From Nodosilinea sp. FACHB-131 (GTDB lineage: Bacteria > Cyanobacteriota > Cyanobacteriia > Phormidesmidales > Phormidesmidaceae), in assembly GCF_014695395.1 (NCBI RefSeq), contig NZ_JACJOF010000008.1, forward strand, positions 1-64,000: DNA of 64,000 nucleotides. Direction: 5' to 3'. Position 1 is the first letter of the stretch; every line of letters begins with the position of its first letter. Below the pieces are notes generated by a model. The model did no database searches. It had not been told where the DNA came from and worked only from the letters and a program-made list of their open reading frames with translations. Below are positions 1 through 64,000 of the stretch, one piece after another. Both the position numbers and the translations under genes were made by a program.

Positions 1-29
1 AAGTTGCTGGGGTAGTCTTTACTCATAGC

Positions 30-83
30 CTCACTCCGGCGTTGCTGACTTCTATCTGCAACCTATACGGAGTGAGCTTTTTT
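30..83 (+). terminator. Rho-independent terminator of a gene left of the window
   Basis: A 9-bp stem (CTCACTCCG at 30-38 with CGGAGTGAG at 68-76) encloses a second small hairpin (GTTGC at 41-45 with GCAAC at 58-62) and is followed by a run of six T at 78-83. It fits the end of a plus-strand transcript whose gene lies before the window. Confidence 0.7.
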
Positions 84-370
84 ACTCAAGCCTTAACTTT
101 TCAAACATCCTCTTAGACAGAGGCCTAACATTTTTTATGCCAAGCTCACTAAAATTGCCTAGAACCAAGACTTTGTGGCTGCAACTGCTTTAAATCACCT
201 GACTTGTTCCGTGAGGGTGCTGAAATAGCTGTTTGAGATCACGGGCTAGCCTTTACTTAGCCCCTAGGATAGGCCTATAAGCCAAGCCCTAACCTTCTGT
301 AAACATGTGGCACAGCAAGTGTTTCAGGGCCGGTCTGGGCGCTTTATTCTAGAAAAGTAGGTAGGGTGTT
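84..370. other. Intergenic region, no gene seen
   Basis: About 290 bases between the left-edge terminator and the GGDEF gene. No open frame or RNA gene was recognised. The 16-mer CCCCTAGGATAGGCCT at 261-276 recurs with one mismatch at 15250-15265. The promoter of the downstream gene presumably lies here, but no clear -35/-10 pair could be assigned. Confidence 0.5.
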
Positions 371-2527
371 TTGCTTCACTTAATATTGCCGCTCAATCCA
401 GTGCCAAAACTCCCGTTCTACCGACCATTGAGCCGTTTGCTTAAGCCCTTTTCGCTCAGCACGGTGTTGGTAGCAATTTTTGTGCTTCAGCTGGTTAGTG
501 CGGTCGGGCTGCTGGGGTTTTTGAGCTTTTATCTCGGCAACTGGGCCGTGGCGATGGTGAGCCTGGGTGCCATCGGCAGCTCGGTGGTGGTGGGGCTGGC
601 AGTGGTCAATCGAGTGCTACAGCCCATTGCCCAACTGCGCCGAGCCATTCAAGCTACGGCCCAGGGCAATTGGCAAACCCCAGTCCCTATTGAGAGCACT
701 GACGAACTCGGGCAGCTGGCGCGGGCGTTTAACACCATGGCGGCCAAGCTACACGATTCATTTGCCGAGCTAGAGCACCTCAACCGCGAGATCCAGCGCA
801 GCGAGCGGCGCTGGCGGCAGTTTCTGGACGGTATTCCCCTGGGCATTGCCGTCTACGATCGCTACGGCCAGATGGTGTTTGCGAGTCAGCAGGCCCGTAT
901 TTTGCTCTGCCTTGAAGACATGCCCTCAATACCATCCCTCGGTCTGGACGAAACCTGCATTGCCTACCGAGCGAGTACTGGCCAGCGCTACCCTACCGCG
1001 GCACTGCCCATAACTATGGCGCTGCGGGGACAGCCCGGCTGGGCCGACGATATTGAGCTGCGGCCGGGCAATCAGGCTATCCCTATTGAGATGGTGACGA
1101 CGCCCATTTTTGACCAGGGGGGGCAGGTGGAATATGCGATCGCTGCCTTTCAAGACATTACCACCCGCAAGCAGGCCCAAACGCTACTGGCCGACTATAA
1201 CCAGACCCTGGAGCGCCAGGTGGCCGATCGCACCGCTGCCCTGCGCCAGGCTGAGGCCACTCAGCGAATTATTCTAGAGGCAATTCCCGACCTGCTGGTG
1301 CGGTTTTCGGGCGACGGCATTTGCCTCGACGTGATGAATGCTGGAGCGGTCAACCTGATTGCTGAACCTAGCACCCAGATCGGCAGACCCATGCATGAGG
1401 TGCTCCCCGCCGACATGGTTGCCGAGCGCATGCACTATATTCAGCTAGCGCTACAAACCGGTGCACCTCAGGTCTACGAATATCGCTTTTCTACAACCGA
1501 CGGCTGGCGCTATGAAGAAGCGCGTATTGTCACCAGTGGCCCTGACCAGGTGCTTGCGATCGTGCGCGACATTACCGAGCGCAAGCAGGCCGAGGCCGAA
1601 ATCGCTCGCCAGCGTCAGTTTCTGCAAAATGTGATCGACAGCATTCCCAGCATCATTGTGGTCAAAGACCGGCAGGGTCGGGTGCAGATGGCCAACCGCG
1701 CCAGCGCCAGCTTGCACGGTATTACTCCTGCCGATATGGTGGGCAAGCTAGACACCGATGTTAACCCCAACATTTCGGCATTAAAGGCCATCCAGCAGCA
1801 CCTCATTCACCAACGGGTGATTGAGACCCAACTGCCCTACCAGGGCGAGCAGGAAGTGATCGACCGAGTTGGCATTCGCCGCTGGTACCAGGTTGTGGTT
1901 AGCCCCTTTCAGGATGCCGACGGCACTATCAACGGCGTGATCACTAACTGCATCGACATCACCGATCGCAAGGGTATGGAGACTGCCCTAACTGAGGCCA
2001 ACGAAACCTTAGAGCGCCTGGCCACCCTAGATGGGTTGACCCACATTCCCAACCGCCGCCGCTTTGACGAGTACTTGGAGCAAGAGTGGCAGCGCATGGT
2101 GCGCGAGCAGCAGCCCCTATCGCTGATTATGTTTGATGTTGATTTCTTCAAACCCTACAACGATTGCTTGGGCCATCAGCAGGGAGATGAGGCGTTGATC
2201 GCGCTTGCCGCCGCCGCTACCCGCGCCGTCAAGCGCGCTGCCGACCTGCTGGCCCGCTACGGCGGCGAGGAGTTTGCGGTGGTGCTGCCGAATACCCGCC
2301 GTGCCGGGGCCGAGATTGTCGCTAAGGCCATTCAAGAGGAAATTGCTGCCCTCAAAATTGCCCATCCCCAATCGTCTGTGAGCGACTACCTCACCATCAG
2401 CATTGGTATCGCCAGCGTAGTACCCACCGCCGACCAGTCGCCCGAAGACCTGATTGCCGCTGCGGATGCGGCACTGTATCAGGCGAAGCGGAGAGGACGC
2501 GATCGCTACTGGATTCGTCTCATCTAA
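371..2527 (+). CDS. Membrane diguanylate cyclase with HAMP, PAS and GGDEF domains
   Basis: Predicted to make cyclic di-GMP at the inner membrane in response to a sensed signal. The 718 residues show two hydrophobic segments at about 30-80, a HAMP domain at about 85-140, then three PAS-type sensor domains (about 145-270, 300-410, 415-540) ending in typical DITxRKQAE linkers, and a GGDEF domain at about 550-718. The active-site loop is intact (RYGGEEF, residue 631 onward) and the inhibitory I-site RAAD lies five residues before it, so product feedback is likely. The start is uncertain: TTG at 371 is the first possible codon, with TTG 386 and GTG 401 as alternatives. There is no EAL domain. The signal is unknown. 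Its second PAS domain resembles one in the larger GGDEF protein at 23771. Confidence 0.88.
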   Translation: MLHLILPLNPVPKLPFYRPLSRLLKPFSLSTVLVAIFVLQLVSAVGLLGFLSFYLGNWAVAMVSLGAIGSSVVVGLAVVNRVLQPIAQLRRAIQATAQGNWQTPVPIESTDELGQLARAFNTMAAKLHDSFAELEHLNREIQRSERRWRQFLDGIPLGIAVYDRYGQMVFASQQARILLCLEDMPSIPSLGLDETCIAYRASTGQRYPTAALPITMALRGQPGWADDIELRPGNQAIPIEMVTTPIFDQGGQVEYAIAAFQDITTRKQAQTLLADYNQTLERQVADRTAALRQAEATQRIILEAIPDLLVRFSGDGICLDVMNAGAVNLIAEPSTQIGRPMHEVLPADMVAERMHYIQLALQTGAPQVYEYRFSTTDGWRYEEARIVTSGPDQVLAIVRDITERKQAEAEIARQRQFLQNVIDSIPSIIVVKDRQGRVQMANRASASLHGITPADMVGKLDTDVNPNISALKAIQQHLIHQRVIETQLPYQGEQEVIDRVGIRRWYQVVVSPFQDADGTINGVITNCIDITDRKGMETALTEANETLERLATLDGLTHIPNRRRFDEYLEQEWQRMVREQQPLSLIMFDVDFFKPYNDCLGHQQGDEALIALAAAATRAVKRAADLLARYGGEEFAVVLPNTRRAGAEIVAKAIQEEIAALKIAHPQSSVSDYLTISIGIASVVPTADQSPEDLIAAADAALYQAKRRGRDRYWIRLI

Positions 2528-2612
2528 CTATCGTTGCCGGATGAGATTTCCTGGGCATTCTAGGCTCAGTCGCTGAGAGGGTTGGGCTAGCCATAGCTCA
2601 ACCCTTATTCAT

Positions 2613-3863
2613 ATGAGAATTGCCTACGCTACTACTTATGATGTGCGCGATCGCGCCTCCTGGCCCCGTCGCCACCTGGGCCTCTATGGAGCTGGGCAAA
2701 AAATTGCTGAACTCCTGCAAAGTGCTGGGGCTGAGCTGGAATTTCTCGGCCCGCTGGAGCGGCGCAGGGTGCCGATTACTCGGCTCAAGTGGCTACTTTA
2801 CCAACGCCTGGGGCAGAGCTACTACAGCCCTGTAGAACCTTGGGTTGCGCCCTACTACGCTCGCCAGCTTGAAGCTCAGCTCGCTCGGTCTAAGGCTGAC
2901 CTGCTGCTTTGTCCTGAGAATGCGATTCCTCTAGCGCGGGTGCGCACTGCGCTGCCCACGGTGCTGTGGACCGATGCGCTGTTGGGCAGCTTGGTGAATT
3001 TTTATCCTTATCTGACTAATCTGTGTCCCGAGACTCGGCGGCGGCTGCACGCCGTAGAGAAGGCAGCCCTGGAGCGGTGCGATCGCGTCATTCTTACCTC
3101 CCAGTGGGCGGCCCAGTCTGCGATCGCTCTCTACGGTCTGCCCGCTGACAAAATTCGCATTATTCCCCGTGGGGCCAGCCGAGCTCAGGATCTGGCTCAG
3201 TCTGAGGTAGAAGCCCTGATTGCGCAGCGGCCCTCAAACCCTTGCCGACTGCTGTTTCTTGGCGTGGACTGGGAGCGCAAGGGTGGTCCGCTAGCCCTAG
3301 AGGTGGCTCAAACCCTCAACCAGCAGGGCGTAAAGACCGAACTCTGGGTCGTCGGCTGTGAACCTAAATGGGTGGGCGATCGCCCCAGTTTTGTGCGCTC
3401 CTTCGGGTTTATCGATCGCGCTACTCCCGAAGGCGAGGCTCAGTTTGCCCATCTACTCAGCACCGCCCACTTTTTAATCTTTCCCACCAAGGCCGATACC
3501 TTTGGGGTCGCCATTAGTGAAGCTAACGCCGCTGGTCTTCCCTGCGTGGCCGCCGCCGTAGGGGGTATTCCCACCGTGTTGCAGACCGACATTAATGGCA
3601 GAGCCTTTCCGGTAGAGGCCACCGCTATTGACTACGCCCAATATATTGCTGCCGTCATGGCCGACTACCCACGCTACCAAGCCCTAGCCCTCTCAGCTTG
3701 GCAGCACTACCGCCAACACCTGAGCTGGAATGCCGCCCAACAACAGGCCTGGGGGTACTTGCAGGAGTTGGTGACTGGGGGCGATCGCAGTGCAACCTCA
3801 ACCCCTATCCCACCGCGCCCGCGTCGCCTCTTGCCGACGCTGAGCAAAGGCTTCAGAACCTAG
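2613..3863 (+). CDS. GT4-family glycosyltransferase
   Basis: Predicted cytoplasmic GT-B fold glycosyltransferase, 416 residues, transferring a sugar from a nucleotide donor to an unknown acceptor (polysaccharide or glycolipid). The C-terminal half carries the GT4 signatures: the start of the donor-binding domain (LLFLGVDWERKGG, about 213) and the E-x7-E-type region FGVAISEANAAGLP at about 295-310. The N-terminal acceptor domain is less conserved. No membrane segment or signal peptide is seen. The ATG at 2613 is well placed. The gene ends 24 bases before the convergent ferredoxin gene. The exact sugar and pathway cannot be read from the sequence. Confidence 0.85.
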   Translation: MRIAYATTYDVRDRASWPRRHLGLYGAGQKIAELLQSAGAELEFLGPLERRRVPITRLKWLLYQRLGQSYYSPVEPWVAPYYARQLEAQLARSKADLLLCPENAIPLARVRTALPTVLWTDALLGSLVNFYPYLTNLCPETRRRLHAVEKAALERCDRVILTSQWAAQSAIALYGLPADKIRIIPRGASRAQDLAQSEVEALIAQRPSNPCRLLFLGVDWERKGGPLALEVAQTLNQQGVKTELWVVGCEPKWVGDRPSFVRSFGFIDRATPEGEAQFAHLLSTAHFLIFPTKADTFGVAISEANAAGLPCVAAAVGGIPTVLQTDINGRAFPVEATAIDYAQYIAAVMADYPRYQALALSAWQHYRQHLSWNAAQQQAWGYLQELVTGGDRSATSTPIPPRPRRLLPTLSKGFRT

Positions 3864-3886
3864 CTGAGCGATGCCAGGCAGAATCC

Positions 3887-4129
3887 CTACCAGGTGGGGT
3901 CGACGTAAAGGTTGACGACGAGCCTATCCTGGCCCGGCGGCACTGCCGAAATACAGGCGCAGATCGGGTCTGCTTGACCCTCCAAATCTACTTCGCAGGC
4001 GTGGCACGACCCCATGAGGCAGCCGGTGGGAATGCTCACCCCGGCGCGATCGGCCACCGCCAGCAAGGGTTCGCCCACTTCGGCTTCAACGGTGACGCCA
4101 TCGGGCAAAAATTGAATAGAGACGCTCAT
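3887..4129 (-). CDS. Small 2Fe-2S ferredoxin-like protein
   Basis: An 80-residue protein with the ferredoxin cysteine pattern C-x4-C-x2-C (TGCLMGSCHAC, about 36-46) and a further ICAC about 11 residues later, supporting a plant-type 2Fe-2S cluster. It is shorter than photosynthetic PetF (about 97 residues), so it is more likely a specialised electron carrier than the main ferredoxin. It follows the DUF2470 gene on the same strand with a 15-base gap, so the two are probably co-transcribed. DUF2470 domains occur in haem and tetrapyrrole proteins, which makes a shared redox or cofactor role possible but unproven. Confidence 0.85.
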   Translation of the reverse strand: MSVSIQFLPDGVTVEAEVGEPLLAVADRAGVSIPTGCLMGSCHACEVDLEGQADPICACISAVPPGQDRLVVNLYVDPTW

Positions 4130-4144
4130 AGTAAAGGTCCCAGC

Positions 4145-4426
4145 TTAAGCCCTAGCTTTTGCCTGTTTGAGCATGGCGACTAGGGTATGGTGAGCATCTT
4201 CGGCCCCCTCTAGGGTGTGGTCAAAGGGCACTCGCACGGTGGTTGGGGCCCCGTCTACGGTCACCGCCAAGGTCATACCCTCGGGGTCCACAGATTCCAT
4301 CACGGCGGCGGTAGCGGTGGGTTGGTTGCCGTAGGCAGTGGCGTAGAGAAGAACCGCTTCGGTGTGGTCGTCGTTCATGTGCTTACAGATGCGATCGCTC
4401 ACCGCTGGAGTAATTGGCTCAGCCAT
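4145..4426 (-). CDS. DUF2470 domain protein
   Basis: A 93-residue soluble protein that is essentially one DUF2470 module: the start ISDRICKHMNDDH-like region (SDRICKHMNDDHTEAVLLYA) and the MESVDPEGMTL segment are typical. In other proteins this domain is attached to haem oxygenase-like or pyridoxamine-oxidase-like FMN/haem-binding domains. Here it stands alone. The ATG at 4426 is clear. It is the first gene of a likely two-gene unit with the ferredoxin. The biochemical function is unknown. Confidence 0.8.
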   Translation of the reverse strand: MAEPITPAVSDRICKHMNDDHTEAVLLYATAYGNQPTATAAVMESVDPEGMTLAVTVDGAPTTVRVPFDHTLEGAEDAHHTLVAMLKQAKARA

Positions 4427-4475
4427 AGAAAATCCCGTAGACTACTTCAACATTGGCCATTTGTTACATGCTGTT

Positions 4476-4871
4476 ATGATACCGCCCCTGTCGCCCTCCT
4501 CAGAGCATCCCTGGTCTACGGGCCACGTTTTTCAGAGCCCAGGGGCCCACCTGACCTACCGCGTCGTCGGTCCCTGCTGCCGCCTGTTCGATCGCGATCA
4601 GCTACCCTGGCCCTGCTGTCGCATTCAGTGGCGGGGCAAAGAACCCAGCTGGCGGCGCATTGGCAAGCGGTTTGTGCCCGATATGGCCACCCGCAAGTCG
4701 CCCTCCTACTGCGTCGAGATTGTCGGCCAGGGCTATGGAGCCCAGTCCTTTGTCACCACCCTCTACACTGCCAAGCTCGATCGCGAAACCCAGGCCTGGT
4801 GGCACAGCCGCTTGCTCCTGGAGGAGACAAACCTATCGAGTGAGAAAGTTTGTAACAAGATAGACATATAG
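4476..4871 (+). CDS. Conserved hypothetical protein
   Basis: An open frame of 131 residues if started at ATG 4476; upstream start codons in the same frame overlap the divergent DUF2470 gene and are unlikely. The protein is rich in Trp, Cys and Arg (PCCRLFDRDQLPWPCCRIQW), has no signal peptide or membrane segment, and resembles no family I can name. Codon use fits the neighbours and the frame is longer than chance for this strand, so it is probably real. It sits 62 bases before psaI on the same strand. Confidence 0.55.
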   Translation: MIPPLSPSSEHPWSTGHVFQSPGAHLTYRVVGPCCRLFDRDQLPWPCCRIQWRGKEPSWRRIGKRFVPDMATRKSPSYCVEIVGQGYGAQSFVTTLYTAKLDRETQAWWHSRLLLEETNLSSEKVCNKIDI

Positions 4872-4933
4872 AGTGCCGATTCGCAGTAGTCTTATGCTCA
4901 ACGCTGTGATGTTGCTATTGAGGTAGAAACCCT

Positions 4934-5062
4934 ATGCCAGCTGCATTCTTACCCACTATTTTGGTTCCTTTGGTGGGGCTTGTCTTTCCCGCCGTTGCCA
5001 TGGCCTTTTTATTCCTTTACATTGAGCGGGATGACGCCGCTGAGCCCCTCAAGAAGTCCTAA
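4934..5062 (+). CDS. psaI: Photosystem I reaction centre subunit VIII (PsaI)
   Basis: A 42-residue single-span membrane protein (starts [20 protein letters not shown], continues with [12 protein letters not shown]). The FLP-x-ILVP-x-xG-x-x-FP pattern followed by a short hydrophobic run and a charged FLYIE end is the PsaI signature. PsaI sits in the thylakoid membrane near PsaL and PsaM and helps PsaL assembly and trimer formation. In many cyanobacteria psaI adjoins psaL; here no psaL is visible, and the next gene, only 6 bases downstream, is a glycosyltransferase fusion. Confidence 0.88.
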
Positions 5063-5068
5063 ACGTCT

Positions 5069-6541
5069 GTGATTCAAGCCCATTCAACTGATTTGCTTGA
5101 GGCCCCCAAGCAAGACTTCAAGCAAGACATCCGGGCCTACTTTGACTACACTGCCCCCGAGCTAGATCGCTGGAGTCGTCGCAACCGCTACTACTACGGC
5201 GACCTAGCTCGGCTTCATAAATTTATTATTCCGCCCGGCAGCCGCGTGCTAGAAGTCGGCTGTGGTACCGGTGACCTCCTCCACGCCACCGCTCCAGCGA
5301 TTGGGGTAGGCATTGACTTTGCTCCAGCGGTGACGGCGATCGCCAGCCAGAAGTACCCTGAGCTCGCCTTCTACACGCTAGATGCTGAGGCGATCGAGCC
5401 CGCTCAGCTGGCCTCGGAACACCGCCAGTTTGACTACATCCTGCTGTCAGGAGTGCTGGGCTACCTAGGCGATATTCAAGCTGTGCTCCAGCGGTTGCAG
5501 CCCTTCTGCCAGCCCCACACTCGCCTCATTCTCACCTTCCACAGCCACCTTTGGGAACCTCTGCTGGGCCTAGCCGAACGGATAGGGCAGCGCCGCCCCC
5601 AACCCCCCCAAAACTGGCTGAGCATGGATGACGTGGCCAACCTGCTCACCATCACCGGCTATCGCCCCCTTCAGCGAGGCAATCGGTTTCTCTGGCCCAA
5701 ATTTGTGCCGGGGATAGCCGGCCTGGTGAATCGCTATCTGGCGCCTCTGCCCGTGGTCAAGCACCTGTGCCTAACCACCTTTATTGTGGCTCGGCCTCAA
5801 CCCGTGCCCAGTTCAGAGCAGCCGACCTGCTCAGTCATCATTCCAGCTCGAAACGAGGCCGGGAATATTGCCGCTGCCGTGGCTCGGCTGCCCCAATTGG
5901 GTGCCCATACCGAGGTGATCTTTGTTGAAGGTCATTCCCGCGACCAGACCTGGCAAGCCATTCAGGATTTGGTGCAAACCTACCGAGGGCCTTTCACCCT
6001 AAAGGCATTCCAGCAGACGGGGCGGGGCAAGGCAGATGCAGTACGGCTCGGGTTTGACCAGGCCAGCGGTGACATTCTGCTGATTCTCGATGCCGACTTG
6101 ACCGTTCCCCCAGAAGATTTACCCCACTTTGTGGAGGTGTTAGCCTCAGGGCGGGGAGAATTTGCCAACGGTTCCCGACTGGTTTACCCTCGCTCCAAGA
6201 CCGCCATGCCCTGGCTCAATATGGTGGCCAACAAAATCTTTGCCCTACTCTTTTCGTTTTTGCTAGAGCAGCCGCTCAAAGACACCCTCTGCGGCACCAA
6301 AGTGCTTTGGCGACGCGACTACCAGCGCATTGCTGCCGGGCGTAGCTACTTTGGCGACTTCGACCCCTTTGGCGATTTTGACCTACTGTTTGGGGCTGCC
6401 AAGCTCAACCTCCACATTGTGGAGGTGCCAATTCGCTACCAACCCCGCACCTACGGCAGCTCAAATATTGCCCACGTCAGAGAAGGGCTAATTTTGCTAA
6501 AAATGTGCCTCTACGCCTCTCGCAAGCTCAAGTTTCGGTAG
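5069..6541 (+). CDS. SAM methyltransferase / family 2 glycosyltransferase fusion
   Basis: A 490-residue two-domain enzyme. Residues about 20-245 are a class I SAM-dependent methyltransferase with motif I LEVGCGTGDLL (about 60). Residues about 250-490 are a GT-A family 2 glycosyltransferase of the dolichol-phosphate sugar synthase type: CSVIIPARNEAGN at the start, GRGKADAVRLGF, and the metal-binding LDADLT. A short C-terminal hydrophobic segment (ANKIFALLFSFLLEQPL) may touch the membrane. The start is GTG 5069, 6 bases after psaI, so the two could be co-transcribed. A role in methylating and extending a lipid-linked sugar is an inference; the substrate is unknown. It converges on the TPR gene. 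Confidence 0.85.
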   Translation: MIQAHSTDLLEAPKQDFKQDIRAYFDYTAPELDRWSRRNRYYYGDLARLHKFIIPPGSRVLEVGCGTGDLLHATAPAIGVGIDFAPAVTAIASQKYPELAFYTLDAEAIEPAQLASEHRQFDYILLSGVLGYLGDIQAVLQRLQPFCQPHTRLILTFHSHLWEPLLGLAERIGQRRPQPPQNWLSMDDVANLLTITGYRPLQRGNRFLWPKFVPGIAGLVNRYLAPLPVVKHLCLTTFIVARPQPVPSSEQPTCSVIIPARNEAGNIAAAVARLPQLGAHTEVIFVEGHSRDQTWQAIQDLVQTYRGPFTLKAFQQTGRGKADAVRLGFDQASGDILLILDADLTVPPEDLPHFVEVLASGRGEFANGSRLVYPRSKTAMPWLNMVANKIFALLFSFLLEQPLKDTLCGTKVLWRRDYQRIAAGRSYFGDFDPFGDFDLLFGAAKLNLHIVEVPIRYQPRTYGSSNIAHVREGLILLKMCLYASRKLKFR

Positions 6542-6595
6542 TGCGTCGGTGGTGAAATAGTGGCGTGAATTGCTGAACTGTCCCCTCTAAACTCG

Positions 6596-7498
6596 CTAGC
6601 TCTCGGGCAACTGCCCGAGGTGGCTTTGGGCTTTAGCTGCCCAGGTCGGGTTACCCATGGTGATATAAAGGTTTTTGGCATATTCCAGCACGGTGCGGGC
6701 TTCGGCAAAACGGCCGAGCTGGATGAACGCTAATCCAGCACTGTAGTAGGCATCAGCATAGCCACCGTTGATTTGAGTCGCCGTGCGAAACGAGTTAAGA
6801 GCAGTTTCGGTTTGACCCTGGTTAAATCGAGCAATTCCCAAGTTGTAGTGGGCCTGGGCGTAGCGGGGCTGAAGAGTCAGAGCCTGCTGCAGCACAGCCT
6901 CAGCTTCGCTGTTGCGCTCAGTTTGTAGGTAGATAATGCCTCGCTGTAAAAATGACTCGGGGGCGTTAGGGCTATATTGACCCGCCCGCTCGAACGCCGC
7001 CAGCGCCTCAGGAAATTTCCCCTGAGATTGGTAAACCAGGCCAAGATTGTAGTGGGCATTGCCCAGGTCGGGCTGAATGGCGATCGCCCGCTGCAAATAC
7101 TGTTCGGCCTGATCAAGATTATTGCCTTCGATCAGAGCCCCGCCTAGGTTGGCGTAGGCCAGCGCAAACTGCGGATCGGCTCGAATCGCTGCCCAGAACG
7201 CGGAGGCGGCCTCTTGGAGCTCACCCTTTTGGCGTAGCGCTAGGCCAACGTTGTAATGGGCTGCGGCTAGGGTGGGGTCTAAGGCTGCCGCCTGCTGAAA
7301 CTGGGCCAGAGCACCGTCGATTTGCCCCTGCTGAATGAGGCTCAACCCCTGGTTGAGGGCAGCCTCTGCCGCCGCTGGCGGTGCTTCCTGGGCATAGCTT
7401 GCCGCGTGCAGCGTTGGATAGAGGAAGGGAAGTGCGATCGCAGCAGCCATAATGCCCCTCTGCAAACGCTTTAGCAGTTGTTGATTGGCCGATATCAT
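6596..7498 (-). CDS. Exported TPR-repeat protein
   Basis: A 300-residue protein made almost wholly of tetratricopeptide repeats (at least six copies of the pattern A-x-x-NLG-x-A-x-x-x-x-G, e.g. AHYNLGLVYQSQGKFPEALA), a scaffold for protein-protein contacts. With the start at ATG 7498 the first 36 residues form a signal peptide (KRLQRG, hydrophobic core AAAIALPFLY, cleavage near SYAQ), so it is probably periplasmic or lumenal. An upstream in-frame start at 7558 would place 20 residues before the signal and is less likely. Partners are unknown. Confidence 0.82.
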   Translation of the reverse strand: MISANQQLLKRLQRGIMAAAIALPFLYPTLHAASYAQEAPPAAAEAALNQGLSLIQQGQIDGALAQFQQAAALDPTLAAAHYNVGLALRQKGELQEAASAFWAAIRADPQFALAYANLGGALIEGNNLDQAEQYLQRAIAIQPDLGNAHYNLGLVYQSQGKFPEALAAFERAGQYSPNAPESFLQRGIIYLQTERNSEAEAVLQQALTLQPRYAQAHYNLGIARFNQGQTETALNSFRTATQINGGYADAYYSAGLAFIQLGRFAEARTVLEYAKNLYITMGNPTWAAKAQSHLGQLPES

Positions 7499-8014
7499 AC
7501 TCGTTGCTATGGCCCTTAGCCCAATGGAATGCCCATAACAATATAGACAAGCATCCACTTTTTCAACCGTCTCACCGGATTGCTGCAGAACTTAGTGGCT
7601 AGTGCAGCAGATTGGGCAGGGCGCTCTGGTAGCTACTGAGCTTTGCTCAATCTGCTCAGAACGAACAGCATCTATGCAAGCCCTGTAAACCCGAGAGCGG
7701 TTTCTATGCGCCAATAAATGACTTAAAAAGTCAGTAAATTGCCATAGAAACTTGCCAAACTTTCCAGAACGACGCTTCATCTTGGTGAAGAATCTGTCAG
7801 TTTTATCCGTTTTTTTACGGGCGGTTCACCTTCACCACCGTTGCAACCCTGTAGAAACCACTTAGAAAACTGTCCCTAGTGTGCGGAGATCCCACCCTCC
7901 AGGTTGAGGTTCTCTTTACTGAAAACTCCAGCGCAAAACATCCCAGCGCAACTTAACCGGCTGTGTTCCCGGATGACTCCCTTAACTCTGTCGTGTCTTA
8001 AACCAGATAGCCCC
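7499..8014. other. Divergent intergenic region
   Basis: About 500 bases between the divergent TPR and LuxR-type genes. It must hold both promoters. A 7-bp inverted repeat TGCTGCA / TGCAGCA lies near 7580-7610 and a short palindrome TGACTTAAAAAGTCA near 7720, but neither matches an operator I know. A 62-residue minus-strand frame at 7592-7780 has no recognisable features and is not called. Confidence 0.4.
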
Positions 8015-8617
8015 ATGGTCACTATGAGTTCATCCACCACCCTATCTAATTCCCGTTTTATTGCCCCCCAAGCAACCCAGGCCAATCTACCTCTGCTCAG
8101 CGCCGTGCTCGAAGGCTTTGTTGATGGGATTTTGGTCTTGACCGAAGACGGCACCTGCATTCACAGCAATCAGAAAGGTAGAGCCCTCTGCCGCGATCTC
8201 AGCGGCAGTGATAGCAGCAACTTTTTGCCCCCCAGCCTCAAGGCTATGTGCGTTCACCTCCTAGAAAGCCGTGAGTTTTACCCCGAAACCCTGCTGGTGC
8301 TCACTCAGGAGTTTACGTCTTGCTCTGGCCAGCAAATTCGAGCCCGTATTCAGTGGCTCGAACTGCCCGCCACGACCAGTGCTTATCTGCTGATGTCTTT
8401 GGAGAATCAAACCCGCGCAGCGCACACCTCTGCCATGCTTGAGGCGGTGCAGTATAACCTCACCCCCCGTGAGCGAGCCGTGTGGGTGCTGCGCCGGGCC
8501 AATCGTACCTACGACGAAATCGCCCAGGAGCTTTACATCACCGTCAATACAGTGAAGCGCCACCTAAAGAGCATTTATGCCAAGCGCAAGGAGGTGACCG
8601 AAGCGATCGCCAACTAA
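8015..8617 (+). CDS. LuxR-type transcriptional regulator with PAS-like sensor domain
   Basis: A 200-residue DNA-binding regulator. Residues about 25-130 look like a PAS fold (LLSAVLEGFVDGILVLTEDG), and about 145-195 form a LuxR/FixJ helix-turn-helix (LTPRERAVWVLRRANRTYDE, then TVNTVKRHLKSIYAKRKE). There is no receiver domain, so it is probably controlled by a ligand or protein partner rather than by phosphorylation. ATG 8015 or ATG 8024 are the best starts; the frame is open back to 7904. A stem-loop follows the stop. Target genes are unknown. Confidence 0.8.
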   Translation: MVTMSSSTTLSNSRFIAPQATQANLPLLSAVLEGFVDGILVLTEDGTCIHSNQKGRALCRDLSGSDSSNFLPPSLKAMCVHLLESREFYPETLLVLTQEFTSCSGQQIRARIQWLELPATTSAYLLMSLENQTRAAHTSAMLEAVQYNLTPRERAVWVLRRANRTYDEIAQELYITVNTVKRHLKSIYAKRKEVTEAIAN

Positions 8618-8629
8618 CTACCGCTGCAG

Positions 8630-8669
8630 AAACCAGGTGGTCAGGTTGAAACCCATAACCACCTAGTTT
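8630..8669 (+). terminator. Stem-loop after the LuxR-type gene
   Basis: A 12-bp stem with one mismatch (AAACCAGGTGGT at 8630-8641 with ACCACCTAGTTT at 8658-8669), 13 bases after the stop codon. There is no strong T run, so its role as a terminator is probable but not certain. Confidence 0.5.
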
Positions 8670-8778
8670 CCCTCCTCTGCCCCAGGTCTGCCTGACAGTA
8701 AGCTAGGATCAGTGCCCGAAGGTTGGGTTTGCCTAAGTCCACCACCATCACTGATCTGTCGCTAAACGCTCTCTGCCC

Positions 8779-9558
8779 ATGCTGCCCAAGGATGACCTGC
8801 TGAAATCGCTCGACAACCGCGACTGTTTGGCCCGTGTTTTAGATCAGGCCGACCAAGCCATCAAAACATGGGACATCGTTGTTACCGACTTTTTGTCGCC
8901 CCCCGAGCAAGTCGAGGCCGAAGCGATGCTCCAGCGATTGACCGATGTTCATAGCCTCGCCTGGGGTGGCTATACCCAGGCTGAGCGCCAGCGGCTGGCG
9001 ATCGCGCGGGCCGATATTCCCCTCGATCAGAGCCAGATTCCCTTATCGCTACTGACGGTAGGGGGAAACTTCATGTTCGATCCCGCCAGTCATGGGGACT
9101 TTTTAGGAGCCCTGCTCGGCACCGGCCTGCACCGTAGCAAAGTTGGCGACATCATTGTGCTTGGGGAGCGGGGGGCGCAGGCGATCGTTGTGCCTGAACT
9201 GGCAGAATTCCTTACTCAGTCGCTTACTCAAGTACGCTCTGTACCCGTAAAGACCCAGCCATTAGAGTGGGATCAACTGCGGGTGCGTGCGCCTCAGAAA
9301 AAAGACCTTACTACCGTCGAAGCTTCCCTAAGACTTGATGCGGTCGCCTCCGCTGGGTTTGGCATGTCGCGCAGCAAAATGGCCGACCTAATCAACAGCG
9401 GCGACGTGCGTGTGAATTGGAAGCCGATCACCCAAGCCAGCCACACCTTGTCCACTGGGGACTTAATTGCAATCCGCGGCAAGGGAAGGCTCGAAATTGG
9501 TGAAGTTGCTGTTACCAAAAAAGAGCGCTACCGCGTCAACTTGACCCGCTATAGCTAG
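8779..9558 (+). CDS. Photosystem II S4 domain protein (YlmH-like)
   Basis: A 259-residue soluble protein of the cyanobacterial/plastid family called photosystem II S4 domain protein. Residues about 75-180 form the YlmH-type central domain (LLTVGGNFMFDPASHGDFLG; GTGLHRSKVGDI), and about 180-245 form an S4 RNA-binding domain (LRLDAVASAGFGMSRSKMAD, then INSGDVRVNWKP). It probably binds RNA or ribosomes. The link to photosystem II comes from family naming, not from this sequence. Start ATG 8779. Confidence 0.87.
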   Translation: MLPKDDLLKSLDNRDCLARVLDQADQAIKTWDIVVTDFLSPPEQVEAEAMLQRLTDVHSLAWGGYTQAERQRLAIARADIPLDQSQIPLSLLTVGGNFMFDPASHGDFLGALLGTGLHRSKVGDIIVLGERGAQAIVVPELAEFLTQSLTQVRSVPVKTQPLEWDQLRVRAPQKKDLTTVEASLRLDAVASAGFGMSRSKMADLINSGDVRVNWKPITQASHTLSTGDLIAIRGKGRLEIGEVAVTKKERYRVNLTRYS

Positions 9559-9701
9559 CGACAAGGGGTGGGTTAGCAGTGTAGATTGGCAAGCTCATTA
9601 ATGTTCATTTGCCTAGACATGCCAGCGTCATTCCTCTAGGTCCGGCAGCCGTGGTGTATCCCACTCTGTTTGTTAGGCATGTACCCCCCTAGCAAGACCA
9701 T

Positions 9702-9732
9702 AAAAAAGGGAGAGCCCATCGTGGGCTCCCCC
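9702..9732 (-). terminator. Terminator of the nucleotide-sugar operon
   Basis: Inverted repeat GGGAGAGCCCA / TGGGCTCCCCC with a 3-base loop (9708-9732). Read on the minus strand it is followed by TTTTTTAT (9702-9707), a good U tract. It lies 40 bases beyond the stop of the minus-strand SAF-domain gene and can also stop read-through from the convergent S4-domain gene. Confidence 0.8.
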
Positions 9733-9771
9733 TCTTGCTTTAAGTCTGTTAACCGTAGGGAGCTGCCCTAA

Positions 9772-11130
9772 CTACGCTACCCCGGCAAGGGACTTTTGCG
9801 GAGCAAACATAGCGTTTTGTTCAGCCCGCAGCTTGTCGCACAGACGCCCGGGGGGCAGCTCGACATCGTCGTAGGTTAACGCCTGATCCTTAGCGACATC
9901 CCGCTTTAGCTTACAGCCCTCAGCTAGACCCACCGGAAGCAAGTTTTCCGCCGCGGTAATTTCAGCGGTTTCGCACTCGCCGTAGGTCATAAAGCCGCCA
10001 ATGCAGTCAATGGTCTCACCAGCTTTCAGGTCGATTTTGGCGATGGTCACCACATCAACCTTCTGGCCAGCAATGGGGGTCATAACGGCGTCGCCAAACA
10101 ACACAACGCGGGCGACCGACAGTGGCACTTCAAAGTGGCACAGGTGATAGGGGGTGTAGAAGCTGTATAGAGGCCCCTCACCCAGCTTGTATAGGTTCAG
10201 ATAATGGCGCTGCTTGGGATCGTCGTGGGTGCCAAATACATAGACTCCAGGGCCGGGCTTTACCGCTACGACGTAGTCGACGATGCCGCCCAGTTCCTTG
10301 AGCTGGTCGACATCGTACAGCTTAGTTAAGTCGTCAATATGACCGGTGTAGTTGAGATCGTACTGCTTGACCAACTCATCCTGGTGCAGCCTGAAATCGT
10401 GGCCCAACATGCCGCGTTTGGCGACGGTCATACCGGTGGCGTTAGCAACGATAGCTTGCTCAAAAGAGACTTTGGTGCCATCGGCAAAGCTAGTTACCAT
10501 GTTTACATTCTGCCCCCACTGTTCAGCAAACCCCTTTTGAGTAGTGGGGTTGCGGTAGGGGTCTTGTAGGCCCTTGATATTGCCGCACACCAGCGGAGTA
10601 AGGCCGATGCTCTTAACAAAGCGGTAGAGGTTCATCTCAACGCCGGGCTGGTCGCCGTCACAAGCTGACAAAATTACCCCGGCCTTATCGGCGTAGGTCT
10701 TAAGAATAGGGCCGATAGTGCCATCTAGCTCGGCGTTCATGAGCACAACGTGCTTCTTGTGGGCGATCGCCTCCATCACCACATGGGCACCAAACTCTAC
10801 GGCACCAGTGACTTCAATCAGAGCATCGATGCCCTCCGCTCGACACAGCAGCATTGGGTCATCGGTAACGGCATAACCGCCCGCTGCAATGCTGTTTTCC
10901 AAGTTAGCCACAGTGGAGACGACGTTAATGTCCTCGACACCTGCTTCTTGGTAAGCCCGCTTAGCGGTATCTACGTTGCGATTTGAGATCGCTACCAACT
11001 CCATACCCGGCACAGAGTTGAGCATTTGGTTAGCGACCCCGCGCCCCATAAACCCCGCGCCGATCATCCCCACTCGAACCGGATTGCCGGCTTCCTGTCT
11101 GGCTTTTAGCGCCGTATCAACAATAAACAT
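9772..11130 (-). CDS. NAD(P)-dependent homoserine dehydrogenase-like protein with SAF domain
   Basis: A 452-residue cytosolic oxidoreductase. The N-terminus has a Rossmann nucleotide-binding motif (VGMIGAGFMGRGVANQ, about 22) followed by a homoserine-dehydrogenase-like catalytic region (ALIEVTGAVEFGAHVVMEAI). The C-terminal 70-80 residues form a SAF domain as found in antifreeze and sialic-acid-synthase-like proteins. The start is set at ATG 11130 (MFIVDTALKARQ), which matches the family; an upstream start at 11211 adds an unlikely leader. It is the last gene of the nucleotide-sugar operon, with a 100-base gap after the rfbC-like gene. Similar proteins occur in surface-polysaccharide clusters; the substrate is unknown. 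Confidence 0.85.
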   Translation of the reverse strand: MFIVDTALKARQEAGNPVRVGMIGAGFMGRGVANQMLNSVPGMELVAISNRNVDTAKRAYQEAGVEDINVVSTVANLENSIAAGGYAVTDDPMLLCRAEGIDALIEVTGAVEFGAHVVMEAIAHKKHVVLMNAELDGTIGPILKTYADKAGVILSACDGDQPGVEMNLYRFVKSIGLTPLVCGNIKGLQDPYRNPTTQKGFAEQWGQNVNMVTSFADGTKVSFEQAIVANATGMTVAKRGMLGHDFRLHQDELVKQYDLNYTGHIDDLTKLYDVDQLKELGGIVDYVVAVKPGPGVYVFGTHDDPKQRHYLNLYKLGEGPLYSFYTPYHLCHFEVPLSVARVVLFGDAVMTPIAGQKVDVVTIAKIDLKAGETIDCIGGFMTYGECETAEITAAENLLPVGLAEGCKLKRDVAKDQALTYDDVELPPGRLCDKLRAEQNAMFAPQKSLAGVA

Positions 11131-11230
11131 GGTGTTTAAACCTAAGCGATAGATTAGATTGAAATAGCTCAATAAAGGCCAGTTCTTTGGCGGAGGACTT
11201 TGTCTCAGCAAAGAACTGGCAGAAGATTAC

Positions 11231-11761
11231 CTAGCCTTTAAAGGGAGGCCACTGACCATCTTTTTCAGAAATAACCGTCACCGGAATTGGCCACTCAATG
11301 CCAAAGGTGGGGTCATCATAACGAATACCTTGCTCGTAGCCAGGGGAGTAAAATTCACCCACCTGGTAGATCACCTCGGCATCATCGGTCAGTGCTTGGT
11401 AGCCGTGGGCAAACAGCTCAGGTACATATAGCGCCTTGCGGTTGTCAGCGGTTAGCTCAATGCCAAAGTGCTGCATGTACGTCGGAGAATCGGGGCGAAT
11501 ATCAATGATGACATCGTAGATAGCGCCGCGGGTGCAGCGCACCAGCTTAGTCTCGGCTGCCGGAGCAAGCTGATAATGCATGCCGCGCAAAGTACCCTTC
11601 TTGTAGTTGAAGGACATGTTGCACTGAGCAACCATGGGTTTTAACCCATGCTCTTCAAATTCTTTGGCACAAAAGGTACGAGCAAAGCCGCCTCGGTCGT
11701 CGCTGCGAATTTCGAGATCGATGACAAAAGCATCTTTCAGATTAGTTGCTTCAAAAATCAT
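11231..11761 (-). CDS. rfbC: dTDP-4-dehydrorhamnose 3,5-epimerase-like protein
   Basis: A 176-residue cupin-fold sugar epimerase. It keeps the family pattern: DDRGGFARTFCAKEF near residue 22, the catalytic-region LRGMHYQ (His at about 61), the E-TKLVRC strand, FAHGYQAL and YSPGYEQGIRYDDP near the end. The classical enzyme inverts C3 and C5 of dTDP-4-keto-6-deoxyglucose. Here the cluster starts with a CDP-glucose synthase rather than a dTDP one, so a CDP-linked substrate is possible. It starts 3 bases after the stop of the SDR gene, which supports translational coupling. Confidence 0.85.
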   Translation of the reverse strand: MIFEATNLKDAFVIDLEIRSDDRGGFARTFCAKEFEEHGLKPMVAQCNMSFNYKKGTLRGMHYQLAPAAETKLVRCTRGAIYDVIIDIRPDSPTYMQHFGIELTADNRKALYVPELFAHGYQALTDDAEVIYQVGEFYSPGYEQGIRYDDPTFGIEWPIPVTVISEKDGQWPPFKG

Positions 11762-11764
11762 TGG

Positions 11765-12790
11765 CTAGCTCCAGAAGAAATCTTTATCAATTTGCTGGGT
11801 GCGAATGAGATACTCCAGCTGCTTGAGACGGGTAAAGCCGCGAGAGGTAAACATCTCTTCGGTCATATCGATTTGCTGGAACACCTTCAAAAGTTGCTCT
11901 GCACCGCGTCTGGCATCCCAGTCGCACTTAAATCCAGGCAGCACGCTATTGATCTTGTCGAAGGATACGCGATAGCTGCGATTGTCCGTGTCGGGCTTGC
12001 CAAAGCTCAGCTGACATTCGGGGAAAGTCTCTGCAACAATCGTCGCAATTTCGCGCACCTGGTAGTTGTGGTTGGTGTCGCCGACGTTGAAGACCTGGTT
12101 GTGAACAATATCACGAGGGGCTTCGAGGGCACAGATAATTGACTTAGCAATATCTAGACCGTGCACTAAAGGGCGCCAGGGAGTACCATCGCTGGTCATG
12201 CGAATCTCTTTGGTTGTCCAAGCCAACCCTGAGAGGTTGTTGAGCACAATGTCAAAGCGCATGCGGGGAGATGCCCCGTAAGCAGTGGCGTTGCGCATGA
12301 AGGTGGGAGAGAAGTCGTCGTCCGCCATCGGCTTCAGATCTTGCTCTACGAGGGTTTTGCATTTAGCGTAAGCGGTTTGAGGGTTGACCTCAGACTCCTC
12401 GGTAACGTAATCATCGCCTTCAGCAACCCCATAAACGCTACAGGATGACATATAAACAAACCGACGTACCCCAGCGGCCTTGGCCAATTCTGCTAGGCGC
12501 ACAGATCCTTTATGGTTAATGTCGTAGGTGATGTTAGGGGCGAGCTTACCTAGGGGATCGTTGGATAGCTCAGCCATATGAACAATGGCTTCTACACCTT
12601 CAAGATCGGCAGCTTCAATGTTGCGAATATCTTTATTTAGGGTTTTAGCCGACGAGTTAATGCCGTTGTAGAGCCACCCTGCCTTATAAAAGCCGGTGTC
12701 AACGCCGATAACGTCGTGGCCTTTTTGCAGGAGCAACGGCGCCAGCAAACAGCCGAGATAGCCTTCTGTACCAGTAACTAATACTTTCAT
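11765..12790 (-). CDS. NAD-dependent epimerase/dehydratase (extended SDR)
   Basis: A 341-residue extended short-chain dehydrogenase/reductase acting on a nucleotide-sugar. The Rossmann motif GTEGYLG is at residues 7-13, the SSCSVYG serine region near 118, and the catalytic YAKCK (YxxxK) near 143. ATG 12790 (MKVLVTGTEG) is the natural start; upstream in-frame codons run into the lhgO gene. It is the third gene of the operon, 25 bases after lhgO and 3 before rfbC. It could act as a 4,6-dehydratase or 4-epimerase; the exact reaction cannot be told. Confidence 0.85.
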   Translation of the reverse strand: MKVLVTGTEGYLGCLLAPLLLQKGHDVIGVDTGFYKAGWLYNGINSSAKTLNKDIRNIEAADLEGVEAIVHMAELSNDPLGKLAPNITYDINHKGSVRLAELAKAAGVRRFVYMSSCSVYGVAEGDDYVTEESEVNPQTAYAKCKTLVEQDLKPMADDDFSPTFMRNATAYGASPRMRFDIVLNNLSGLAWTTKEIRMTSDGTPWRPLVHGLDIAKSIICALEAPRDIVHNQVFNVGDTNHNYQVREIATIVAETFPECQLSFGKPDTDNRSYRVSFDKINSVLPGFKCDWDARRGAEQLLKVFQQIDMTEEMFTSRGFTRLKQLEYLIRTQQIDKDFFWS

Positions 12791-12815
12791 GGGTGAATTA
12801 CCTGTTTGAGTGTGA

Positions 12816-14036
12816 CTAGAGTGCGACGGAGGTCGGAGCAGTGGCCTTAACCACTTGGGAGGCAACCTCTTTACCGATTTCCAGAGATGATGTGGCTGCC
12901 GGAGACGGCGCGTTCAAGACGTGAATTGACCGCTCTCCGTTGACGATGAGGAAATCATCAACCAAGCTGCCGTTGTTCATCAGTGCTTGAGCTCGTACCC
13001 CGGCATGGGTGGGAACAACGTCTTCACTACGGACCTCTGGAATGAGGCGTTGTAGGCTCTTGACAAAGGCTGCTTTGCTGAAGGAGCGAACGATCTCGCG
13101 GACACCTTCATCTGCATGCTTGGAAGCCAGCTTCCAGAAGCCTGGATAAGCCATCACTTCAGCAAAGTCTTTCAGGTCAAAATCGGTCTTTTTGTAGCCT
13201 TCCCGCTTCAGGCTTAGGACTGCGTTAGGGCCAGCATGAACACTACCATCAATCATTTTGGTAAAGTGCACCCCAAGGAAGGGAAAGCTGGGGTTAGGTA
13301 CCGGATAGATCAGGGTGTTAACCATATGCCGCTTCTCGGGCACTAGCTCATAATACTCACCGCGGAAAGGCACGATTTTGGCTGAGGGCTTGAGTTTAGC
13401 CATTTGAGCTACTCGGTCCGAGAATAGCCCAGCGCAGTTGATTAAAAACTTCGCTTTAATAGTACCTTTGTTGGTTTCTAGAACCACGTTTTGTGGATCT
13501 ATGGAGATACCTAGTACTTTGGTATTCAAGCGGAGATCGTTGTTGGACTCTTGAATAATCTCGATGTACTTTTGGCAGACGGCTTTGTAATTAACGATGC
13601 CGGTTGAGTCTACCTTAACAGCGGCAATACAGTTGACGTAGGGTTCGATCTCCTTAACTTGCTCTGGCGTGATTTTGGAAACGGGAATCTCGTTTTGAAG
13701 ACCACGCTGAAAGAGATTTTCTAGGAGTGGTAGTTCTTTTTCTTGGGTCGCAACGATGACCTTGCCGCAAACGTCATAAGGAATGTCATGCTGGCGGCAA
13801 AAATCTACCATTGACTGACAGCCGGCGCGGCTAAATTTTGCTTTGAAGCTGCCAGGTTTGTAGTAGATGCCGGAGTGAATAACCCCGCTGTTGTTACCTG
13901 TTTGGTGATAGGCCCAGGAGGACTCTTTTTCGATGACGGTGATTTTGGCGCTGGGAAGCATTTGGCTCAGCTTCATAGCTGTAGCCAGGCCCACAATGCC
14001 ACCGCCAACAATGGCGTAGTCGTAGGTATTGGACAT
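12816..14036 (-). CDS. lhgO: LhgO-like FAD-dependent 2-hydroxyacid oxidase
   Basis: A 406-residue FAD oxidoreductase of the DAO family, closest by sequence pattern to L-2-hydroxyglutarate oxidase (LhgO). The FAD-binding motif YAIVGGGIVGLATA is at residue 7, HQTGNNSGVIHSGIYY is the family signature near 45-60, and HAGVRAQ and FLIVNGE lie near the end. LhgO oxidises L-2-hydroxyglutarate to 2-oxoglutarate at the membrane; inside a nucleotide-sugar operon it may act on another hydroxyacid. Its codons are visibly more AT-rich than those of its neighbours, hinting at a different origin. It follows the cytidylyltransferase by 54 bases. Confidence 0.82.
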   Translation of the reverse strand: MSNTYDYAIVGGGIVGLATAMKLSQMLPSAKITVIEKESSWAYHQTGNNSGVIHSGIYYKPGSFKAKFSRAGCQSMVDFCRQHDIPYDVCGKVIVATQEKELPLLENLFQRGLQNEIPVSKITPEQVKEIEPYVNCIAAVKVDSTGIVNYKAVCQKYIEIIQESNNDLRLNTKVLGISIDPQNVVLETNKGTIKAKFLINCAGLFSDRVAQMAKLKPSAKIVPFRGEYYELVPEKRHMVNTLIYPVPNPSFPFLGVHFTKMIDGSVHAGPNAVLSLKREGYKKTDFDLKDFAEVMAYPGFWKLASKHADEGVREIVRSFSKAAFVKSLQRLIPEVRSEDVVPTHAGVRAQALMNNGSLVDDFLIVNGERSIHVLNAPSPAATSSLEIGKEVASQVVKATAPTSVAL

Positions 14037-14090
14037 TATGTTTGCTCTAGTGTGCAGTTATGCAGGCTGTTTTGGAACGCAGGGCTTGAA

Positions 14091-14864
14091 CTACCAAACC
14101 TTCCAGGGAGCTTCCCCAGATTTCCATAATCCTTCAAGATTATTTTTATCTCGAAGAGTATCCATAGGTTGCCAAAATCCGTCGTGACGGTAAGCCGACA
14201 ACTGTCCCATCTCAGCCAGTTTAGTCAGGGGCTCATGCTCCCACATGACGTCCTCATCGGGGATAAAGTCGATTACCTGGGGATCTAAGACAAAATAGCC
14301 ACCGTTAACGTAGGCTTCATCGCCATCGGCTTTTTCAGCAAAGGATGCGATCGTGGTCTGTCCTTCATGTAGGGAGATGGCCCCAAATCGACCAGGGGGC
14401 TTGACTGCGGTAAGCGTAGCCAGGGTGCCCTGAGCTTCGTGGAATTTGATGAGTTCGGTGACGTTTACATCGCTAACCCCATCACCATAGGTGAAGCAAA
14501 AGGGCTCAGACCCAATGTATTCTCTTACCCGCTTGAGGCGTCCACCTGTTAGCGTCGATGCGCCAGTATCAATTAGCGTGACTTTCCACGGTTCGGCGTT
14601 ACCGTTATGGATATTCATTTGGTTGTAACGCAAGTCGAAGGTTACATCTGACATGTGCAAAAAGTAGTTGGCAAAGTACTCTTTGATGACATAGCCTTTG
14701 TAGCCGCAGCAAACGATGAATTCGTTAATGCCGTGGGCCGCATAAATTTTCATGATGTGCCAAAGGATGGGATAGCCCCCGACCTCAACCATAGGTTTAG
14801 GCTTGATACTGGTCTCTTCACTTAGACGGGTACCTAAACCACCAGCTAATATAACTGCTTTCAT
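14091..14864 (-). CDS. rfbF: Glucose-1-phosphate cytidylyltransferase
   Basis: A 257-residue nucleotidyltransferase that makes CDP-glucose from CTP and glucose-1-phosphate. The signature loop [18 protein letters not shown] opens the protein, followed by [19 protein letters not shown], and [12 protein letters not shown] and [12 protein letters not shown] are typical of RfbF. ATG 14864 is chosen because it places the nucleotide-binding loop at the very N-terminus. It is the first gene of the five-gene minus-strand operon. No CDP-glucose 4,6-dehydratase (rfbG) by name is nearby; the SDR gene two genes on may take that role. Confidence 0.92.
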
Positions 14865-15490
14865 AAACCCTCTAGAAAATAATAAACTAGGAAGTTCTGG
14901 TCTTCGAACTGATGCGCTCAACTCGCGGAAGCTGAGCTGGATTTCAACTCATTTACCCAGTAAAGCACTGCCTATGTCAACTTAAAATCCTCATTTCTCT
15001 GAAATTTTATTTAGTCGTTAGGGCTAGGGGAACTAAGTAGATTTAGCAAATCTTTAACTTAAGTATTCTTACCGTAGCTTACGCCAGACTCCTATACTCT
15101 AACTGCTGTCTTTAGTCGCATTAACAAGCTTTTAACTTGATCATGAAGTTGTGTACTTTAAGACTAATAAAGCCGCTGCTAAAGCGTAGTCGGCGTGCCT
15201 AAGCATGACGTAAATCCCTTTGTATAGCGACAATATTCATGTTTAGGCTCCCCTAGGATACGCCTGTTGGCTAGCTTAGCCCTGACCCGGACTATCATTG
15301 TGAGCAGTCGGTGAAGTCAGACGGTCAGCATGTAAAAACCAGATAAATATAGCGACAGCTGTTTAAATTAGCCTTGGCAGACAAAATCACCCTTAAATTA
15401 CCCTGATGGGAGATTGGTCTAACGCTAGAAAAGAATGAGAATCAACTTAAACTTGTGATGAACGAATATATTAGTTGAGAATCTTCTTAA
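14865..15490. other. AT-rich intergenic region
   Basis: About 625 bases without a recognisable gene, distinctly more AT-rich than the coding regions. It contains the promoter of the rfbF operon (minus strand) and the end of the lepB transcript. The 16-mer CCCCTAGGATACGCCT at 15250-15265 matches 261-276 in 15 of 16 bases. No RNA gene or known riboswitch was recognised. Confidence 0.4.
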
Positions 15491-16555
15491 CTAAGGCAAG
15501 GGCTGTACCCGTTCGGGTGGCCAATAGATTTTGTAGGCATTGCCCAATACGTGAGCTTGGGGCAGAAACCCCCACACGTGGGAATCGCGACTGTTGTTGC
15601 GATTGTCGCCGAGTACGAACAGGTGGTTAGTGGGTACTGTTTGTGGCCCCCACTGGTATAGGATAGGCGCGGTCAGGTGGGACTCGACGAGAGGGATACC
15701 ATCGAGCCACACCTGGCCGTCACGGATCTCCACCTGCTGACCGGGTAGAGCAATGACCCGCTTCACCATCAAATTCTTGAGTTCTCCGGCTTGTTCAATC
15801 GGAGTGCGCTCGGGGTTAGAAAAGACAACGATGTCGCCTACAGCTAGAGAATACTCGAAAGTGCGAGGGCGGACGAATATGCGATCGCGCACCTCTAGCG
15901 TGGGCAGCATTGACTCGCTGGGCACAATGCATTGCACTACCTTTTGCGGCACGACAAAGGGGATAGAGCTGATCGCCAGACGGGTGATCAGCACTGTGAC
16001 GAGCAGCCCTCCTAACCAACTCCACTGACGCTGACGGGCGGGAGCAGCTCGGTAGACCAATCCGCAACTCACCGCCCAAACGATAGGCGGTATGGGTAGC
16101 AGAGCTGAGTTGAAGTTGGCCAGGTAGGCGGTAAAAATGCCTAAGATTAGCAGCGTTCCCCCTACGGTGGTCTGTTGCAAAAACAGGTGCCCTAGCCCAG
16201 GCAATATCTGGGAGAGGAACACGGGGTACCAGGGATCGCTAGATTGGTAGCGCAGTGGGCTGAACTCGTTGAGGGTAATGCCCCGCTTAGCCGCATGGTG
16301 GCTATCCCACAAATTGAATATATAGAGACTGAGCAGTGGAATGAGGGTGATTAGCCCTCGTAGGGTGTTGCCCCTAGGCGCAAAGATTGACCAGAAGATA
16401 AAGACGACGAGCCCTAGGTGAGCAGCAATGATGACCAGACCACGGGCGATCGCACCCTCATAAATCTGCCCCATGCCGGGCAGGGCTGCGGACAGATTAA
16501 CCGCCAACCAAGGACTTTTTTGTCGACCCACCAGTACCTTGGAGGTTGCCTTCAT
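15491..16555 (-). CDS. lepB: Signal peptidase I with N-terminal multi-span membrane domain
   Basis: A 354-residue membrane serine protease that cleaves signal peptides. The C-terminal half holds the S26 motifs: PSESMLPTL with the nucleophile Ser (about 217), MVKRVIALPGQQV with the catalytic Lys (about 270), and the FVLGDNRNNSRDSHVWG box (about 315). Unusually, the first 190 residues form a separate domain with about five to six hydrophobic segments, making it longer than typical cyanobacterial LepB (about 190-220). It starts 9 bases after gatD, so it appears to be the third gene of murT-gatD-lepB. Confidence 0.9.
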   Translation of the reverse strand: MKATSKVLVGRQKSPWLAVNLSAALPGMGQIYEGAIARGLVIIAAHLGLVVFIFWSIFAPRGNTLRGLITLIPLLSLYIFNLWDSHHAAKRGITLNEFSPLRYQSSDPWYPVFLSQILPGLGHLFLQQTTVGGTLLILGIFTAYLANFNSALLPIPPIVWAVSCGLVYRAAPARQRQWSWLGGLLVTVLITRLAISSIPFVVPQKVVQCIVPSESMLPTLEVRDRIFVRPRTFEYSLAVGDIVVFSNPERTPIEQAGELKNLMVKRVIALPGQQVEIRDGQVWLDGIPLVESHLTAPILYQWGPQTVPTNHLFVLGDNRNNSRDSHVWGFLPQAHVLGNAYKIYWPPERVQPLP

Positions 16556-16564
16556 AGCTCAGGG

Positions 16565-17356
16565 TTACCTGTAGCGCTGAACAACGAACTCGTGGGCGGC
16601 AAATTCTTCGGTGTCGGTCAGGGTGGGCAGGGTAAGGTTGACGTCGGCGTACTTGCGGCGTAGGGCTAGCCCAATCAGGTAATCGGCAAAATGCGGGTTT
16701 TTGGGCAGTAGCGACCCGTGCATATAGCTGCCAAAGACGTTTTTGTAACGCGCGCCCTCGTATTCGGCGGTGGCATTATTACCGAAGCCAGCGATAGTTT
16801 TGGCTAGGGGCTCTACGCCCTCACCGAGGTATGTTTGCCCTGAGTGGTTTTCAAACCCCACCAGGGTACGGGGAATTTTTCGAGGGGTAGCGTACATGGT
16901 CTGCATCTCGGCGTAGACAGCAGAGTTAATTTCCACAACCAGGTTGCCGATGCACCGCTGCTTGACGTCGGTGCTGGGGGCACGGGTATTGACGTTGACG
17001 ATGCCCAGACCCTGGGTTTCTTCACCATTGCCCATCAGAAAGGTGTTGCCCATGAGCTGGTAACCCCCGCATACACCCAGGAACACTACTCCCGCCTCCG
17101 TATCGGCCCTGATGGCCTCGTGCTTGAGCTGGTGGAAGTCATTGACTACCGCCACCTGATCCATGTCTTGGCCACCGCCCATAAAGTAAAGATCGGTCTG
17201 ACCGCTCTGGGCTACCTCTTCCATGGTCAAGGGTTTCACCGTGCAGTCAATGCCCATCCATTGGCAGCGGCGGCGCAGCACGATGAGGTTGCCGGTATCG
17301 CCGTAGAGGTTGAGGTAGTCGGGGTAGAGATGGGTAATGGTGAGGGCGTAGGGCAT
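16565..17356 (-). CDS. gatD: Lipid II isoglutaminyl synthase, glutaminase subunit GatD
   Basis: A 263-residue class I (CobB/CobQ-type) glutamine amidotransferase. The nucleophile elbow GVCGGYQLMG carries the catalytic Cys (about 95), and SYMHGSLLPKNP carries the His (about 216). With MurT it would amidate the alpha-carboxyl of D-Glu in peptidoglycan precursors, using glutamine. It is preceded by murT on the same strand, the standard pairing, with 42 bases of G-rich repeat between them. ATG 17356 starts directly at the conserved MPYALTITHLYPDYLNLYGD. Confidence 0.9.
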   Translation of the reverse strand: MPYALTITHLYPDYLNLYGDTGNLIVLRRRCQWMGIDCTVKPLTMEEVAQSGQTDLYFMGGGQDMDQVAVVNDFHQLKHEAIRADTEAGVVFLGVCGGYQLMGNTFLMGNGEETQGLGIVNVNTRAPSTDVKQRCIGNLVVEINSAVYAEMQTMYATPRKIPRTLVGFENHSGQTYLGEGVEPLAKTIAGFGNNATAEYEGARYKNVFGSYMHGSLLPKNPHFADYLIGLALRRKYADVNLTLPTLTDTEEFAAHEFVVQRYR

Positions 17357-17399
17357 GGATGGGTAGTGGGTAGATGGGTAGGGGGTGGATGGGTAGGGT
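17357..17399. repeat. G-rich short tandem repeat between murT and gatD
   Basis: Degenerate GGGTAGT/GGATGGGTAG units fill the murT-gatD gap completely, touching the gatD start codon and the murT stop. They resemble the short tandemly repeated repetitive (STRR) heptamers of cyanobacteria. Similar G-rich tracts occur at 40991-41070, 49571-49620 and 63401-63459. Confidence 0.65.
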
Positions 17400-18715
17400 C
17401 AGACCACATCCAGGGTTTTGCCCATGAGCTTGCGAAATTCGAGCATGGCCGTGTAAGTGGGCAGCACAAACACCGTGTCGCCGGAACTAGCCTTTTGAAA
17501 GGATAAATCAATTATTTGGCGGATCGATTCTTCGGCTGGGATGGGGCCGGGGGGAACATCCAGCGCATATTTTAGCCGTACTGCCATATCCTTGGCGCGA
17601 ACACCAGTGCAAAATATCCAGTCAATATTGGCTTGGTTGAGCCTTTCGAGTTCACTGTCCCATAGCCAGGAGACGTCTTTGCCGTCGGCGGTGTTGTCGT
17701 TGATGGCGAGGATGAGTTTAAGTCCAGGGATATTGCGCAGCAGCTCGAGACTGAGGCTAAAGCTGGCGGGATTTTTTACCAGCAGTAGGCGGTAGTTGAC
17801 CTGTTTATCGCCCTGCCGGCGGGTAAGGATTTCGCCTCGGCCAAAGGCTGGTTTAAAGGTTTTGAGCCCGGCGATCGCAGTGGCTCCGTCTATACCTAGG
17901 AGGTTAGCGATCGCGATCGCCGTCAGCGCGTTGTACACATGGAAGAACCCCGGCGAAACGGTCTTGGCTTGGGGTAGGTGCACCGTCTCATGATTGATTT
18001 GCCCCTGAACCGAAAAATCGGTGGTCAGGTCTTCGTTGATGTGAATGTTCGTCGCCTCTAGCCCTTCACTGCCGGGGACTCGGCGGTTGAGCTTGCCTTC
18101 ATAGGGCAGAAATCGGGCGTACTCTGGGGCAAGCGACATAAAATAGGTGGCGTTCTCCAGCCCCTGAGTGAGGCGAGAGGTGCGGGGATCGTCGCCATTG
18201 ACGACCACGGCGGCGGTAGGGCACTGGGCTATACCATCGCGAATTAGCTTTTCGGTGCGATCGATTTCACCGTAGGCATCGAGCTGGTCGCGGTAGAGGT
18301 TGGTGACGGCGATAATATTGGGCTTGATCAGCCTAGCGATGCGAGGCAGGGTGGCTTCTTCTACTTCTAGCACCGCATGGGTAAAGTCGAGGCGGCCAAC
18401 GGCGTTGCTCTGCTTAAGTAGCTCTGACAAAATACCCTGGCTGAGGTTGGCCCCGGCCTTGTTGCGCAGCACCTTGGCCTTCGGCGCCTGGTCAAGCACG
18501 GCACTGAGCATGGTCTGGCTGGTGGTTTTGCCGTTGGTGCCGGTAATGGCCACCACGACCGGGATTTGACTAACTAGTGCCTTTAGAACAAAGGGAAAAT
18601 AGCGGCCCACCAAGTAGCCTGGCAGTGCGGTACCTGACCCCCGCCCCGATACCCGCAGGGCCAGGGTCAGCAGCTTAGCAAAGGCGACAATAGGAATCAG
18701 CAGCAGTTGGTTCAT
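17399..18715 (-). CDS. murT: Lipid II isoglutaminyl synthase, Mur-ligase subunit MurT
   Basis: A 438-residue Mur-ligase-type ATPase that activates the D-Glu carboxyl of lipid II for amidation by GatD. The P-loop VVAITGTNGKTTSQTM is near residue 57, and the C-terminal DUF1727 part has the conserved ADGKDVSWLWDSELERL with the catalytic-region Asp (about 347). The insertion that carries a Cys4 zinc ribbon in firmicute MurT (CxxC pairs) is here replaced by a cysteine-free stretch (residues about 215-265). ATG 18715 gives the family N-terminus; the frame remains open upstream to 18931 without plausible coding. It heads a minus-strand unit with gatD and lepB. Confidence 0.9.
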   Translation of the reverse strand: MNQLLLIPIVAFAKLLTLALRVSGRGSGTALPGYLVGRYFPFVLKALVSQIPVVVAITGTNGKTTSQTMLSAVLDQAPKAKVLRNKAGANLSQGILSELLKQSNAVGRLDFTHAVLEVEEATLPRIARLIKPNIIAVTNLYRDQLDAYGEIDRTEKLIRDGIAQCPTAAVVVNGDDPRTSRLTQGLENATYFMSLAPEYARFLPYEGKLNRRVPGSEGLEATNIHINEDLTTDFSVQGQINHETVHLPQAKTVSPGFFHVYNALTAIAIANLLGIDGATAIAGLKTFKPAFGRGEILTRRQGDKQVNYRLLLVKNPASFSLSLELLRNIPGLKLILAINDNTADGKDVSWLWDSELERLNQANIDWIFCTGVRAKDMAVRLKYALDVPPGPIPAEESIRQIIDLSFQKASSGDTVFVLPTYTAMLEFRKLMGKTLDVV

Positions 18716-18855
18716 GGCCGGGCCAGGCAGATCATGAGGGAAAGGGTAGCAGAGTGTAGGGACAGACCCACGGGTCTGCTCTAATTTTTTGAGGCGAGGG
18801 GATGGAGAGACGCATTTTCGCGGCTTGGAGGAACACACGATATTGAAGGGAATTT

Positions 18856-19653
18856 GTGAACAATCGCGGTTCAGTTCTATGGGTGATTGGGGGTACAGGG
18901 GAGGCGGTGGAGTTGGCCGCTGCCTTGGCAATGGAACAGATTCCCTGTTTGGTCACGGTGACCACGGCGATCGCACGGCACGCCTATAAAAAGAGTACCT
19001 ACTTGAAGGTTCTAGTCGGGGGATTGGACGTGGCGTCGCTGGGGGAGTTTATTCAGGCCCAGCGGATCGAGGCAGTGCTGGACGTGTCCCATCCGTTCGC
19101 GGTAGAAATTTCACAAGGGGCGATCGCCGCCGCCCGTACCCTCAACCTCCCCTACTGGCGATACGAACGTCCTGCTATAGAACCCTCTTCTAACGAGCGC
19201 ATTCACTATATAGAAGACCTGCAGACTGTGCTCACCCCAGAAGTTCTGCTGGGACAGCGCACATTGCTGACCCTGGGCTATCGCTGGCTGCACCGCTTTG
19301 CCCCCTGGCAGACCCAGGCCACCCTATTTGCCCGTATCCTACCGTCGCCGGTAGCATTGGAAGCCGCCCTAGCAGCGGGCTTTACCCCCGATCGCCTGAT
19401 CGCCCTCCGACCTCCCATTAGCGCCGCGTTAGAATGTGCCCTTTGGCAGCAGTGGCGCATCACTCAAGTTATTACTAAAGCCTCTGGCGCGCCTGGGGGA
19501 GAAGATATCAAGGGCACAGCTGCTGAACGGCTAGAAATTTCTCTATATATTTTGAATCGTCCTCAGCTCGATTACCCAGCGGTGTGTCGCAGCCAGGAGG
19601 AGGCTTTGGCGGTTTGCCTGGGGTGGTGGCGATCGCACCAAGGTTATGGGTAA
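18856..19653 (+). CDS. cobK: Precorrin-6A reductase
   Basis: A 265-residue enzyme that reduces precorrin-6A (or cobalt-precorrin-6A) in corrin ring synthesis for cobalamin, using NAD(P)H. The N-terminal VLWVIGGTGEAVELAAAL is the nucleotide-binding motif; DVSHPFAVEISQGAIAAA and ITKASGAPGG are typical of CobK/CbiJ. The start codon is GTG 18856, with GAAGGGAA upstream as a usable ribosome site. It is divergent from murT with about 140 bases between. It is not clustered with other cob genes; cobB lies at 40295. No cobalamin riboswitch was seen upstream. Confidence 0.9.
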   Translation: MNNRGSVLWVIGGTGEAVELAAALAMEQIPCLVTVTTAIARHAYKKSTYLKVLVGGLDVASLGEFIQAQRIEAVLDVSHPFAVEISQGAIAAARTLNLPYWRYERPAIEPSSNERIHYIEDLQTVLTPEVLLGQRTLLTLGYRWLHRFAPWQTQATLFARILPSPVALEAALAAGFTPDRLIALRPPISAALECALWQQWRITQVITKASGAPGGEDIKGTAAERLEISLYILNRPQLDYPAVCRSQEEALAVCLGWWRSHQGYG

Positions 19654-19940
19654 AAAACTGCCTAGGCATCCCTTCCAGCTTCACTGGCTGATCTCCTTCC
19701 CCAGAGGTAGTTAAGTCCTCTCAAGAATGCTATTCTTGGCCTTCAATTTGTGCGCTACTATGGGCTATCCCCAGTTTCAGCCGGCCGGGATTACCTTTGC
19801 AAAAGTTGCTGTATGTCGCCAAAAATAGGGATTTTCTACGTCTAAGGGCAAAGACGTGCGCCAATTTTTCGGTTAGCCCCTATATTTAGTTGGTCATTTG
19901 GTTTGTTGAGTCTCACGAGAGCATTTTGCACAGGTCGTCC

Positions 19941-21395
19941 ATGACAGCTTTTCCCATGCCATCCGGGCCGTCACCTTCTTTTGAGAGCGTTAGCAGTAGC
20001 GCTCTGCCAGATACTCCACCCGTGTTTGCCCTTAAGGAACTGGTGGCTCGGCTGCAGCGTGAGCAGTACAAAATTCAAGATTTGCTCAGTTCGCTGGGGT
20101 TTGCCCTCCGCAGCCTCAACAACCTGAATCAGTTCCTAGAGCTGATTCCCATGATTGCCAGTCGGGTAACTGATGCTAGCGGCGGTGCCCTGGTGCTGTT
20201 TCGAGCCGATGGGCAGGTCCGTTTAGAGCGACTGCACTGCCAGAGCGAAGACCAGTGCCAGGATGTGCGATCGGCCCTAGAGGCCGCTACCCGCCAAGTG
20301 ACAGCTAGCTTTAAAGCCGCCCCTGAGAGCAGCATGATGTCGATGGCGCGCAATGCTATGCTGGCCCTCGATCGCCAGGTCAACCGCTACCTGGGCGACG
20401 AGTTTCAGCTGTTTGGCACCGCTATCATCGTGCAAAACGTGGAGCGGGGTCGGCTCTACGTGTTCAGCCGCGACCCGGACTATGCCTGGACGGAGACCCG
20501 CCAGAAGCTGGTGCGCCTGGTAGCTGATCAGACCTCGGTGGCGATCGAAAACAATGAGCTGACAGCGGCGGTGCGCAAAAAAGAGCGCCTCGATCGCGAG
20601 CTTGAAATTGGCGCTGAAATTCAGCTGCAATTGCTGCCCCGCGAGTGCCCCGCTATCCAGGGGATGGATTTGGCCGCTAAATGCCGCACCGCTCACAAGG
20701 TAGGCGGCGACTACTACGACTTTATCCCCACCACCTTTGATCAGCTGCGCCAGGCCGGCTCCCAGCAGACGGCAGCGGCTCCCTGGAGCTTTGCCATTGG
20801 GGATGTGATGGGTAAAGGGGTGCCCGCCGGGTTAATCATGACCATGATGCGGGGCATGCTGCGCACTGAAGTGCTCAACGGCCATTCGCCCGCCCGCATT
20901 TTGCAAGACTTAAACTTCGTCATGCACAGCGATTTAGAAAGCTCGAACCGCTTTGTGACGCTGTTCTACGCCGAGTACAATCCTAAAACTCGCCGCCTGG
21001 CCTACGGCAACGCCGCACACAATCCACCGCTGCTGTGGCAAGCTGCCACCAACACCATCACCCGGCTCGATACCCCTGGCATGCTGCTGGGGTTGGATAT
21101 GAACACCGAGTATTGCGAAGCCGAGGTAGAGCTTCAGCCGGGCGACACGGTGGTGTTTTACACCGACGGTTTTACCGAGGCCGCCAACCCTCGGGGTGAG
21201 CGCTTTGAGGAAGAAAACCTGGAGCGGGCTCTCCAGTGGGCCTGCCGCAACTGCACATCAGCCGAGGCAATTTTAGACTACACCTTTAACTTGATCGATC
21301 GCTTCATTGGGGGCGATCGCAGCAACGACGACGACATGACTCTGGTGGTGATGCGGGTGAAGCCAGAACTTCAGCTCAATCTATTTGACAACTAG
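19941..21395 (+). CDS. PP2C-type (SpoIIE/RsbU) serine phosphatase with GAF domain
   Basis: A 484-residue regulator. Residues about 40-215 contain a coiled region and a GAF-type sensor (ALVLFRADGQVRLERL); residues about 225-470 are a SpoIIE/RsbU PP2C phosphatase with the metal-binding motifs VGGDYYDF, GDVMGKGVPAGLIM and VVFYTDGFTEAAN, and a terminal NDDDMTLVVM. Such enzymes dephosphorylate anti-sigma-factor antagonists in partner-switching pathways. No anti-sigma factor or antagonist gene is adjacent. ATG 19941 is preferred; a further in-frame start lies at 19890. Confidence 0.87.
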   Translation: MTAFPMPSGPSPSFESVSSSALPDTPPVFALKELVARLQREQYKIQDLLSSLGFALRSLNNLNQFLELIPMIASRVTDASGGALVLFRADGQVRLERLHCQSEDQCQDVRSALEAATRQVTASFKAAPESSMMSMARNAMLALDRQVNRYLGDEFQLFGTAIIVQNVERGRLYVFSRDPDYAWTETRQKLVRLVADQTSVAIENNELTAAVRKKERLDRELEIGAEIQLQLLPRECPAIQGMDLAAKCRTAHKVGGDYYDFIPTTFDQLRQAGSQQTAAAPWSFAIGDVMGKGVPAGLIMTMMRGMLRTEVLNGHSPARILQDLNFVMHSDLESSNRFVTLFYAEYNPKTRRLAYGNAAHNPPLLWQAATNTITRLDTPGMLLGLDMNTEYCEAEVELQPGDTVVFYTDGFTEAANPRGERFEEENLERALQWACRNCTSAEAILDYTFNLIDRFIGGDRSNDDDMTLVVMRVKPELQLNLFDN

Positions 21396-21516
21396 CGCGA
21401 TCTCAAATTCTCGGCCTAAATTCTCGGGTTGGCAGCGCTAGACTTGAGGTATCTAGCCTCAATTTGGCGATGTTGCCGTTTCCGAAGGTGAGGCGACCCT
21501 TGGCCGCGATCGCGTT

Positions 21517-22113
21517 ATGTTCACATCCCTAACCCAGTCATCGTTGAGACGAGGCGTTGCTCTGGCTGGTGCCGGTCTACTAACCCTGGGCTCTACCTGG
21601 GGATTTTTGGCGCCAACCTCCGCCCCGGCGATTCAGTACTCTGACGGCACCGTAGGTTTTTCGTACCCGCCGCGCTTGACCGAAAGCTACGCCACCCGCA
21701 ATCTGGTCAGCGACAGCAATGTCACCTACTACCTCACCTTTGATTTCCCTGAGGCGGCAGTTGAGCCTTTGGAGCGGGTGGTGATTCGCCTGAATGAAGG
21801 CTATGACCCAATTTTTCGCTACCGGCTAGATGCCACTGAAGCCTTTGCCAACACCCCCAATGGCCGGGTGTCGTTACCCTTGGGCGAACTCACCCAAGAC
21901 CAGGACGCCCGCGAATTGTCGATTTCCTTCGATCCGCCTGCTGAACCTGGGGTACCGATCACCCTGGCTCTACGCCCCGTGCGGAATCCTCGTTTCGGCG
22001 GGGTCTATCTGTTTGGCGCAACGGCCTACCCGGTGGGCGAAACGGTGGAATCTACCTTTATGGGTTATGCCCGGCTGTCGTTTTATGAGCGGGATCGCGA
22101 TCGCTGGCCCTAG
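21517..22113 (+). CDS. Exported DUF2808 protein
   Basis: A 198-residue protein with a signal peptide (SSLRRGVALAGAGLLTLGST, cleavage near APA) followed by one DUF2808 domain: YATRNLVSDSNVTYYLTFDF and a GGVYLFGATAYPVGE segment. DUF2808 proteins are widespread in cyanobacteria and are expected outside the cytoplasmic membrane; their function is unknown. It is followed 30 bases later by the RNA ligase-like gene on the same strand. Confidence 0.82.
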   Translation: MFTSLTQSSLRRGVALAGAGLLTLGSTWGFLAPTSAPAIQYSDGTVGFSYPPRLTESYATRNLVSDSNVTYYLTFDFPEAAVEPLERVVIRLNEGYDPIFRYRLDATEAFANTPNGRVSLPLGELTQDQDARELSISFDPPAEPGVPITLALRPVRNPRFGGVYLFGATAYPVGETVESTFMGYARLSFYERDRDRWP

Positions 22114-22143
22114 CCCCAACTCTCATTGTTAAGGTTTGCCCCC

Positions 22144-22734
22144 ATGGCTAGCCCATCGCCAGAGTCGGCGCGATTTTTTGTGGCCCTACTGCCGCCCCAG
22201 CCGGTGCAGGACGCCATCACCGCCATCAAGCAGGACGTTGAGCGGCGCTTTGGCAGCAAGGCCGCCCTCAGATCCCCACCCCACATCACCCTACAGCCGC
22301 CCTTTGAGTGGCCTCTAGAGCGGCTGGACGAGCTACAGCACCATCTGCATAGATTTGCCGGTCAGCAGCGGCCTATTCCCATTGTTCTAGAAGGGTTTAG
22401 CGCTTTTCCGCCGCGAGTGATCTATGTAGACGTGCACCAGACGGCAGCGTTGATGGCCATTCAACCAGCCTTAATAAGCCATCTAGACACCCACTGTGGG
22501 CTGCGGCAGGGCTACCGAGCCGGTGCTCATCGCCGCACCCCTTGGCCCTTTACCCCCCATGTCACCGTGGGCTTCCGTGACCTTGCGCCCGCTGCCTTTC
22601 ACCAGGCCTGGGCTGAGTTTGAGCACCGCCCTTTCTCAGCCGATTTTGAGGTGCCTACCCTCACCCTGCTCCGTCACGATGGGCAGGTATGGCAAATTTT
22701 TTCTGAGCAGCCGCTGGGTGCGCCAAAGCCTTGA
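22144..22734 (+). CDS. thpR: 2'-5' RNA ligase / cyclic phosphodiesterase family protein
   Basis: A 196-residue 2H-phosphoesterase. The two catalytic H-x-T motifs are present: PHITLQ (about 49) and PHVTVG (about 140). Family members open 2',3'-cyclic phosphates or join RNA 2'-5' in vitro; their cell role is unclear. ATG 22144 (MASPSPESARFFVALLPP) is chosen; an upstream TTG at 22126 adds six residues. It is probably co-transcribed with the DUF2808 gene. Confidence 0.85.
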   Translation: MASPSPESARFFVALLPPQPVQDAITAIKQDVERRFGSKAALRSPPHITLQPPFEWPLERLDELQHHLHRFAGQQRPIPIVLEGFSAFPPRVIYVDVHQTAALMAIQPALISHLDTHCGLRQGYRAGAHRRTPWPFTPHVTVGFRDLAPAAFHQAWAEFEHRPFSADFEVPTLTLLRHDGQVWQIFSEQPLGAPKP

Positions 22735-22785
22735 GTTACCAGGCATACGGGATTATGTAGAAGCTTATACAGAATAGAAATTCCC

Positions 22786-22817
22786 TTGACATCACCCAAA
22801 ACCGTAGCTTACTATAC
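22786..22817 (+). promoter_or_regulatory. gifB promoter with NtcA site over the -10 box
   Basis: TTGACA at 22786-22791 and TACTAT at 22810-22815 are separated by 18 bases, a good sigma-70 promoter. A perfect NtcA consensus GTA-N8-TAC (22804-22817) lies directly over the -10 box, the position expected for repression by NtcA. This matches the known arrangement of NtcA-repressed gif genes in Synechocystis. Confidence 0.8.
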
Positions 22818-22832
22818 AGAAGTAATCAGAAA

Positions 22833-22906
22833 TTCGTTCATCTCGCTTTTTCGTTACTGGCTAAAGCGAGACGGAAGTAGGGGTTAATAGCCCCCGAAGG
22901 AACGCG
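22833..22906 (+). ncRNA. Glutamine riboswitch (glnA RNA motif)
   Basis: The leader carries the conserved core of the glnA/glutamine riboswitch: P1 CGTTC (22835-22839) with GAACG (22900-22904); P2 TCTCGC (22841-22846) with GCGAGA (22866-22871); the invariant GACGGAAGTAGG after P2; P3 GGGG (22880-22883) with CCCC (22891-22894); and CCGAAGGAACG closing P1. The element binds L-glutamine. It sits 44 bases before gifB, the same place as in Synechocystis gifB, where glutamine binding raises expression of the inhibitor. Confidence 0.93.
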
Positions 22907-22945
22907 CCCCAATGTTCTGATCAAACCCTTGATCTTTTGGAGGCG
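22905..22945 (+). promoter_or_regulatory. Possible Shine-Dalgarno-sequestering stem of gifB
   Basis: CGCCCCAA (22905-22912), which directly abuts the 3' strand of riboswitch P1, can pair with TTGGaGGCG (22937-22945; one A bulge), covering the GGAGG ribosome site at 22939-22943. Ligand-stabilised P1 could compete with this stem. The pairing is seen; the switching role is inference. Confidence 0.45.
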
Positions 22946-22950
22946 ACCCC

Positions 22951-23421
22951 ATGCAACTTACCTATCGCGGCGTAAGCCACGACTACAATCCCCCCGTTGT
23001 GGAATCCAACTTAACCGATGAAGTTGGCAAGTTCCGCGGTGTAGATATTCGATTTCGCACTGTTAAGAAAGCTGCTGTGCAACAGCCCACCCTGGACTTG
23101 GTCTATCGTGGTGTGGCCTATCAGACCGGCACCTCTGAGGTAGCCCCTGTCGTTGAGACAGCGCCTGTCGTTGCCACAGCGCCCGTGGCTGCGATCGCCG
23201 CTCCCGCAGTGGCAACCACCCTTAGCACCGAAGACAGAGCCCGCATGAGCATGATGAACCGTCATCGCTCCGTGAAGCAGCGTCAGCAATCGATGCTGGC
23301 CCGTCTGGCTACCGAAGCTGGTCTGCCCGCCGAAGCTGCCCAATACTGGAACCACATTCAGGGCAAGGTGCACCCTAGCTTTTGGGCTACCTACAGCCGC
23401 AGCGGTGCAGCTGTTAGCTAA
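22951..23421 (+). CDS. gifB: Glutamine synthetase inactivating factor IF17-like, with DUF4278 N-terminus
   Basis: A 156-residue protein. Residues about 93-156 (STEDRARMSMMNRHRSVKQR, then QQSMLARLATEAG and FWATYSRS) match the GS-binding module of cyanobacterial inactivating factors IF7/IF17, including the spaced arginines known to contact glutamine synthetase. Residues 1-60 hold two DUF4278-like motifs (LTYRGVSHDY, LVYRGVAYQ), joined by an Ala/Pro/Val linker. By binding GlnA it would switch off ammonium assimilation when nitrogen is plentiful. The upstream NtcA site, the glutamine riboswitch and a perfect terminator make a complete single-gene unit. IF17 of Synechocystis is of similar length (about 149). 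An automatic pipeline may name it only DUF4278. Confidence 0.9.
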   Translation: MQLTYRGVSHDYNPPVVESNLTDEVGKFRGVDIRFRTVKKAAVQQPTLDLVYRGVAYQTGTSEVAPVVETAPVVATAPVAAIAAPAVATTLSTEDRARMSMMNRHRSVKQRQQSMLARLATEAGLPAEAAQYWNHIQGKVHPSFWATYSRSGAAVS

Positions 23422-23440
23422 GCACTCGACCTGTTGAATA

Positions 23441-23478
23441 AACAGCCCCTGCCAGCAACGTCTGGCAGGGGCTGTTTT
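23441..23478 (+). terminator. Terminator of gifB
   Basis: A perfect 15-bp stem (23441-23455 with 23462-23476; core CAGCCCCTGCCAG) with loop CAACGT, ending in TTTT. It lies 20 bases after the gifB stop codon. Confidence 0.93.
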
Positions 23479-23770
23479 GTTGGCAGCTGATGCCGGAACC
23501 TGTCCTTTAGAGCAATCCGGCTGTAAATACCGCTAGCACCTCAGCGGGTTTGTTGCCGAAAGAAGTAGATTGGGCGAGATAAATTGCCGAGCAGTTGGGA
23601 AATATAGGTCCATTGATATGGGGCAGTAGTGATACAGAAGGAAAGCTGCCCCCGCCCAAATTAGTGGTCAAGCAGATTAGATTCACGCTTAGAACTTCCC
23701 TTTTTGCCCCGTGTTTTCTAAACCCCTGATGTGGTGAGACCTAACCGCCTAGGGTGTCTCCATTTACCTG

Positions 23771-26700
23771 TTGTTCCTCGCTCCACACTCGATTGTGTCT
23801 CTAACTTCTAACGGGTTGCCTGTAAACCTTGGCCCTTTGCCCCAAGCTGGCTTAGGGCAAGAGGGGGTAGCTTTAGAATCTCAAGGTCGCAACCTCTTCA
23901 ACATGGCTTTGGATGCCATGCTCATTGCTAACGATCAGGGGCAGTATGTTGAGGCGAATCCTGCTGCCTGTAAGCTGCTGAACTGTGTACGAGACCAGAT
24001 CATTGGCCGCACCATTGCCGATTTTTGTGTTTTGCCTCCTGGGGTTGATTTGCATCAACAGTGGCAGATCTTTTTGGCCCAGGGCCACATGCAGGGAGAA
24101 GTTGCTTTCAGGGTAGGCAACGGGGAAGAACGAATTGTGGAGTATGCGGCTACGGCTAATGTTTCTCCCCACTTTCACCTGTCTATTCTGCGAGATATCA
24201 CTGGGCGCAAGCAGGCCGAGGCGCTCAAGGAGCATCTCAACCAAATGCTTACCCAGCAGGTTAAAGAACGCACCGAGGAATTGCGAGTTGTGCAAACTCA
24301 GCTCGCCCACAAGCACTCGTTGCTTGACAACATTCTCAGCAATATTGACGGCGTGGTTTGGTCAATCGATCTACAAACGATGACAACCCGGTATGTCAAT
24401 TCTGCTGTAGAGACCCTCTATGGCTATTCTAAAGAGGCTTTTTTAGATACCGCTGACCTGTGGCGCAGTCTGATTTACCCGGCTGACCAACCCAAAATCG
24501 AGCAGTTTTTGGGGCAGCTCGGCGGGCAAGAACGCTTTGATCTGGAGTACCGCATTACCCGAGCCGATGGAGAGCTGCGCTGGGTGCGCGATCGCTCTCG
24601 GGTGGTTTATGACCCAGAGGGCAATCCGGTCCGCCTAGACAGCGTCGCCACTGACATTACTGAACAAAAGCAGCTAGAGGAAGCCCTGCGCCTGAGTGAA
24701 AGTCGGCTGCGGGCCATTTTTCAGCAGGCGGCCTTGGGCATCAACCAGGCGTCCCTAGACGGTTATTTTTTGCAGGCTAACCAGGCCTACTGCGACATGC
24801 TAGGTTACAGCGAGGCAGAACTTCTTCAGCTGCGCTATCAAGATATTGCTCACCCTGACGAACGGCAAGAAACGGAAGCTGCCCTGGCCAGGCTCTACGC
24901 CGGGCAAACCTCGTCAGTTACGTTAGAGAAACGCTACTTTCACAAAGATGGCAGCATCCGGTGGACAAATCTAGTGCTGTCTATTCTCCGCGATGCCGAT
25001 GGACAGGCGATTTCGGACATTGCGATTGTGCAGGACATCAGCGATCGCAAACAGATAGAGCAAGCCCTTGAAGAAGAGCGTAGCCTGTTCATTGATGGCC
25101 CCACCGTCGTCATTCGCTGGGGGCCGACCGATGAATGGCCTGTGGAGTATGTCTCCCCAAACGTGCGGGCCCAGCTTGGCTATGAACCGAGCGATCTCGT
25201 GGAGGGCCGTGTAGCCTTCGCCTCACTCATTCACCCAGACGATATCGACAAGGTACAAGCTGAGGTAAGCGCGGCTGTGGTGGCCCAAATACCTTTCCTT
25301 GCCACAGAATATCGGCTGCGCCATGCCAACGGCGACTATCGGTGGATCGATGAATTTACTCGGATCATCTATGGAACCGACGGTGCAGTAGTCAGGTTTT
25401 TGGGCTACGTGCAGGACATCACCGAGCGCAAGCAAACGGCGCTGGCTCTGCAAGAGAGCGAGGCTACAAAGCAGGCCATGTTGTCAGCGATTCCCGATCT
25501 GCTCATGCGCATCGATCGCTATGGTCTACGCTATGACTTTATCTCTGGCGGCGAGATTACCCTCTACGGCGACGTTGACACTCAGCGCCCTCAGTCAGTC
25601 TACGAAATGCTGCCTCAAGCGCTAGCCGATCAGCGGCTGCACTTCATTCGGCAGGCGCTCGACACCGGCGAGCGGCAGATCTACGAATACACCATTACTG
25701 TAGACGGCCATCCCTACTACGAAGAGGCGCGGATCGTGCCCTTGGAGGGGGACAAGGCGCTGGTGATGGTGCGGGATGTCTCTGACCGAGTAACGGCAGA
25801 GAAGGCTTTACGGGAGAGTCAGCAGCGCTTTCAGGCAATTTTTGACCAGATGTATCAGTTCATTGGTCTGCTGACGCCAGAAGGTATTTTGCTAGAGGCT
25901 AATCAAACCGCCCTAGCCTTTGGCGGCTTCAGTCGAGAAGATGTGGTGAATCGCCCCGCATGGGAAACGGGCTGGTGGGATGTTTCCCCTGAAACCCAGG
26001 CGCAGCTCAAGCAGGCGATCGCGGCCGCTGGCCGAGGTGAGTTTGTGCGCTATGAGGTGACAATACAGGGGGCCAATCAGCAGATGATGACCATCGATTT
26101 TTCCCTGCGGCCGGTTTTAGATGACCAAGGTCAGGTGGTGCTGCTGATTCCAGAGGGGCGCGATATCACCCAGCGCAAGCATATGGAAGAAGAGCTTGAG
26201 CGCACCAAAGTCTTTTTGGAGCAAACCAACAGCGTAGCCCGCGTTGGCGGCTGGGAAGTCGATCTGCAACAGAACCTGGTGCACTGGACCCCCACTACCC
26301 GAGAAATCCATGAGGTAGATGCCGACTTTGAGCCCACCTTGGCGACAGCGCTCAGTTTTTACCCTTCGGGCGCTAACCGTCAGCGCATGGCCGCTGCCAT
26401 CGAAAACGCGCGCCTCACCGGGCAACCCTGGGATGAGAAGCTACAGGTAGTGACCGCTAGGGGAAATCTGCGCTGGGTGCGATCGCTGGGGCAGGCGGAG
26501 TTTGTCGATGGCACTTGCATCCGCCTTTTTGGAGCGTTTCAAGACATCGATGCCCAGATGCGGGCAGACATGCAGCTGCAAGAGTTGACTCAACAATTAC
26601 AGCAGGCGAACGGAGAGCTAAGTCGGGTTGCCACTACAGATGCCCTCACCCAAGTGGCCAACCGACGCTGTTTCGATCAGGTATTCATGCAGGAGTGGAC

Positions 26701-27169
26701 GCGGGCCCAGCGGGCCACCACCTCTCTGGCACTGATTATGTGTGATGTGGATTATTTCAAGCCCTACAACGACCACTACGGGCACCCGGCCGGGGACCGG
26801 TGTTTGCAGCAGGTGGCCCAACTGTTGAAGGATCATATTCAGCGCCCTGGAGATGTGCTAGCTCGCTATGGTGGAGAAGAGTTTGTGATCCTATTGCCCA
26901 AAACCACGCTGGTGGGAGCGATGGCAGTGGCGACTAGAATTCAGCACCAGTTTACCCAAGCCCGGTTGCCCCATGGGTTTTCGTCAGTAGCTGACCACAT
27001 CACCTTGAGCTTTGGCATTGCCTGCTGCGTACCCCTCCAAGAGAAGTTGCCCAGCGAGCTACTGGCCGCTGCCGATGCCGCTCTATATCAAGCCAAGCTG
27101 GCAGGCCGGAATCGCTACTGTATTAGCACCGGCAATTGGCCTGGTGTCCCAAATTTGCCCATAGGCTGA
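23771..27169 (+). CDS. Multi-PAS diguanylate cyclase
   Basis: A 1132-residue soluble signalling protein without membrane segments. It reads as about seven PAS/PAC units in series (roughly 45-155, 185-305, 310-430, 440-560, 570-680, 685-805, 815-940), each ending in a DITxRKQ-like linker, with a coiled region near 155-185, then a GGDEF domain (about 965-1115). The active site RYGGEEF (1034) and an I-site RPGD five residues before it are intact, so it should make cyclic di-GMP with product inhibition. The start is uncertain: TTG 23771 is the first possible codon and no ATG lies near. There is no output other than GGDEF. One PAS unit resembles one in the protein at 371-2527, suggesting common ancestry. 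Confidence 0.87.
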   Translation: MFLAPHSIVSLTSNGLPVNLGPLPQAGLGQEGVALESQGRNLFNMALDAMLIANDQGQYVEANPAACKLLNCVRDQIIGRTIADFCVLPPGVDLHQQWQIFLAQGHMQGEVAFRVGNGEERIVEYAATANVSPHFHLSILRDITGRKQAEALKEHLNQMLTQQVKERTEELRVVQTQLAHKHSLLDNILSNIDGVVWSIDLQTMTTRYVNSAVETLYGYSKEAFLDTADLWRSLIYPADQPKIEQFLGQLGGQERFDLEYRITRADGELRWVRDRSRVVYDPEGNPVRLDSVATDITEQKQLEEALRLSESRLRAIFQQAALGINQASLDGYFLQANQAYCDMLGYSEAELLQLRYQDIAHPDERQETEAALARLYAGQTSSVTLEKRYFHKDGSIRWTNLVLSILRDADGQAISDIAIVQDISDRKQIEQALEEERSLFIDGPTVVIRWGPTDEWPVEYVSPNVRAQLGYEPSDLVEGRVAFASLIHPDDIDKVQAEVSAAVVAQIPFLATEYRLRHANGDYRWIDEFTRIIYGTDGAVVRFLGYVQDITERKQTALALQESEATKQAMLSAIPDLLMRIDRYGLRYDFISGGEITLYGDVDTQRPQSVYEMLPQALADQRLHFIRQALDTGERQIYEYTITVDGHPYYEEARIVPLEGDKALVMVRDVSDRVTAEKALRESQQRFQAIFDQMYQFIGLLTPEGILLEANQTALAFGGFSREDVVNRPAWETGWWDVSPETQAQLKQAIAAAGRGEFVRYEVTIQGANQQMMTIDFSLRPVLDDQGQVVLLIPEGRDITQRKHMEEELERTKVFLEQTNSVARVGGWEVDLQQNLVHWTPTTREIHEVDADFEPTLATALSFYPSGANRQRMAAAIENARLTGQPWDEKLQVVTARGNLRWVRSLGQAEFVDGTCIRLFGAFQDIDAQMRADMQLQELTQQLQQANGELSRVATTDALTQVANRRCFDQVFMQEWTRAQRATTSLALIMCDVDYFKPYNDHYGHPAGDRCLQQVAQLLKDHIQRPGDVLARYGGEEFVILLPKTTLVGAMAVATRIQHQFTQARLPHGFSSVADHITLSFGIACCVPLQEKLPSELLAAADAALYQAKLAGRNRYCISTGNWPGVPNLPIG

Positions 27170-27749
27170 AGCCGCTATCTTTAGCGCACTAGCATAAATC
27201 GTTTAGGTTAGATGGGCCAAGGCAGGGGCAAAAAACGGCTCATTCTCAATAGTTGAATGGGCAGAATGCTTGCGAAAATGCGATCGCATATGCCTTCCAA
27301 TATCTTATCGACTACGCAGATGGTTAACTTGGATTTTTCCTAAGCTTAAACCAAGCTTTGTTGACCAATGTCTTCCTTTAAATAACCCGCCACTAAAGGT
27401 AAGCCGACCGATCCGTAAACTTGGCTACGTTGGCCTCTGCTAGCGCAGTGAGATTTGCAGTAAAAAAAGAGTTTTGAGCCTAGATAACTCTCCTTTTTAA
27501 GGAAACAGACAGGATCCGCGGGTCATTAGGTCTACAAGAAATTCCCTTTTTAATTAATCTCTTAATCTGCGAGGCAAGCAAAATTAACCCTAAGGTAGCC
27601 CACCCTTAATCTTGCTTCAGAGCTTTTGTGAGAGCATCTTTCCTGACAATTGGGGTTGAAAATAATTTGCTGAGTCAACAGCTCCGGCAAGGGATTTTGA
27701 TGCCTATTGGAACAGATTGAAACGAGTCACTTGGGAGAGCCTGACAGCT
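27170..27749. other. Intergenic region before the phosphodiesterase gene
   Basis: About 580 bases with no gene seen. A weak stem-loop (AGAGTT at 27468-27473 with AACTCT at 27486-27491, then CCTTTTT) may end the upstream GGDEF transcript. Further on, three TTAAYCY units are spaced by exactly 22 bases (see the separate entry). Confidence 0.45.
27561..27612 (+). promoter_or_regulatory. Candidate PHO box
   Basis: CTTAATCT (27561), ATTAACCC (27583) and CTTAATCT (27605) are each offset by 22 bases, twice the 11-base period of cyanobacterial PHO boxes (CTTAACCT repeats bound by SphR/PhoB). The intermediate repeats are degenerate. The site is upstream of a phosphodiesterase/phytase-like gene, which fits phosphate control, but the match is imperfect. 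Confidence 0.35.
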
Positions 27750-30700
27750 ATGGATTTAGATACAACCCAGAGTGCAAAGCTGACGGGCTTTGCCTCGCTG
27801 CCCGCTGACACCTTTGCCGAAGGCCCTGAAGCTGGCGGCAACGATGGCACTGGCGCACCTGTTACCGGTAATGGTCGCACTGGCCCGTTTGATGGTCAGC
27901 CGATCCAGGGTTTTAGCGGCGTTCAGTTTGCCCCCGGTGGCGATGGCTCAACCTTCTGGTTTCTCTCAGACAATGGCTTTGGAGCCAAAACCAACAGCGC
28001 CGACTACCTGCTGCGTATCTATCAGGTTGACCCTAGCCTGGCGGGTGCAGAAGAGGGCGATCGCAGTGTTGAGATCCAGTCTTTTGTGCAGCTCAGCGAC
28101 CCCAACTGCCTGATTCCCTTTGACATTGTGAACAAAGAGTCTTCTGAGCGGCAGTTAACCGGGGCCGACTTTGATGTGGAATCCTTTGTGATTGACGGCA
28201 ATGGTGAGATCTGGGTTGGCGATGAGTTTGGCCCCTACTTGCTGCACTTTGATGCCACCGGCAAACTGTTAGAGGCTCCGATCGCGACGCCCAACCTTAA
28301 GACCCTCGACACCTTAAATGGTCAAGATCCCCTGGTGATTGGTCACCGGGGCGCGAGTGGCGAACTGCCCGAGCACACGCTAGAGGCTTACAGCCTGGCA
28401 ATTACCAGAGGCGCAGACTTTATCGAGCCCGACCTGGTGGCGACCAAAGACGGCGTGCTGATTGCTCGCCACGAGCCGATTTTGGGCGGCACTACCGATG
28501 TCGCTAACCGCCCCGAATTTGCCGATCGCAAACGCAGTGGCGTGATTGATGGCGTCACTTACGAAAACGAATTCTTTGCCTCCGACTTTACCCTAGAAGA
28601 AATCAAGACCCTGCGCGCCATCATGCCCCAGGGCTACCGCACCGATGCGTTTAACGGCGTATTCCAGATCCCAACCTTCGAAGAGGTGATTGACCTGGTC
28701 AAGCAGGTTGAGGCTGACACCGGCAAGAAGATCGGTATCTATCCTGAAACCAAACACCCCACCTACCACGATGACCTGGGCCTGTCGCTGGAGGAGCCGC
28801 TGTTGGCGACCTTAGAGGCAACAGGTTTCACCGACCCCAGCCGCGTTTTTATCCAGTCCTTTGAGGTCTCTAACCTAAAAGATCTGAACACCAAGACTGA
28901 CATCCCTCTGGTGCAGCTTTTGGATGCCTACGATGTGGCGCTGGATGGTTCCCTCATCTATCAGGATGTCAACGCGCGTCCCTACGACTTTGCCGTCAAC
29001 GGTGACACCCGTACCTACGGCGACCTGCAAACACCGGAAGGGCTGGCCGAAATTGCCACCTATGCTGACGGCATTGGCCCCTGGAAACGGATGATCGTCT
29101 CTGTCAAAGGCGTGAATGCCAATGGCGACGGGGCAGCGGATGATGTGAATGGCGATGGTGCCGTCAATGATGCCGACAAAACCACCACGGACCCATCCAC
29201 GCTAATTCCCGATGCCCATGATGCAGGGCTGTTTGTCCATGCCTACACCTTCCGCAACGAGGGGCGATTTCTAGCTGCCGATTATCAGGGCAACCCCAAT
29301 AAAGAATATGAGCAGTTCATCAACCTAGGTGTGGATGGCTACTTTACCGACTTTCCTGGCACGGGTGACCTGGTGCGCGACCAGATTACTAGCGACTTCG
29401 TCCGCTCTCCCCAAAACCCAGAGGTGCTGGCCACCACAGAGTTCGACACATTAACAGGTGATGCTCCCATCGTGATTGGTCACCGGGGTGCGTCGGGTGA
29501 GCGGCCCGAGCACACGCTGGAAGCTTATAAGCTAGCGATCGCCCAGGGGGCAGACTTCATCGAGCCTGACCTGGTCGTCACCAAAGACGGCGTGCTGATC
29601 GCTCGCCACGAGCCCATGCTAGGGGTGGTGGCGCTGAATCCTGACGGCACTATCCAGCTAGACGCTAGCGGCAGCCCTGTGCTCAACACCAGCGACACCA
29701 GCACAGATGTTTACCTACGCGCTGAATTTGCCGATCGCCTAACAGTGAAAAACCTGGACGGCGTTCTGCGGGGCGGCTGGTTTGCCGAAGACTTTACCCT
29801 AGCAGAGGTCAAGCAGCTCAACGCCATTGAACGGATTCCGGCTATCCGGGGTACCGAATTCAACAACGATGGCTTGAAGGTGCCCACCCTGGCCGAGGTG
29901 ATTGACCTGGTGCAAGAGGTCGAGGCTGAAACCGGGCGCAAAATCGGCATCTACCCCGAAACCAAGCACCCCACCTTCTTTGATCAGCAGGGCTTCAACA
30001 CTAGCGAAATCTTGGTGAAAACCCTGGTGGCAGAGGGCTTCACTGACCCTAGCCGAGTTTATATTCAGTCCTTTGAGGTGAGCAACCTGAAGGCACTGAA
30101 CGACACCATCATGCCCGCCGCCGAGATCGACATTCCGCTGGTGCAGCTGTTTGGTGGTTCGGGTCAGCCCTACGACTTTGTGGTCGCTGGCGATGCTCGC
30201 ACCTACACCGACTTGTCTACCCCCGCCGGACTGGCCGAAATTGCTGAGTACGCGGCTGGCATTGGCCCCAACAAACAGCGCATTGTGCCGCTGAGCACGG
30301 TGGATGCCGATGGCAACGGGCAGCCCGATGATCTGAATGGCGATGGGTCGATCAGTGATGGCGATCGCGTCACCGGCACCCCCACCACCCTGATTGCCGA
30401 CGCTCATGACGCTGGGCTGCTGGTGCACCTCTATACGCTGCGAAATGAGAGCTTCTTCCTCCCCGACAGTTATGAAGGGAATCCCATCAATGAATATAAG
30501 CAGTTCATTGAGCTAGGGGTAGACGGCTTCTTCACCGACTTCCCTGGCACCGGTTTCACCGCTCGCAGCACCTTTATTGACGAGCCTGCGGTGGCCAATC
30601 TGGGCGGTTCACGTGGGTTTGAGGGTATGGCCTTTAGCCCCGATCGCACTACCCTATACCCAATGCTAGAGGGCACCGTCGTCGGTGACCCCGCTGGCTC

Positions 30701-31616
30701 CCTGCGCATCTATGAATTTGATGTGGCCAGCAGTTCTTTCGAAGGGTTGGCAGGGCTGTATCAGTTGGAATCGGCTAGCAATGCGATCGGTGACTTCACC
30801 CCCATCAATGCCAACGAGTTCCTCGTGATTGAGCGGGACAACAACCAGGGGGAAGCAGCAGCATTCAAGAAGATCTTCAAAATTGACCTGTCTCAGCTCA
30901 ACAGCGAAGGCTTTGTCAAAAAAGAAGAGCTGGTCGATCTGTTGAACATCGATGACCCCAACGATCTCAACGGTGACGGCAGCACCACCTTTGACTTCCC
31001 CTTCCAAACCATTGAAGATGTCTTGGTGCTCGATGAAGACACCATCCTGGTAGCCAACGACAACAACTACCCCTTCTCGGTGGGCCGTCCTCCGGGGATT
31101 GACAACAACGAAATCATCGAGCTTCAGCTTGATAAGCCTCTAAATCTCGATCCTCGTTTGGGTGTCGCTGGATTGTCTGGAGACGCTGTCACGGAGCTAG
31201 TTGACCTCACCGGCTTTGATGGCAATGTTGCCGTGAATGTTACTCTGACCCGCGAAGCAACCTACGACAACATCCTGAAATTCTATGAGACCGATGCTCG
31301 GGGTGCTGTGGACGGGCTTCTACCGGGTGAAGCCGGTTATGAGGCAGCGGTTGCGACTAACCTGCTCGATGCAGACGGATTAACCCTTGATAACCTCAGC
31401 GTTGTTAATCAATCCATCCTGCTGACGGGTGGCACCTACTACGCACCAGCGTTGTTGATTCAAGGCCGCCCTGAAAATCTGGTGACGCTCGACGATGCGG
31501 CCCTAGGGCAGTCTCGCATTGAGCGCAGCGGGAATGTTTGGAGCTTCGAGGATCTAAACGACTTCGACTTCAACGACCTAGTCGTCACCATCAACTCGAC
31601 TGAGGTTGTTGCCTAA
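27750..31616 (+). CDS. Giant phytase-like / tandem glycerophosphodiester phosphodiesterase
   Basis: A 1288-residue phosphorus-scavenging protein. Residues about 10-190 look like the first half of an esterase-like phytase propeller ([23 protein letters not shown]); two GDPD domains follow (about 195-525 and 574-930), each with the active-site pattern [19 protein letters not shown]; then the propeller appears to resume (about 940-1140, [20 protein letters not shown]). Each GDPD carries a DxNGDG-type calcium loop. The last 140 residues (VTELVDLTG to the end, with [14 protein letters not shown]) form a DUF4114-like domain shared with the next gene. No signal peptide is seen, so a non-Sec route such as type I secretion is suspected. 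ATG 27750, with GGAGAG upstream, is preferred to TTG 27717. Confidence 0.85.
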
Positions 31617-32056
31617 GTGGCTTGAGGCTAAGCCAGTTCTACCTCACTCCATTGACCTAACAGAGCTACTTGAACAGGTCGGTGGAGTGAGATGGAACGC
31701 GCGGTTAAGAATTCTCCGAAATGGTTAAACCAATTACGGGGGCTCCGTTAACCCGATGTCAGCCTGTCTTTAAAGTTCCTGTGAGAGATTATCAAGCGGC
31801 GGTCAAGCAGTAACCAGATTTCGACGCTTAATCCTAAGTTCCACTAACGCGATCAGGGGAGTTGCCCCGCTCTAACCCTGTCTCAATCCTGACGTATCAG
31901 CTCAATCAATGAGACGTCGCACGGTTACAACCCGTGTGGCCTGCTTTAGTTCGCTTTGCCAGGGTTGGCAGCGATCGGACTGGGCTAGGCGAGATGAAAG
32001 GTTGCTGCGTAGAGCTTGCCCGGTTTTAGAGACACAATCTGTAAGGAAGCATACCA
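31617..32056. other. Intergenic region between the two phosphatase genes
   Basis: About 440 bases with no gene. A stable hairpin (CTCACTCCA at 31643-31651 with TGGAGTGAG at 31683-31691, helped by GACCT/AGGTC inside) lies just after the upstream stop but has no T run. Several TTAA motifs (31705, 31725, 31748) occur without a regular 11-base period. A ribosome site AAGGAAG precedes ATG 32057. Confidence 0.45.
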
Positions 32057-35000
32057 ATGGCTAATAACCACGTTATCTTCATCCATCCTGACGGAGCTAG
32101 CCCATCTCACTACGCCGCCGCGCGATTTGCCGACCTAGGCCCCGATGGCCGCCTGAATTGGGACAACCTGGACCATGCCGGGGTTTACCTGGGGCATATG
32201 GAAGACCAGCTCGGCGGCACCTCTAATGCGGGTGCTGTCACCCACGCCACTGGGGCTAAGGTGTATGCCGAATCCTTTGGTCTAGAGCAAGATGGCTCGC
32301 AGATTACGCCGCTATCGGGCAACACGGGTAAAACCATTGTTGAAGAGGCGATCGACGCTGGCAAGGTTACCGCGCTAGTGCAGTCTGGGGCGATCTTCGA
32401 ACCGGGCACGGCGGCCTTTGTGGCTAAGACCGGCAATGTTGAGGTCGATGGCAGAACGGTTGTGCCTCGGGGCCAAACCGCTGAGATCGCTCGTCAGGTG
32501 ATTGAATCAGGAGTCGATTTTATTCTAGCTGGGGGCGAAGTTACGCTCCTGCCGGTGGGCACTGATGGCTTTCACGGCACCGCTGAAGAATACAATGCGA
32601 TCGCCAGCGACTCCGTTCGTCGTCCCTCTGAAAACCTGATTGAGCTAGCTGAATCCCTGGGCTACACCGTGGTCTATACCCGCGATGAGCTCTATGCCCT
32701 GCTGGAGCAGTCGGCAACGCCCCAAAAGGTGCTGGGGGTTTTCGCGCCCGTTCACACCTTCAACGATCGCCCCGAGGAAGTGCTGGCTGAGGCTGGCCTG
32801 CCTCTCTACCTGGAGACTGCACCTACTCTCGCCGAAATGCTGGAGGTCACCCAGCAGCTGATGGAGGCCCATCCCAATTTTGAAAATGGCTCGATCGCGA
32901 TCGTCGAAGAAGAAGGCTCTGATAACTTTGGCAACAACAACAACGCTGCTGGCACCATTGAGGGAGTGCGGCGGGCCGATGCGGCGATCGGCGTGGCCCA
33001 AGACTTTCTCAGCCGCTATGAAAACACCCTGATCATCACCGCTGCCGACAGCGATGCCGGTGGGTTACAGGTCACTGACGTGGACCCCGCTGAGCCCGTA
33101 GGCACCATCAACAACAACCCCACCCTCGAAGATCGTCCGGTACCCCTCGACGGTGTGGGCGGCGTGGGCACCTTGCCCTTTGTGGCTGCTCCTGATGCCG
33201 ATGGCGACGTCTTTGACTTTGCGGTGGGCTGGGCCGGTACCCCTGACTTCTCGGGCTCGATTGTCTCTAAGGCCGAAGGTCTCAATGCCGACAAGCTACC
33301 CGCCACCGTCGACAACACCGGCATCTACGAGCTGATGTACGAAACTCTGTTCGATGTAGAACTTGAGTCTCGCATCCCTGACCAAACTAAGGTGGCGCCT
33401 GCTCCCACCGCTGAGACTGGCAACGTCATCTTCATTCACCCCGACGGCACCAGCCCCTCCCACTACATGGCGCTGCGCAACATCGACCAGGGGCCAGACG
33501 GTCGCCTCAACTGGGACAAAATGTCTAACGCCGGGGTCTACCTGGGCCACATGGAAAACCAGCTGACTGGCACCTCCAACGCTGGGGCCGTCACCCACGC
33601 CAATGGGGTGAAGGTCTTCAACGAGTCCTTTGGTTTAGAAGAAGACAACTCTGTTGTGGTGCCGGCCTCGGGCAACGTGGGCAAAACCATTCTAGAAGAG
33701 GCGATCGAGGCGGGCAAAGCCACCGCGCTAATTCAGTCGGGTCAAATGGCCGAACCGGGCACTGCTGCCTTTGCTGCCGCTACCACCAACCGTGACGGCG
33801 ACGACATCCGCGCCCGCGACAAATACGCCGAAATCATCGAGCAGACCATTCGCTCTGGCACCAACGTCATCCTGGGCGGTGGTGAGCTATACATGCTGCC
33901 CGTCGGCACCACTGGCTTCCACGTCACCGCCGAAATCGATGCCGCTGAAACCCGGCCCGAGCGTCGCCCTGAGACCAACCTAATTGAACTGGCAGAATCC
34001 TTGGGCTACACCGTGGTCTACACCGAAGACCAGATGAACGCGGTGGTCAATGGCAACAACCCTCCTGAAAAGCTGCTGGGTGTCTTTGCTGCCGATGCCA
34101 CCTTTGACGCTACCACCGAAGAGGACCTAAGGCTGAATACAGACTCTCCCCTGCCCCTCTACGTAGCGACCGCTCCCACTGTTGCCGAAATGCTGGACGC
34201 CACCCTCAAGCTGGTCTCCAACGATCCCGATGGCTTTTTCGTGGTGTTGGAAGAAGAGGGCACCGACAACTTTGCCAACAGCAACAATGCGGCAGGCACG
34301 ATCGAAGCCGTACGCCGAGCCGATGCCGCCATTGGTGTCGCCATGGACTACGTCGATAACGTTGACCCCAACACCCTGGTCGTCACCGCTGCTGATAGCG
34401 ATGCCGGCGGTCTGCAGGTGTTCCAGTTTGCCCCCTACACCCGCCCCTCAGGTAACCCTGTCTCAGGGCCGGCTCTGGGTGCAGAGGAAGCTGAGGTCCC
34501 ATTTATCTACGCCAACCCCACCACTGAAGCCGGTACCCCGGTCTTCCTCGATGGCGCTACCGGCAGCACCGGCAGTGCCGAGTTCCCCTGGGATTCGTTT
34601 GCGGCTACCGACAGCATTGATGGCCCGATGGGCAACTTCGGTGTGGCTTGGGTGGGCACCCCCGACTTTCCCGGCAGCATTGTGTCTAAAGCTTATGGTC
34701 TTAATGCCGACCTGCTGCCCTCTACCCTAGACAACACCTTCATTTACGAGATGATGTATCGCACGTTGTTTGGGGATGAGGCGTTTGAGCCACCTGTGGC
34801 TGAGCTGGTTGATCTGACTGGTATCGACGGCGATGTCGTCGTTGATATTACTGTGACCCGTGAAGCAACCTTCGATAACGTGCTGAGGTTCTACGAAACC
34901 GATGCCCAGGGCCGCGTGGATGGCCTTGTGGCCGGTGATGCTGGTTATGAGACAGCTGTTGCCGCCAACCTGCTCGATGCCGAGCTATTTGTCGACAACC

Positions 35001-35209
35001 TGGTGACTGACAGTGTCAAACTGACCCTGCCTGGCGGTACTTACTACGCCCCTGTGCTGCTGGTGGATGGTGACATCAATAATCTGGCCACGATCGGTGA
35101 GTCTCGCATTCAACGCAACGGCAACGTTTGGGGCTTCGAAGACCTGTCTGATAATGACTTTAACGACTTGGTCATTACGATCAACTCGGCTGAGCCGGTT
35201 GCGGCGTAG
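32057..35209 (+). CDS. Tandem alkaline-phosphatase-like protein
   Basis: A 1050-residue protein with two alkaline-phosphatase-superfamily domains (about 1-440 and 455-905) and a C-terminal DUF4114-like domain (about 914-1050) shared with the upstream gene. Both domains keep the opening metal Asp (FIHPDGxSPSHY), the GTAAF segment and the ILxGGE segment. However, the usual nucleophile box TDSA reads TSNA (55-58; 506-509), the D-x3-H box reads DNFGN/DNFAN (289-293; 737-741) and TADH reads TAADS (331-332; 780-781). Known alkaline phosphatases need these His residues for zinc, so metal use or activity may differ. There is no signal peptide. It is likely secreted for phosphate recovery, as its neighbour is. 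Confidence 0.82.
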   Translation: MANNHVIFIHPDGASPSHYAAARFADLGPDGRLNWDNLDHAGVYLGHMEDQLGGTSNAGAVTHATGAKVYAESFGLEQDGSQITPLSGNTGKTIVEEAIDAGKVTALVQSGAIFEPGTAAFVAKTGNVEVDGRTVVPRGQTAEIARQVIESGVDFILAGGEVTLLPVGTDGFHGTAEEYNAIASDSVRRPSENLIELAESLGYTVVYTRDELYALLEQSATPQKVLGVFAPVHTFNDRPEEVLAEAGLPLYLETAPTLAEMLEVTQQLMEAHPNFENGSIAIVEEEGSDNFGNNNNAAGTIEGVRRADAAIGVAQDFLSRYENTLIITAADSDAGGLQVTDVDPAEPVGTINNNPTLEDRPVPLDGVGGVGTLPFVAAPDADGDVFDFAVGWAGTPDFSGSIVSKAEGLNADKLPATVDNTGIYELMYETLFDVELESRIPDQTKVAPAPTAETGNVIFIHPDGTSPSHYMALRNIDQGPDGRLNWDKMSNAGVYLGHMENQLTGTSNAGAVTHANGVKVFNESFGLEEDNSVVVPASGNVGKTILEEAIEAGKATALIQSGQMAEPGTAAFAAATTNRDGDDIRARDKYAEIIEQTIRSGTNVILGGGELYMLPVGTTGFHVTAEIDAAETRPERRPETNLIELAESLGYTVVYTEDQMNAVVNGNNPPEKLLGVFAADATFDATTEEDLRLNTDSPLPLYVATAPTVAEMLDATLKLVSNDPDGFFVVLEEEGTDNFANSNNAAGTIEAVRRADAAIGVAMDYVDNVDPNTLVVTAADSDAGGLQVFQFAPYTRPSGNPVSGPALGAEEAEVPFIYANPTTEAGTPVFLDGATGSTGSAEFPWDSFAATDSIDGPMGNFGVAWVGTPDFPGSIVSKAYGLNADLLPSTLDNTFIYEMMYRTLFGDEAFEPPVAELVDLTGIDGDVVVDITVTREATFDNVLRFYETDAQGRVDGLVAGDAGYETAVAANLLDAELFVDNLVTDSVKLTLPGGTYYAPVLLVDGDINNLATIGESRIQRNGNVWGFEDLSDNDFNDLVITINSAEPVAA

Positions 35210-35242
35210 GGGATCCTAACCGCCTAAAGTTCGTGCCTTTAG

Positions 35243-35274
35243 CCCCTGCGCTGAGTTCAGCGTAGGGGTTTTTT
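35243..35274 (+). terminator. Terminator after the phosphatase gene
   Basis: CCCCTGCGCTGA pairs with TCAGCGTAGGGG (one G-T pair), followed by TTTTTT at 35269-35274, 34 bases after the stop codon. Confidence 0.92.
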
Positions 35275-35420
35275 CTGATTGGTTACCTCATAGCTGTTGC
35301 CACGAAGGTTAGGACATCTTCATCAGTAGTCAGGCGATCGCTATAGGCTAGTTTGCCGTCCCAGTTTTAGCTATAGGCGATCGCGTTAAAGGATCCCTCC
35401 CAACGGGAACTGATCTAAAC

Positions 35421-35912
35421 CTACGAGCAGTAGAGAGTATCGCGGGTGTTGCGTTTCGTGACTGGATTAGTGCCCTTGGCCACATCGCAGAGCATTTTGT
35501 TGACCTTGGGGTCGAGGAGCACATCGGTAAAGTCGGCTCCATCGATAATCGCTTCGCGAAAGTCGGTGCCAAAGGCGTAGGCCCCTTCCAGAATGGCGTT
35601 GGTGAGGTTGGCCTGAAAGAAACGGGCCCCATCTAGGGTGGCTCCGGTCATATCGGCTCCTTCCATGTTGGCGCGGGCCAGGGTGGTGTCAAACAGGCGA
35701 ACCCCGCGCAGGTTGGCGTGGCTCATGTCGGCATCGGCCATGTCGGCGCGGGTGTAGTTGTTGTCGCGCAGGTCTTGGTTAGACCAGTCAGTCTTTCTCA
35801 GGTTTTGGCGATCGTAGCTGGTGGCCTGGGCCGGGCCCACCCAGCTGAGGCAAAGGGTTAGCACCATCAGCGTGGCTACAACTATCCGACACAGGCTGGA
35901 TCGACTAACCAT
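35421..35912 (-). CDS. Exported pentapeptide-repeat protein
   Basis: A 163-residue protein with a signal peptide (RIVVATLMVLTLCLSWVG, cleavage after AQA) and about eleven pentapeptide repeats of the A(D/N)LXX type (ADMADADMSHANLRG, ANMEGADMTGATLDG), forming a right-handed quadrilateral helix. A short cysteine-containing tail (LCDVAKG, TLYCS) could form a disulphide. It is probably in the periplasm or thylakoid lumen, where cyanobacteria hold many such proteins of unknown function. ATG 35912 places the signal peptide at the N-terminus. It is transcribed towards the phosphatase terminator. Confidence 0.85.
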   Translation of the reverse strand: MVSRSSLCRIVVATLMVLTLCLSWVGPAQATSYDRQNLRKTDWSNQDLRDNNYTRADMADADMSHANLRGVRLFDTTLARANMEGADMTGATLDGARFFQANLTNAILEGAYAFGTDFREAIIDGADFTDVLLDPKVNKMLCDVAKGTNPVTKRNTRDTLYCS

Positions 35913-36123
35913 GGCTCCCAATGTGTTCAAATCAAATTCTACGTATCTGAGTTTACAGGTTGACTTGGGTCAAACCAATCCCCCAGCCTACAGGTATCCT
36001 GCATTCTGCCAGCGGTAATCTTCTGGAATGTTGCCGCAACTCTTGTAGTTTTAGAGCGATGCCTGCGACCTGGTGGTGCTGTGCAGGTGAGCTGTATTGC
36101 CCATTGCCTTGGAGAACATTGCT

Positions 36124-37047
36124 ATGGCCACCGACTATGTTTTATTCGTCCACGGCGTCAAGCAGCGTCAGCCGGAGGAGTTTAACCGCACTACCCAGGA
36201 ACTGCTCCAGAACGTGCAGCGCAGCATTGGCAACAACGGACGCACAATTAAACCTATCGTCGTGTTTTGGGGTGATTTGAATGTGCAGCCCCAGGCTAAC
36301 TTGCGCCAGGGGCTTGAAGCCTCTCCCCAGTGGCGCAACCTGTGGCTGACCGACTTTCGTATTAGAGAGGTGGTTGAGTTTGCGGGCGATGCGGCCCTAT
36401 ACCTCAGCCGCCACGTGGGGGCTCAGGTGGTGCAGCGGTTTCAGCAAATCGCTTTGCCGATACTGCAAGGGGCGGAGCCGAGCGGTGGCGATCGCCTCCA
36501 CATAGTCACCCACAGCCTGGGCAGCGTCATTCTCTTCGACCTGCTGTTTGCCACCCGTTGGGATGACCCCAGTTTGGACAAAGACGCTAGCACTCGCCAG
36601 ACTCGGCAAACGGTAACCCAGCTGCGCAATACCCTGTTTGGTTTGGGCCAGGAGCCGGGGCGGGGAATACATATTTCCAGCGTGCACACCCTGGGGTCGC
36701 CGATCGCACTGTTTAGCCTCCTGTCGGTGACCGGCGATAGCACCCATGACTTGACGAAGGATTTGCGAGCCATGCTGCAAACCCTGTACCACCAGCGCGG
36801 CAAAAAAGCGCTGCCCTGGTATAACTACATGCACCCCGGCGACCCGATTGCCTACCCCCTACAGGGGCTAATGCCCCGACTGATGGGCAATGCTCAGCTC
36901 TACGTGCATCTGCGAGATGTCGTCACCGAGCACCACGGCTTGCCCATTACCTGGGGGCGGCTGCCCTTGCTGTGGGGTGGCGATGCCCACAGCGGCTACT
37001 GGAAGAGCAGCACCGTCGTGAAAACTCTGACAGAGGTGCTGCGGTGA
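36124..37047 (+). CDS. Alpha/beta-hydrolase-fold protein
   Basis: A 307-residue protein with an N-terminal FVHGVKQR (oxyanion-region HG) and the nucleophile elbow THSLGS (about 134), typical of lipase/esterase-like alpha/beta hydrolases. Later HTLGSPIALFSLL and MHPGDPIAYPL fit the acid region, and HSGYW near the end may carry the catalytic His. There is no signal peptide. ATG 36124 (MATDYVLFVHG) is the natural start. The substrate is unknown. Confidence 0.78.
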   Translation: MATDYVLFVHGVKQRQPEEFNRTTQELLQNVQRSIGNNGRTIKPIVVFWGDLNVQPQANLRQGLEASPQWRNLWLTDFRIREVVEFAGDAALYLSRHVGAQVVQRFQQIALPILQGAEPSGGDRLHIVTHSLGSVILFDLLFATRWDDPSLDKDASTRQTRQTVTQLRNTLFGLGQEPGRGIHISSVHTLGSPIALFSLLSVTGDSTHDLTKDLRAMLQTLYHQRGKKALPWYNYMHPGDPIAYPLQGLMPRLMGNAQLYVHLRDVVTEHHGLPITWGRLPLLWGGDAHSGYWKSSTVVKTLTEVLR

Positions 37048-37207
37048 GAGCGAGCAATTTTGAATCTAAGCTCTGTGATGAGCTAGTCTAGCGATCTGCA
37101 ACACCTGAGTGCTGCATTGCACCCAGGGCGGTTTCAGTGTTGAATCGTTCTGTTAGCGCCTTTATAACTTATATACTGGGCATTCTGCGCTGTTGCCTCG
37201 CCCTGCC

Positions 37208-38683
37208 ATGAGCATTGTTCTCTACAACACTCTGACCCGTAAGAAGGAACCCTTTGAAACCCTAGAGCCGGGCCGGGTGAAAATTTACTGCTGCGGCGTC
37301 ACGGTATATGACTATTCGCACCTAGGCCACGCCCGCTGCTACGTGGCGTGGGATACAGTGCGACGCTACCTGCTGTGGCGGGGCTACGCCGTCCACTACG
37401 TGCAAAACTTTACTGACATTGACGACAAAATCCTCAACCGCGCCAAGTCAGAAGAGTCTTCTATGCAGACGGTGGCGGAGCGCTATACCCAGGCATACCT
37501 AGAGGATATTGCCCGCCTCAACGTGGTGGAGGCCGACGAGTATACCTACGCCACCCAAACCTTAGACGGCATTCAGCGGCTGATTGGCGAGCTAGAGCAG
37601 AAGGGCTACGCCTACCCCGCCAATGGCGACGTGTATTACTCAGTGCGTAAATTTGAGGGCTATGGCAAGCTCTCGGGTCGCAATCTCGATGATATGCAGG
37701 CCGGAGCTAGCGGTCGGGTAACGGGGGAAGATGCCACCAAGCAAGACCCCTTCGATTTTGCCCTGTGGAAGGGTGCTAAAGAAGGTGAACCTTTTTGGGA
37801 GTCGCCTTGGGGGCCGGGGCGACCGGGCTGGCACATTGAGTGCTCGGCGATGATTCGTGATCGCCTCGGCGACACCATTGATATCCACGTGGGCGGTAGC
37901 GATCTGGTGTTTCCCCACCACGAGAATGAGATCGCCCAGTCGGAGGCGGCCACTGGCCATCCCCTGTCGCGCTACTGGATGCACAACGGCATGGTGAACG
38001 TGGGCGGCGAGAAAATGTCAAAATCCCTCGGCAACTTCACTACCATTCGAGATTTGCTGGATGCGCCTAATGCCCCAGACCCGATGGCAGTGCGGCTGTT
38101 TTTGCTCCAGGGCAGCTACCGCAAGCCGGTGGATTTTACTGATGAGGCGATCGCCGCTGCTCAAACGAGTTGGGGCACGCTCCTGGACGGGTTGCTGTTT
38201 GGCTACCAGTATGGGGCCAAGCTTGGCTGGGTCGATGTTGAAGACTCCGCCTTTGGTGATCCAGCAGCCATGCGCATTGACCGGGAGAGTGATCCGGTAC
38301 AAACCTTCCAAGCCGCGATGGACGATGACTTCAACACCGCTGGGGGACTGGCGGTGCTGTTTGACCTGGCCAAAGACCTGCGCCGCGCAGGGAATCTGAT
38401 CACCCACACGGGCGAAGCCGACACCCCTAGCGATGTTCTCCGCCAGCAGTGGCAAACCCTGGTGTGCCTAGCTCAGGTGCTGGGGTTAGAAGCTCGGCCT
38501 GGGGTCGAGGTATCCACCGAAGGCGGGCTATCGGATGCCGAGGTTGAGGCGCTGCTGACCCAGCGGCGCGAGGCCAGAGCGGCGAAGGACTTTGCCGAGG
38601 GCGATCGCATCCGCGACCTACTCCAGGCCGAGGGCATTACTTTGATCGACAAGCCGGGCGGCGTCACCGAGTGGCATCGCTAG
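37208..38683 (+). CDS. cysS: Cysteinyl-tRNA synthetase
   Basis: A 491-residue class I aminoacyl-tRNA synthetase charging tRNA-Cys. It has the zinc Cys and HIGH-type motif in CCGVTVYDYSHLGHAR, the GWHIECSAM zinc-site region (about 209), the HHENEIAQSEAA helix and the KMSKSLGN loop (about 270). ATG 37208 is preferred to TTG 37193. Length fits the family. Its stop codon overlaps that of the convergent membrane-protein gene (CTAG at 38680-38683). Confidence 0.97.
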   Translation: MSIVLYNTLTRKKEPFETLEPGRVKIYCCGVTVYDYSHLGHARCYVAWDTVRRYLLWRGYAVHYVQNFTDIDDKILNRAKSEESSMQTVAERYTQAYLEDIARLNVVEADEYTYATQTLDGIQRLIGELEQKGYAYPANGDVYYSVRKFEGYGKLSGRNLDDMQAGASGRVTGEDATKQDPFDFALWKGAKEGEPFWESPWGPGRPGWHIECSAMIRDRLGDTIDIHVGGSDLVFPHHENEIAQSEAATGHPLSRYWMHNGMVNVGGEKMSKSLGNFTTIRDLLDAPNAPDPMAVRLFLLQGSYRKPVDFTDEAIAAAQTSWGTLLDGLLFGYQYGAKLGWVDVEDSAFGDPAAMRIDRESDPVQTFQAAMDDDFNTAGGLAVLFDLAKDLRRAGNLITHTGEADTPSDVLRQQWQTLVCLAQVLGLEARPGVEVSTEGGLSDAEVEALLTQRREARAAKDFAEGDRIRDLLQAEGITLIDKPGGVTEWHR

Positions 38684-40170
38684 GGCAACCACTGCCGCCC
38701 AAGAGCAACAAAAATCTCGCGGTGCTGGCGAAAGAGGGTGTATCCGTAGACCCCAATAATTCCCAGTAGGCAGAGGTGGGTCAGGGTGCCGTAGGTGCCG
38801 ATGATATCGCCCGGCATCCAGCCATGAATGTCGATCAGCTGGTTCATGTCGCCGTGCTCGGCTTCGCCCCACAGGCTGCCAAAGGGAATTGAGGCTTTGC
38901 CCTTAGGAACTTGCTGCCACAGCCACACCTGACCCCAAAAGCAAAAGGCCGCCCCCAGCACCACCGGAAAGCGATAAAAATCCCACCGAAAGTAGTTGGG
39001 CAGGGGGAAGTAGAATCCCATCATCAGCAGGGCGGACAGATAAATTTCGCCCCCCACGCCGCCAAAGGCCATCAGCATCTCAAAGCGATCGGCGGGCAGC
39101 AGCCAGGTCATATAAAACTGCACTACGGCCAGCACTGCGGCTAGCACCATGGGCCAGCGCTGACCCTCGCGGCGTCCAGCCCAAAACAGCAGACCCAGCA
39201 ACACCAGAATGGCGAGGTAAACCAAAAGCGATCGCTGGGGATTGTAGCTCGTCCAGCCGATGGGTAGGGGCAACGCCTGCCTCCCCGACAGCCAGGCGAC
39301 GGTGGCGTGACCAAACTCATGCAGCCAAATCTTGATGCCGAACAGCAGCGCATTCACGATGGGCATAGCGTTCATCAGCATCCCCAGCAGCATTAGGCCG
39401 GGGAAGATCAGCCCGTTGCTGTAGCGATTTTGAAATGACAGCAAATCGGTATCGTCTGCTGCTGGGTCAGGGTGGGGCTCGGTCTGTCGAGGTTGCGATC
39501 GCCGCCCCGGCCCCAGATTTGTAGTGGCGGCTGCCTCTAGCAAAGCGGTGCTAGCGGGATCGACCTCAGCGACAGCACTCTGCTCTAGATGAGTCTTGAG
39601 GGTGGTGAAGGCCCACTTGAGGGGTTCTAGGGCAGCGCGATCGCCCCGTCGGAGCAGCTCTGCCCGCCGCTTGAAATACACCGACTCTACCTGGGGCAAC
39701 GGGTCTCCTAACGATAGCCCCAGTTCCTCGTAGGCGCGCACCACTGCTACCGGCACTGGGGCAGCCGTGAAGGAACTCGGTTGGGGTGCCGGGCTAGCAG
39801 CTCTGCCCCCATCAGTTGTAGAGGTTAACGTCTCATAAGACTGTGACTCGTCAGACAGAGAGGCCTCTGAGGACAGCGAGAGTAGGGAAAATTCCTCACT
39901 CCAAACAGGCGAGGCTGAGCCTGTTTGGGTGCCGTAGAGTTGCACAATACCGATAACAGAGGGCTGCAATTTTTCCATGGTGCGGCGGACGTAGGCCACC
40001 GTTGCCGCTTGGGGTGGGGCGGGGCTGCCGCTAAACCACAGCTGCAAACAGTAGCTCTGGCGATCGCCCCGCACGGTAATGCCTTTAGGCTTGAGGGCGT
40101 GGGTGAGCAGGGCGGCGATCGCCGCCGCATCCCCATCCTTGGCCTGCTCCAGTAGCGAAGGAGTTGTCAT
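38680..40170 (-). CDS. Membrane protein with HEFGH metalloprotease-like motif
   Basis: A 496-residue protein. The first about 240 residues are soluble, with a repeat-like region (GITVRGDRQSYCLQLWFSGS) and a segment resembling the J-like helical region found in other cyanobacterial proteins (YEELGLSLGDPLPQVESVYF). The C-terminal half has about six membrane spans and contains KIWLHEFGHATVAWLSG (about residue 284), an HExxH zinc motif as in site-2 protease (M50)-type enzymes. A second zinc ligand (such as NPxDG) was not found, so proteolysis is unproven. ATG 40170. Confidence 0.7.
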   Translation of the reverse strand: MTTPSLLEQAKDGDAAAIAALLTHALKPKGITVRGDRQSYCLQLWFSGSPAPPQAATVAYVRRTMEKLQPSVIGIVQLYGTQTGSASPVWSEEFSLLSLSSEASLSDESQSYETLTSTTDGGRAASPAPQPSSFTAAPVPVAVVRAYEELGLSLGDPLPQVESVYFKRRAELLRRGDRAALEPLKWAFTTLKTHLEQSAVAEVDPASTALLEAAATTNLGPGRRSQPRQTEPHPDPAADDTDLLSFQNRYSNGLIFPGLMLLGMLMNAMPIVNALLFGIKIWLHEFGHATVAWLSGRQALPLPIGWTSYNPQRSLLVYLAILVLLGLLFWAGRREGQRWPMVLAAVLAVVQFYMTWLLPADRFEMLMAFGGVGGEIYLSALLMMGFYFPLPNYFRWDFYRFPVVLGAAFCFWGQVWLWQQVPKGKASIPFGSLWGEAEHGDMNQLIDIHGWMPGDIIGTYGTLTHLCLLGIIGVYGYTLFRQHREIFVALGRQWLP

Positions 40171-40294
40171 CGCGTTGGGCTATCTCGTACCGTAGGTATT
40201 CCCAGGCTACCCAACCGCCACCGTCGATACCCGTCCCTCGATAGGATGGTTGGCACAGATTTAACAGTAGGAAGCTAACTATGAGGGCAGGGTC

Positions 40295-41716
40295 TTGAAC
40301 ACAGCGGCTAGCCCCGGCGGCCTGGTGATCGCGGGCGAGCGCAGCGGCGTAGGTAAGACCACCGTCACCCTAGCGCTACTGGCGGCCCTGGCGCAAAAGT
40401 CGCCCCGCGTGCAGTCATTTAAGGTGGGGCCAGACTACATCGACCCAATGTTTCACCGGCAGGCGACGGGGCGACCCTGCTACAACCTCGACCCAATTTT
40501 GACCTCAGAAACCTACGTGCAGCACTGCTTTGCCCACCGCTGCCAGGGGGCCGATTTTGCCCTGGTCGAAGGGGTCATGGGCCTGTTTGACGGCGCCTCT
40601 GGGCTCTCGGATGTCGCCAGCACCGCCCATATCGCCCGTCTGCTGAACCTGCCGGTGCTGCTGGTGGTCGATTGTAGTCGGCTGTCGCGATCGGTGCTGG
40701 CGATTCTTCACGGCTACCGCAGTCTCGATCCGCGAGTGAAGCTTGCCGGGGTGGTGTTAAACCGGGTGGGTAGCGATCGCCACCTCGACCTGCTTAAAGA
40801 GGCTCTATCAAGTATCGATCTCCCTATCCTGGGAGTGCTGCGGAGACAGGATGCGATCGCCCTCCCCGATCGCCACCTGGGCCTAGTGCCCACCGCCGAA
40901 CTCCCCCAGCTCCCCGACATTCTCGATCGCCTCGCCCACCTCGGCCACACCTGCTTCGACTGGCATGCCCTCACCCCCCTTCTAACTGCCAACTCCGCCC
41001 CCCAACTCTCCCACCTTCCCTACTCCCTCTCACTCCCCCACCCCCCAACTCCCCTACCCCCTTCACCCCGCATCGCGATCGCCCAAGACCCCGCCTTCAG
41101 CTTCTATTACCCCGACAACCTCGACATTCTCACTGCTTTGGGGGCTGAGATTATTCCCTGGAGCCCGCTACGGGATGCCCATCCTCCTGCCGATGTTGAT
41201 GGGTTGTACTTTGGCGGCGGCTTTCCCGAAATGTTTGCCGCCGAGCTAGCTGCCAATCAGGGCCTGCGGTCAACGCTTAAGGCGCTCATCCATCAAGGCT
41301 TACCCGTTTATGCCGAATGCGGCGGGCTGATGTATTTAGCCACTACCCTGGTCGATCTAGACGACAATGCCTGGCCTATGGTCGGCGTGCTGCCCACCAG
41401 CGTGCGCATGACCGGACGACTCACCCTGGGCTACCGTCACGCCCTAGCGGAACAGAGCAGTTTACTCTTACAGGCTGGTCAAACCGTTTGGGGGCACGAG
41501 TTTCACCGCTCTGAAACAGAAACGCCCTCCCCCACGCCTCTGTACCAACTCAAGCGCTACGGAGCAACCCAGCGCCACGCCACCGAGGGCTGGGCACCGC
41601 AGCGTATTCATGCTTCATACCTGCACCTGCACTGGGGTGGTTGTCCAGAGGTCGCGCAAGCCCTAGTTGAGGTCTGCCGACAACATCGCCAGGGCCTAAG
41701 TCCGGGCTCTGATTAG
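40295..41716 (+). CDS. cobB: Cobyrinate a,c-diamide synthase
   Basis: A 473-residue ATP- and glutamine-dependent amidotransferase that amidates the a and c side chains of cobyrinic acid in cobalamin synthesis. The N-terminal synthetase has the P-loop ERSGVGKTT (about 15) and [11 protein letters not shown]; the C-terminal glutaminase has [10 protein letters not shown] with the nucleophile Cys (about 346), and HASYLHLHW. The start is TTG 40295; the nearby ATG at 40281 runs into a stop. A Pro/Leu-rich linker (about 233-258) between the two domains is coded by a C-rich repeat tract. Confidence 0.93.
40991..41070. repeat. C-rich repeat tract inside cobB
   Basis: Degenerate CTCCCAC/CCCCCAACTC units, the complement of the G-rich repeats elsewhere in the window, code for a Pro/Leu/Ser linker between the two CobB domains without breaking the frame. 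It looks like an in-frame spread of an STRR-like element. Confidence 0.6.
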
Positions 41717-41763
41717 TGTTATGGTTAGACTATAGACTTTTGTTGAGACAAGGAGTTATTGCT

Positions 41764-41877
41764 GTGGTTGAGCCTTTGCTAAGTGGCATCGTTTTAGGGT
41801 TTATTCCTGTCACCCTGGCCGGGCTTTTCGTTGCGGCTTACCTGCAATATCGCCGGGACAATAAGCTTAATTCATAG
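41764..41877 (+). CDS. petG: Cytochrome b6-f complex subunit 5 (PetG)
   Basis: A 37-residue thylakoid membrane protein: [20 protein letters not shown] followed by [13 protein letters not shown], the standard PetG sequence. PetG is an essential small subunit of cytochrome b6f. The start codon is GTG 41764, with AAGGAG eight bases upstream. It stands alone, 47 bases after cobB. Confidence 0.95.
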
Positions 41878-41895
41878 CCGAGCGGCTGGTGAGAG

Positions 41896-41909
41896 GGCGC
41901 GATCGCGCC
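41896..41909. terminator. Palindrome after petG
   Basis: The perfect palindrome GGCGCGATCGCGCC contains a HIP1 octamer and can fold as a hairpin between the convergent petG and sugar-kinase genes. The following TTCATTT is a poor T tract, so termination is possible in either direction but weak. Confidence 0.4.
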
Positions 41910-41926
41910 TTCATTTGCTTCAAGAA

Positions 41927-43198
41927 TCACTTAACGGCATCCCCCAGCCAGCCAAGCGCTAAATAGGCACTGCCGACCGCCGCCTCTACTGAGGCGGCGT
42001 TTTTAATGGGCACCGGCAGCAGGGTAGCTCGCAGCTGCCGCCAGGTCTCGTTAGCGGCACCGCCCCCAGCCGTAAAAATTTGCCGCAGGGGTGATGCCCC
42101 ATGCTGGGTGAGCAACTCATACCCGCGCTGCTCAATGCGAGCGATGCCCATCAGCAGACCGTGCAAAAACGCGCTGTCATCCTCTGGGCGGGGCCAGAGC
42201 CGCGGAGCCAGGGTGGGGTCATTGATGGGAAAGCGCTCCCCCGGCTGTACCAGGGGGTAATAGTCTAGCTCCGTGGGCACGGCGGGATCGATGCGCTGGC
42301 TCAGGGTGGCTAACGCCTCTCGGTCAAAGAATTTTTCGAGCACGGCACCGCCGCTGTTGGAGGCACCGCCCACCAGCCAGTGGTTGCCCAGCCGATGGCT
42401 GTAGATGCCGTAGTCACCCACATCGACACGCTGGTCGCTGAGCAGCTTGATGGCCAAGGTTGAGCCCAGAGAGGTGACCCCATCGCCCGAGGCGCTAGCA
42501 CCGCTGGCCAAAAAGGCCGCAATGCTGTCGGTGGTGCCTGCGACTATTTGACACTGAGGAGATAGGCCAAACCGTTGGGCCACGCTTTCCGTCACGCATC
42601 CCACCCATTCGCCCGGCGCTAGCACTTGCGGCAGTACTCGGCTCCAAGGCTGCCCCTGCATCGAAGTGGGGTAGTTTAAAGCACCCACGTCATAGCCCAG
42701 CTTGAGGCTGTTGTGGTAGTCACTCAGCCCCCACTGACCGTGGAGCTGGGCGCTGAGCCAGTCGGCCTGGTGCAGCAGATAGGTCGCTTGATTCCAGGTT
42801 GAGGCGGGCAACGTTTGGTGCCACCACACCAGCTTGGCCAAGCTCGACGTGGCGCTGGCAGCGGGGCTCTGGGCAGGGGCCAGGGCTTTGACAGTGTCTA
42901 GGGATTCTCTACAGGGATGGTTGTAGAGCAGGGGCGGCGTCAGCGATTCCCCGGCTTGGTTGCACAGCAGCACGGTGGCTGAGGTGCCGTCGATCGCCAC
43001 TCGACCGATCTGGGGGGCGATCGCCCTCGGCAGCGTCGCTAGCAGGGCAAAGAGCCCCTGCCGCCAGCACTCTGGGGCGGGCAAGTCGGGGTAGCCCTGG
43101 CGATATTGCCAGCATAAATGCCGCTGTGGATTGACCACAGCGGCACGCACCCCAGAGGTGCCAAAGTCTATACCCAGAGCTAGGGGAAGGGTCGTCAC
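41927..43198 (-). CDS. FGGY-family sugar kinase
   Basis: A carbohydrate kinase of about 423 residues with the ATPase fold: N-terminal LGIDFGTSGVRAAVVNP, DGTSATVLL, the second phosphate loop AGTTDSIAAFLASGA, SLGSTLAIKLL, and the adenosine motif FTAGGGAANETWRQLRATLL. It resembles the cyanobacterial ribulose/xylulose-type kinases, which are shorter than typical FGGY enzymes (about 500). The start is GTG 43198 or TTG 43228; the latter is only 7 bases from apcF, suggesting coupling. The sugar is probably a pentulose, but this is not proven. Confidence 0.82.
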   Translation of the reverse strand: MTTLPLALGIDFGTSGVRAAVVNPQRHLCWQYRQGYPDLPAPECWRQGLFALLATLPRAIAPQIGRVAIDGTSATVLLCNQAGESLTPPLLYNHPCRESLDTVKALAPAQSPAASATSSLAKLVWWHQTLPASTWNQATYLLHQADWLSAQLHGQWGLSDYHNSLKLGYDVGALNYPTSMQGQPWSRVLPQVLAPGEWVGCVTESVAQRFGLSPQCQIVAGTTDSIAAFLASGASASGDGVTSLGSTLAIKLLSDQRVDVGDYGIYSHRLGNHWLVGGASNSGGAVLEKFFDREALATLSQRIDPAVPTELDYYPLVQPGERFPINDPTLAPRLWPRPEDDSAFLHGLLMGIARIEQRGYELLTQHGASPLRQIFTAGGGAANETWRQLRATLLPVPIKNAASVEAAVGSAYLALGWLGDAVK

Positions 43199-43235
43199 GA
43201 AGCAGCCGTTCGCTACACCATTCCTCAAATCTCGC

Positions 43236-43745
43236 CTAGATGCTGGTCTCGCTGATCGAACGGGTGATGTAGTCGAAGGGATAGTCGACCACAGAGGGAT
43301 CGGCTACGCCCGCTTCCTGTACCTTGGCTTTCACGATGTCTTTCATCAGCTGAATGCCGATCACCGTAGGGGCAATGGGCACGCCTAGAGAGTTGTAGGT
43401 TTCGCGCAGCCCGGTCAGCACTCGCTCGTCGAGCACGTCGGGGTTGCCGGCCACTAGCGCATAGCTGCTGTAGCGCAGGTAGTAGTCCATATCGCGCAGG
43501 CAGGCGGCGTAGCGGCGGGTGGTGTAGGCATTGCCGCCAGGGCGAATCAGCTCGGGGACTTGGGCAAACAGGGTGACGCCTGCTTCTTTGACAATGCCAG
43601 CGGCGTTAGAGCTGATAATTGCCGCCGCCTTGATGCGATCGAGACCGCTGTCAAAGTAGGACTTAATAGAGTCGAGGGCGCTGCTATCGAGATAGCGTCC
43701 AGTGTTGTCGTAGGTCTTGATTAGCGTGGTGACAGCGTCCCGCAT
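43236..43745 (-). CDS. apcF: Allophycocyanin beta-18 subunit
   Basis: A 169-residue biliprotein, the minor beta subunit of the phycobilisome core next to the terminal emitter ApcE. MRDAVTTLIKTYDNTGRYLD starts the protein; RRYAACLRDMDYYLRY holds the chromophore-binding Cys (about 81), and VLDERVLTGLRETYNSLGVP is typical. ATG 43745 is chosen over the upstream 43775. It lies divergent from glnA and upstream of the sugar kinase on the same strand. Confidence 0.95.
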   Translation of the reverse strand: MRDAVTTLIKTYDNTGRYLDSSALDSIKSYFDSGLDRIKAAAIISSNAAGIVKEAGVTLFAQVPELIRPGGNAYTTRRYAACLRDMDYYLRYSSYALVAGNPDVLDERVLTGLRETYNSLGVPIAPTVIGIQLMKDIVKAKVQEAGVADPSVVDYPFDYITRSISETSI

Positions 43746-44238
43746 AGGTGGTTTCTCCCAACTCTCACTTGGCAAACAGCATTTTATAAATGGTGGCAGG
43801 CGCAGGCTGCCCGTCTCTGGCTAAAGGCTCTAACCCCAAGGGCCAAAACCCTGATAAATGCCAGGTTTTATCTTCGAAGAAGTTTACCACGGGGGCTCAA
43901 CCCCTGGGTTGCCCAAGCCCGTCAGAGGCGGGGCTTTATGAGCGAATTGTTACAAAACATCATGGTCTGCCCTGGAGCTTTTGTTGGCTTTCCCTGACAA
44001 AAAGTATTGGGTGATACAAAACCGGCCAACCCCTCTCCCTAGGATGATTCTGATGAGTTGATACCTGTGGAACCAACAGGATCAGAGTGCCCGTGCCCAT
44101 AAACCGGTGTTGTATAGGGCTTGCCTGTTGCAGCCTTGCCGATTTGGCAGGGGATTTGGGACGGAGCCAGGGCATCATCTACGACGAGTTAAATCGGTTT
44201 CCCCACGTTTGAACGCTAAAGAGGCTAAGGAGTAGTTC
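43746..44238. other. Divergent apcF-glnA regulatory region
   Basis: About 490 bases. The glnA half holds the NtcA promoter described separately and a leader of roughly 185 bases. The apcF half has G/C-rich inverted repeats (e.g. GGGCTCAACCC / GGGTTGCCC at about 43893-43914, and AAGCCC / GGGCTT around 43916-43936) that may structure the apcF leader. No glutamine riboswitch is present before glnA. Confidence 0.55.
44004..44045 (+). promoter_or_regulatory. NtcA-activated glnA promoter
   Basis: A perfect NtcA site GTA-TTGGGTGA-TAC (44004-44017) is followed 22 bases later by TAGGAT (44040-44045), which fits TAN3T. This is the canonical class II NtcA-activated arrangement. The transcript should begin near 44052 and carry a leader of about 185 bases. 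Confidence 0.9.
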
Positions 44239-45657
44239 ATGGCAACCCCAGCAGACATCCTGAAGTGGATTGAGGATGACGGCATTGAATTGATTGATCT
44301 GAAGTTTATTGACATGCCGGGTATCTGGCAGCACCTCACTCTACACAAGAGCCAGATTGACGAGAGCAGCTTTACCGATGGGGTAGCTTTCGATGGCTCC
44401 AGCATTCGGGGTTGGAAGGCCATCAACGAGTCAGACATGATGATGGTGCCCGATCCTGACACTGCCTGGATCGACCCCTTCATGGCGGAGCCGACCCTGA
44501 GCATGATCTGCACCATCAAAGAGCCCCGCACCGGCGAGCTTTATGCTCGCTGCCCTCGGGCGATCGCCACCAAGGCGATCGAGTACCTCAAGTCCACTGG
44601 TCTGGGCGACACCGCCTTCTTTGGTCCTGAAGCTGAGTTCTTCATCTTTGATGATGTGCGCTTCGACCAAAACGAGCATTCGGCTTACTACTACGTCGAT
44701 AGCGTCGAGGGTCGCTGGAACACGGGTCGCGAAGAAGTGGGCGGCAACCTCGGCTACAAACCCCGCTACAAAGAGGGCTACTTCCCCGTCGCCCCCACCG
44801 ACACCTCCCAGGATATGCGCAGCGAAATGCTGCTGACCATGGCCAAGCTAGGTGTACCGATCGAGAAGCACCACCACGAAGTGGCTACCGGCGGTCAGTG
44901 CGAGCTGGGCATTCGCTTTGGGCGGCTGATTGAGGCTGCCGACTGGTTGATGATCTACAAGTACTGCATCAAGAACGTCGCCAAGAAGTGGGGCAAGACC
45001 GTCACCTTCATGCCCAAACCGCTGTTTAACGACAACGGCTCTGGCATGCACACCCACCAGTCAATCTGGAACAACGGTGAGCCTCTGTTTGCAGGCGATC
45101 GCTACGCCGGGCTGAGCCAAATGGCCCTGTGGTACATCGGTGGCATTCTCAAGCACGCCCCCGCCCTGCTGGCGCTGACCAACCCCACCACTAACTCTTA
45201 CAAGCGTCTGGTACCGGGCTTTGAAGCGCCGGTGAACCTGGCCTACTCCCAGGGCAACCGCTCGGCTTCGGTGCGCATTCCCCTCTCCGGCGATAACCCC
45301 AAGGCTAAGCGCCTAGAGTTCCGCTGCCCCGATGCTACCTCAAACCCCTACCTGGCTTTTGCAGCGATGCTTTGCGCTGGTATCGACGGCATCAAAAACC
45401 AGATCGACCCCGGCGACCCGTTGGATGTGGACATCTACGACCTCAGCCCCGAAGAGCTGGCGAAGATTCCCTCGACCCCCGGCTCGCTGCTCGATGCCCT
45501 CAAGGCTCTCGAAGCCGACCACAGTTTCTTGACCAGCACTGGCGTCTTCACCGAAGACTTCATCAGCAACTGGATCGAGTACAAGCTCGACAACGAAGTC
45601 AACCCCATGCGCCTGCGCCCCCACCCCTACGAACTAGCCCTCTACTACGATTGCTAG
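44239..45657 (+). CDS. glnA: Glutamine synthetase, type I
   Basis: A 472-residue GSI that makes glutamine from glutamate, ammonium and ATP in a dodecamer. Motifs include [43 protein letters not shown] and [12 protein letters not shown]. The region around the classical adenylylation tyrosine (DIYDLSPEE) is present, but cyanobacterial GSI is controlled by protein inhibitors rather than by adenylylation, and one, gifB, is at 22951. Expression should rise when NtcA is active (nitrogen shortage). It ends in a good terminator and appears monocistronic. Confidence 0.98.
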
Positions 45658-45702
45658 AACGCGCTAGAACGAGTGGGTTAACCCTTGTTTGAAGGGTAAG
45701 AC

Positions 45703-45743
45703 ATAAAAAGAGGTCAGGGTATTAAACCTTGGCCTCTTTTTAT
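45703..45743 (+). terminator. Terminator of glnA
   Basis: A long stem (ATAAAAAGAGGTCAGGG at 45703-45719 with CCTTGGCCTCTTTTTAT at 45727-45743, two G-T pairs) whose 3' arm includes TTTTT. It lies about 45 bases after the stop codon. Confidence 0.9.
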
Positions 45744-46012
45744 GGCTGATTGTGATTGCTGTTGTGGCAGTAGCATTGGATTTGAAAATAATGGTGAACC
45801 CTTAGGGCGGCGAGTAAGACGATTTGAAGGGTGCCAACTTTTCATTTTTTAGGCAATAGGCAATCATTTAGTGAACATAGCTTGGATGTCAGATATTCCG
45901 TTAGGTAGAGGGGTTTCTAGCCTTAAAAGGCTGTTAGTAAGAGGCCGTCACTACGGGCATCTTTTTAGACTGTTTCTATCCTTCAACATCATCTTTTGGT
46001 CGTCCAAGAGGA

Positions 46013-46828
46013 GTGCTAAGGGAAGTGATAAACAGTCCCTTAACCCTAACGCGGCGAAGGCTCCTCAAGGGAGGATTTATGGGCGCTGTTGCTGCACTAG
46101 CGGCCTGCACAACCGATCTGATCTCAGGAAGTACACAGCCCGTGAAAAGCACTCAACAGGAAATAGGCCATCTCCTTGCTCGTCCCAAACTGCCAACTGA
46201 AGCAGGCGCAGCTAGCGGCTTACATCCCCTAGGTTTGGAAAGCCAGCGAGATGGACTCATCTATGTGCCTAAAGGCTATCAGCTCAATACCCCGGTGCCG
46301 TTGGTGCTGATGCTCCATGGTGCAGGCGGCGATGCGGAAGGGGCGCTCAGAATTTTGGCAGGGCTGGCCGATACCTACGGGCTGCTACTCCTAGCTGTGG
46401 AGTCACGGGGTCGCACCTGGGATGTGATTGTCGGTGACTACGGCCCCGATATTGCTGCGATGGATCGGGCGCTGGCCCAAACCTTTAGCCGCTACGCAAT
46501 AGATCTGAGCCGAGTTGCGATCGCAGGTTTTTCCGATGGGGCTTCCTATGCCCTCTCGGTGGGCATTACCAACGGGGATTTATTTACCCATGCGATCGCC
46601 TTTTCCCCTGGTTTTATGGCTCCCGCAACCCAGCGAGGAGAACCCCATATCTTCATCTCCCACGGCACCCAAGACCCAGTGCTGCCAATTGACAGGTGCA
46701 GCCGTAGAATCGTCTCGCAATTGCAGCAGGCGCACTACAACACCCGCTATCAAGAATTTAACGGCGGGCACACGGTTCCGGCTGATATTTCTCGGGAAGC
46801 GATGGCCTGGTTGACTGCTCAGCCCTAA
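46013..46828 (+). CDS. Tat-exported lipoprotein esterase (PHB depolymerase-like)
   Basis: A protein of about 271 residues. The N-terminus has a twin-arginine motif (TRRRLLKGG) and a hydrophobic stretch ending in a lipobox (ALAAC), so it should be exported folded by Tat and lipid-anchored. The mature part is an alpha/beta hydrolase of the feruloyl-esterase/phospholipase type: LVLMLHGAGGDAEGAL, nucleophile elbow GFSDGAS (about 179), HGTQDPVLPID with the Asp, and GGHTVP with the His. The start is GTG 46013 or GTG 46025; the second has the better-spaced AAGAGGAG. The substrate is unknown. Confidence 0.78.
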   Translation: MLREVINSPLTLTRRRLLKGGFMGAVAALAACTTDLISGSTQPVKSTQQEIGHLLARPKLPTEAGAASGLHPLGLESQRDGLIYVPKGYQLNTPVPLVLMLHGAGGDAEGALRILAGLADTYGLLLLAVESRGRTWDVIVGDYGPDIAAMDRALAQTFSRYAIDLSRVAIAGFSDGASYALSVGITNGDLFTHAIAFSPGFMAPATQRGEPHIFISHGTQDPVLPIDRCSRRIVSQLQQAHYNTRYQEFNGGHTVPADISREAMAWLTAQP

Positions 46829-46920
46829 CCTTGATCGCAAGAATTTTTTCTTGGTTAATTATTACCTTTAGAAGAATGTGAACGTGCCCCACATTTTTCT
46901 AAGCAACTCACCAAAAATAC

Positions 46921-47727
46921 CTATTGAACCTGCGCTTTGAGCACCGCATGGGTGGCCTCGTCGGCGGCAAACAAATGCTCGACCCGCAACGAGGCCAGCG
47001 TAATGTCTTGGGGTGTGCCAAAGGTTGTAAACATACTAAAAAACGCGAGTTCGCCATATTCAGTGGCATAGCGTGTTGTCAATACTGGAGCTGTGGGGCG
47101 CGACCAACTCGTATGCAGCTTTTGCCCGCCAAGACGATGGTGCAGCATGGCTTCAAAATCGTCTACCTTGGGTGTTAGCGCAGGCTGCCCAGAAGCCTCA
47201 TGTCGCAGGTGAGCCAGCAGTGTGGGGCCAACCTCCTCTAAATTGACGATTGGTTTGGCAAAGCCCTCTGGGTGAGACAACAAATCCAGCAAATTAATCG
47301 GTGCGTTGTCTGGTACGTCAGTCGCCCCTGGCATCAATGTAGCGGCCAGCCATTGACCACCTCGATTTAGCCGCAGCAAATTCCAGTGCTCGTCGATAAC
47401 TAAGGCGGGCATCGGGTCGTGGGCACACAACAGTTGCTCTAGCGCTGAGTTTATCTGCTGTAGCGCCGGGTCATCTAGGAGCGCAGCAGAGTAAACCGGC
47501 GCATAGCCCGCCTGCAACATGACCTCATTGCGCACCACTAGCGGAGCGTCTAGCTCTTGTAGCCAGGCTAACAGCAGCTCGCGGCTGGGTTTGGCGCGGC
47601 CACTTTCCACAAAACTCACGTGCCGCTGCGACACCCCCAAGCGCAACGACAGCTCTAGCTGACTAAGCCGCTGGGCTTTGCGCACCTGGCGCAAGGTACC
47701 AGTCAAGGTTTGAGCAGACCTATCCAT
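46921..47727 (-). CDS. XRE-family regulator with MmyB-like ligand domain
   Basis: A 268-residue repressor/activator. Residues about 10-65 form an XRE helix-turn-helix (LRQVRKAQRLSQLELSLRLG, then VSQRHVSFVESGRAKPS); the rest resembles the MmyB-type ligand-binding domain (PALVIDEHWNLLRLNRGGQW), thought to bind a fatty-acid-like or aromatic ligand. ATG 47727 is chosen. It is divergent from the DUF2834 gene with about 105 bases between, so that gene is a likely target. Confidence 0.83.
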   Translation of the reverse strand: MDRSAQTLTGTLRQVRKAQRLSQLELSLRLGVSQRHVSFVESGRAKPSRELLLAWLQELDAPLVVRNEVMLQAGYAPVYSAALLDDPALQQINSALEQLLCAHDPMPALVIDEHWNLLRLNRGGQWLAATLMPGATDVPDNAPINLLDLLSHPEGFAKPIVNLEEVGPTLLAHLRHEASGQPALTPKVDDFEAMLHHRLGGQKLHTSWSRPTAPVLTTRYATEYGELAFFSMFTTFGTPQDITLASLRVEHLFAADEATHAVLKAQVQ

Positions 47728-47833
47728 CGTCAAAATCAACCACAGCGATCGCTAGTTTTATTACCTTGGAGGTAATTGATTCTATAACGTAGAGGCTCAA
47801 TACTGAACATGCCAACCTTAAAGAGGTTCAGTT

Positions 47834-48133
47834 ATGCAACGCAGTTTGATTGTCTTTACCCTTATTTTGTTTGGGGCACTGAGCGCCGTAGCGCTTTGGC
47901 AGTCTGGCTATTGGGGCATCCTCGCACCCCACTTTCAGAGTTTTGGAGAGGGTCAAGTTTTAGCCGACCTGGTAATTGCCCTAAGCTTGGTTATGGTTTG
48001 GATGTGGCGGGATGCTAAAGCAATTGGTCGCAACCCGTGGCCTTGGATGGTTGCCACCCTAACGACAGGCTCGTTTGGCCCACTGTTTTATTTACTCTCC
48101 CGCAAATCGGCAGCGGCTGAAAAAGTTGGGTAA
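47834..48133 (+). CDS. DUF2834 small membrane protein
   Basis: A 99-residue protein with about three membrane spans (SLIVFTLILFGALSAVALW; LADLVIALSLVMVWMW; WMVATLTTGSFGPLFYLL) and the family pattern MWRDAKAIGRNPWPW. The DUF2834 function is unknown. ATG 47834. It is divergently paired with the XRE regulator, which probably controls it. Confidence 0.8.
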   Translation: MQRSLIVFTLILFGALSAVALWQSGYWGILAPHFQSFGEGQVLADLVIALSLVMVWMWRDAKAIGRNPWPWMVATLTTGSFGPLFYLLSRKSAAAEKVG

Positions 48134-48169
48134 CGCCCAGCGTCTACAGCACAACGCTTTACCTCAATC

Positions 48170-48211
48170 AAAAATAGTCGGTGGTCGAACGGAGTCAAAA
48201 CCACCGACTAT
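48170..48211 (-). terminator. Terminator of argD
   Basis: A perfect 12-bp stem (ATAGTCGGTGGT at 48174-48185 with ACCACCGACTAT at 48200-48211). On the minus strand it is followed by TTTTTGATT. It lies about 60 bases after the argD stop codon and also separates the convergent DUF2834 gene. Confidence 0.85.
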
Positions 48212-48269
48212 CTCAGCGTCAGCTCGGAATGAGCAAAGTGTTCCGACAATCTACCGATTAACTCAGACG

Positions 48270-49568
48270 TTACTCAGCATGCTCCCGCTTAACCAACAGG
48301 GCCACAGCTTTTTCTACTGTCATTAGCGCTTGCTGCACCTCGTCAGCACTGACGTTCAGCGGTGGCACAAAGCGTACAACCTGAGGTCCGGCAGGTACCA
48401 GTAGCAAGCCTTCATCGATGGCGGCTTTGACAATATCCACTGACTTGATGGTGGAGTTGGGCTGAAGCACCAGGCCGTTGATGAGCCCCCAGCCGCGTAC
48501 CTGCTCGAGCAGGGCAGGATACTGCTGCACCAGGCGTTGTAGGCCAAACCGCAACTGCTCACCGCGCAGCTTCACGTTGGCCAGCAGGTTCTCAGACTCT
48601 AGGGTCTCGCACACGGTGAGGCCCACTCTGCAAGCGAAGGGGTTACCGCCAAAAGTGCTAGCGTGGTCGCCGGGTTCGAACACCGCACAAGAAGCCTTGC
48701 ACAGCAGCGCCCCAATCGGAATGCCGCCGCCCAGCCCTTTGGCTGAGGTGAAGATGTCGGGCTCAATGCCCAGGTTCTCAAACCCCCAGAGGGTGCCGGT
48801 GCGGCCTACGCCCACCTGTACCTCGTCGAGAATCAGCAGAATGCCTTTTTCGTCGCAGAGCTGGCGAATGCGCTGGAAGTAGGCAGCATCGCCGGGGCAG
48901 ACGCCCCCTTCGCCTTGCAGAGCCTCCAGCATGATGGCGGCCACCTGAGGCGTCGCGGCGTCGAGTTCTGCCACCAGTGACTCCAGAGCCGCAATGTCGT
49001 TATAGGGGACGTAGGCGAACCCCGGCATGAGCGGGTCAAAGTTCTTTTGGTATTTGGGCTGGCCGGTGGCGGTGATGGTGGCTAGGGTGCGCCCGTGGAA
49101 GCTGGCTTGGGCCGTAATAATCAGCGGATTGTTGATGCCCCGCTGGGTATGGGCGTACTTGCGGGCTAGCTTGATCGCCCCTTCGTTGGCCTCGGCACCG
49201 GAGTTGCAGAAAAAGACGCGATCGCAGCAGGAATGCTCCACCAGCCAGTGGGCCAGCGCCCCCTGCTCAGGGATGTAGTAGAGGTTTGACACATGGTGCA
49301 GGGTTTGCATCTGCTGGGTCACGGCTTCGATCATTGCCGGGTGGGCGTGACCCAGGGTGCAGGTGGCGATGCCTGCTACAAAGTCTAGGTAGCGACGGCC
49401 CTGATCATCCCACACAAAGCTGCCTCGGCCCTTGGTCAACGCGATGGGGAAGCGCCCGTAGGTGGTCATCACGTCGGCATCGAACTGGGCCGGCGAGAAG
49501 GTGGTGCTGCCGTTGGTCGCAATATTGAGCGACTTGAGGGAATTTTTGACGAGGGTTTTTAGGCTCAC
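48270..49568 (-). CDS. argD: Acetylornithine aminotransferase
   Basis: A 432-residue class III PLP aminotransferase that converts N-acetylglutamate semialdehyde to N-acetylornithine in arginine synthesis. The pattern is intact: NSGAEANEGAIKLARKYA, ILDEVQVGVGRTG with the PLP Asp, and FTSAKGLGGGIPIGALLCK with the Schiff-base Lys (about 280). The start is GTG 49568, with a G-rich repeat just upstream. Length is slightly above the usual 400. Other arg genes are not in the window. Confidence 0.95.
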   Translation of the reverse strand: MSLKTLVKNSLKSLNIATNGSTTFSPAQFDADVMTTYGRFPIALTKGRGSFVWDDQGRRYLDFVAGIATCTLGHAHPAMIEAVTQQMQTLHHVSNLYYIPEQGALAHWLVEHSCCDRVFFCNSGAEANEGAIKLARKYAHTQRGINNPLIITAQASFHGRTLATITATGQPKYQKNFDPLMPGFAYVPYNDIAALESLVAELDAATPQVAAIMLEALQGEGGVCPGDAAYFQRIRQLCDEKGILLILDEVQVGVGRTGTLWGFENLGIEPDIFTSAKGLGGGIPIGALLCKASCAVFEPGDHASTFGGNPFACRVGLTVCETLESENLLANVKLRGEQLRFGLQRLVQQYPALLEQVRGWGLINGLVLQPNSTIKSVDIVKAAIDEGLLLVPAGPQVVRFVPPLNVSADEVQQALMTVEKAVALLVKREHAE

Positions 49569-49570
49569 GG

Positions 49571-49620
49571 TGGGGATATGGGGAGTGGGGGGTGAGGGGT
49601 GGGCGAGTGAGGGATGGGGC
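49571..49620. repeat. G-rich repeat upstream of argD
   Basis: Degenerate GGGGAGT/GGGGTGA units immediately before the argD start, of the same type as those at 17357 and 63401 and the complementary strand of the tract in cobB. Confidence 0.6.
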
Positions 49621-49757
49621 AGTCAGAGCGACATAGCGGTTAATTGCGCTAGCCGCCAAATCACCAACAGCCCTAATTCACCGACTCAATCCAATGGATC
49701 GAGCATAGCGGAAACCTCAGGAAAATCAATGATTATCCTGAACTAATCGGTGTCGGG

Positions 49758-52073
49758 TTAGCGACGAATAAGCCGCTGGTGGGGATAGTCCTTTTTGCGA
49801 ATAGTCTGCAATTTTTCGCTTAGGTAAGCAAGGTTTTGAGGTTCACCGCCATAGCGCCAGCGGACGTAGGCGTGAGTGATTTCGTTGGCGGCTTGGGCAG
49901 GCTGAGGTCGGGTCTGCTGATAGAGGCGCTGGCCATACTCGATGGGGGTTTCAGCAGGGGTTTTGCCGAGGCCCTGGTGGGCAAACCAGGTCAACATTTG
50001 TTGATATAACCGCTCGGTGGGCGCGAGCTGGTGCAGCTGTCGGTAGCGCCAGCCTCGGCGTAGGCCCAAAAAGGCTAGCCAGGCGATGAATCCGAAGGCG
50101 GTGGCGATCGCGATGCCCAGCAAAATGCCTACCCAGCCCAGGTTCAGCAACGCATTGAAGGTGCGCAGTAGGTACGCGATCCCGTCGCTGAGTAGCGTGA
50201 TCAGGCCATCGACGAAGCCCACCAGGGGAGAGGGCAGCCAGCCAGCCAGCCAGGCCCAAACCCGCCGCACCGTGCTGAAGGTTTCGTACTCCCTGAGACT
50301 GGGCGGAATTAGCTCATGGCCAGGGATGGGATCGAAGCCAAACCAGCCGTACTGGGGAAAGTAAACCTCGGTGAGGGCATAGGCATCGGTGTTGCGCACC
50401 ACATGGAACCCGGTGAAGGGGTTGAACTCGCCCTCCCCAAACCCGGCCACTAGCCGCGCCGGAATGTCGATGGAGCGCAGCATGATAGTTAGCACAGTGG
50501 AGAAATGGTCGGGATAACCCCCCTGGGCTTGAAACAAAAAGCTCTCAACCAGATCTTGCTCGGCGCTGAAAAAGGGCAGCTCGGGCTGAATGGTGTAGCG
50601 CTGCTTGAGGGCTTGGGCCAGGTAGAGAGATTTTTCGTAGGCATTAGTTAGGGGCACTGGGGAGGTGGCGAGCAGCTCTTGGGTTTTGGCCCGCACGGGC
50701 TCCAAAATCTCCTCGGGCACCTGAAGGTAGTGGGAGCGAATGCCGGGGGGATAGCGGGTGCCCGCCTGGCCCAGCAGGGTGCGATCGCGAAAGGGCACTC
50801 GCGATACCACTGTATAGGTCATACCCTCCTGAAGAATCACGGGCGACCTGAGACTGCCTTCGGCATCAATCGCCACCTCTCGGGTGGGAAAATAGAGCTG
50901 CTTAGGCTGATACATGGCCGGAATCAGGTTAGGCAGCTCGCTAACCAGGGTGTAGGTCTGCACCACCTCTCGATTGCGAGCCAGGGTGGGGTCGGTGGGC
51001 AAAAAGGTCTGGGCCGAAAACCGCGATCGCTTCAGCGTTTGAGCATCATCGTTGCGGGAAATATCCCAGCCCTGACCCGTGTAGGTGTCGAAGGCCAGCA
51101 CCCGCCAGAATCCCGGCGCCTGTGACCTGACCCGCATCACCACCTGGGGGGTCATCGTGCCCCGCAGATTTTGATTTATCCGCTGGTTAAAGCCGTAGTA
51201 GGAAACGGTATCCACTACCCCCGGCCCACTGGCCTTACCCTGGCCCCGGATAGTGCCAGCACCGTCGCCAAAGCCGTCGCCCTCCCCATCTTCACCCTCG
51301 GTGCGGTAAGCCGAGTTCAAAATATCTTCCCCTGAGAAATCCCCCGGTGTGTCAATCACTGAACTCACCGGAAAATTCTGGATTTGATAACCCGGCAGCC
51401 GGGGCAAAAAGACAAAAATTAGCAGCCCCAGGCCTACGATTAGCCCCATCAAGCTCAAGAATCGCCCCAGGGTCGGTCGCAGCTTCATCTCGCCCCAAGC
51501 GATCGGCCCTAGCCCCAGCCGCGACTGGTAGTCGAGTCGCAGCACCGGTACTGCCAGCGCCAAAAACAGCAGCAGCAGCGGCGCAAAGGCCAGGGTCTGA
51601 CTAATGGTGGCAGCTACCCCCAGCAAGATCAAGCCAATCATCATCGAGTAGCCCAGGTCTTTGCGGCGGGGCAAATCAAAGCTGTGCAGCACTTGCAGCT
51701 GCACCAAGAGCTCCGCTAGCACAATGCGGGTGTCGCCGGGCGCTTCAAGCAGCCGAGAAAAAAACGCCGCTAGGGCCACCAGCATGCCGATGGCGATAAA
51801 AAATTTCATTGCGATGTTGCGATCGCGCCGCCGCTGCCAGCTAAAGGTAGCCCCCACCGCGCTCAGGGGTATAGCCAGCAAATTCCACCAGGAGGCTGCC
51901 GTCACCCCGGCAGCGGCTACCACCACCGAGCCAATGCCTACGGTAACCAGTCCCTGAACCAGCACCCGCAGCAGCCGCGAGTCTTCGATTTCATCAAGGG
52001 GAATGGGCCGGGTCAGGGGAGAAGAGGCGAGCCAGCGGGACGCGACCATAGACAAACCAGAGGAGGGTCGCAT
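49758..52073 (-). CDS. TgpA/DUF3488 transglutaminase-like membrane protein
   Basis: A 771-residue inner-membrane protein. Residues about 30-215 hold six or so membrane spans, followed by a large extracytoplasmic part with a transglutaminase-like fold (about 460-580), one further span (about 645) and a DUF4129-like tail (RLYQQMLTWFAHQGLGKTPA). In active homologues the core reads GxCxxF and DAHAW; here it reads GGYPDHFST (about 519) and NTDAYALTEVYFP (about 562), so the catalytic Cys and His appear to be lost, while the Asp region GFDPIPG remains. It follows the patU-like gene by 39 bases on the same strand. Confidence 0.82.
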   Translation of the reverse strand: MRPSSGLSMVASRWLASSPLTRPIPLDEIEDSRLLRVLVQGLVTVGIGSVVVAAAGVTAASWWNLLAIPLSAVGATFSWQRRRDRNIAMKFFIAIGMLVALAAFFSRLLEAPGDTRIVLAELLVQLQVLHSFDLPRRKDLGYSMMIGLILLGVAATISQTLAFAPLLLLFLALAVPVLRLDYQSRLGLGPIAWGEMKLRPTLGRFLSLMGLIVGLGLLIFVFLPRLPGYQIQNFPVSSVIDTPGDFSGEDILNSAYRTEGEDGEGDGFGDGAGTIRGQGKASGPGVVDTVSYYGFNQRINQNLRGTMTPQVVMRVRSQAPGFWRVLAFDTYTGQGWDISRNDDAQTLKRSRFSAQTFLPTDPTLARNREVVQTYTLVSELPNLIPAMYQPKQLYFPTREVAIDAEGSLRSPVILQEGMTYTVVSRVPFRDRTLLGQAGTRYPPGIRSHYLQVPEEILEPVRAKTQELLATSPVPLTNAYEKSLYLAQALKQRYTIQPELPFFSAEQDLVESFLFQAQGGYPDHFSTVLTIMLRSIDIPARLVAGFGEGEFNPFTGFHVVRNTDAYALTEVYFPQYGWFGFDPIPGHELIPPSLREYETFSTVRRVWAWLAGWLPSPLVGFVDGLITLLSDGIAYLLRTFNALLNLGWVGILLGIAIATAFGFIAWLAFLGLRRGWRYRQLHQLAPTERLYQQMLTWFAHQGLGKTPAETPIEYGQRLYQQTRPQPAQAANEITHAYVRWRYGGEPQNLAYLSEKLQTIRKKDYPHQRLIRR

Positions 52074-52112
52074 CTATGCTAACCGCTGGGCTAGCCTCTG
52101 CCCAGAGTCACT

Positions 52113-53111
52113 CTAGCGCTCAGCAATCATCAGCTGAAAGCTCAGGGGAGCTACCTGGGTCTGCCCCAGGCTGACATCCAAACGATGTACAGCACCGGGC
52201 TGGGTGGTCAACCGCAGCACCAGTTCGCCAGGGGTAGAGCGTTCGGAACCGACAGTTTCACCCAGGCTAGTCAGCACCAGGCTACCGTCCGTCGGTAGGA
52301 CTGCTTTTACCTCCAGTTGCTCCGCAGCGTAGGTCGCCTGCACCGTCAACAGCCCAGAGGCCGTCAGCCAAGTCTGGGTCTGGGTGGGGTTAGCCTCTCC
52401 CACCGTCAGCGATAGGGCTTCAAAAATGCCCTGGGCGGCCAGCATAGCTAGCGCCACCTGCTGCTGCGTCGAGGCCGTAGCGTAGTCTACCTGGTCCAAA
52501 GACTCGGTTTGGGCCGACCGGTAGGCCGGTCGAGCCACCAGCCCGGCAATGTACTCCAGGGTTTGGGGTTGATCCGGAAACAATCCTTCAACCGCTGCGA
52601 CCAGTCGCCGACCGGTTTGGCGAATGTCTTGGGCCACCTGCTGGCACTGGTTGAGCAAGTCGGCCAGCACATCTTCAGGCACATCGCCGGGAACCGAAAG
52701 ATTTCTAAGGTGGTCTAACCAGATAGAGGCGGCGCTAGGACGCAGAGCATCGGGATAGTCTTGCAGACCTTTCTCCCAGGGAAACAGAGGCGGGCGATGG
52801 GCAATTTCTTGCCGCAGGCGGCGCTTCAAAAGGGCTTCAAAATGGGGTTGCACAGTGGATAGGTCTCCAGAGTCAAAGACGGGGGTGTAGTTGGGGTTGA
52901 GCGCATCATCCTCTGAAGCCGCTGGCGCTGGGGTAGATGTCTCAGGATCAGGGTAGACCGAAGGGGTAGGCAATCCTGCCCCCTCTAGCTCCGCCGTGTC
53001 AGCGTCAGCAGCCGGGAAAAAGCGCGTTCCTGATGGTGAGTCATCCGCCGAAAGTGGCTCTAGCAGGAGCTTTAGCAAGAGGTCTTCGGGGATATCTGAG
53101 TCTCTATTCAT
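52113..53111 (-). CDS. PatU-like protein
   Basis: A 332-residue soluble protein. The N-terminal 100 residues are acidic and low in complexity; a conserved helix-rich part follows (FEALLKRRLRQEIAHRPPLF, then PWEKGLQDYP) and a beta-rich C-terminus. The FPWE block and the position 25 bases after hetZ match the hetZ-patU gene pair known from cyanobacteria, where PatU3 affects heterocyst spacing in Anabaena. The identification rests mostly on context and pattern. In a non-heterocystous strain the function is unknown. Confidence 0.68.
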   Translation of the reverse strand: MNRDSDIPEDLLLKLLLEPLSADDSPSGTRFFPAADADTAELEGAGLPTPSVYPDPETSTPAPAASEDDALNPNYTPVFDSGDLSTVQPHFEALLKRRLRQEIAHRPPLFPWEKGLQDYPDALRPSAASIWLDHLRNLSVPGDVPEDVLADLLNQCQQVAQDIRQTGRRLVAAVEGLFPDQPQTLEYIAGLVARPAYRSAQTESLDQVDYATASTQQQVALAMLAAQGIFEALSLTVGEANPTQTQTWLTASGLLTVQATYAAEQLEVKAVLPTDGSLVLTSLGETVGSERSTPGELVLRLTTQPGAVHRLDVSLGQTQVAPLSFQLMIAER

Positions 53112-53136
53112 GGCCTGATCCGGTCTGTCCGGATAT

Positions 53137-54285
53137 TTAAACGTTACGAATTTCCCACGCGTGCTCTAGGAGCTTAGTCCACTGTTTTTGAAATTGGGTA
53201 GCGGTTATGCCCATGATTTTAGCGGCTTCGCCATCGGGTATGCCCTGCTGTTTGAGGGAGAGCAGTCGGGCTTGCTTGGTGTTGAGGCTGTCTTGCAGCT
53301 GTTGCCACTGCTGGGCAGTCAGGCCCAGGTTGGTTTCTAGGCCGGCCTCTAGCCATTCATGCACCAATTCCCAATGATGGGACAGGGCAAAGCGTAGCAG
53401 GTGGTACTTAAACCGCTGCTGGAGATAGTCGCGCTGGCGGGGCGTCAGCCCCAAGAGAGCCTCAATTTCGTGGGTGGGCAGATCAAGCAGTCGCAGGGTG
53501 AAGTAGTCGGCACATTCATCCTGGTTGCGCTCTTTGAGGTAGGCCAGCAGCTCTTCAACTACCCGTCCCCGCAGGGAATTTTCGGGCAGGTCGTCGGACT
53601 GGGCGATCATTTCTTCGCGCACCCGCTGGTGGGAAGCGGCAGGGCGGATGTCGTCGCCGTCGCCACCGTAGTCGGTGGCCTGCTCGATGTCGATGGCGAC
53701 TTCGGGGGGCTGCTGCTTGGAGAATGTTTGAGCCCGCAAGATGATCAGCTGTTGGCTGCGTCGACCCGGCAGCGGAATGCGCCGCTTGCCATAGCGCTCA
53801 GAGAAGGCCATGAACTCAGCCAGCTCCAGCAGAGTGCGGGGTTGGTAGCGATCGCCCAGCTGATTTTCCCGCCGAAAGGCGTTGAGCGCTTCGACGTAGA
53901 ACCCCTGCAAAAAATCTTCGATCAGCGCCAGTCGGGCTGGGTAGCTAGTCTGCACCTGGGGCGGCGTAATGTAGCGGTACACGATGGCGCTGAGCGTGCT
54001 GTGCAGCTCAACGCGGCCCTGGCGCGATCCCAGGTTGTAGTATTTGAAACACTGATCCAGGCGGTGTTTGCCCAGCGATTTGGCCCAGGCCTCGACATCG
54101 CCCGACGACTGAATGCGATCGCTCTCATTACAAATGCGATGCACCTCGCTGGCCAGCCGCTGAGCGATTACCCGGCACCCCGCCTCCGGGGCACCAGTAC
54201 CATTCTTTAACTCTTGGTAGAAAAGCTGGCTAAGCGAATCCACACTCAACGCACAGATACCCTGACTCAATCTGGCTATCCTCAA
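53137..54285 (-). CDS. hetZ: HetZ-family regulator
   Basis: A 382-residue protein matching HetZ throughout: HRICNESDRIQSSGDVEAWA, LHSTLSAIVYRYITPPQ, FYVEALNAFRRENQLGDRY, LLELAEFMAFSERYGKRRIP and LGLTPRQRDYLQQRFKYH. In Anabaena HetZ is a DNA-binding factor needed early in heterocyst differentiation, but homologues occur in strains without heterocysts. The start is uncertain: TTG 54285 is the first possible codon and a GTG lies 14 codons on. It heads a run hetZ-patU-tgpA. No clear HetR or NtcA site was found upstream. Confidence 0.88.
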   Translation of the reverse strand: MRIARLSQGICALSVDSLSQLFYQELKNGTGAPEAGCRVIAQRLASEVHRICNESDRIQSSGDVEAWAKSLGKHRLDQCFKYYNLGSRQGRVELHSTLSAIVYRYITPPQVQTSYPARLALIEDFLQGFYVEALNAFRRENQLGDRYQPRTLLELAEFMAFSERYGKRRIPLPGRRSQQLIILRAQTFSKQQPPEVAIDIEQATDYGGDGDDIRPAASHQRVREEMIAQSDDLPENSLRGRVVEELLAYLKERNQDECADYFTLRLLDLPTHEIEALLGLTPRQRDYLQQRFKYHLLRFALSHHWELVHEWLEAGLETNLGLTAQQWQQLQDSLNTKQARLLSLKQQGIPDGEAAKIMGITATQFQKQWTKLLEHAWEIRNV

Positions 54286-54650
54286 AAAGCTACACAGACC
54301 CGTGAAGCGATATTCAGGTATTTTTAGGAACGTGGTGGATGCGCCCGCTGCAACTTGGGACGAGCTATGGCAGTTGTTAACGAGACCAATCTAGACGCAG
54401 AAGGTAGAAAAGTCTGGGTCTAAGTAGATTGATTACCCAAGAGTTGCAAGCTACCCAACAGCTTAACATCTGTCCGTAATTTTATGGATGCGGGGCGGGG
54501 CACCTCGCCGGTAGCCCCCTGCGGTAAAGTGATGCTAGATCAGGTGCGATGGTTCCATAAAACAGTCTTCGACTATCGCCGTCTCTAAAGAATCTCCTGG
54601 CCCAAGCCGTCACCCCCAACGCTAGCCCCAACTATCCCTCGGAACCCGCT
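54286..54650. other. Divergent intergenic region upstream of hetZ
   Basis: About 365 bases holding the promoters of hetZ (minus) and of the small conserved gene (plus). A near-miss NtcA site GTA-N7-TAC is at about 54425-54437 (one base short). A GC-rich inverted element (GGGGC...GCCCC, about 54494-54522) is also present. No gene is seen. Confidence 0.4.
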
Positions 54651-55124
54651 ATGGATCTTGATGCCCAAGTTGCCTCCCTTCAGCACAGTGCCCCCAACGA
54701 TGGCGTAACTAGCAATGCCATTACTACCATTGCGCCCACCCTCAAGGCGATCGCCGGGCAGCTCAAGCATGAGCAATACTACGTGCTGCAAACCCTAGAG
54801 CAGGGCTGGATGATGACCACCCTCAGCAACCGTACCCAGCCCAATAGCCAAAAGAATATTGTCTACGCCTACCCTACCCTGCAAGACGCCGCTACCAGTC
54901 AAGCCACCGTCAAAGATCCTCAGGTCATGGCCTTGCCGGTGCCCGTGGTGCACATTCTGTTTCAGCTGCTGGCTATGCAGCCCATCGACAGCCTGATCTT
55001 TTTTGAAACGCCGGGACAGGTAAGCCAAGGCGTCGAGATTCGCCGTCAAGACATGCAGGCACTGATTCAAGCCCAGCTTCAGCAAGCCCAACAGGGCAGC
55101 CCCATCCCTCCCGATATGGCTTGA
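54651..55124 (+). CDS. Conserved hypothetical protein
   Basis: A 157-residue soluble protein with a mixed helix/strand pattern (AGQLKHEQYYVLQTLEQGWM; VVHILFQLLAMQPIDSLIFF) and a Gln-rich C-terminal helix (ALIQAQLQQAQQG). No signal peptide, membrane segment or known motif is seen. The clean ATG, normal codon use and lack of a competing frame support a real gene. It resembles small cyanobacterial proteins of unknown role. The tRNA gene follows 53 bases on. Confidence 0.7.
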   Translation: MDLDAQVASLQHSAPNDGVTSNAITTIAPTLKAIAGQLKHEQYYVLQTLEQGWMMTTLSNRTQPNSQKNIVYAYPTLQDAATSQATVKDPQVMALPVPVVHILFQLLAMQPIDSLIFFETPGQVSQGVEIRRQDMQALIQAQLQQAQQGSPIPPDMA

Positions 55125-55177
55125 CCTAAAATTTTCGCTAAACTGCTCCAGAAGATGTGCTATCTTAAAAAACCCAA

Positions 55178-55249
55178 GGGCGATTAGCACAGTGGTAGCG
55201 CGCTTCCTTCACACGGAAGAGGTCACTGGTTCGAAACCAGTATCGCCCA
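55178..55249 (+). tRNA. tRNA-Val (anticodon CAC)
   Basis: A 72-base tRNA with acceptor stem GGGCGAT / ATCGCCC, anticodon stem CTTCC / GGAAG around the loop TTCACAC (anticodon CAC at 55210-55212, reading GUG), T arm ACTGG-TTCGAAA-CCAGT and discriminator A. The 3' CCA is not encoded. The D stem is short. Confidence 0.95.
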
Positions 55250-55317
55250 TACCTTAGTCAGGCAATGTTTGCAGCTTTTCTGCAAGCATCGCTTTATCTA
55301 AAAATACTCTGACCATC

Positions 55318-56337
55318 CTAGTGCTGGTCTAAAAAGCCTCTTACCCAAAATTCGTCTAGCCACTGTTGAATAATCAGCGTTAGGGGCAGAGCTAGCAGCA
55401 ACCCTAAAAAGCCGAAGAATGCGGCAAACACAACCTGAGATAGTAGCGTTATGGCTGGCAGCAGAGAAACCTGCTTTTTCATAACCAACGGAGTCAAAAT
55501 ATTACTCTCGATCTGCTGAATCACGATGTAGAGCACGACTACCGCGATCGCTTTCCAAGGGGCTTCGAGCAGGGCGATCGCAACAGGCGGAATCACACTG
55601 ATAAAGGGACCAAGATTAGGGATGAACGCTAGCAGCCCTGCCAGCAATCCATTAGCAAAGGCTAGGGGAATGCCCAAAATCCAGAGGCCGATCATGCTCA
55701 TCAGGGCGATGATCGTCATGTTGAAAAGGATGCCGATAAACCAACCTGCGATCGCCTCTTCGCAGCCGTCTAGCACACGGCTCACCTGTTGCTTTCTAGA
55801 TGACGGAAAAACCCTTAGAAAGAGTCTTCGGTAGGCCGTCGGGTTTAGCAGCACCATGACGATGACAACCGACACCAAAAGCAGGTTAAATACAACGGTT
55901 AACGTGTTAGAAAACCACACTAAAAATCGACCAAATAGGATCTCTAGATCTAACGCTTGCAGCTGTCCTAGGATAGCCTCAAGGCTTCGAAGATCCTCAA
56001 GGGAAAAACCTGGCACAATGTCGCCTAAGGCCATTATCCAAGATTGCGATCGGTCAATAACTTGGCCGGCTAGACCCACCAAATCCTGGAGCTGATCAAC
56101 AAAAGGAGGGACAATAATGATCCCAAACGCCCCTACAACTAGTAAAACAGCGCTGGTTAAAAGAAGAACAGCTACTCTGCGATCGGGAATTCGTTTTTGT
56201 AGAAGTCTGACGGCGCGGTTGAGCACTACGGCAAAGGTGATTGCTGTCAATGCCAGCAGCAGTACGTTACGAATCTGCCAAAAAATATAAAGACAGATTC
56301 CTAAAAGTACTAAGCTTAACCACTGACTAAAAATCAC
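55318..56337 (-). CDS. AI-2E family transporter (PerM-like)
   Basis: A 339-residue inner-membrane protein with about seven to eight spans: hydrophobic runs near 5-45, 60-90, 150-180, 205-265 (FIGILFNMTIIALMSMIGLW) and 295-330. The FIPNLGPFISVIPPVAIALL and QQIESNILTPLVMKKQVSL motifs are typical of the AI-2E/PerM/TqsA family. Members export or import small molecules; the substrate here is unknown. The start is GTG 56337. Codons are a little more AT-rich than in the flanks. Confidence 0.85.
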   Translation of the reverse strand: MIFSQWLSLVLLGICLYIFWQIRNVLLLALTAITFAVVLNRAVRLLQKRIPDRRVAVLLLTSAVLLVVGAFGIIIVPPFVDQLQDLVGLAGQVIDRSQSWIMALGDIVPGFSLEDLRSLEAILGQLQALDLEILFGRFLVWFSNTLTVVFNLLLVSVVIVMVLLNPTAYRRLFLRVFPSSRKQQVSRVLDGCEEAIAGWFIGILFNMTIIALMSMIGLWILGIPLAFANGLLAGLLAFIPNLGPFISVIPPVAIALLEAPWKAIAVVVLYIVIQQIESNILTPLVMKKQVSLLPAITLLSQVVFAAFFGFLGLLLALPLTLIIQQWLDEFWVRGFLDQH

Positions 56338-56787
56338 TTATGGATTCCCTGCAACACAAACTCAGTTAAAACTACTTACAAATACTTGAGTTTTCATAAA
56401 TTGCAGAACTTTACCGTTCCGATGCAGGAGCATTAAAAAATAAACATGTTAACTATCGAGATACTGTTATTTGTTTTTGCTAGTAATGCACAAACGAATA
56501 CCCTATATCGTTGGCAGGTTTAATATCTGGTAAGTATTCTTACCAAAAGATTCGTTTATGTGTAGAAATGCAACTTTGCTTCTAACGGGATTGAATCCTA
56601 ACTAAATTCGAAACCTACCTTCCTACTTGAAATTTATGACTGCCGAGGTTGGATGGTCATCTTCCTCAAGAATCATATTGATTTAGCTATGCCTTTGTGT
56701 AGATAGAGGTAGTAACCAAAGATAGATGCCATACTCACGCAAACGTCTTTTAATTGGAGACAGATAAGAATTGGGTTAAAAAATCCT
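56338..56787. other. AT-rich intergenic region
   Basis: About 450 bases of AT-rich DNA with no open frame of note, holding the start of the AI-2E transcript and the promoter of the YqaE gene. A perfect 18-base palindrome TGGTAAGTATTCTTACCA at 56528-56545 could be an operator. Confidence 0.4.
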
Positions 56788-56946
56788 ATGGATATTGTGA
56801 GGCTTATAGCGGCCATTTTTCTGCCACCCCTTGGAGTTTTTCTTCAGGAAGGGATCGGCACTCAGTTTTGGATCAATATTTTGCTGACGCTTTTGGGCTA
56901 TATTCCCGGCATTATTCATGCTGTCTGGATTATCGTGAAGCGATAG
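56788..56946 (+). CDS. YqaE/Pmp3-family membrane miniprotein
   Basis: A 52-residue protein with two membrane spans: MDIVRLIAAIFLPPLGVFLQ, then FWINILLTLLGYIPGIIHAV and WIIVKR. The PPLGVFLQxG and LGYIPGIIHA motifs are diagnostic of the YqaE/Pmp3/Rci2 family, stress-induced proteins that affect membrane potential and salt or cold tolerance. The gene is in an AT-rich neighbourhood and ends with its own terminator. A longer frame at 56754-57059 covers the same DNA in another phase and is rejected. Confidence 0.92.
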   Translation: MDIVRLIAAIFLPPLGVFLQEGIGTQFWINILLTLLGYIPGIIHAVWIIVKR

Positions 56947-56986
56947 ACGGCATCCGTATTCCTAGGGTTTTTATGCTGCGGTTAAG

Positions 56987-57017
56987 CCTTGCTTTCTTAA
57001 AAGCAAGGTATTTTTTT
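56987..57017 (+). terminator. Terminator of the YqaE-family gene
   Basis: CCTTGCTTT (56987-56995) pairs perfectly with AAAGCAAGG (57000-57008) across a 4-base loop, followed by TA and a run of seven T. Confidence 0.92.
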
Positions 57018-57448
57018 GGATTTTTCCATCTTAATTTTTCGGCAAGTATTTTTGTTTGATGTTCCCATTCGTGCATAAGACAGCACCTTTGCAGCTGCCT
57101 TCTAAAGTTTGCTGGTTGCTTTACTTAATCTAGACTTTCTGCTGAGCCTAGGGAGGGCTGTTAACCGCTGACCTTTGATGTTGACCAGCGAGCCTAGGTC
57201 TTCTTGGAACTAGGAAAAATACCGCTAACGCAAATGGTTATTCTACTTTGGCAATGCCGAAAGGTAGAGTTGTAACTGTCGAGAACTCTAGCGTGGGAAG
57301 GATGGTTCAGACTGATTTAACGGGTATAAATCTATTACCTTCAGTAGAGTACGTCTAGCTGAGATGAAAGTCTTGGTGAAACTTTGGAGAAATATTTCCC
57401 TCGGTAGTTTTGTTTAGAGCTATAAAGCTAACCGTATAGGTAGTGTCA
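57018..57448. other. Intergenic region before the DUF1206 gene
   Basis: About 430 AT-rich bases. No gene, RNA or known operator was recognised. The promoter of the DUF1206 gene is expected here. Confidence 0.4.
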
Positions 57449-58270
57449 ATGAACATTCAAGAATTAACTCCTCAAGGACAACAGCCTGAAAAGTGGATCG
57501 AACGCTTAGCGCGATTTGGCTATGCTGCTAAGGGAATTGTCTACATGATTGTCGGATTGCTGGCTGTCATGGCTGCTTTTGACTGGGGTGGGAGAATAAC
57601 GGGCACCGAGGGCGCTTTTCAAGCGATCGCATCTCAACCTTTTGGCAAGCTCATGCTGTTTCTAGTAGCCCTAGGGCTGTTGGGGTATGTTCTCTGGCAG
57701 TTTGTGCAGGCAATTAAAGATCCAGAGCACCAGGACAGCGGAGCAGCAGCCATCGGCAGACGCCTCGGCTACGCGGCTAGCGGGCTAATTTACAGTGGCT
57801 TAGCCTTCTCTGCTCTAAAGCTAGTCTTTGGCAATTCTTCGGGCAGCGGTGGTGGCAGTGAACAGCAAACGGCCACATTGCTCTCGCAACCCTTTGGTCG
57901 ATGGTTGGTAGCCGCCGTTGGCGTAGCCAGTGTGGCCTACGGGTTTTACTCGTTTTATCGGGCCTATTCTACCGAGTTTCGTCGCAAGCTTAAGCTGTCT
58001 GAGATGAGCGCTAACACCGAGAAGTGGATCACTCGCATTGGCCGATTTGGCTATGCTGCTAAGGGAGTTGTCGCCGTCATTATTGGCTATTTCTTTATTC
58101 AAGCGGCCCGGGCCGCTGATGCCAGCCAGGCCGGCACCACTGAAAGCGCTTTACAGGCCATTCAGAAACAGCCCCACGGAGCCTGGCTCATGGGAATCGT
58201 TGCCCTTGGTCTGGTTGCCTACGGCATTCATCTTGAGGTTCAGGCCCGCTATCGCCGTATTTCCCCTTAG
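57449..58270 (+). CDS. DUF1206 membrane protein
   Basis: A 273-residue membrane protein with at least six spans arranged as repeated DUF1206 units; the motif RFGYAAKGIVYMIVGLLA at about 23 recurs as RFGYAAKGVVAVIIGYFF at about 200, with a degenerate RLGYAASGLIYSGLAF copy between. The repetition suggests internal triplication. The function of the family is unknown. ATG 57449 is chosen over GTG 57443. A PAP2 gene follows on the same strand. Confidence 0.85.
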   Translation: MNIQELTPQGQQPEKWIERLARFGYAAKGIVYMIVGLLAVMAAFDWGGRITGTEGAFQAIASQPFGKLMLFLVALGLLGYVLWQFVQAIKDPEHQDSGAAAIGRRLGYAASGLIYSGLAFSALKLVFGNSSGSGGGSEQQTATLLSQPFGRWLVAAVGVASVAYGFYSFYRAYSTEFRRKLKLSEMSANTEKWITRIGRFGYAAKGVVAVIIGYFFIQAARAADASQAGTTESALQAIQKQPHGAWLMGIVALGLVAYGIHLEVQARYRRISP

Positions 58271-58358
58271 CACCTCGCTGTATCTAGGTACATTGCCGAC
58301 AAATAGAGGTGCTACCATACACCTCTTCTGGTTGTGGCGATAAGTAGTTGAACGCGGC

Positions 58359-59081
58359 ATGGCACGTTGGGTAGCAGCTCAAACTTTCAGGCAGGGTTGG
58401 TATCGATTTTGGCAAGACTGCCGCAAAGTGCCTCAAGCGGTATGGCGGCGGTGGGCGGGCACGTTAGCAATCGGTCTAGGGCTGTGCGCGTTGGTCACTT
58501 TGGCACTCACCGTCTGGGCTAAGGGGCATGTCGACCAGGGTCTACAGGAGTGGGATGCGCGGCTGCTGCCAGTGCTGGCTGAGGGGGTGCCGCTGAGTTT
58601 TTCGAGGGCAATCACCTGGGAATCGCCGGGTAATTTACTCGGTGTGGTGCCTGTAGTGGGGGTATTTGTGGGGGTGATGGTGGCGCGATCGCGCCCTCTC
58701 CTGGCCGCCACTATGATGGCCGCCTACGGGCTACAATTTGCGCTGGTGTGGATTGGCTGGGGCTACTGGAACCGGGAGCGGCCCGATTTGGTGGCCGGTG
58801 GCATCGCGGCTCCGGGTCTGCATTCGTTTCCGTCGGGGCATGCGGTGGTGGTGATTACGGTCTATGGGCTGCTGGCTTACCTGTGGTGCCAAGCCTCTCG
58901 CAGCTGGATTGAGAGACTGCTGGTTATCCTGGGCGTGGTGTTTTGGATTGGCCTGATTGCTGGCTCACGCCTGGTGCTGGGGGCTCACTGGCCCAGCGAT
59001 ATAATCGTGGGGGTCATCGTTGGGTTGCTGTGGCTGACAACGGTGATTGTGGCCCTAAAACGGGTGGAAGACGCAATTTAG
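58359..59081 (+). CDS. PAP2-family membrane phosphatase
   Basis: A 240-residue membrane protein with about six spans and the three phosphatidic-acid-phosphatase motifs: YWNRERPDL (K/R-x6-RP-like), HSFPSGHAVV (PSGH) and GSRLVLGAHWPSD (SR-x5-H-x3-D). It probably dephosphorylates a lipid phosphate such as phosphatidate or undecaprenyl pyrophosphate at the membrane. ATG 58359. It converges on the histidine kinase gene with an 18-base gap. Confidence 0.88.
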   Translation: MARWVAAQTFRQGWYRFWQDCRKVPQAVWRRWAGTLAIGLGLCALVTLALTVWAKGHVDQGLQEWDARLLPVLAEGVPLSFSRAITWESPGNLLGVVPVVGVFVGVMVARSRPLLAATMMAAYGLQFALVWIGWGYWNRERPDLVAGGIAAPGLHSFPSGHAVVVITVYGLLAYLWCQASRSWIERLLVILGVVFWIGLIAGSRLVLGAHWPSDIIVGVIVGLLWLTTVIVALKRVEDAI

Positions 59082-59099
59082 CGGCAGGACGAGGGGAAA

Positions 59100-62000
59100 T
59101 TAGGGCTGGAGCAACTCGGCGATCGCCCGCAGTAGGGTCGCAGGTTCTACTGGTTTAGAAATGTGCCGCTGAAACCCGGCGGCGAGGGATTGCTCTCGAT
59201 CAGTCTCTCTGACGTAGGCGGTCAGTGCGATCGCCGGCACCTGTCCGCCCTGCTCGACCGGCAACGCTCTAATCTGCTGCATCAGCATGTAGCCATCCAT
59301 GTCGGGCATGCCGATGTCGCTGACTAAAACCTGGGGTCGGGCCTGCTTGAGAGCAGCTAAGCCTTCCTTGGCCGAGGCGGCAGCGACGACATGGGCCCCG
59401 GCCTGTTCTAGCAAGAAGGTGATGAAGGTGCGGGTATCGTCATCGTCATCCACTACTAAGACTTGAGTGCCTGGCAGGCTTAGGGAGGGCTGCTGGAGGG
59501 GGAGGTCTGGCTGGGCCAGGGCCTGGTGGGCGAGGGTTGGTAGGCTGACGGTGAATGTCGCTCCCATGTTTTCGCCAGGGCTGTCCGCCTGAATGGTGCC
59601 GCCGTGTAGCTCGACTAGGTGGCGCACGATCGCCAGCCCCAAACCCAGCCCGCCAAACTGTCGGGTCGTAGCGCTGTCGGCTTGGCGAAAGTAGTCAAAA
59701 ATCAGCGGTAGAAACTCAGGCACAATGCCCTTGCCCGTGTCCTTGACAACGATTTGGGCCTGATTGACGTCACCCCGCACTAGACACACATCAATCCGCC
59801 CGGTAGCGGGGGTAAATTTAACGGCGTTAGACAGCAGATTCCACACCACCTGCTGTAGCCGGGTGGCATCGCCCGAGACCAGGCCAACGTCAGTTTCTAG
59901 GTGAGCTTCGATGTGAATTGACTTAGCGTCTGCCGCCAAGCGCACGGTTTCGATCGCGGCCCGGATGATGGTAGCTAAATTGACCGGGCTGGCCGAGATC
60001 TGGAGCTTGCCCCGCAGCATGCGAGACACATCGAGCAGGTCATCGATCAGTTCGGTTTGCAGCTTGGCGTTGCGCTCAATTACCGAGAGCGCCTGTTTGG
60101 TTTTGGTTTCGTCTAGGGTGCCGTTTTTGAGCAGGGTGGCCCAGCCGAGAATGGGGTTGAGGGGCGACCTGAGCTCGTGGGAGACCACCGCCAGAAACTC
60201 ATCTTTGGTGCGGCTGGCGGCTTCGGCGGCGGCGCGGGCCGCCTGCTCCTGCTGGAGCAGCTGGCTGCGCTGCTGCTCTAGTTGTTTTTGGTCTTCAATA
60301 TCGGTGGCGGTGCCAAACCACTTGAGAATTCGCCCCCGTTTTGTTTTGAGCGGTACGGCCTGATGCAGGTGCCAGCGATAGACGCCATCGGCCCGGCGCA
60401 TGCGGCCCTCGGCCTGGTAGTTGCTGCCCTGCTGCTGGGCGATCGCCCAGTTTTGGCTGAGCACGGGAATGTCGTCGGGGTGCACTACGGCCTGCCAGCC
60501 GGTTGTTTTGATCTGCTCTGGGGTGAGCCCGGTGAAGTCGCACCAGCGCTGGTTGGCGTCGAGCAGTACCCCCTCGGCGTCGGCCGTCCACACCAGCTGA
60601 GGAATGGACTCGACCAGGTAGCGGTAGCGCGCTTCGCTCTGGATCAGGGCTTCTTCGGCCTGGCGACGATCGCTGAGATCGTTAATTAGCGCCACAAACC
60701 CTTCTACAACGCCCTGGTCATTGACGCGGGGCACGTAGGTGGCGCTCAGGTAGCGGAGGCTGCCGTCCTTAAACAAGATCGATCGCTCAAAGGTCACCTG
60801 CTGTCCAGCCAGCACCTGCTCTATGTAGGGGCGCACGTTTTCGTAGGCGGCGTCTCCCACCACCTCGCGAATGTGCTTGCCGTAGAGGTCGGTGGCAGAC
60901 TGGCTAAACCAGTCTTCGTAGCCTTGGTTGTTAAAGCGATAGCGCTGGTCAGCATCGATAAAGGCAATCAGCGCCGGCACGGAATTGGTGACCAGCCGCA
61001 GCTCGGTTTCGCGCTGCCGCAGGTTTTCTTCTATGTGTTTGCGATCGCTGATATCCAGCACTGAGCCAATGTAGCCTTTGAACTGACCGTCTGCCCCAAA
61101 CCAGGGGCTAGCCGTATCGATTGCCCAGCGATAGGTGCCATCCTTGGCTCGCAGGCGATATTCCAGCTGAAAGCCTGCCTGGTGCTCATTAGCATTAAGA
61201 AATGTCTGGCTAGATGTTGCTTGGTCGTCTGGGTGAACCACCTCTAACCAACCCAGTCCCAGCCCGGTTTCCTCAGTTTGCCCGGTGAAGTCGTACCAGC
61301 TTTGGCTGAGGTAGGTGCAGTAGCCGGTCGAATCCGTCACCCAGACCATGACGGGCGCGTTGTCGGCCATGCTGCGGAAGCGTTCTTCACTCTCGCGCAG
61401 ATTCGATTCCATGCGCTTGCGATCGGTGATATCAATGGCAGCGCCGTAGAGCACCTGCCCGTTTGAGTGAAACCGAGCATTCCAGAGAAACCAGCGGTAG
61501 GAGCCGTCTTTGTGGCGATATCGGTTTTCAAAGGCCAACGTTTCGCTGCCGGCAAACCCTTGGCTAGCTTCCCTCACCGATGCCGTCACGTCGTCGGGAT
61601 GGACAAACTCTACCCAGGGGCGAGCCAGCATCTCCTGAGTAGTCCAGCCGAGAATGCGCTCAAAGGTAGGGCTGACCCACTGAAAATAGCCGTTAGAGCC
61701 AGTGATGACCTGCAGATCTGAACCCACCGCGAGAAATCGCTCCCGGTCCAGCTCAGCTTTTCTGCGATCGCTGATATCGGTAAACAGAATGGCAAACCGA
61801 TGGCTCTGGGGTTTACCCACAACAAAGGCGTTGACGTCAAACCAGCGGCCTATAGCCGCAGATTCATGCTCAAACCGATGGGGCTTCCCTGTCAGCACAA
61901 TTTGGCCATAGGTCTCGACCCAGAAAGGCTCCAGGTTTGGCACCAGTTCCCGCGCCGTTTTGCCGATCGCGCCTTGCAGCCCCGTCAGCGTTTCAAAAGC

Positions 62001-64000
62001 GGGGTTGACCTCTAAAAAGCGATAGTCCACTGGTTTGCCACTGTCGTCAAACAGCATCTCACAGGCACAAAAGCCCTGATCCATCGACTCAAACAGGGTG
62101 CGATAGCGATACTCACTGTCGCGCAGGGCCAGGGTGGCGCGATCGCGCTCAACGGCAATGCGGGCCATCTGGTTGCCGAAGCTGGCCAGCTGGTATTCCC
62201 ACAGGGTGGGCTGTCGAGCCTGGCCAAAACAGAGCATGAGTGACCCCACGGGCCGCCCCTCCAGGTCTAACAGCGGGGTAGAGTGGCAGGCGCGAATGCC
62301 GTGGGCCAGGCAGAGATCGCGCCAGGTAGCCGACCAGCGATCGTCGTTGGCAATGTCTTGGCAGGTAACGGGCTGCTCCGTATACACCGCCTCACCGCAG
62401 GTGCCGATGTAGAGGTCATTAGTGGGGGCACCCTTGAGTGCTTGGCCAAAGGACGGCGGAAAGTCTGGGGTAATCACCCCAACAAACTGCTGCTGTTGAG
62501 TATCGCTCAGCAGCACACCAGCCCGAATCTGGGGATTGAGCCGCGATACCGCGAGGCAGACGGCGGTCAGACAATCCTCCAGGGGGTGCCCTGAGGCAAC
62601 CAGCTCTAGCAGGCGGTTTTGCTCTGCCAGCAGCAGCTCGGTCTGCTTGCGTTCGGTGATATCGAGAGCGGTGCCCAGCAGCTCAATCGCCTGCCGCGAT
62701 TCGCCCTCCCCCGCAAAAAGAGCTTGACCACTGGCCATAATCCAGCGCTCGGTGCCGTCGTCCCACACAATGCGGTAGTCAATTTCGTAGGTGCCCATCG
62801 ATGACGGTTTCAGAGCCGCACTGACGGCGCTGATCACCCGATCGCGATCGTTGGGGTGCACCCGCTCTGTGATCTGGGCCAGTGACAGCGGCGTCGCTGT
62901 CTCGCCCCAAATTTCCTGCATGCGCTCGTCTAGCTCGACCAGATTGGTTTGCAGGTCGTAGCGCCAGGTGCCCAGCTGCGCCACCCGAATGGCCAGCCGC
63001 GATCGCTCCTCACTCCGTTGCAAAGTGGCTTTAGCCTCTTGCCGCAGCTGCGCCAGCTTCAGGGTGGCCTCAACTTTAGCCAACAGCTCCCGCGCCGAAA
63101 ACGGCTTAATCAAGTAGTCATCGGCCCCTGCCGCCAAACCCTCAATGCGGGACTCTTCCCCCGCGCGGGCCGACAGCAAAATAATCGGCAACTCCTGGGT
63201 CTGACTGTCGCTCCGCAGCTGCCGCAGCAGCTCGAAACCGTCGAGCTCGGGCATCATCACGTCCGTCAGCACCAGGTCGGGGCGCTGCTGGCGGATGGCG
63301 GCGATCGCGGCTCGGCCATCCCTAGCCGTCTCGACGGTGTAATGCGGGCTCAGCAGCCGCTCGACGTAGTCGAGCATGTCGGCGTTGTCGTCGGCGAGGA
63401 GGATGTGGGGGAGTGAGGGGGTGGGGAAGGTGAGGAGGGTGAGGGAGGGATTTTGGGGCTCGGTGGGGTGCCAGCGCAGGGCTTCTTGGAGGTAGGGGGT
63501 GGCTCCGGTGGCGGTGGAGGGTTGGGTGCGGGGGCTGTGGATGCGTTCGCTAGGTAAATGGTCAGACCCGGTGGGCAGGGTAATGGTGAAGCAGGTGCCC
63601 TGGTCAACCTGGCTAGTGACCTCGATGGTGCCGCCGTGCAGGCCTACCAGCTCTTGCACCAGCGACAGCCCGATGCCTGAGCCCTCGTGGGTGCGGCCCC
63701 TGGCTCCCTGCACGCGGTGAAAGCGCTTAAAAATATGGGGCAGATCCTCGGGCGGAATGCCCGTCCCCGTGTCTCGCACCTCCAGCTGAATCTGGTCGGG
63801 GCTACCGTGCAGAGCCACCGCAATTTCGCCCTCAAAGGTAAACTTCAAGGCGTTAGAGAGCAGATTCAGCACGATTTTCTCCCACATGTCGCGGTCCACG
63901 TAGGCAGGGGTCGCCAGGGGAGGGCAGTCTACGATCAACCGCAGTCCGGCCTGCTCCACCGCCGACTGAAAGACCCCCGCCAGGTCCGTTGTCAGCTGGG
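59100..64000 (-). CDS. Large hybrid histidine kinase, partial at the window edge
   Basis: The frame runs without a stop to the right edge, so the N-terminus is missing; more than 1630 residues are visible. In order from the edge: an HATPase domain (NLLSNALKFT), a receiver (ILLADDNADMLDYV; LVLTDVMMPELDG), a PAS, a GAF (about 450-600), five more PAS units, HisKA (DEFLAVVSHELRSPLNPILG), a second HATPase (NLLSNAVKFTP; GLGLGLAIVRHLVELHGG) and a C-terminal receiver (VLVVDDDDDT; VSDIGMPDMDG). It is thus two hybrid kinase modules in one chain. GTG 63959 is not a real start, because conserved kinase sequence continues beyond it. The linker after the first HATPase is coded by a G-rich repeat. The signal and output partner are unknown. 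Confidence 0.9.
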   Translation of the reverse strand, partial: QLTTDLAGVFQSAVEQAGLRLIVDCPPLATPAYVDRDMWEKIVLNLLSNALKFTFEGEIAVALHGSPDQIQLEVRDTGTGIPPEDLPHIFKRFHRVQGARGRTHEGSGIGLSLVQELVGLHGGTIEVTSQVDQGTCFTITLPTGSDHLPSERIHSPRTQPSTATGATPYLQEALRWHPTEPQNPSLTLLTFPTPSLPHILLADDNADMLDYVERLLSPHYTVETARDGRAAIAAIRQQRPDLVLTDVMMPELDGFELLRQLRSDSQTQELPIILLSARAGEESRIEGLAAGADDYLIKPFSARELLAKVEATLKLAQLRQEAKATLQRSEERSRLAIRVAQLGTWRYDLQTNLVELDERMQEIWGETATPLSLAQITERVHPNDRDRVISAVSAALKPSSMGTYEIDYRIVWDDGTERWIMASGQALFAGEGESRQAIELLGTALDITERKQTELLLAEQNRLLELVASGHPLEDCLTAVCLAVSRLNPQIRAGVLLSDTQQQQFVGVITPDFPPSFGQALKGAPTNDLYIGTCGEAVYTEQPVTCQDIANDDRWSATWRDLCLAHGIRACHSTPLLDLEGRPVGSLMLCFGQARQPTLWEYQLASFGNQMARIAVERDRATLALRDSEYRYRTLFESMDQGFCACEMLFDDSGKPVDYRFLEVNPAFETLTGLQGAIGKTARELVPNLEPFWVETYGQIVLTGKPHRFEHESAAIGRWFDVNAFVVGKPQSHRFAILFTDISDRRKAELDRERFLAVGSDLQVITGSNGYFQWVSPTFERILGWTTQEMLARPWVEFVHPDDVTASVREASQGFAGSETLAFENRYRHKDGSYRWFLWNARFHSNGQVLYGAAIDITDRKRMESNLRESEERFRSMADNAPVMVWVTDSTGYCTYLSQSWYDFTGQTEETGLGLGWLEVVHPDDQATSSQTFLNANEHQAGFQLEYRLRAKDGTYRWAIDTASPWFGADGQFKGYIGSVLDISDRKHIEENLRQRETELRLVTNSVPALIAFIDADQRYRFNNQGYEDWFSQSATDLYGKHIREVVGDAAYENVRPYIEQVLAGQQVTFERSILFKDGSLRYLSATYVPRVNDQGVVEGFVALINDLSDRRQAEEALIQSEARYRYLVESIPQLVWTADAEGVLLDANQRWCDFTGLTPEQIKTTGWQAVVHPDDIPVLSQNWAIAQQQGSNYQAEGRMRRADGVYRWHLHQAVPLKTKRGRILKWFGTATDIEDQKQLEQQRSQLLQQEQAARAAAEAASRTKDEFLAVVSHELRSPLNPILGWATLLKNGTLDETKTKQALSVIERNAKLQTELIDDLLDVSRMLRGKLQISASPVNLATIIRAAIETVRLAADAKSIHIEAHLETDVGLVSGDATRLQQVVWNLLSNAVKFTPATGRIDVCLVRGDVNQAQIVVKDTGKGIVPEFLPLIFDYFRQADSATTRQFGGLGLGLAIVRHLVELHGGTIQADSPGENMGATFTVSLPTLAHQALAQPDLPLQQPSLSLPGTQVLVVDDDDDTRTFITFLLEQAGAHVVAAASAKEGLAALKQARPQVLVSDIGMPDMDGYMLMQQIRALPVEQGGQVPAIALTAYVRETDREQSLAAGFQRHISKPVEPATLLRAIAELLQP
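63401..63459. repeat. G-rich repeat inside the histidine kinase gene
   Basis: Units of GGGGGAGTGA/GGGTGAGGGA code, on the minus strand, a Pro/Ser/Leu/Thr linker (PSLTLLTFPTPSLPH) between the first HATPase and the first receiver. It is of the same kind as the tracts at 17357, 40991 and 49571. Confidence 0.55.

What the first reader, a model, noticed from the sequence alone, without database searches (positions are those of the whole stretch)
22786..23421. Three-layer control of a glutamine synthetase inhibitor: NtcA on the -10 box, glutamine riboswitch, gifB
Seen: TTGACA/TACTAT promoter, perfect GTA-N8-TAC over the -10 box, full glutamine-riboswitch core, then a gene whose last 64 residues match IF7/IF17. 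Known: NtcA represses gif genes in Synechocystis and a glutamine riboswitch controls gifB there. Inference: this organism has the same AND-type logic (low NtcA activity plus high glutamine). A pipeline would probably label the gene only DUF4278 and miss the circuit.
Basis: partly seen in the sequence, partly recalled or inferred. Interest (0 to 1): 0.85.

Follow-up and report, generated by a model that had tools for sequence, protein, structure and literature searches.

The report
Riboswitch-controlled glutamine synthetase inhibitor gene
A cyanobacterium seems to make a small protein that shuts down its ammonium-assimilating enzyme only when nitrogen is plentiful, using a promoter block and a glutamine-sensing RNA together; the circuit is known from a model strain, but the same pair of controls also precedes other small regulators.

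Summary
Window 22786-23421 carries a TTGACA-18-TACTAT promoter, a perfect GTA-N8-TAC NtcA-type site over the -10 box, a type-1 glutamine riboswitch (RF01739, 57.1 bits, cut-off 35) and a 156-aa gene: DUF4278 plus a GS-inactivating-factor domain (NCBIfam IF7A, 93.6 bits, cut-off 70). This is gifB/IF17 with the promoter and leader described for Synechocystis, in a Nodosilinea-like genome: a new member of a known kind. Its likely target, type-I glnA, lies about 21 kb away in the window behind an activator-type NtcA promoter.

(2) One of those four genes is a DUF4278-PirA fusion. In sampled cyanobacteria N-terminally extended PirA is a DUF4278 fusion (38 of 40), usually behind a glutamine riboswitch (30 of 40); short PirA is not (0 of 30). 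This bears on an open question of the PirA paper (PMC8092223). DUF4278, glutamine riboswitch and NtcA operator look like one portable nitrogen-excess module. Glutamine binding, NtcA binding and GS inhibition are inferred, not shown.

The parts
22757..22770 (+). second NtcA-like site GTAGAAGCTTATAC, upstream of the -35 box, centre 47 bp from the proximal site
   Evidence: a GTA-N8-TAC 45-130 nt 5' of the aptamer in 16 of 25 class-A rows of the same genus
22786..22791 (+). -35 hexamer TTGACA
22804..22817 (+). NtcA-type operator GTAGCTTACTATAC over the -10 box
   Evidence: box present in 38 of 38 class-A riboswitch rows and 70 of 76 named IF17-like loci with a riboswitch
22810..22815 (+). -10 hexamer TACTAT
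22833..22908 (+). type-1 glutamine riboswitch aptamer (RF01739); P1 = 22835-22839 with 22900-22904
   Evidence: P1, P2, P3 in the consensus fold of 21 leaders, with both-sided changes in P2 and P3
22905..22910 (+). anti-Shine-Dalgarno CGCCCC, directly 3' of P1
   Evidence: consensus fold; complementarity above shuffled sequence but no covariation
22939..22945 (+). Shine-Dalgarno region GGAGGCG, pairs with 22905-22910 (A22941 bulged)
22951..23421 (+). gifB-like gene, 156 aa: DUF4278 (res 1-57), linker, IF7-like GS-inactivating domain (res 92-156)
   Evidence: R98, R111, R118 invariant in 41 aligned sequences, this one included
23443..23478 (+). probable intrinsic terminator (13-bp stem, loop CAACGT, TTTT)
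   Evidence: read directly from the sequence; the pattern scan did not list it
44004..44045 (+). activator-type NtcA promoter GTA-N8-TAC-N22-TAN3T before glnA
   Evidence: only match in the window, 0.07 expected
44239..45657 (+). glnA, type-I glutamine synthetase, the expected target of the inhibitor
   Evidence: TIGR00653, 681.2 bits, cut-off 429

Best explanation
This is gifB, encoding an IF17-type glutamine synthetase inactivating factor, under two controls. When nitrogen is short, NtcA (active with high 2-oxoglutarate) sits on GTAGCTTACTATAC and blocks RNA polymerase at the -10 box. When nitrogen is plentiful NtcA leaves and the gene is transcribed; the leader then needs glutamine: without it the CGCCCC next to P1 pairs with the Shine-Dalgarno GGAGGCG and translation is low, with it the ribosome site is free. 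IF17 then binds and inactivates GlnA, encoded about 21 kb away behind an activator-type NtcA promoter, so inhibitor and enzyme are regulated oppositely. Shown here: the sequence elements, their conservation, the protein domains, NtcA and GlnA in the genome. Inferred: NtcA binding, glutamine binding, direction of the switch, GS inactivation.
For: RF01739 57.1 bits. IF7A 93.6 bits over cut-off 70; DUF4278 71.8 bits. Arginines R98, R111, R118 invariant in 41 aligned sequences; PMC6316151 says three conserved arginines of IF7 are essential for GS binding, with a weaker effect in IF17. Of 80 named IF17-like loci 76 carry RF01739 (20/20, 20/20, 19/20, 17/20) and 70 of those 76 a perfect GTA-N8-TAC within 60 nt 5' of the aptamer, with 0 of 76 at each other spacing N4-N13. 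Repressor position: in Synechocystis the sites are at -30.5 (gifA) and -7.5 (gifB), against about -41.5 for activators. NtcA gene 384.5 bits. glnA with GTA-N8-TAC-N22-TAN3T.
Against: The anti-SD/SD helix does not covary: over 81 distinct leader pairs, swapping partners gives the same pairing score (observed 15.93, swapped mean 15.99), and in the consensus fold it abuts P1 instead of competing with it, so how glutamine would release the ribosome site is not explained. The leader does not fold significantly better than shuffled sequence (z -0.87). No transcript or binding data.
Confidence: 0.93

Rival explanations
1. The NtcA-like site is a chance palindrome inside an A/T-rich promoter and only the riboswitch controls the gene.
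For: GTA-N8-TAC is expected about 5 times in the window by chance and 9 are seen.
Against: 128 of 151 riboswitch leaders have the site, shuffles average 1.8 and never exceed 5 in 200; other spacings give 0-3. Outside the own genus 41 of 53 rows, outside the own family 18 of 23 rows in 13 families. In the named set 70 of 76 against 0 at each other spacing.
Confidence: 0.02
2. NtcA activates rather than represses the gene.
For: NtcA commonly acts as an activator (PMC7760959, passage), and a second site lies upstream of the -35 box (22757-22770), with a counterpart in 16 of 25 class-A rows of the genus.
Against: The proximal site overlaps the -10 box, where bound NtcA would exclude polymerase; activator sites centre near -41.5 (PMC8092223) and glnA in this window has an activator-type layout. 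A glutamine-activated GS inhibitor made under nitrogen starvation would make little sense.
Confidence: 0.03
3. The protein is a DUF4278 protein whose C-terminal half no longer inhibits GS, so the circuit controls something else.
For: Other genes with this same control lack the IF7 domain (44 of 151 rows are DUF4278-only proteins of at most 70 aa), so the control does not prove GS inhibition.
Against: The IF7A model matches above its equivalog cut-off and the three arginines are invariant.
Confidence: 0.04

Closest known systems
gifB (sll1515) of Synechocystis sp. PCC 6803: IF17 with glutamine riboswitch and NtcA repression
   Same: DUF4278 N-terminus, IF7-like C-terminus, type-1 glutamine aptamer in the 5' UTR, NtcA site over the core promoter (stated in PMC6316151)
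   Different: 156 against 149 aa (length from PMC7760959); two NtcA-like sites here; the genome has a second IF17 (C20, 161 aa, IF7A 58.5 bits, below the cut-off of 70) with the same box and riboswitch, and a search with the IF7-like domain found only these two places
gifB1 of Limnospira indica PCC 8005
   Same: gifB homologue immediately preceded by a glutamine riboswitch (PMC8400943, passages)
   Different: another lineage; that paper also reports a second glutamine riboswitch, in the passages seen without a named target
[quoted passage not shown]
   Same: NtcA-repressed small protein of nitrogen excess; in this genome the one PirA found is the C-terminus of a DUF4278 protein with NtcA box and glutamine riboswitch
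   Different: Synechocystis PirA is 51 aa; PMC8092223 mentions extended PirA in a few strains as possible false annotations of elusive function (passages)
Type-2 (DP) glutamine riboswitch genes of marine picocyanobacteria
   Same: glutamine riboswitch before small DUF4278 proteins, with an NtcA motif in at least PMM1846 (PMC6316151)
   Different: another aptamer class (RF01704); the window has RF01739

Membership tests
Type-1 glutamine riboswitch (RF01739) | match to the covariance model above gathering score | tested here: met
   57.1 bits against 35
Type-1 glutamine riboswitch (RF01739) | located in the 5' leader of a nitrogen-related or DUF4278 gene | tested here: met
   42 nt before the DUF4278/IF7 start codon
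Type-1 glutamine riboswitch (RF01739) | selective binding of L-glutamine that changes expression | not testable with these tools
   needs in-line probing and a reporter
IF17 / GifB | C-terminal IF7-like domain | tested here: met
   NF052599 93.6 bits, cut-off 70, residues 92-156
IF17 / GifB | N-terminal extension = DUF4278 | tested here: met
   PF14105 71.8 bits, residues 1-57
IF17 / GifB | three conserved arginines involved in GS binding | tested here: met
   R98, R111, R118 invariant in 41 sequences; that they are the residues mutated in Synechocystis IF7 (spacing 13 and 7) is recalled, not looked up
IF17 / GifB | inactivates glutamine synthetase | not testable with these tools
   needs an enzyme assay
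NtcA-repressed promoter | GTA-N8-TAC at the core promoter, not near -41.5 | tested here: met
   22804-22817 over TACTAT; the true start site is not known
NtcA-repressed promoter | NtcA encoded in the genome | tested here: met
   TIGR03697 384.5 bits, cut-off 245
NtcA-repressed promoter | NtcA binding and ammonium induction | not testable with these tools
   needs footprint and RNA data
PirA (for the gene at own genome C2:60848) | match to PirA_Argsyn above cut-off | tested here: met
   59.4 bits, cut-off 50, residues 92-135
PirA (for the gene at own genome C2:60848) | binds PII and restrains NAGK activation | not testable with these tools
   needs BLI or pull-down

The most novel reading that the evidence does not exclude
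NtcA operator, glutamine riboswitch and DUF4278 form one portable nitrogen-excess module that has been attached to at least two effector tails with no detected relationship: the GS inhibitor IF7 (giving IF17) and the PII/arginine regulator PirA (giving DUF4278-PirA). Each effector thus exists in a short form answering to NtcA (2-oxoglutarate) alone and a long form that usually answers to NtcA and glutamine. The DUF4278-only 56-aa proteins and the ~38-aa membrane micropeptides led by the same riboswitch would then be further, undescribed nitrogen-excess regulators.
Probability: 0.6. Interest if true: 0.62.

Novelty: new member of a known kind. Interest (0 to 1): 0.48.

Why it matters
The window gene shows that the gifB arrangement of Synechocystis is preserved in a Nodosilinea-like filamentous cyanobacterium, with the likely target glnA nearby under the opposite type of NtcA promoter. 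The larger gain is the rule behind it. In the genomes sampled the glutamine riboswitch usually stands right behind an NtcA operator, so two nitrogen signals (2-oxoglutarate and glutamine) would be read in series at most targets. The same module stands before DUF4278-PirA fusions, which would put arginine/PII control under glutamine sensing as well, and it suggests that the extended PirA proteins, suspected to be false annotations in PMC8092223, are real conserved genes. Both predictions can be tested directly, and the riboswitch gives a handle for finding further small regulators.

Tried and rejected
GSIII next to the DUF4278-PirA gene: a 726-aa open frame matching Gln-synt_C ends about 0.8 kb from it in the own genome, which suggested a GSIII regulator. 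tblastn over 12 DUF4278-PirA neighbourhoods (9 to 20 kb each) found it in 1 of 12, the own genome only, so I dropped the idea.

Covariation of anti-SD and SD: complementarity exceeds shuffled anti-SD (15.9 against 11.1) but not swapped partners (15.99), so there is no covariation evidence.

Homology of the IF7 and PirA tails: a profile comparison of 41 IF17 and 41 extended-PirA rows aligned only the DUF4278 part (65 columns, 99.8% probability); the tails did not align.

Solved structures: no convincing relative of the window protein (best E 0.87). AlphaFold model: pLDDT 63, pTM 0.31, strands in 2-58, pLDDT under 50 in 60-88, helix 93-123; too weak for a fold search, so none was run.

Whether the aptamer-lacking IF17 homologues keep the box: of the 4 (L219, L233, L236, L250) only L250 visibly keeps a GTA-N8-TAC (sequence printed, read by eye).

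Class counts rest on regular expressions; L018 was filed under 'IF7-like' only because it contains QGK and by eye belongs with the ~90-aa group.

An error found on re-checking: the short-PirA locus L287 was read at the wrong place, because its contig is cut. One search repeats the test with the right place: 28 of 30 with the box (one search had 27) and still 0 of 30 with an aptamer.

Full report
WHAT IS THERE. The leader and gene are as described. The pattern scan finds one promoter in 22600-23600, TTGACA-18-TACTAT. GTAGCTTACTATAC (22804-22817) covers its -10 box. Rfam's glutamine riboswitch follows at 22833-22908 with 57.1 bits. The 156-aa ORF 22951-23421 matches DUF4278 in residues 1-57 (71.8 bits) and the NCBIfam equivalog GS_inact_IF7A in residues 92-156 (93.6 bits, cut-off 70). 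Near relatives with names are Nodosilinea sp. WJT8-NPBG4 (90% identity), Tildeniella torsiva (89%) and Nodosilinea sp. LEGE 07298 (82%).

THE TARGET IS IN THE SAME WINDOW. A type-I glnA lies at 44239-45657 (TIGR00653, 681.2 bits for 44239-45654). Upstream is GTATTGGGTGATAC-N22-TAGGAT, the only GTA-N8-TAC-N22-TAN3T of the window (0.07 expected), the layout of NtcA-activated promoters (recalled; PMC8092223 gives about -41.5 for activators). The inhibitor gene has NtcA on the -10 box and the enzyme gene has it at the activating distance. The genome has one NtcA match over the family cut-off (384.5 bits).

THE NTCA BOX BELONGS TO THE RIBOSWITCH. The own genome has four RF01739 elements. Each precedes a DUF4278 gene, and each has a perfect GTA-N8-TAC just 5' of the aptamer (sequences; all four scored): this IF17; a second IF17 of 161 aa (C20); a 56-aa DUF4278-only protein (C3); a 138-aa DUF4278 protein (C2). 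A fifth DUF4278 match, just at the cut-off (C27, 25.3 bits), is not among the four riboswitch loci. In 57 genomes (the own one and relatives), 49 have RF01739. I took the places listed plus the C2 element, 151 rows in 47 genomes; further weaker places were not listed and are not counted. Of the 151 rows, 128 have GTA-N8-TAC within 60 nt 5' of the aptamer; 200 dinucleotide shuffles average 1.8, maximum 5; other spacings N4-N13 give 0-3 rows. Relatedness inflates this count: 98 rows are from the own genus (87 with the box); outside the genus it is 41 of 53 (21 genera), outside the family 18 of 23 (13 families), and one row per genus and gene class gives 42 of 52. By gene class (assigned by pattern): IF17 type A 38/38, IF17 type B 25/26, DUF4278-only 40/44, DUF4278 with PirA-like tail 11/12, membrane micropeptide 4/12, ~90-aa proteins 0/4, DUF4278-free group 2/2, cut 4/5, other 4/8. 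So the coupling is weak or absent in the micropeptide and ~90-aa classes. Rows without the box include two elements inside a tandem array in G026 (L122, L127).

NAMED, PROTEIN-SELECTED CHECK. A search seeded with IF17 proteins, blind to leaders, kept the best 80 of 133 relatives; the weaker rows match only part of the query (for example residues 1-125), so not all need be true IF17. 76 of 80 carry RF01739, and 70 of these 76 carry GTA-N8-TAC; 0 of 76 at any other spacing; 5 of the 6 misses keep GT-N10-AC. The set overlaps in organisms with the previous one and is not fully independent.

PIRA FUSIONS. The tail of the C2 protein is PirA (NF050139, 59.4 bits, cut-off 50), the only PirA match found in the genome. 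Of the 12 proteins of that class I scanned 11: 10 pass the cut-off, one scores 45.5. PMC8092223 (passages read) notes N-terminally extended PirA in a few strains and says false annotation cannot be excluded and the function is elusive. I therefore searched PirA itself, blind to leaders: 186 of 242 genomes of the class match at E 0.001, 137 over the cut-off (the list of places was capped). From the listed matches I fetched 40 with an open frame of 114 aa or more (not all of them). All 40 match PirA (41 of 41 with the C2 protein), 38 of 40 also match DUF4278 (39 of 41 with the C2 protein), and 30 of 40 have RF01739 (16/20 and 14/20), on the same strand in 30 of 30, with GTA-N8-TAC in 27 of those 30 and at no other spacing tested. 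Against a strict rule: 10 of 40 lack the riboswitch, and 9 of these 10 start like DUF4278; 7 of the 10 still have a GTA-N8-TAC within 250 nt. The 30 short PirA loci (best-scoring matches) have no aptamer by pattern (0 of 30), none of the listed RF01739 places in their genomes lies beside them (25 of 30 genomes have one elsewhere; coordinates compared by eye), none has a YRG motif in frame upstream, and 28 of 30 have GTA-N8-TAC within about 250 nt (one search gave 27 with one locus misread, shuffles averaging 2.2). Eight genomes (G057, G069, G072, G146, G180, G208, G221, G237) were examined with both forms: long form with riboswitch, short form without. Fisher test 30/40 against 0/30: p 1.6e-11, ignoring relatedness. 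One further short PirA (G069 C58), outside the 30, sits in an apparent operon behind a riboswitch and a 49-aa IF7-like ORF (24.7 bits, below cut-off). So PirA occurs in a short form and in a DUF4278-bearing long form that usually has the riboswitch, as IF7 and IF17 do. For IF7 the short-form side is taken from the literature, not surveyed here.

MECHANISM. Consensus folding of 21 leaders gives P1-P3 of the aptamer and a helix between CGCCCC right after P1 (22905-22910) and the Shine-Dalgarno GGAGGCG (22939-22945). This fits a translational switch, and papers seen in passages state that glutamine raises IF17 synthesis in Synechocystis (also section 12 of PMC6316151). How ligand binding would open the helix is not visible: it abuts P1, and no covariation supports it. 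A second NtcA-like site at 22757-22770 has a counterpart in 16 of 25 class-A rows of the genus; two sites are also described for Synechocystis pirA.

WHAT IS KNOWN. NtcA repression of gifA/gifB, the gifB riboswitch and the frequent DUF4278 association are in print (PMC6316151, passages and section 12 read). Seven searches with words for glutamine riboswitches, NtcA, DUF4278 and PirA listed no paper that I recognised as describing DUF4278-PirA or a general NtcA-riboswitch coupling; only listings and passages of some papers were seen (PMC6316151, PMC11288750, PMC8092223, PMC7760959, PMC9196836, PMC7760821, PMC13362535, PMC8400943), and the primary paper Klahn et al. 2018 could not be read. Novelty of those two points is therefore provisional.

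VERDICT. The window feature is an ordinary, well-preserved gifB circuit, a new member of a known kind. The extension to a module shared with PirA is the part of interest.

Noticed in passing
own genome C2:60848-61261 (L004 1628-2044): DUF4278-PirA fusion with NtcA box and glutamine riboswitch, the only PirA match found in the genome
   Followed up: yes
L337-L340 and the window's genome C28:48354-48464 (L159): ~38-aa single-membrane-span micropeptide behind a glutamine riboswitch in 12 of 151 rows, in four loci beside what looks by eye like a ferredoxin-sulfite reductase gene; in the own genome a diverged copy remains without a detected riboswitch
   Followed up: partly
L336 (G026 C2:1066802-1067466): tandem array of three riboswitch-led 56-aa DUF4278 units about 0.3 kb apart; only the first has the NtcA box (the looser pattern printed none for it, because its aptamer match began further upstream)
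   Followed up: partly
L335 254-691 (G069 C58): glutamine riboswitch followed by a 49-aa IF7-like ORF and a 50-aa PirA, an apparent operon
   Followed up: partly
L051, L066, L079, L099: ~94-aa proteins behind a glutamine riboswitch, all four without the NtcA box; no family above cut-off for the one scanned, L099
   Followed up: no
L250: IF17 homologue that keeps a GTA-N8-TAC box but has no aptamer hit in its leader
   Followed up: no
own genome C20:447998-448477: second IF17 (161 aa) scores 58.5 bits with IF7A, under the cut-off of 70, so that model would not name it
   Followed up: partly
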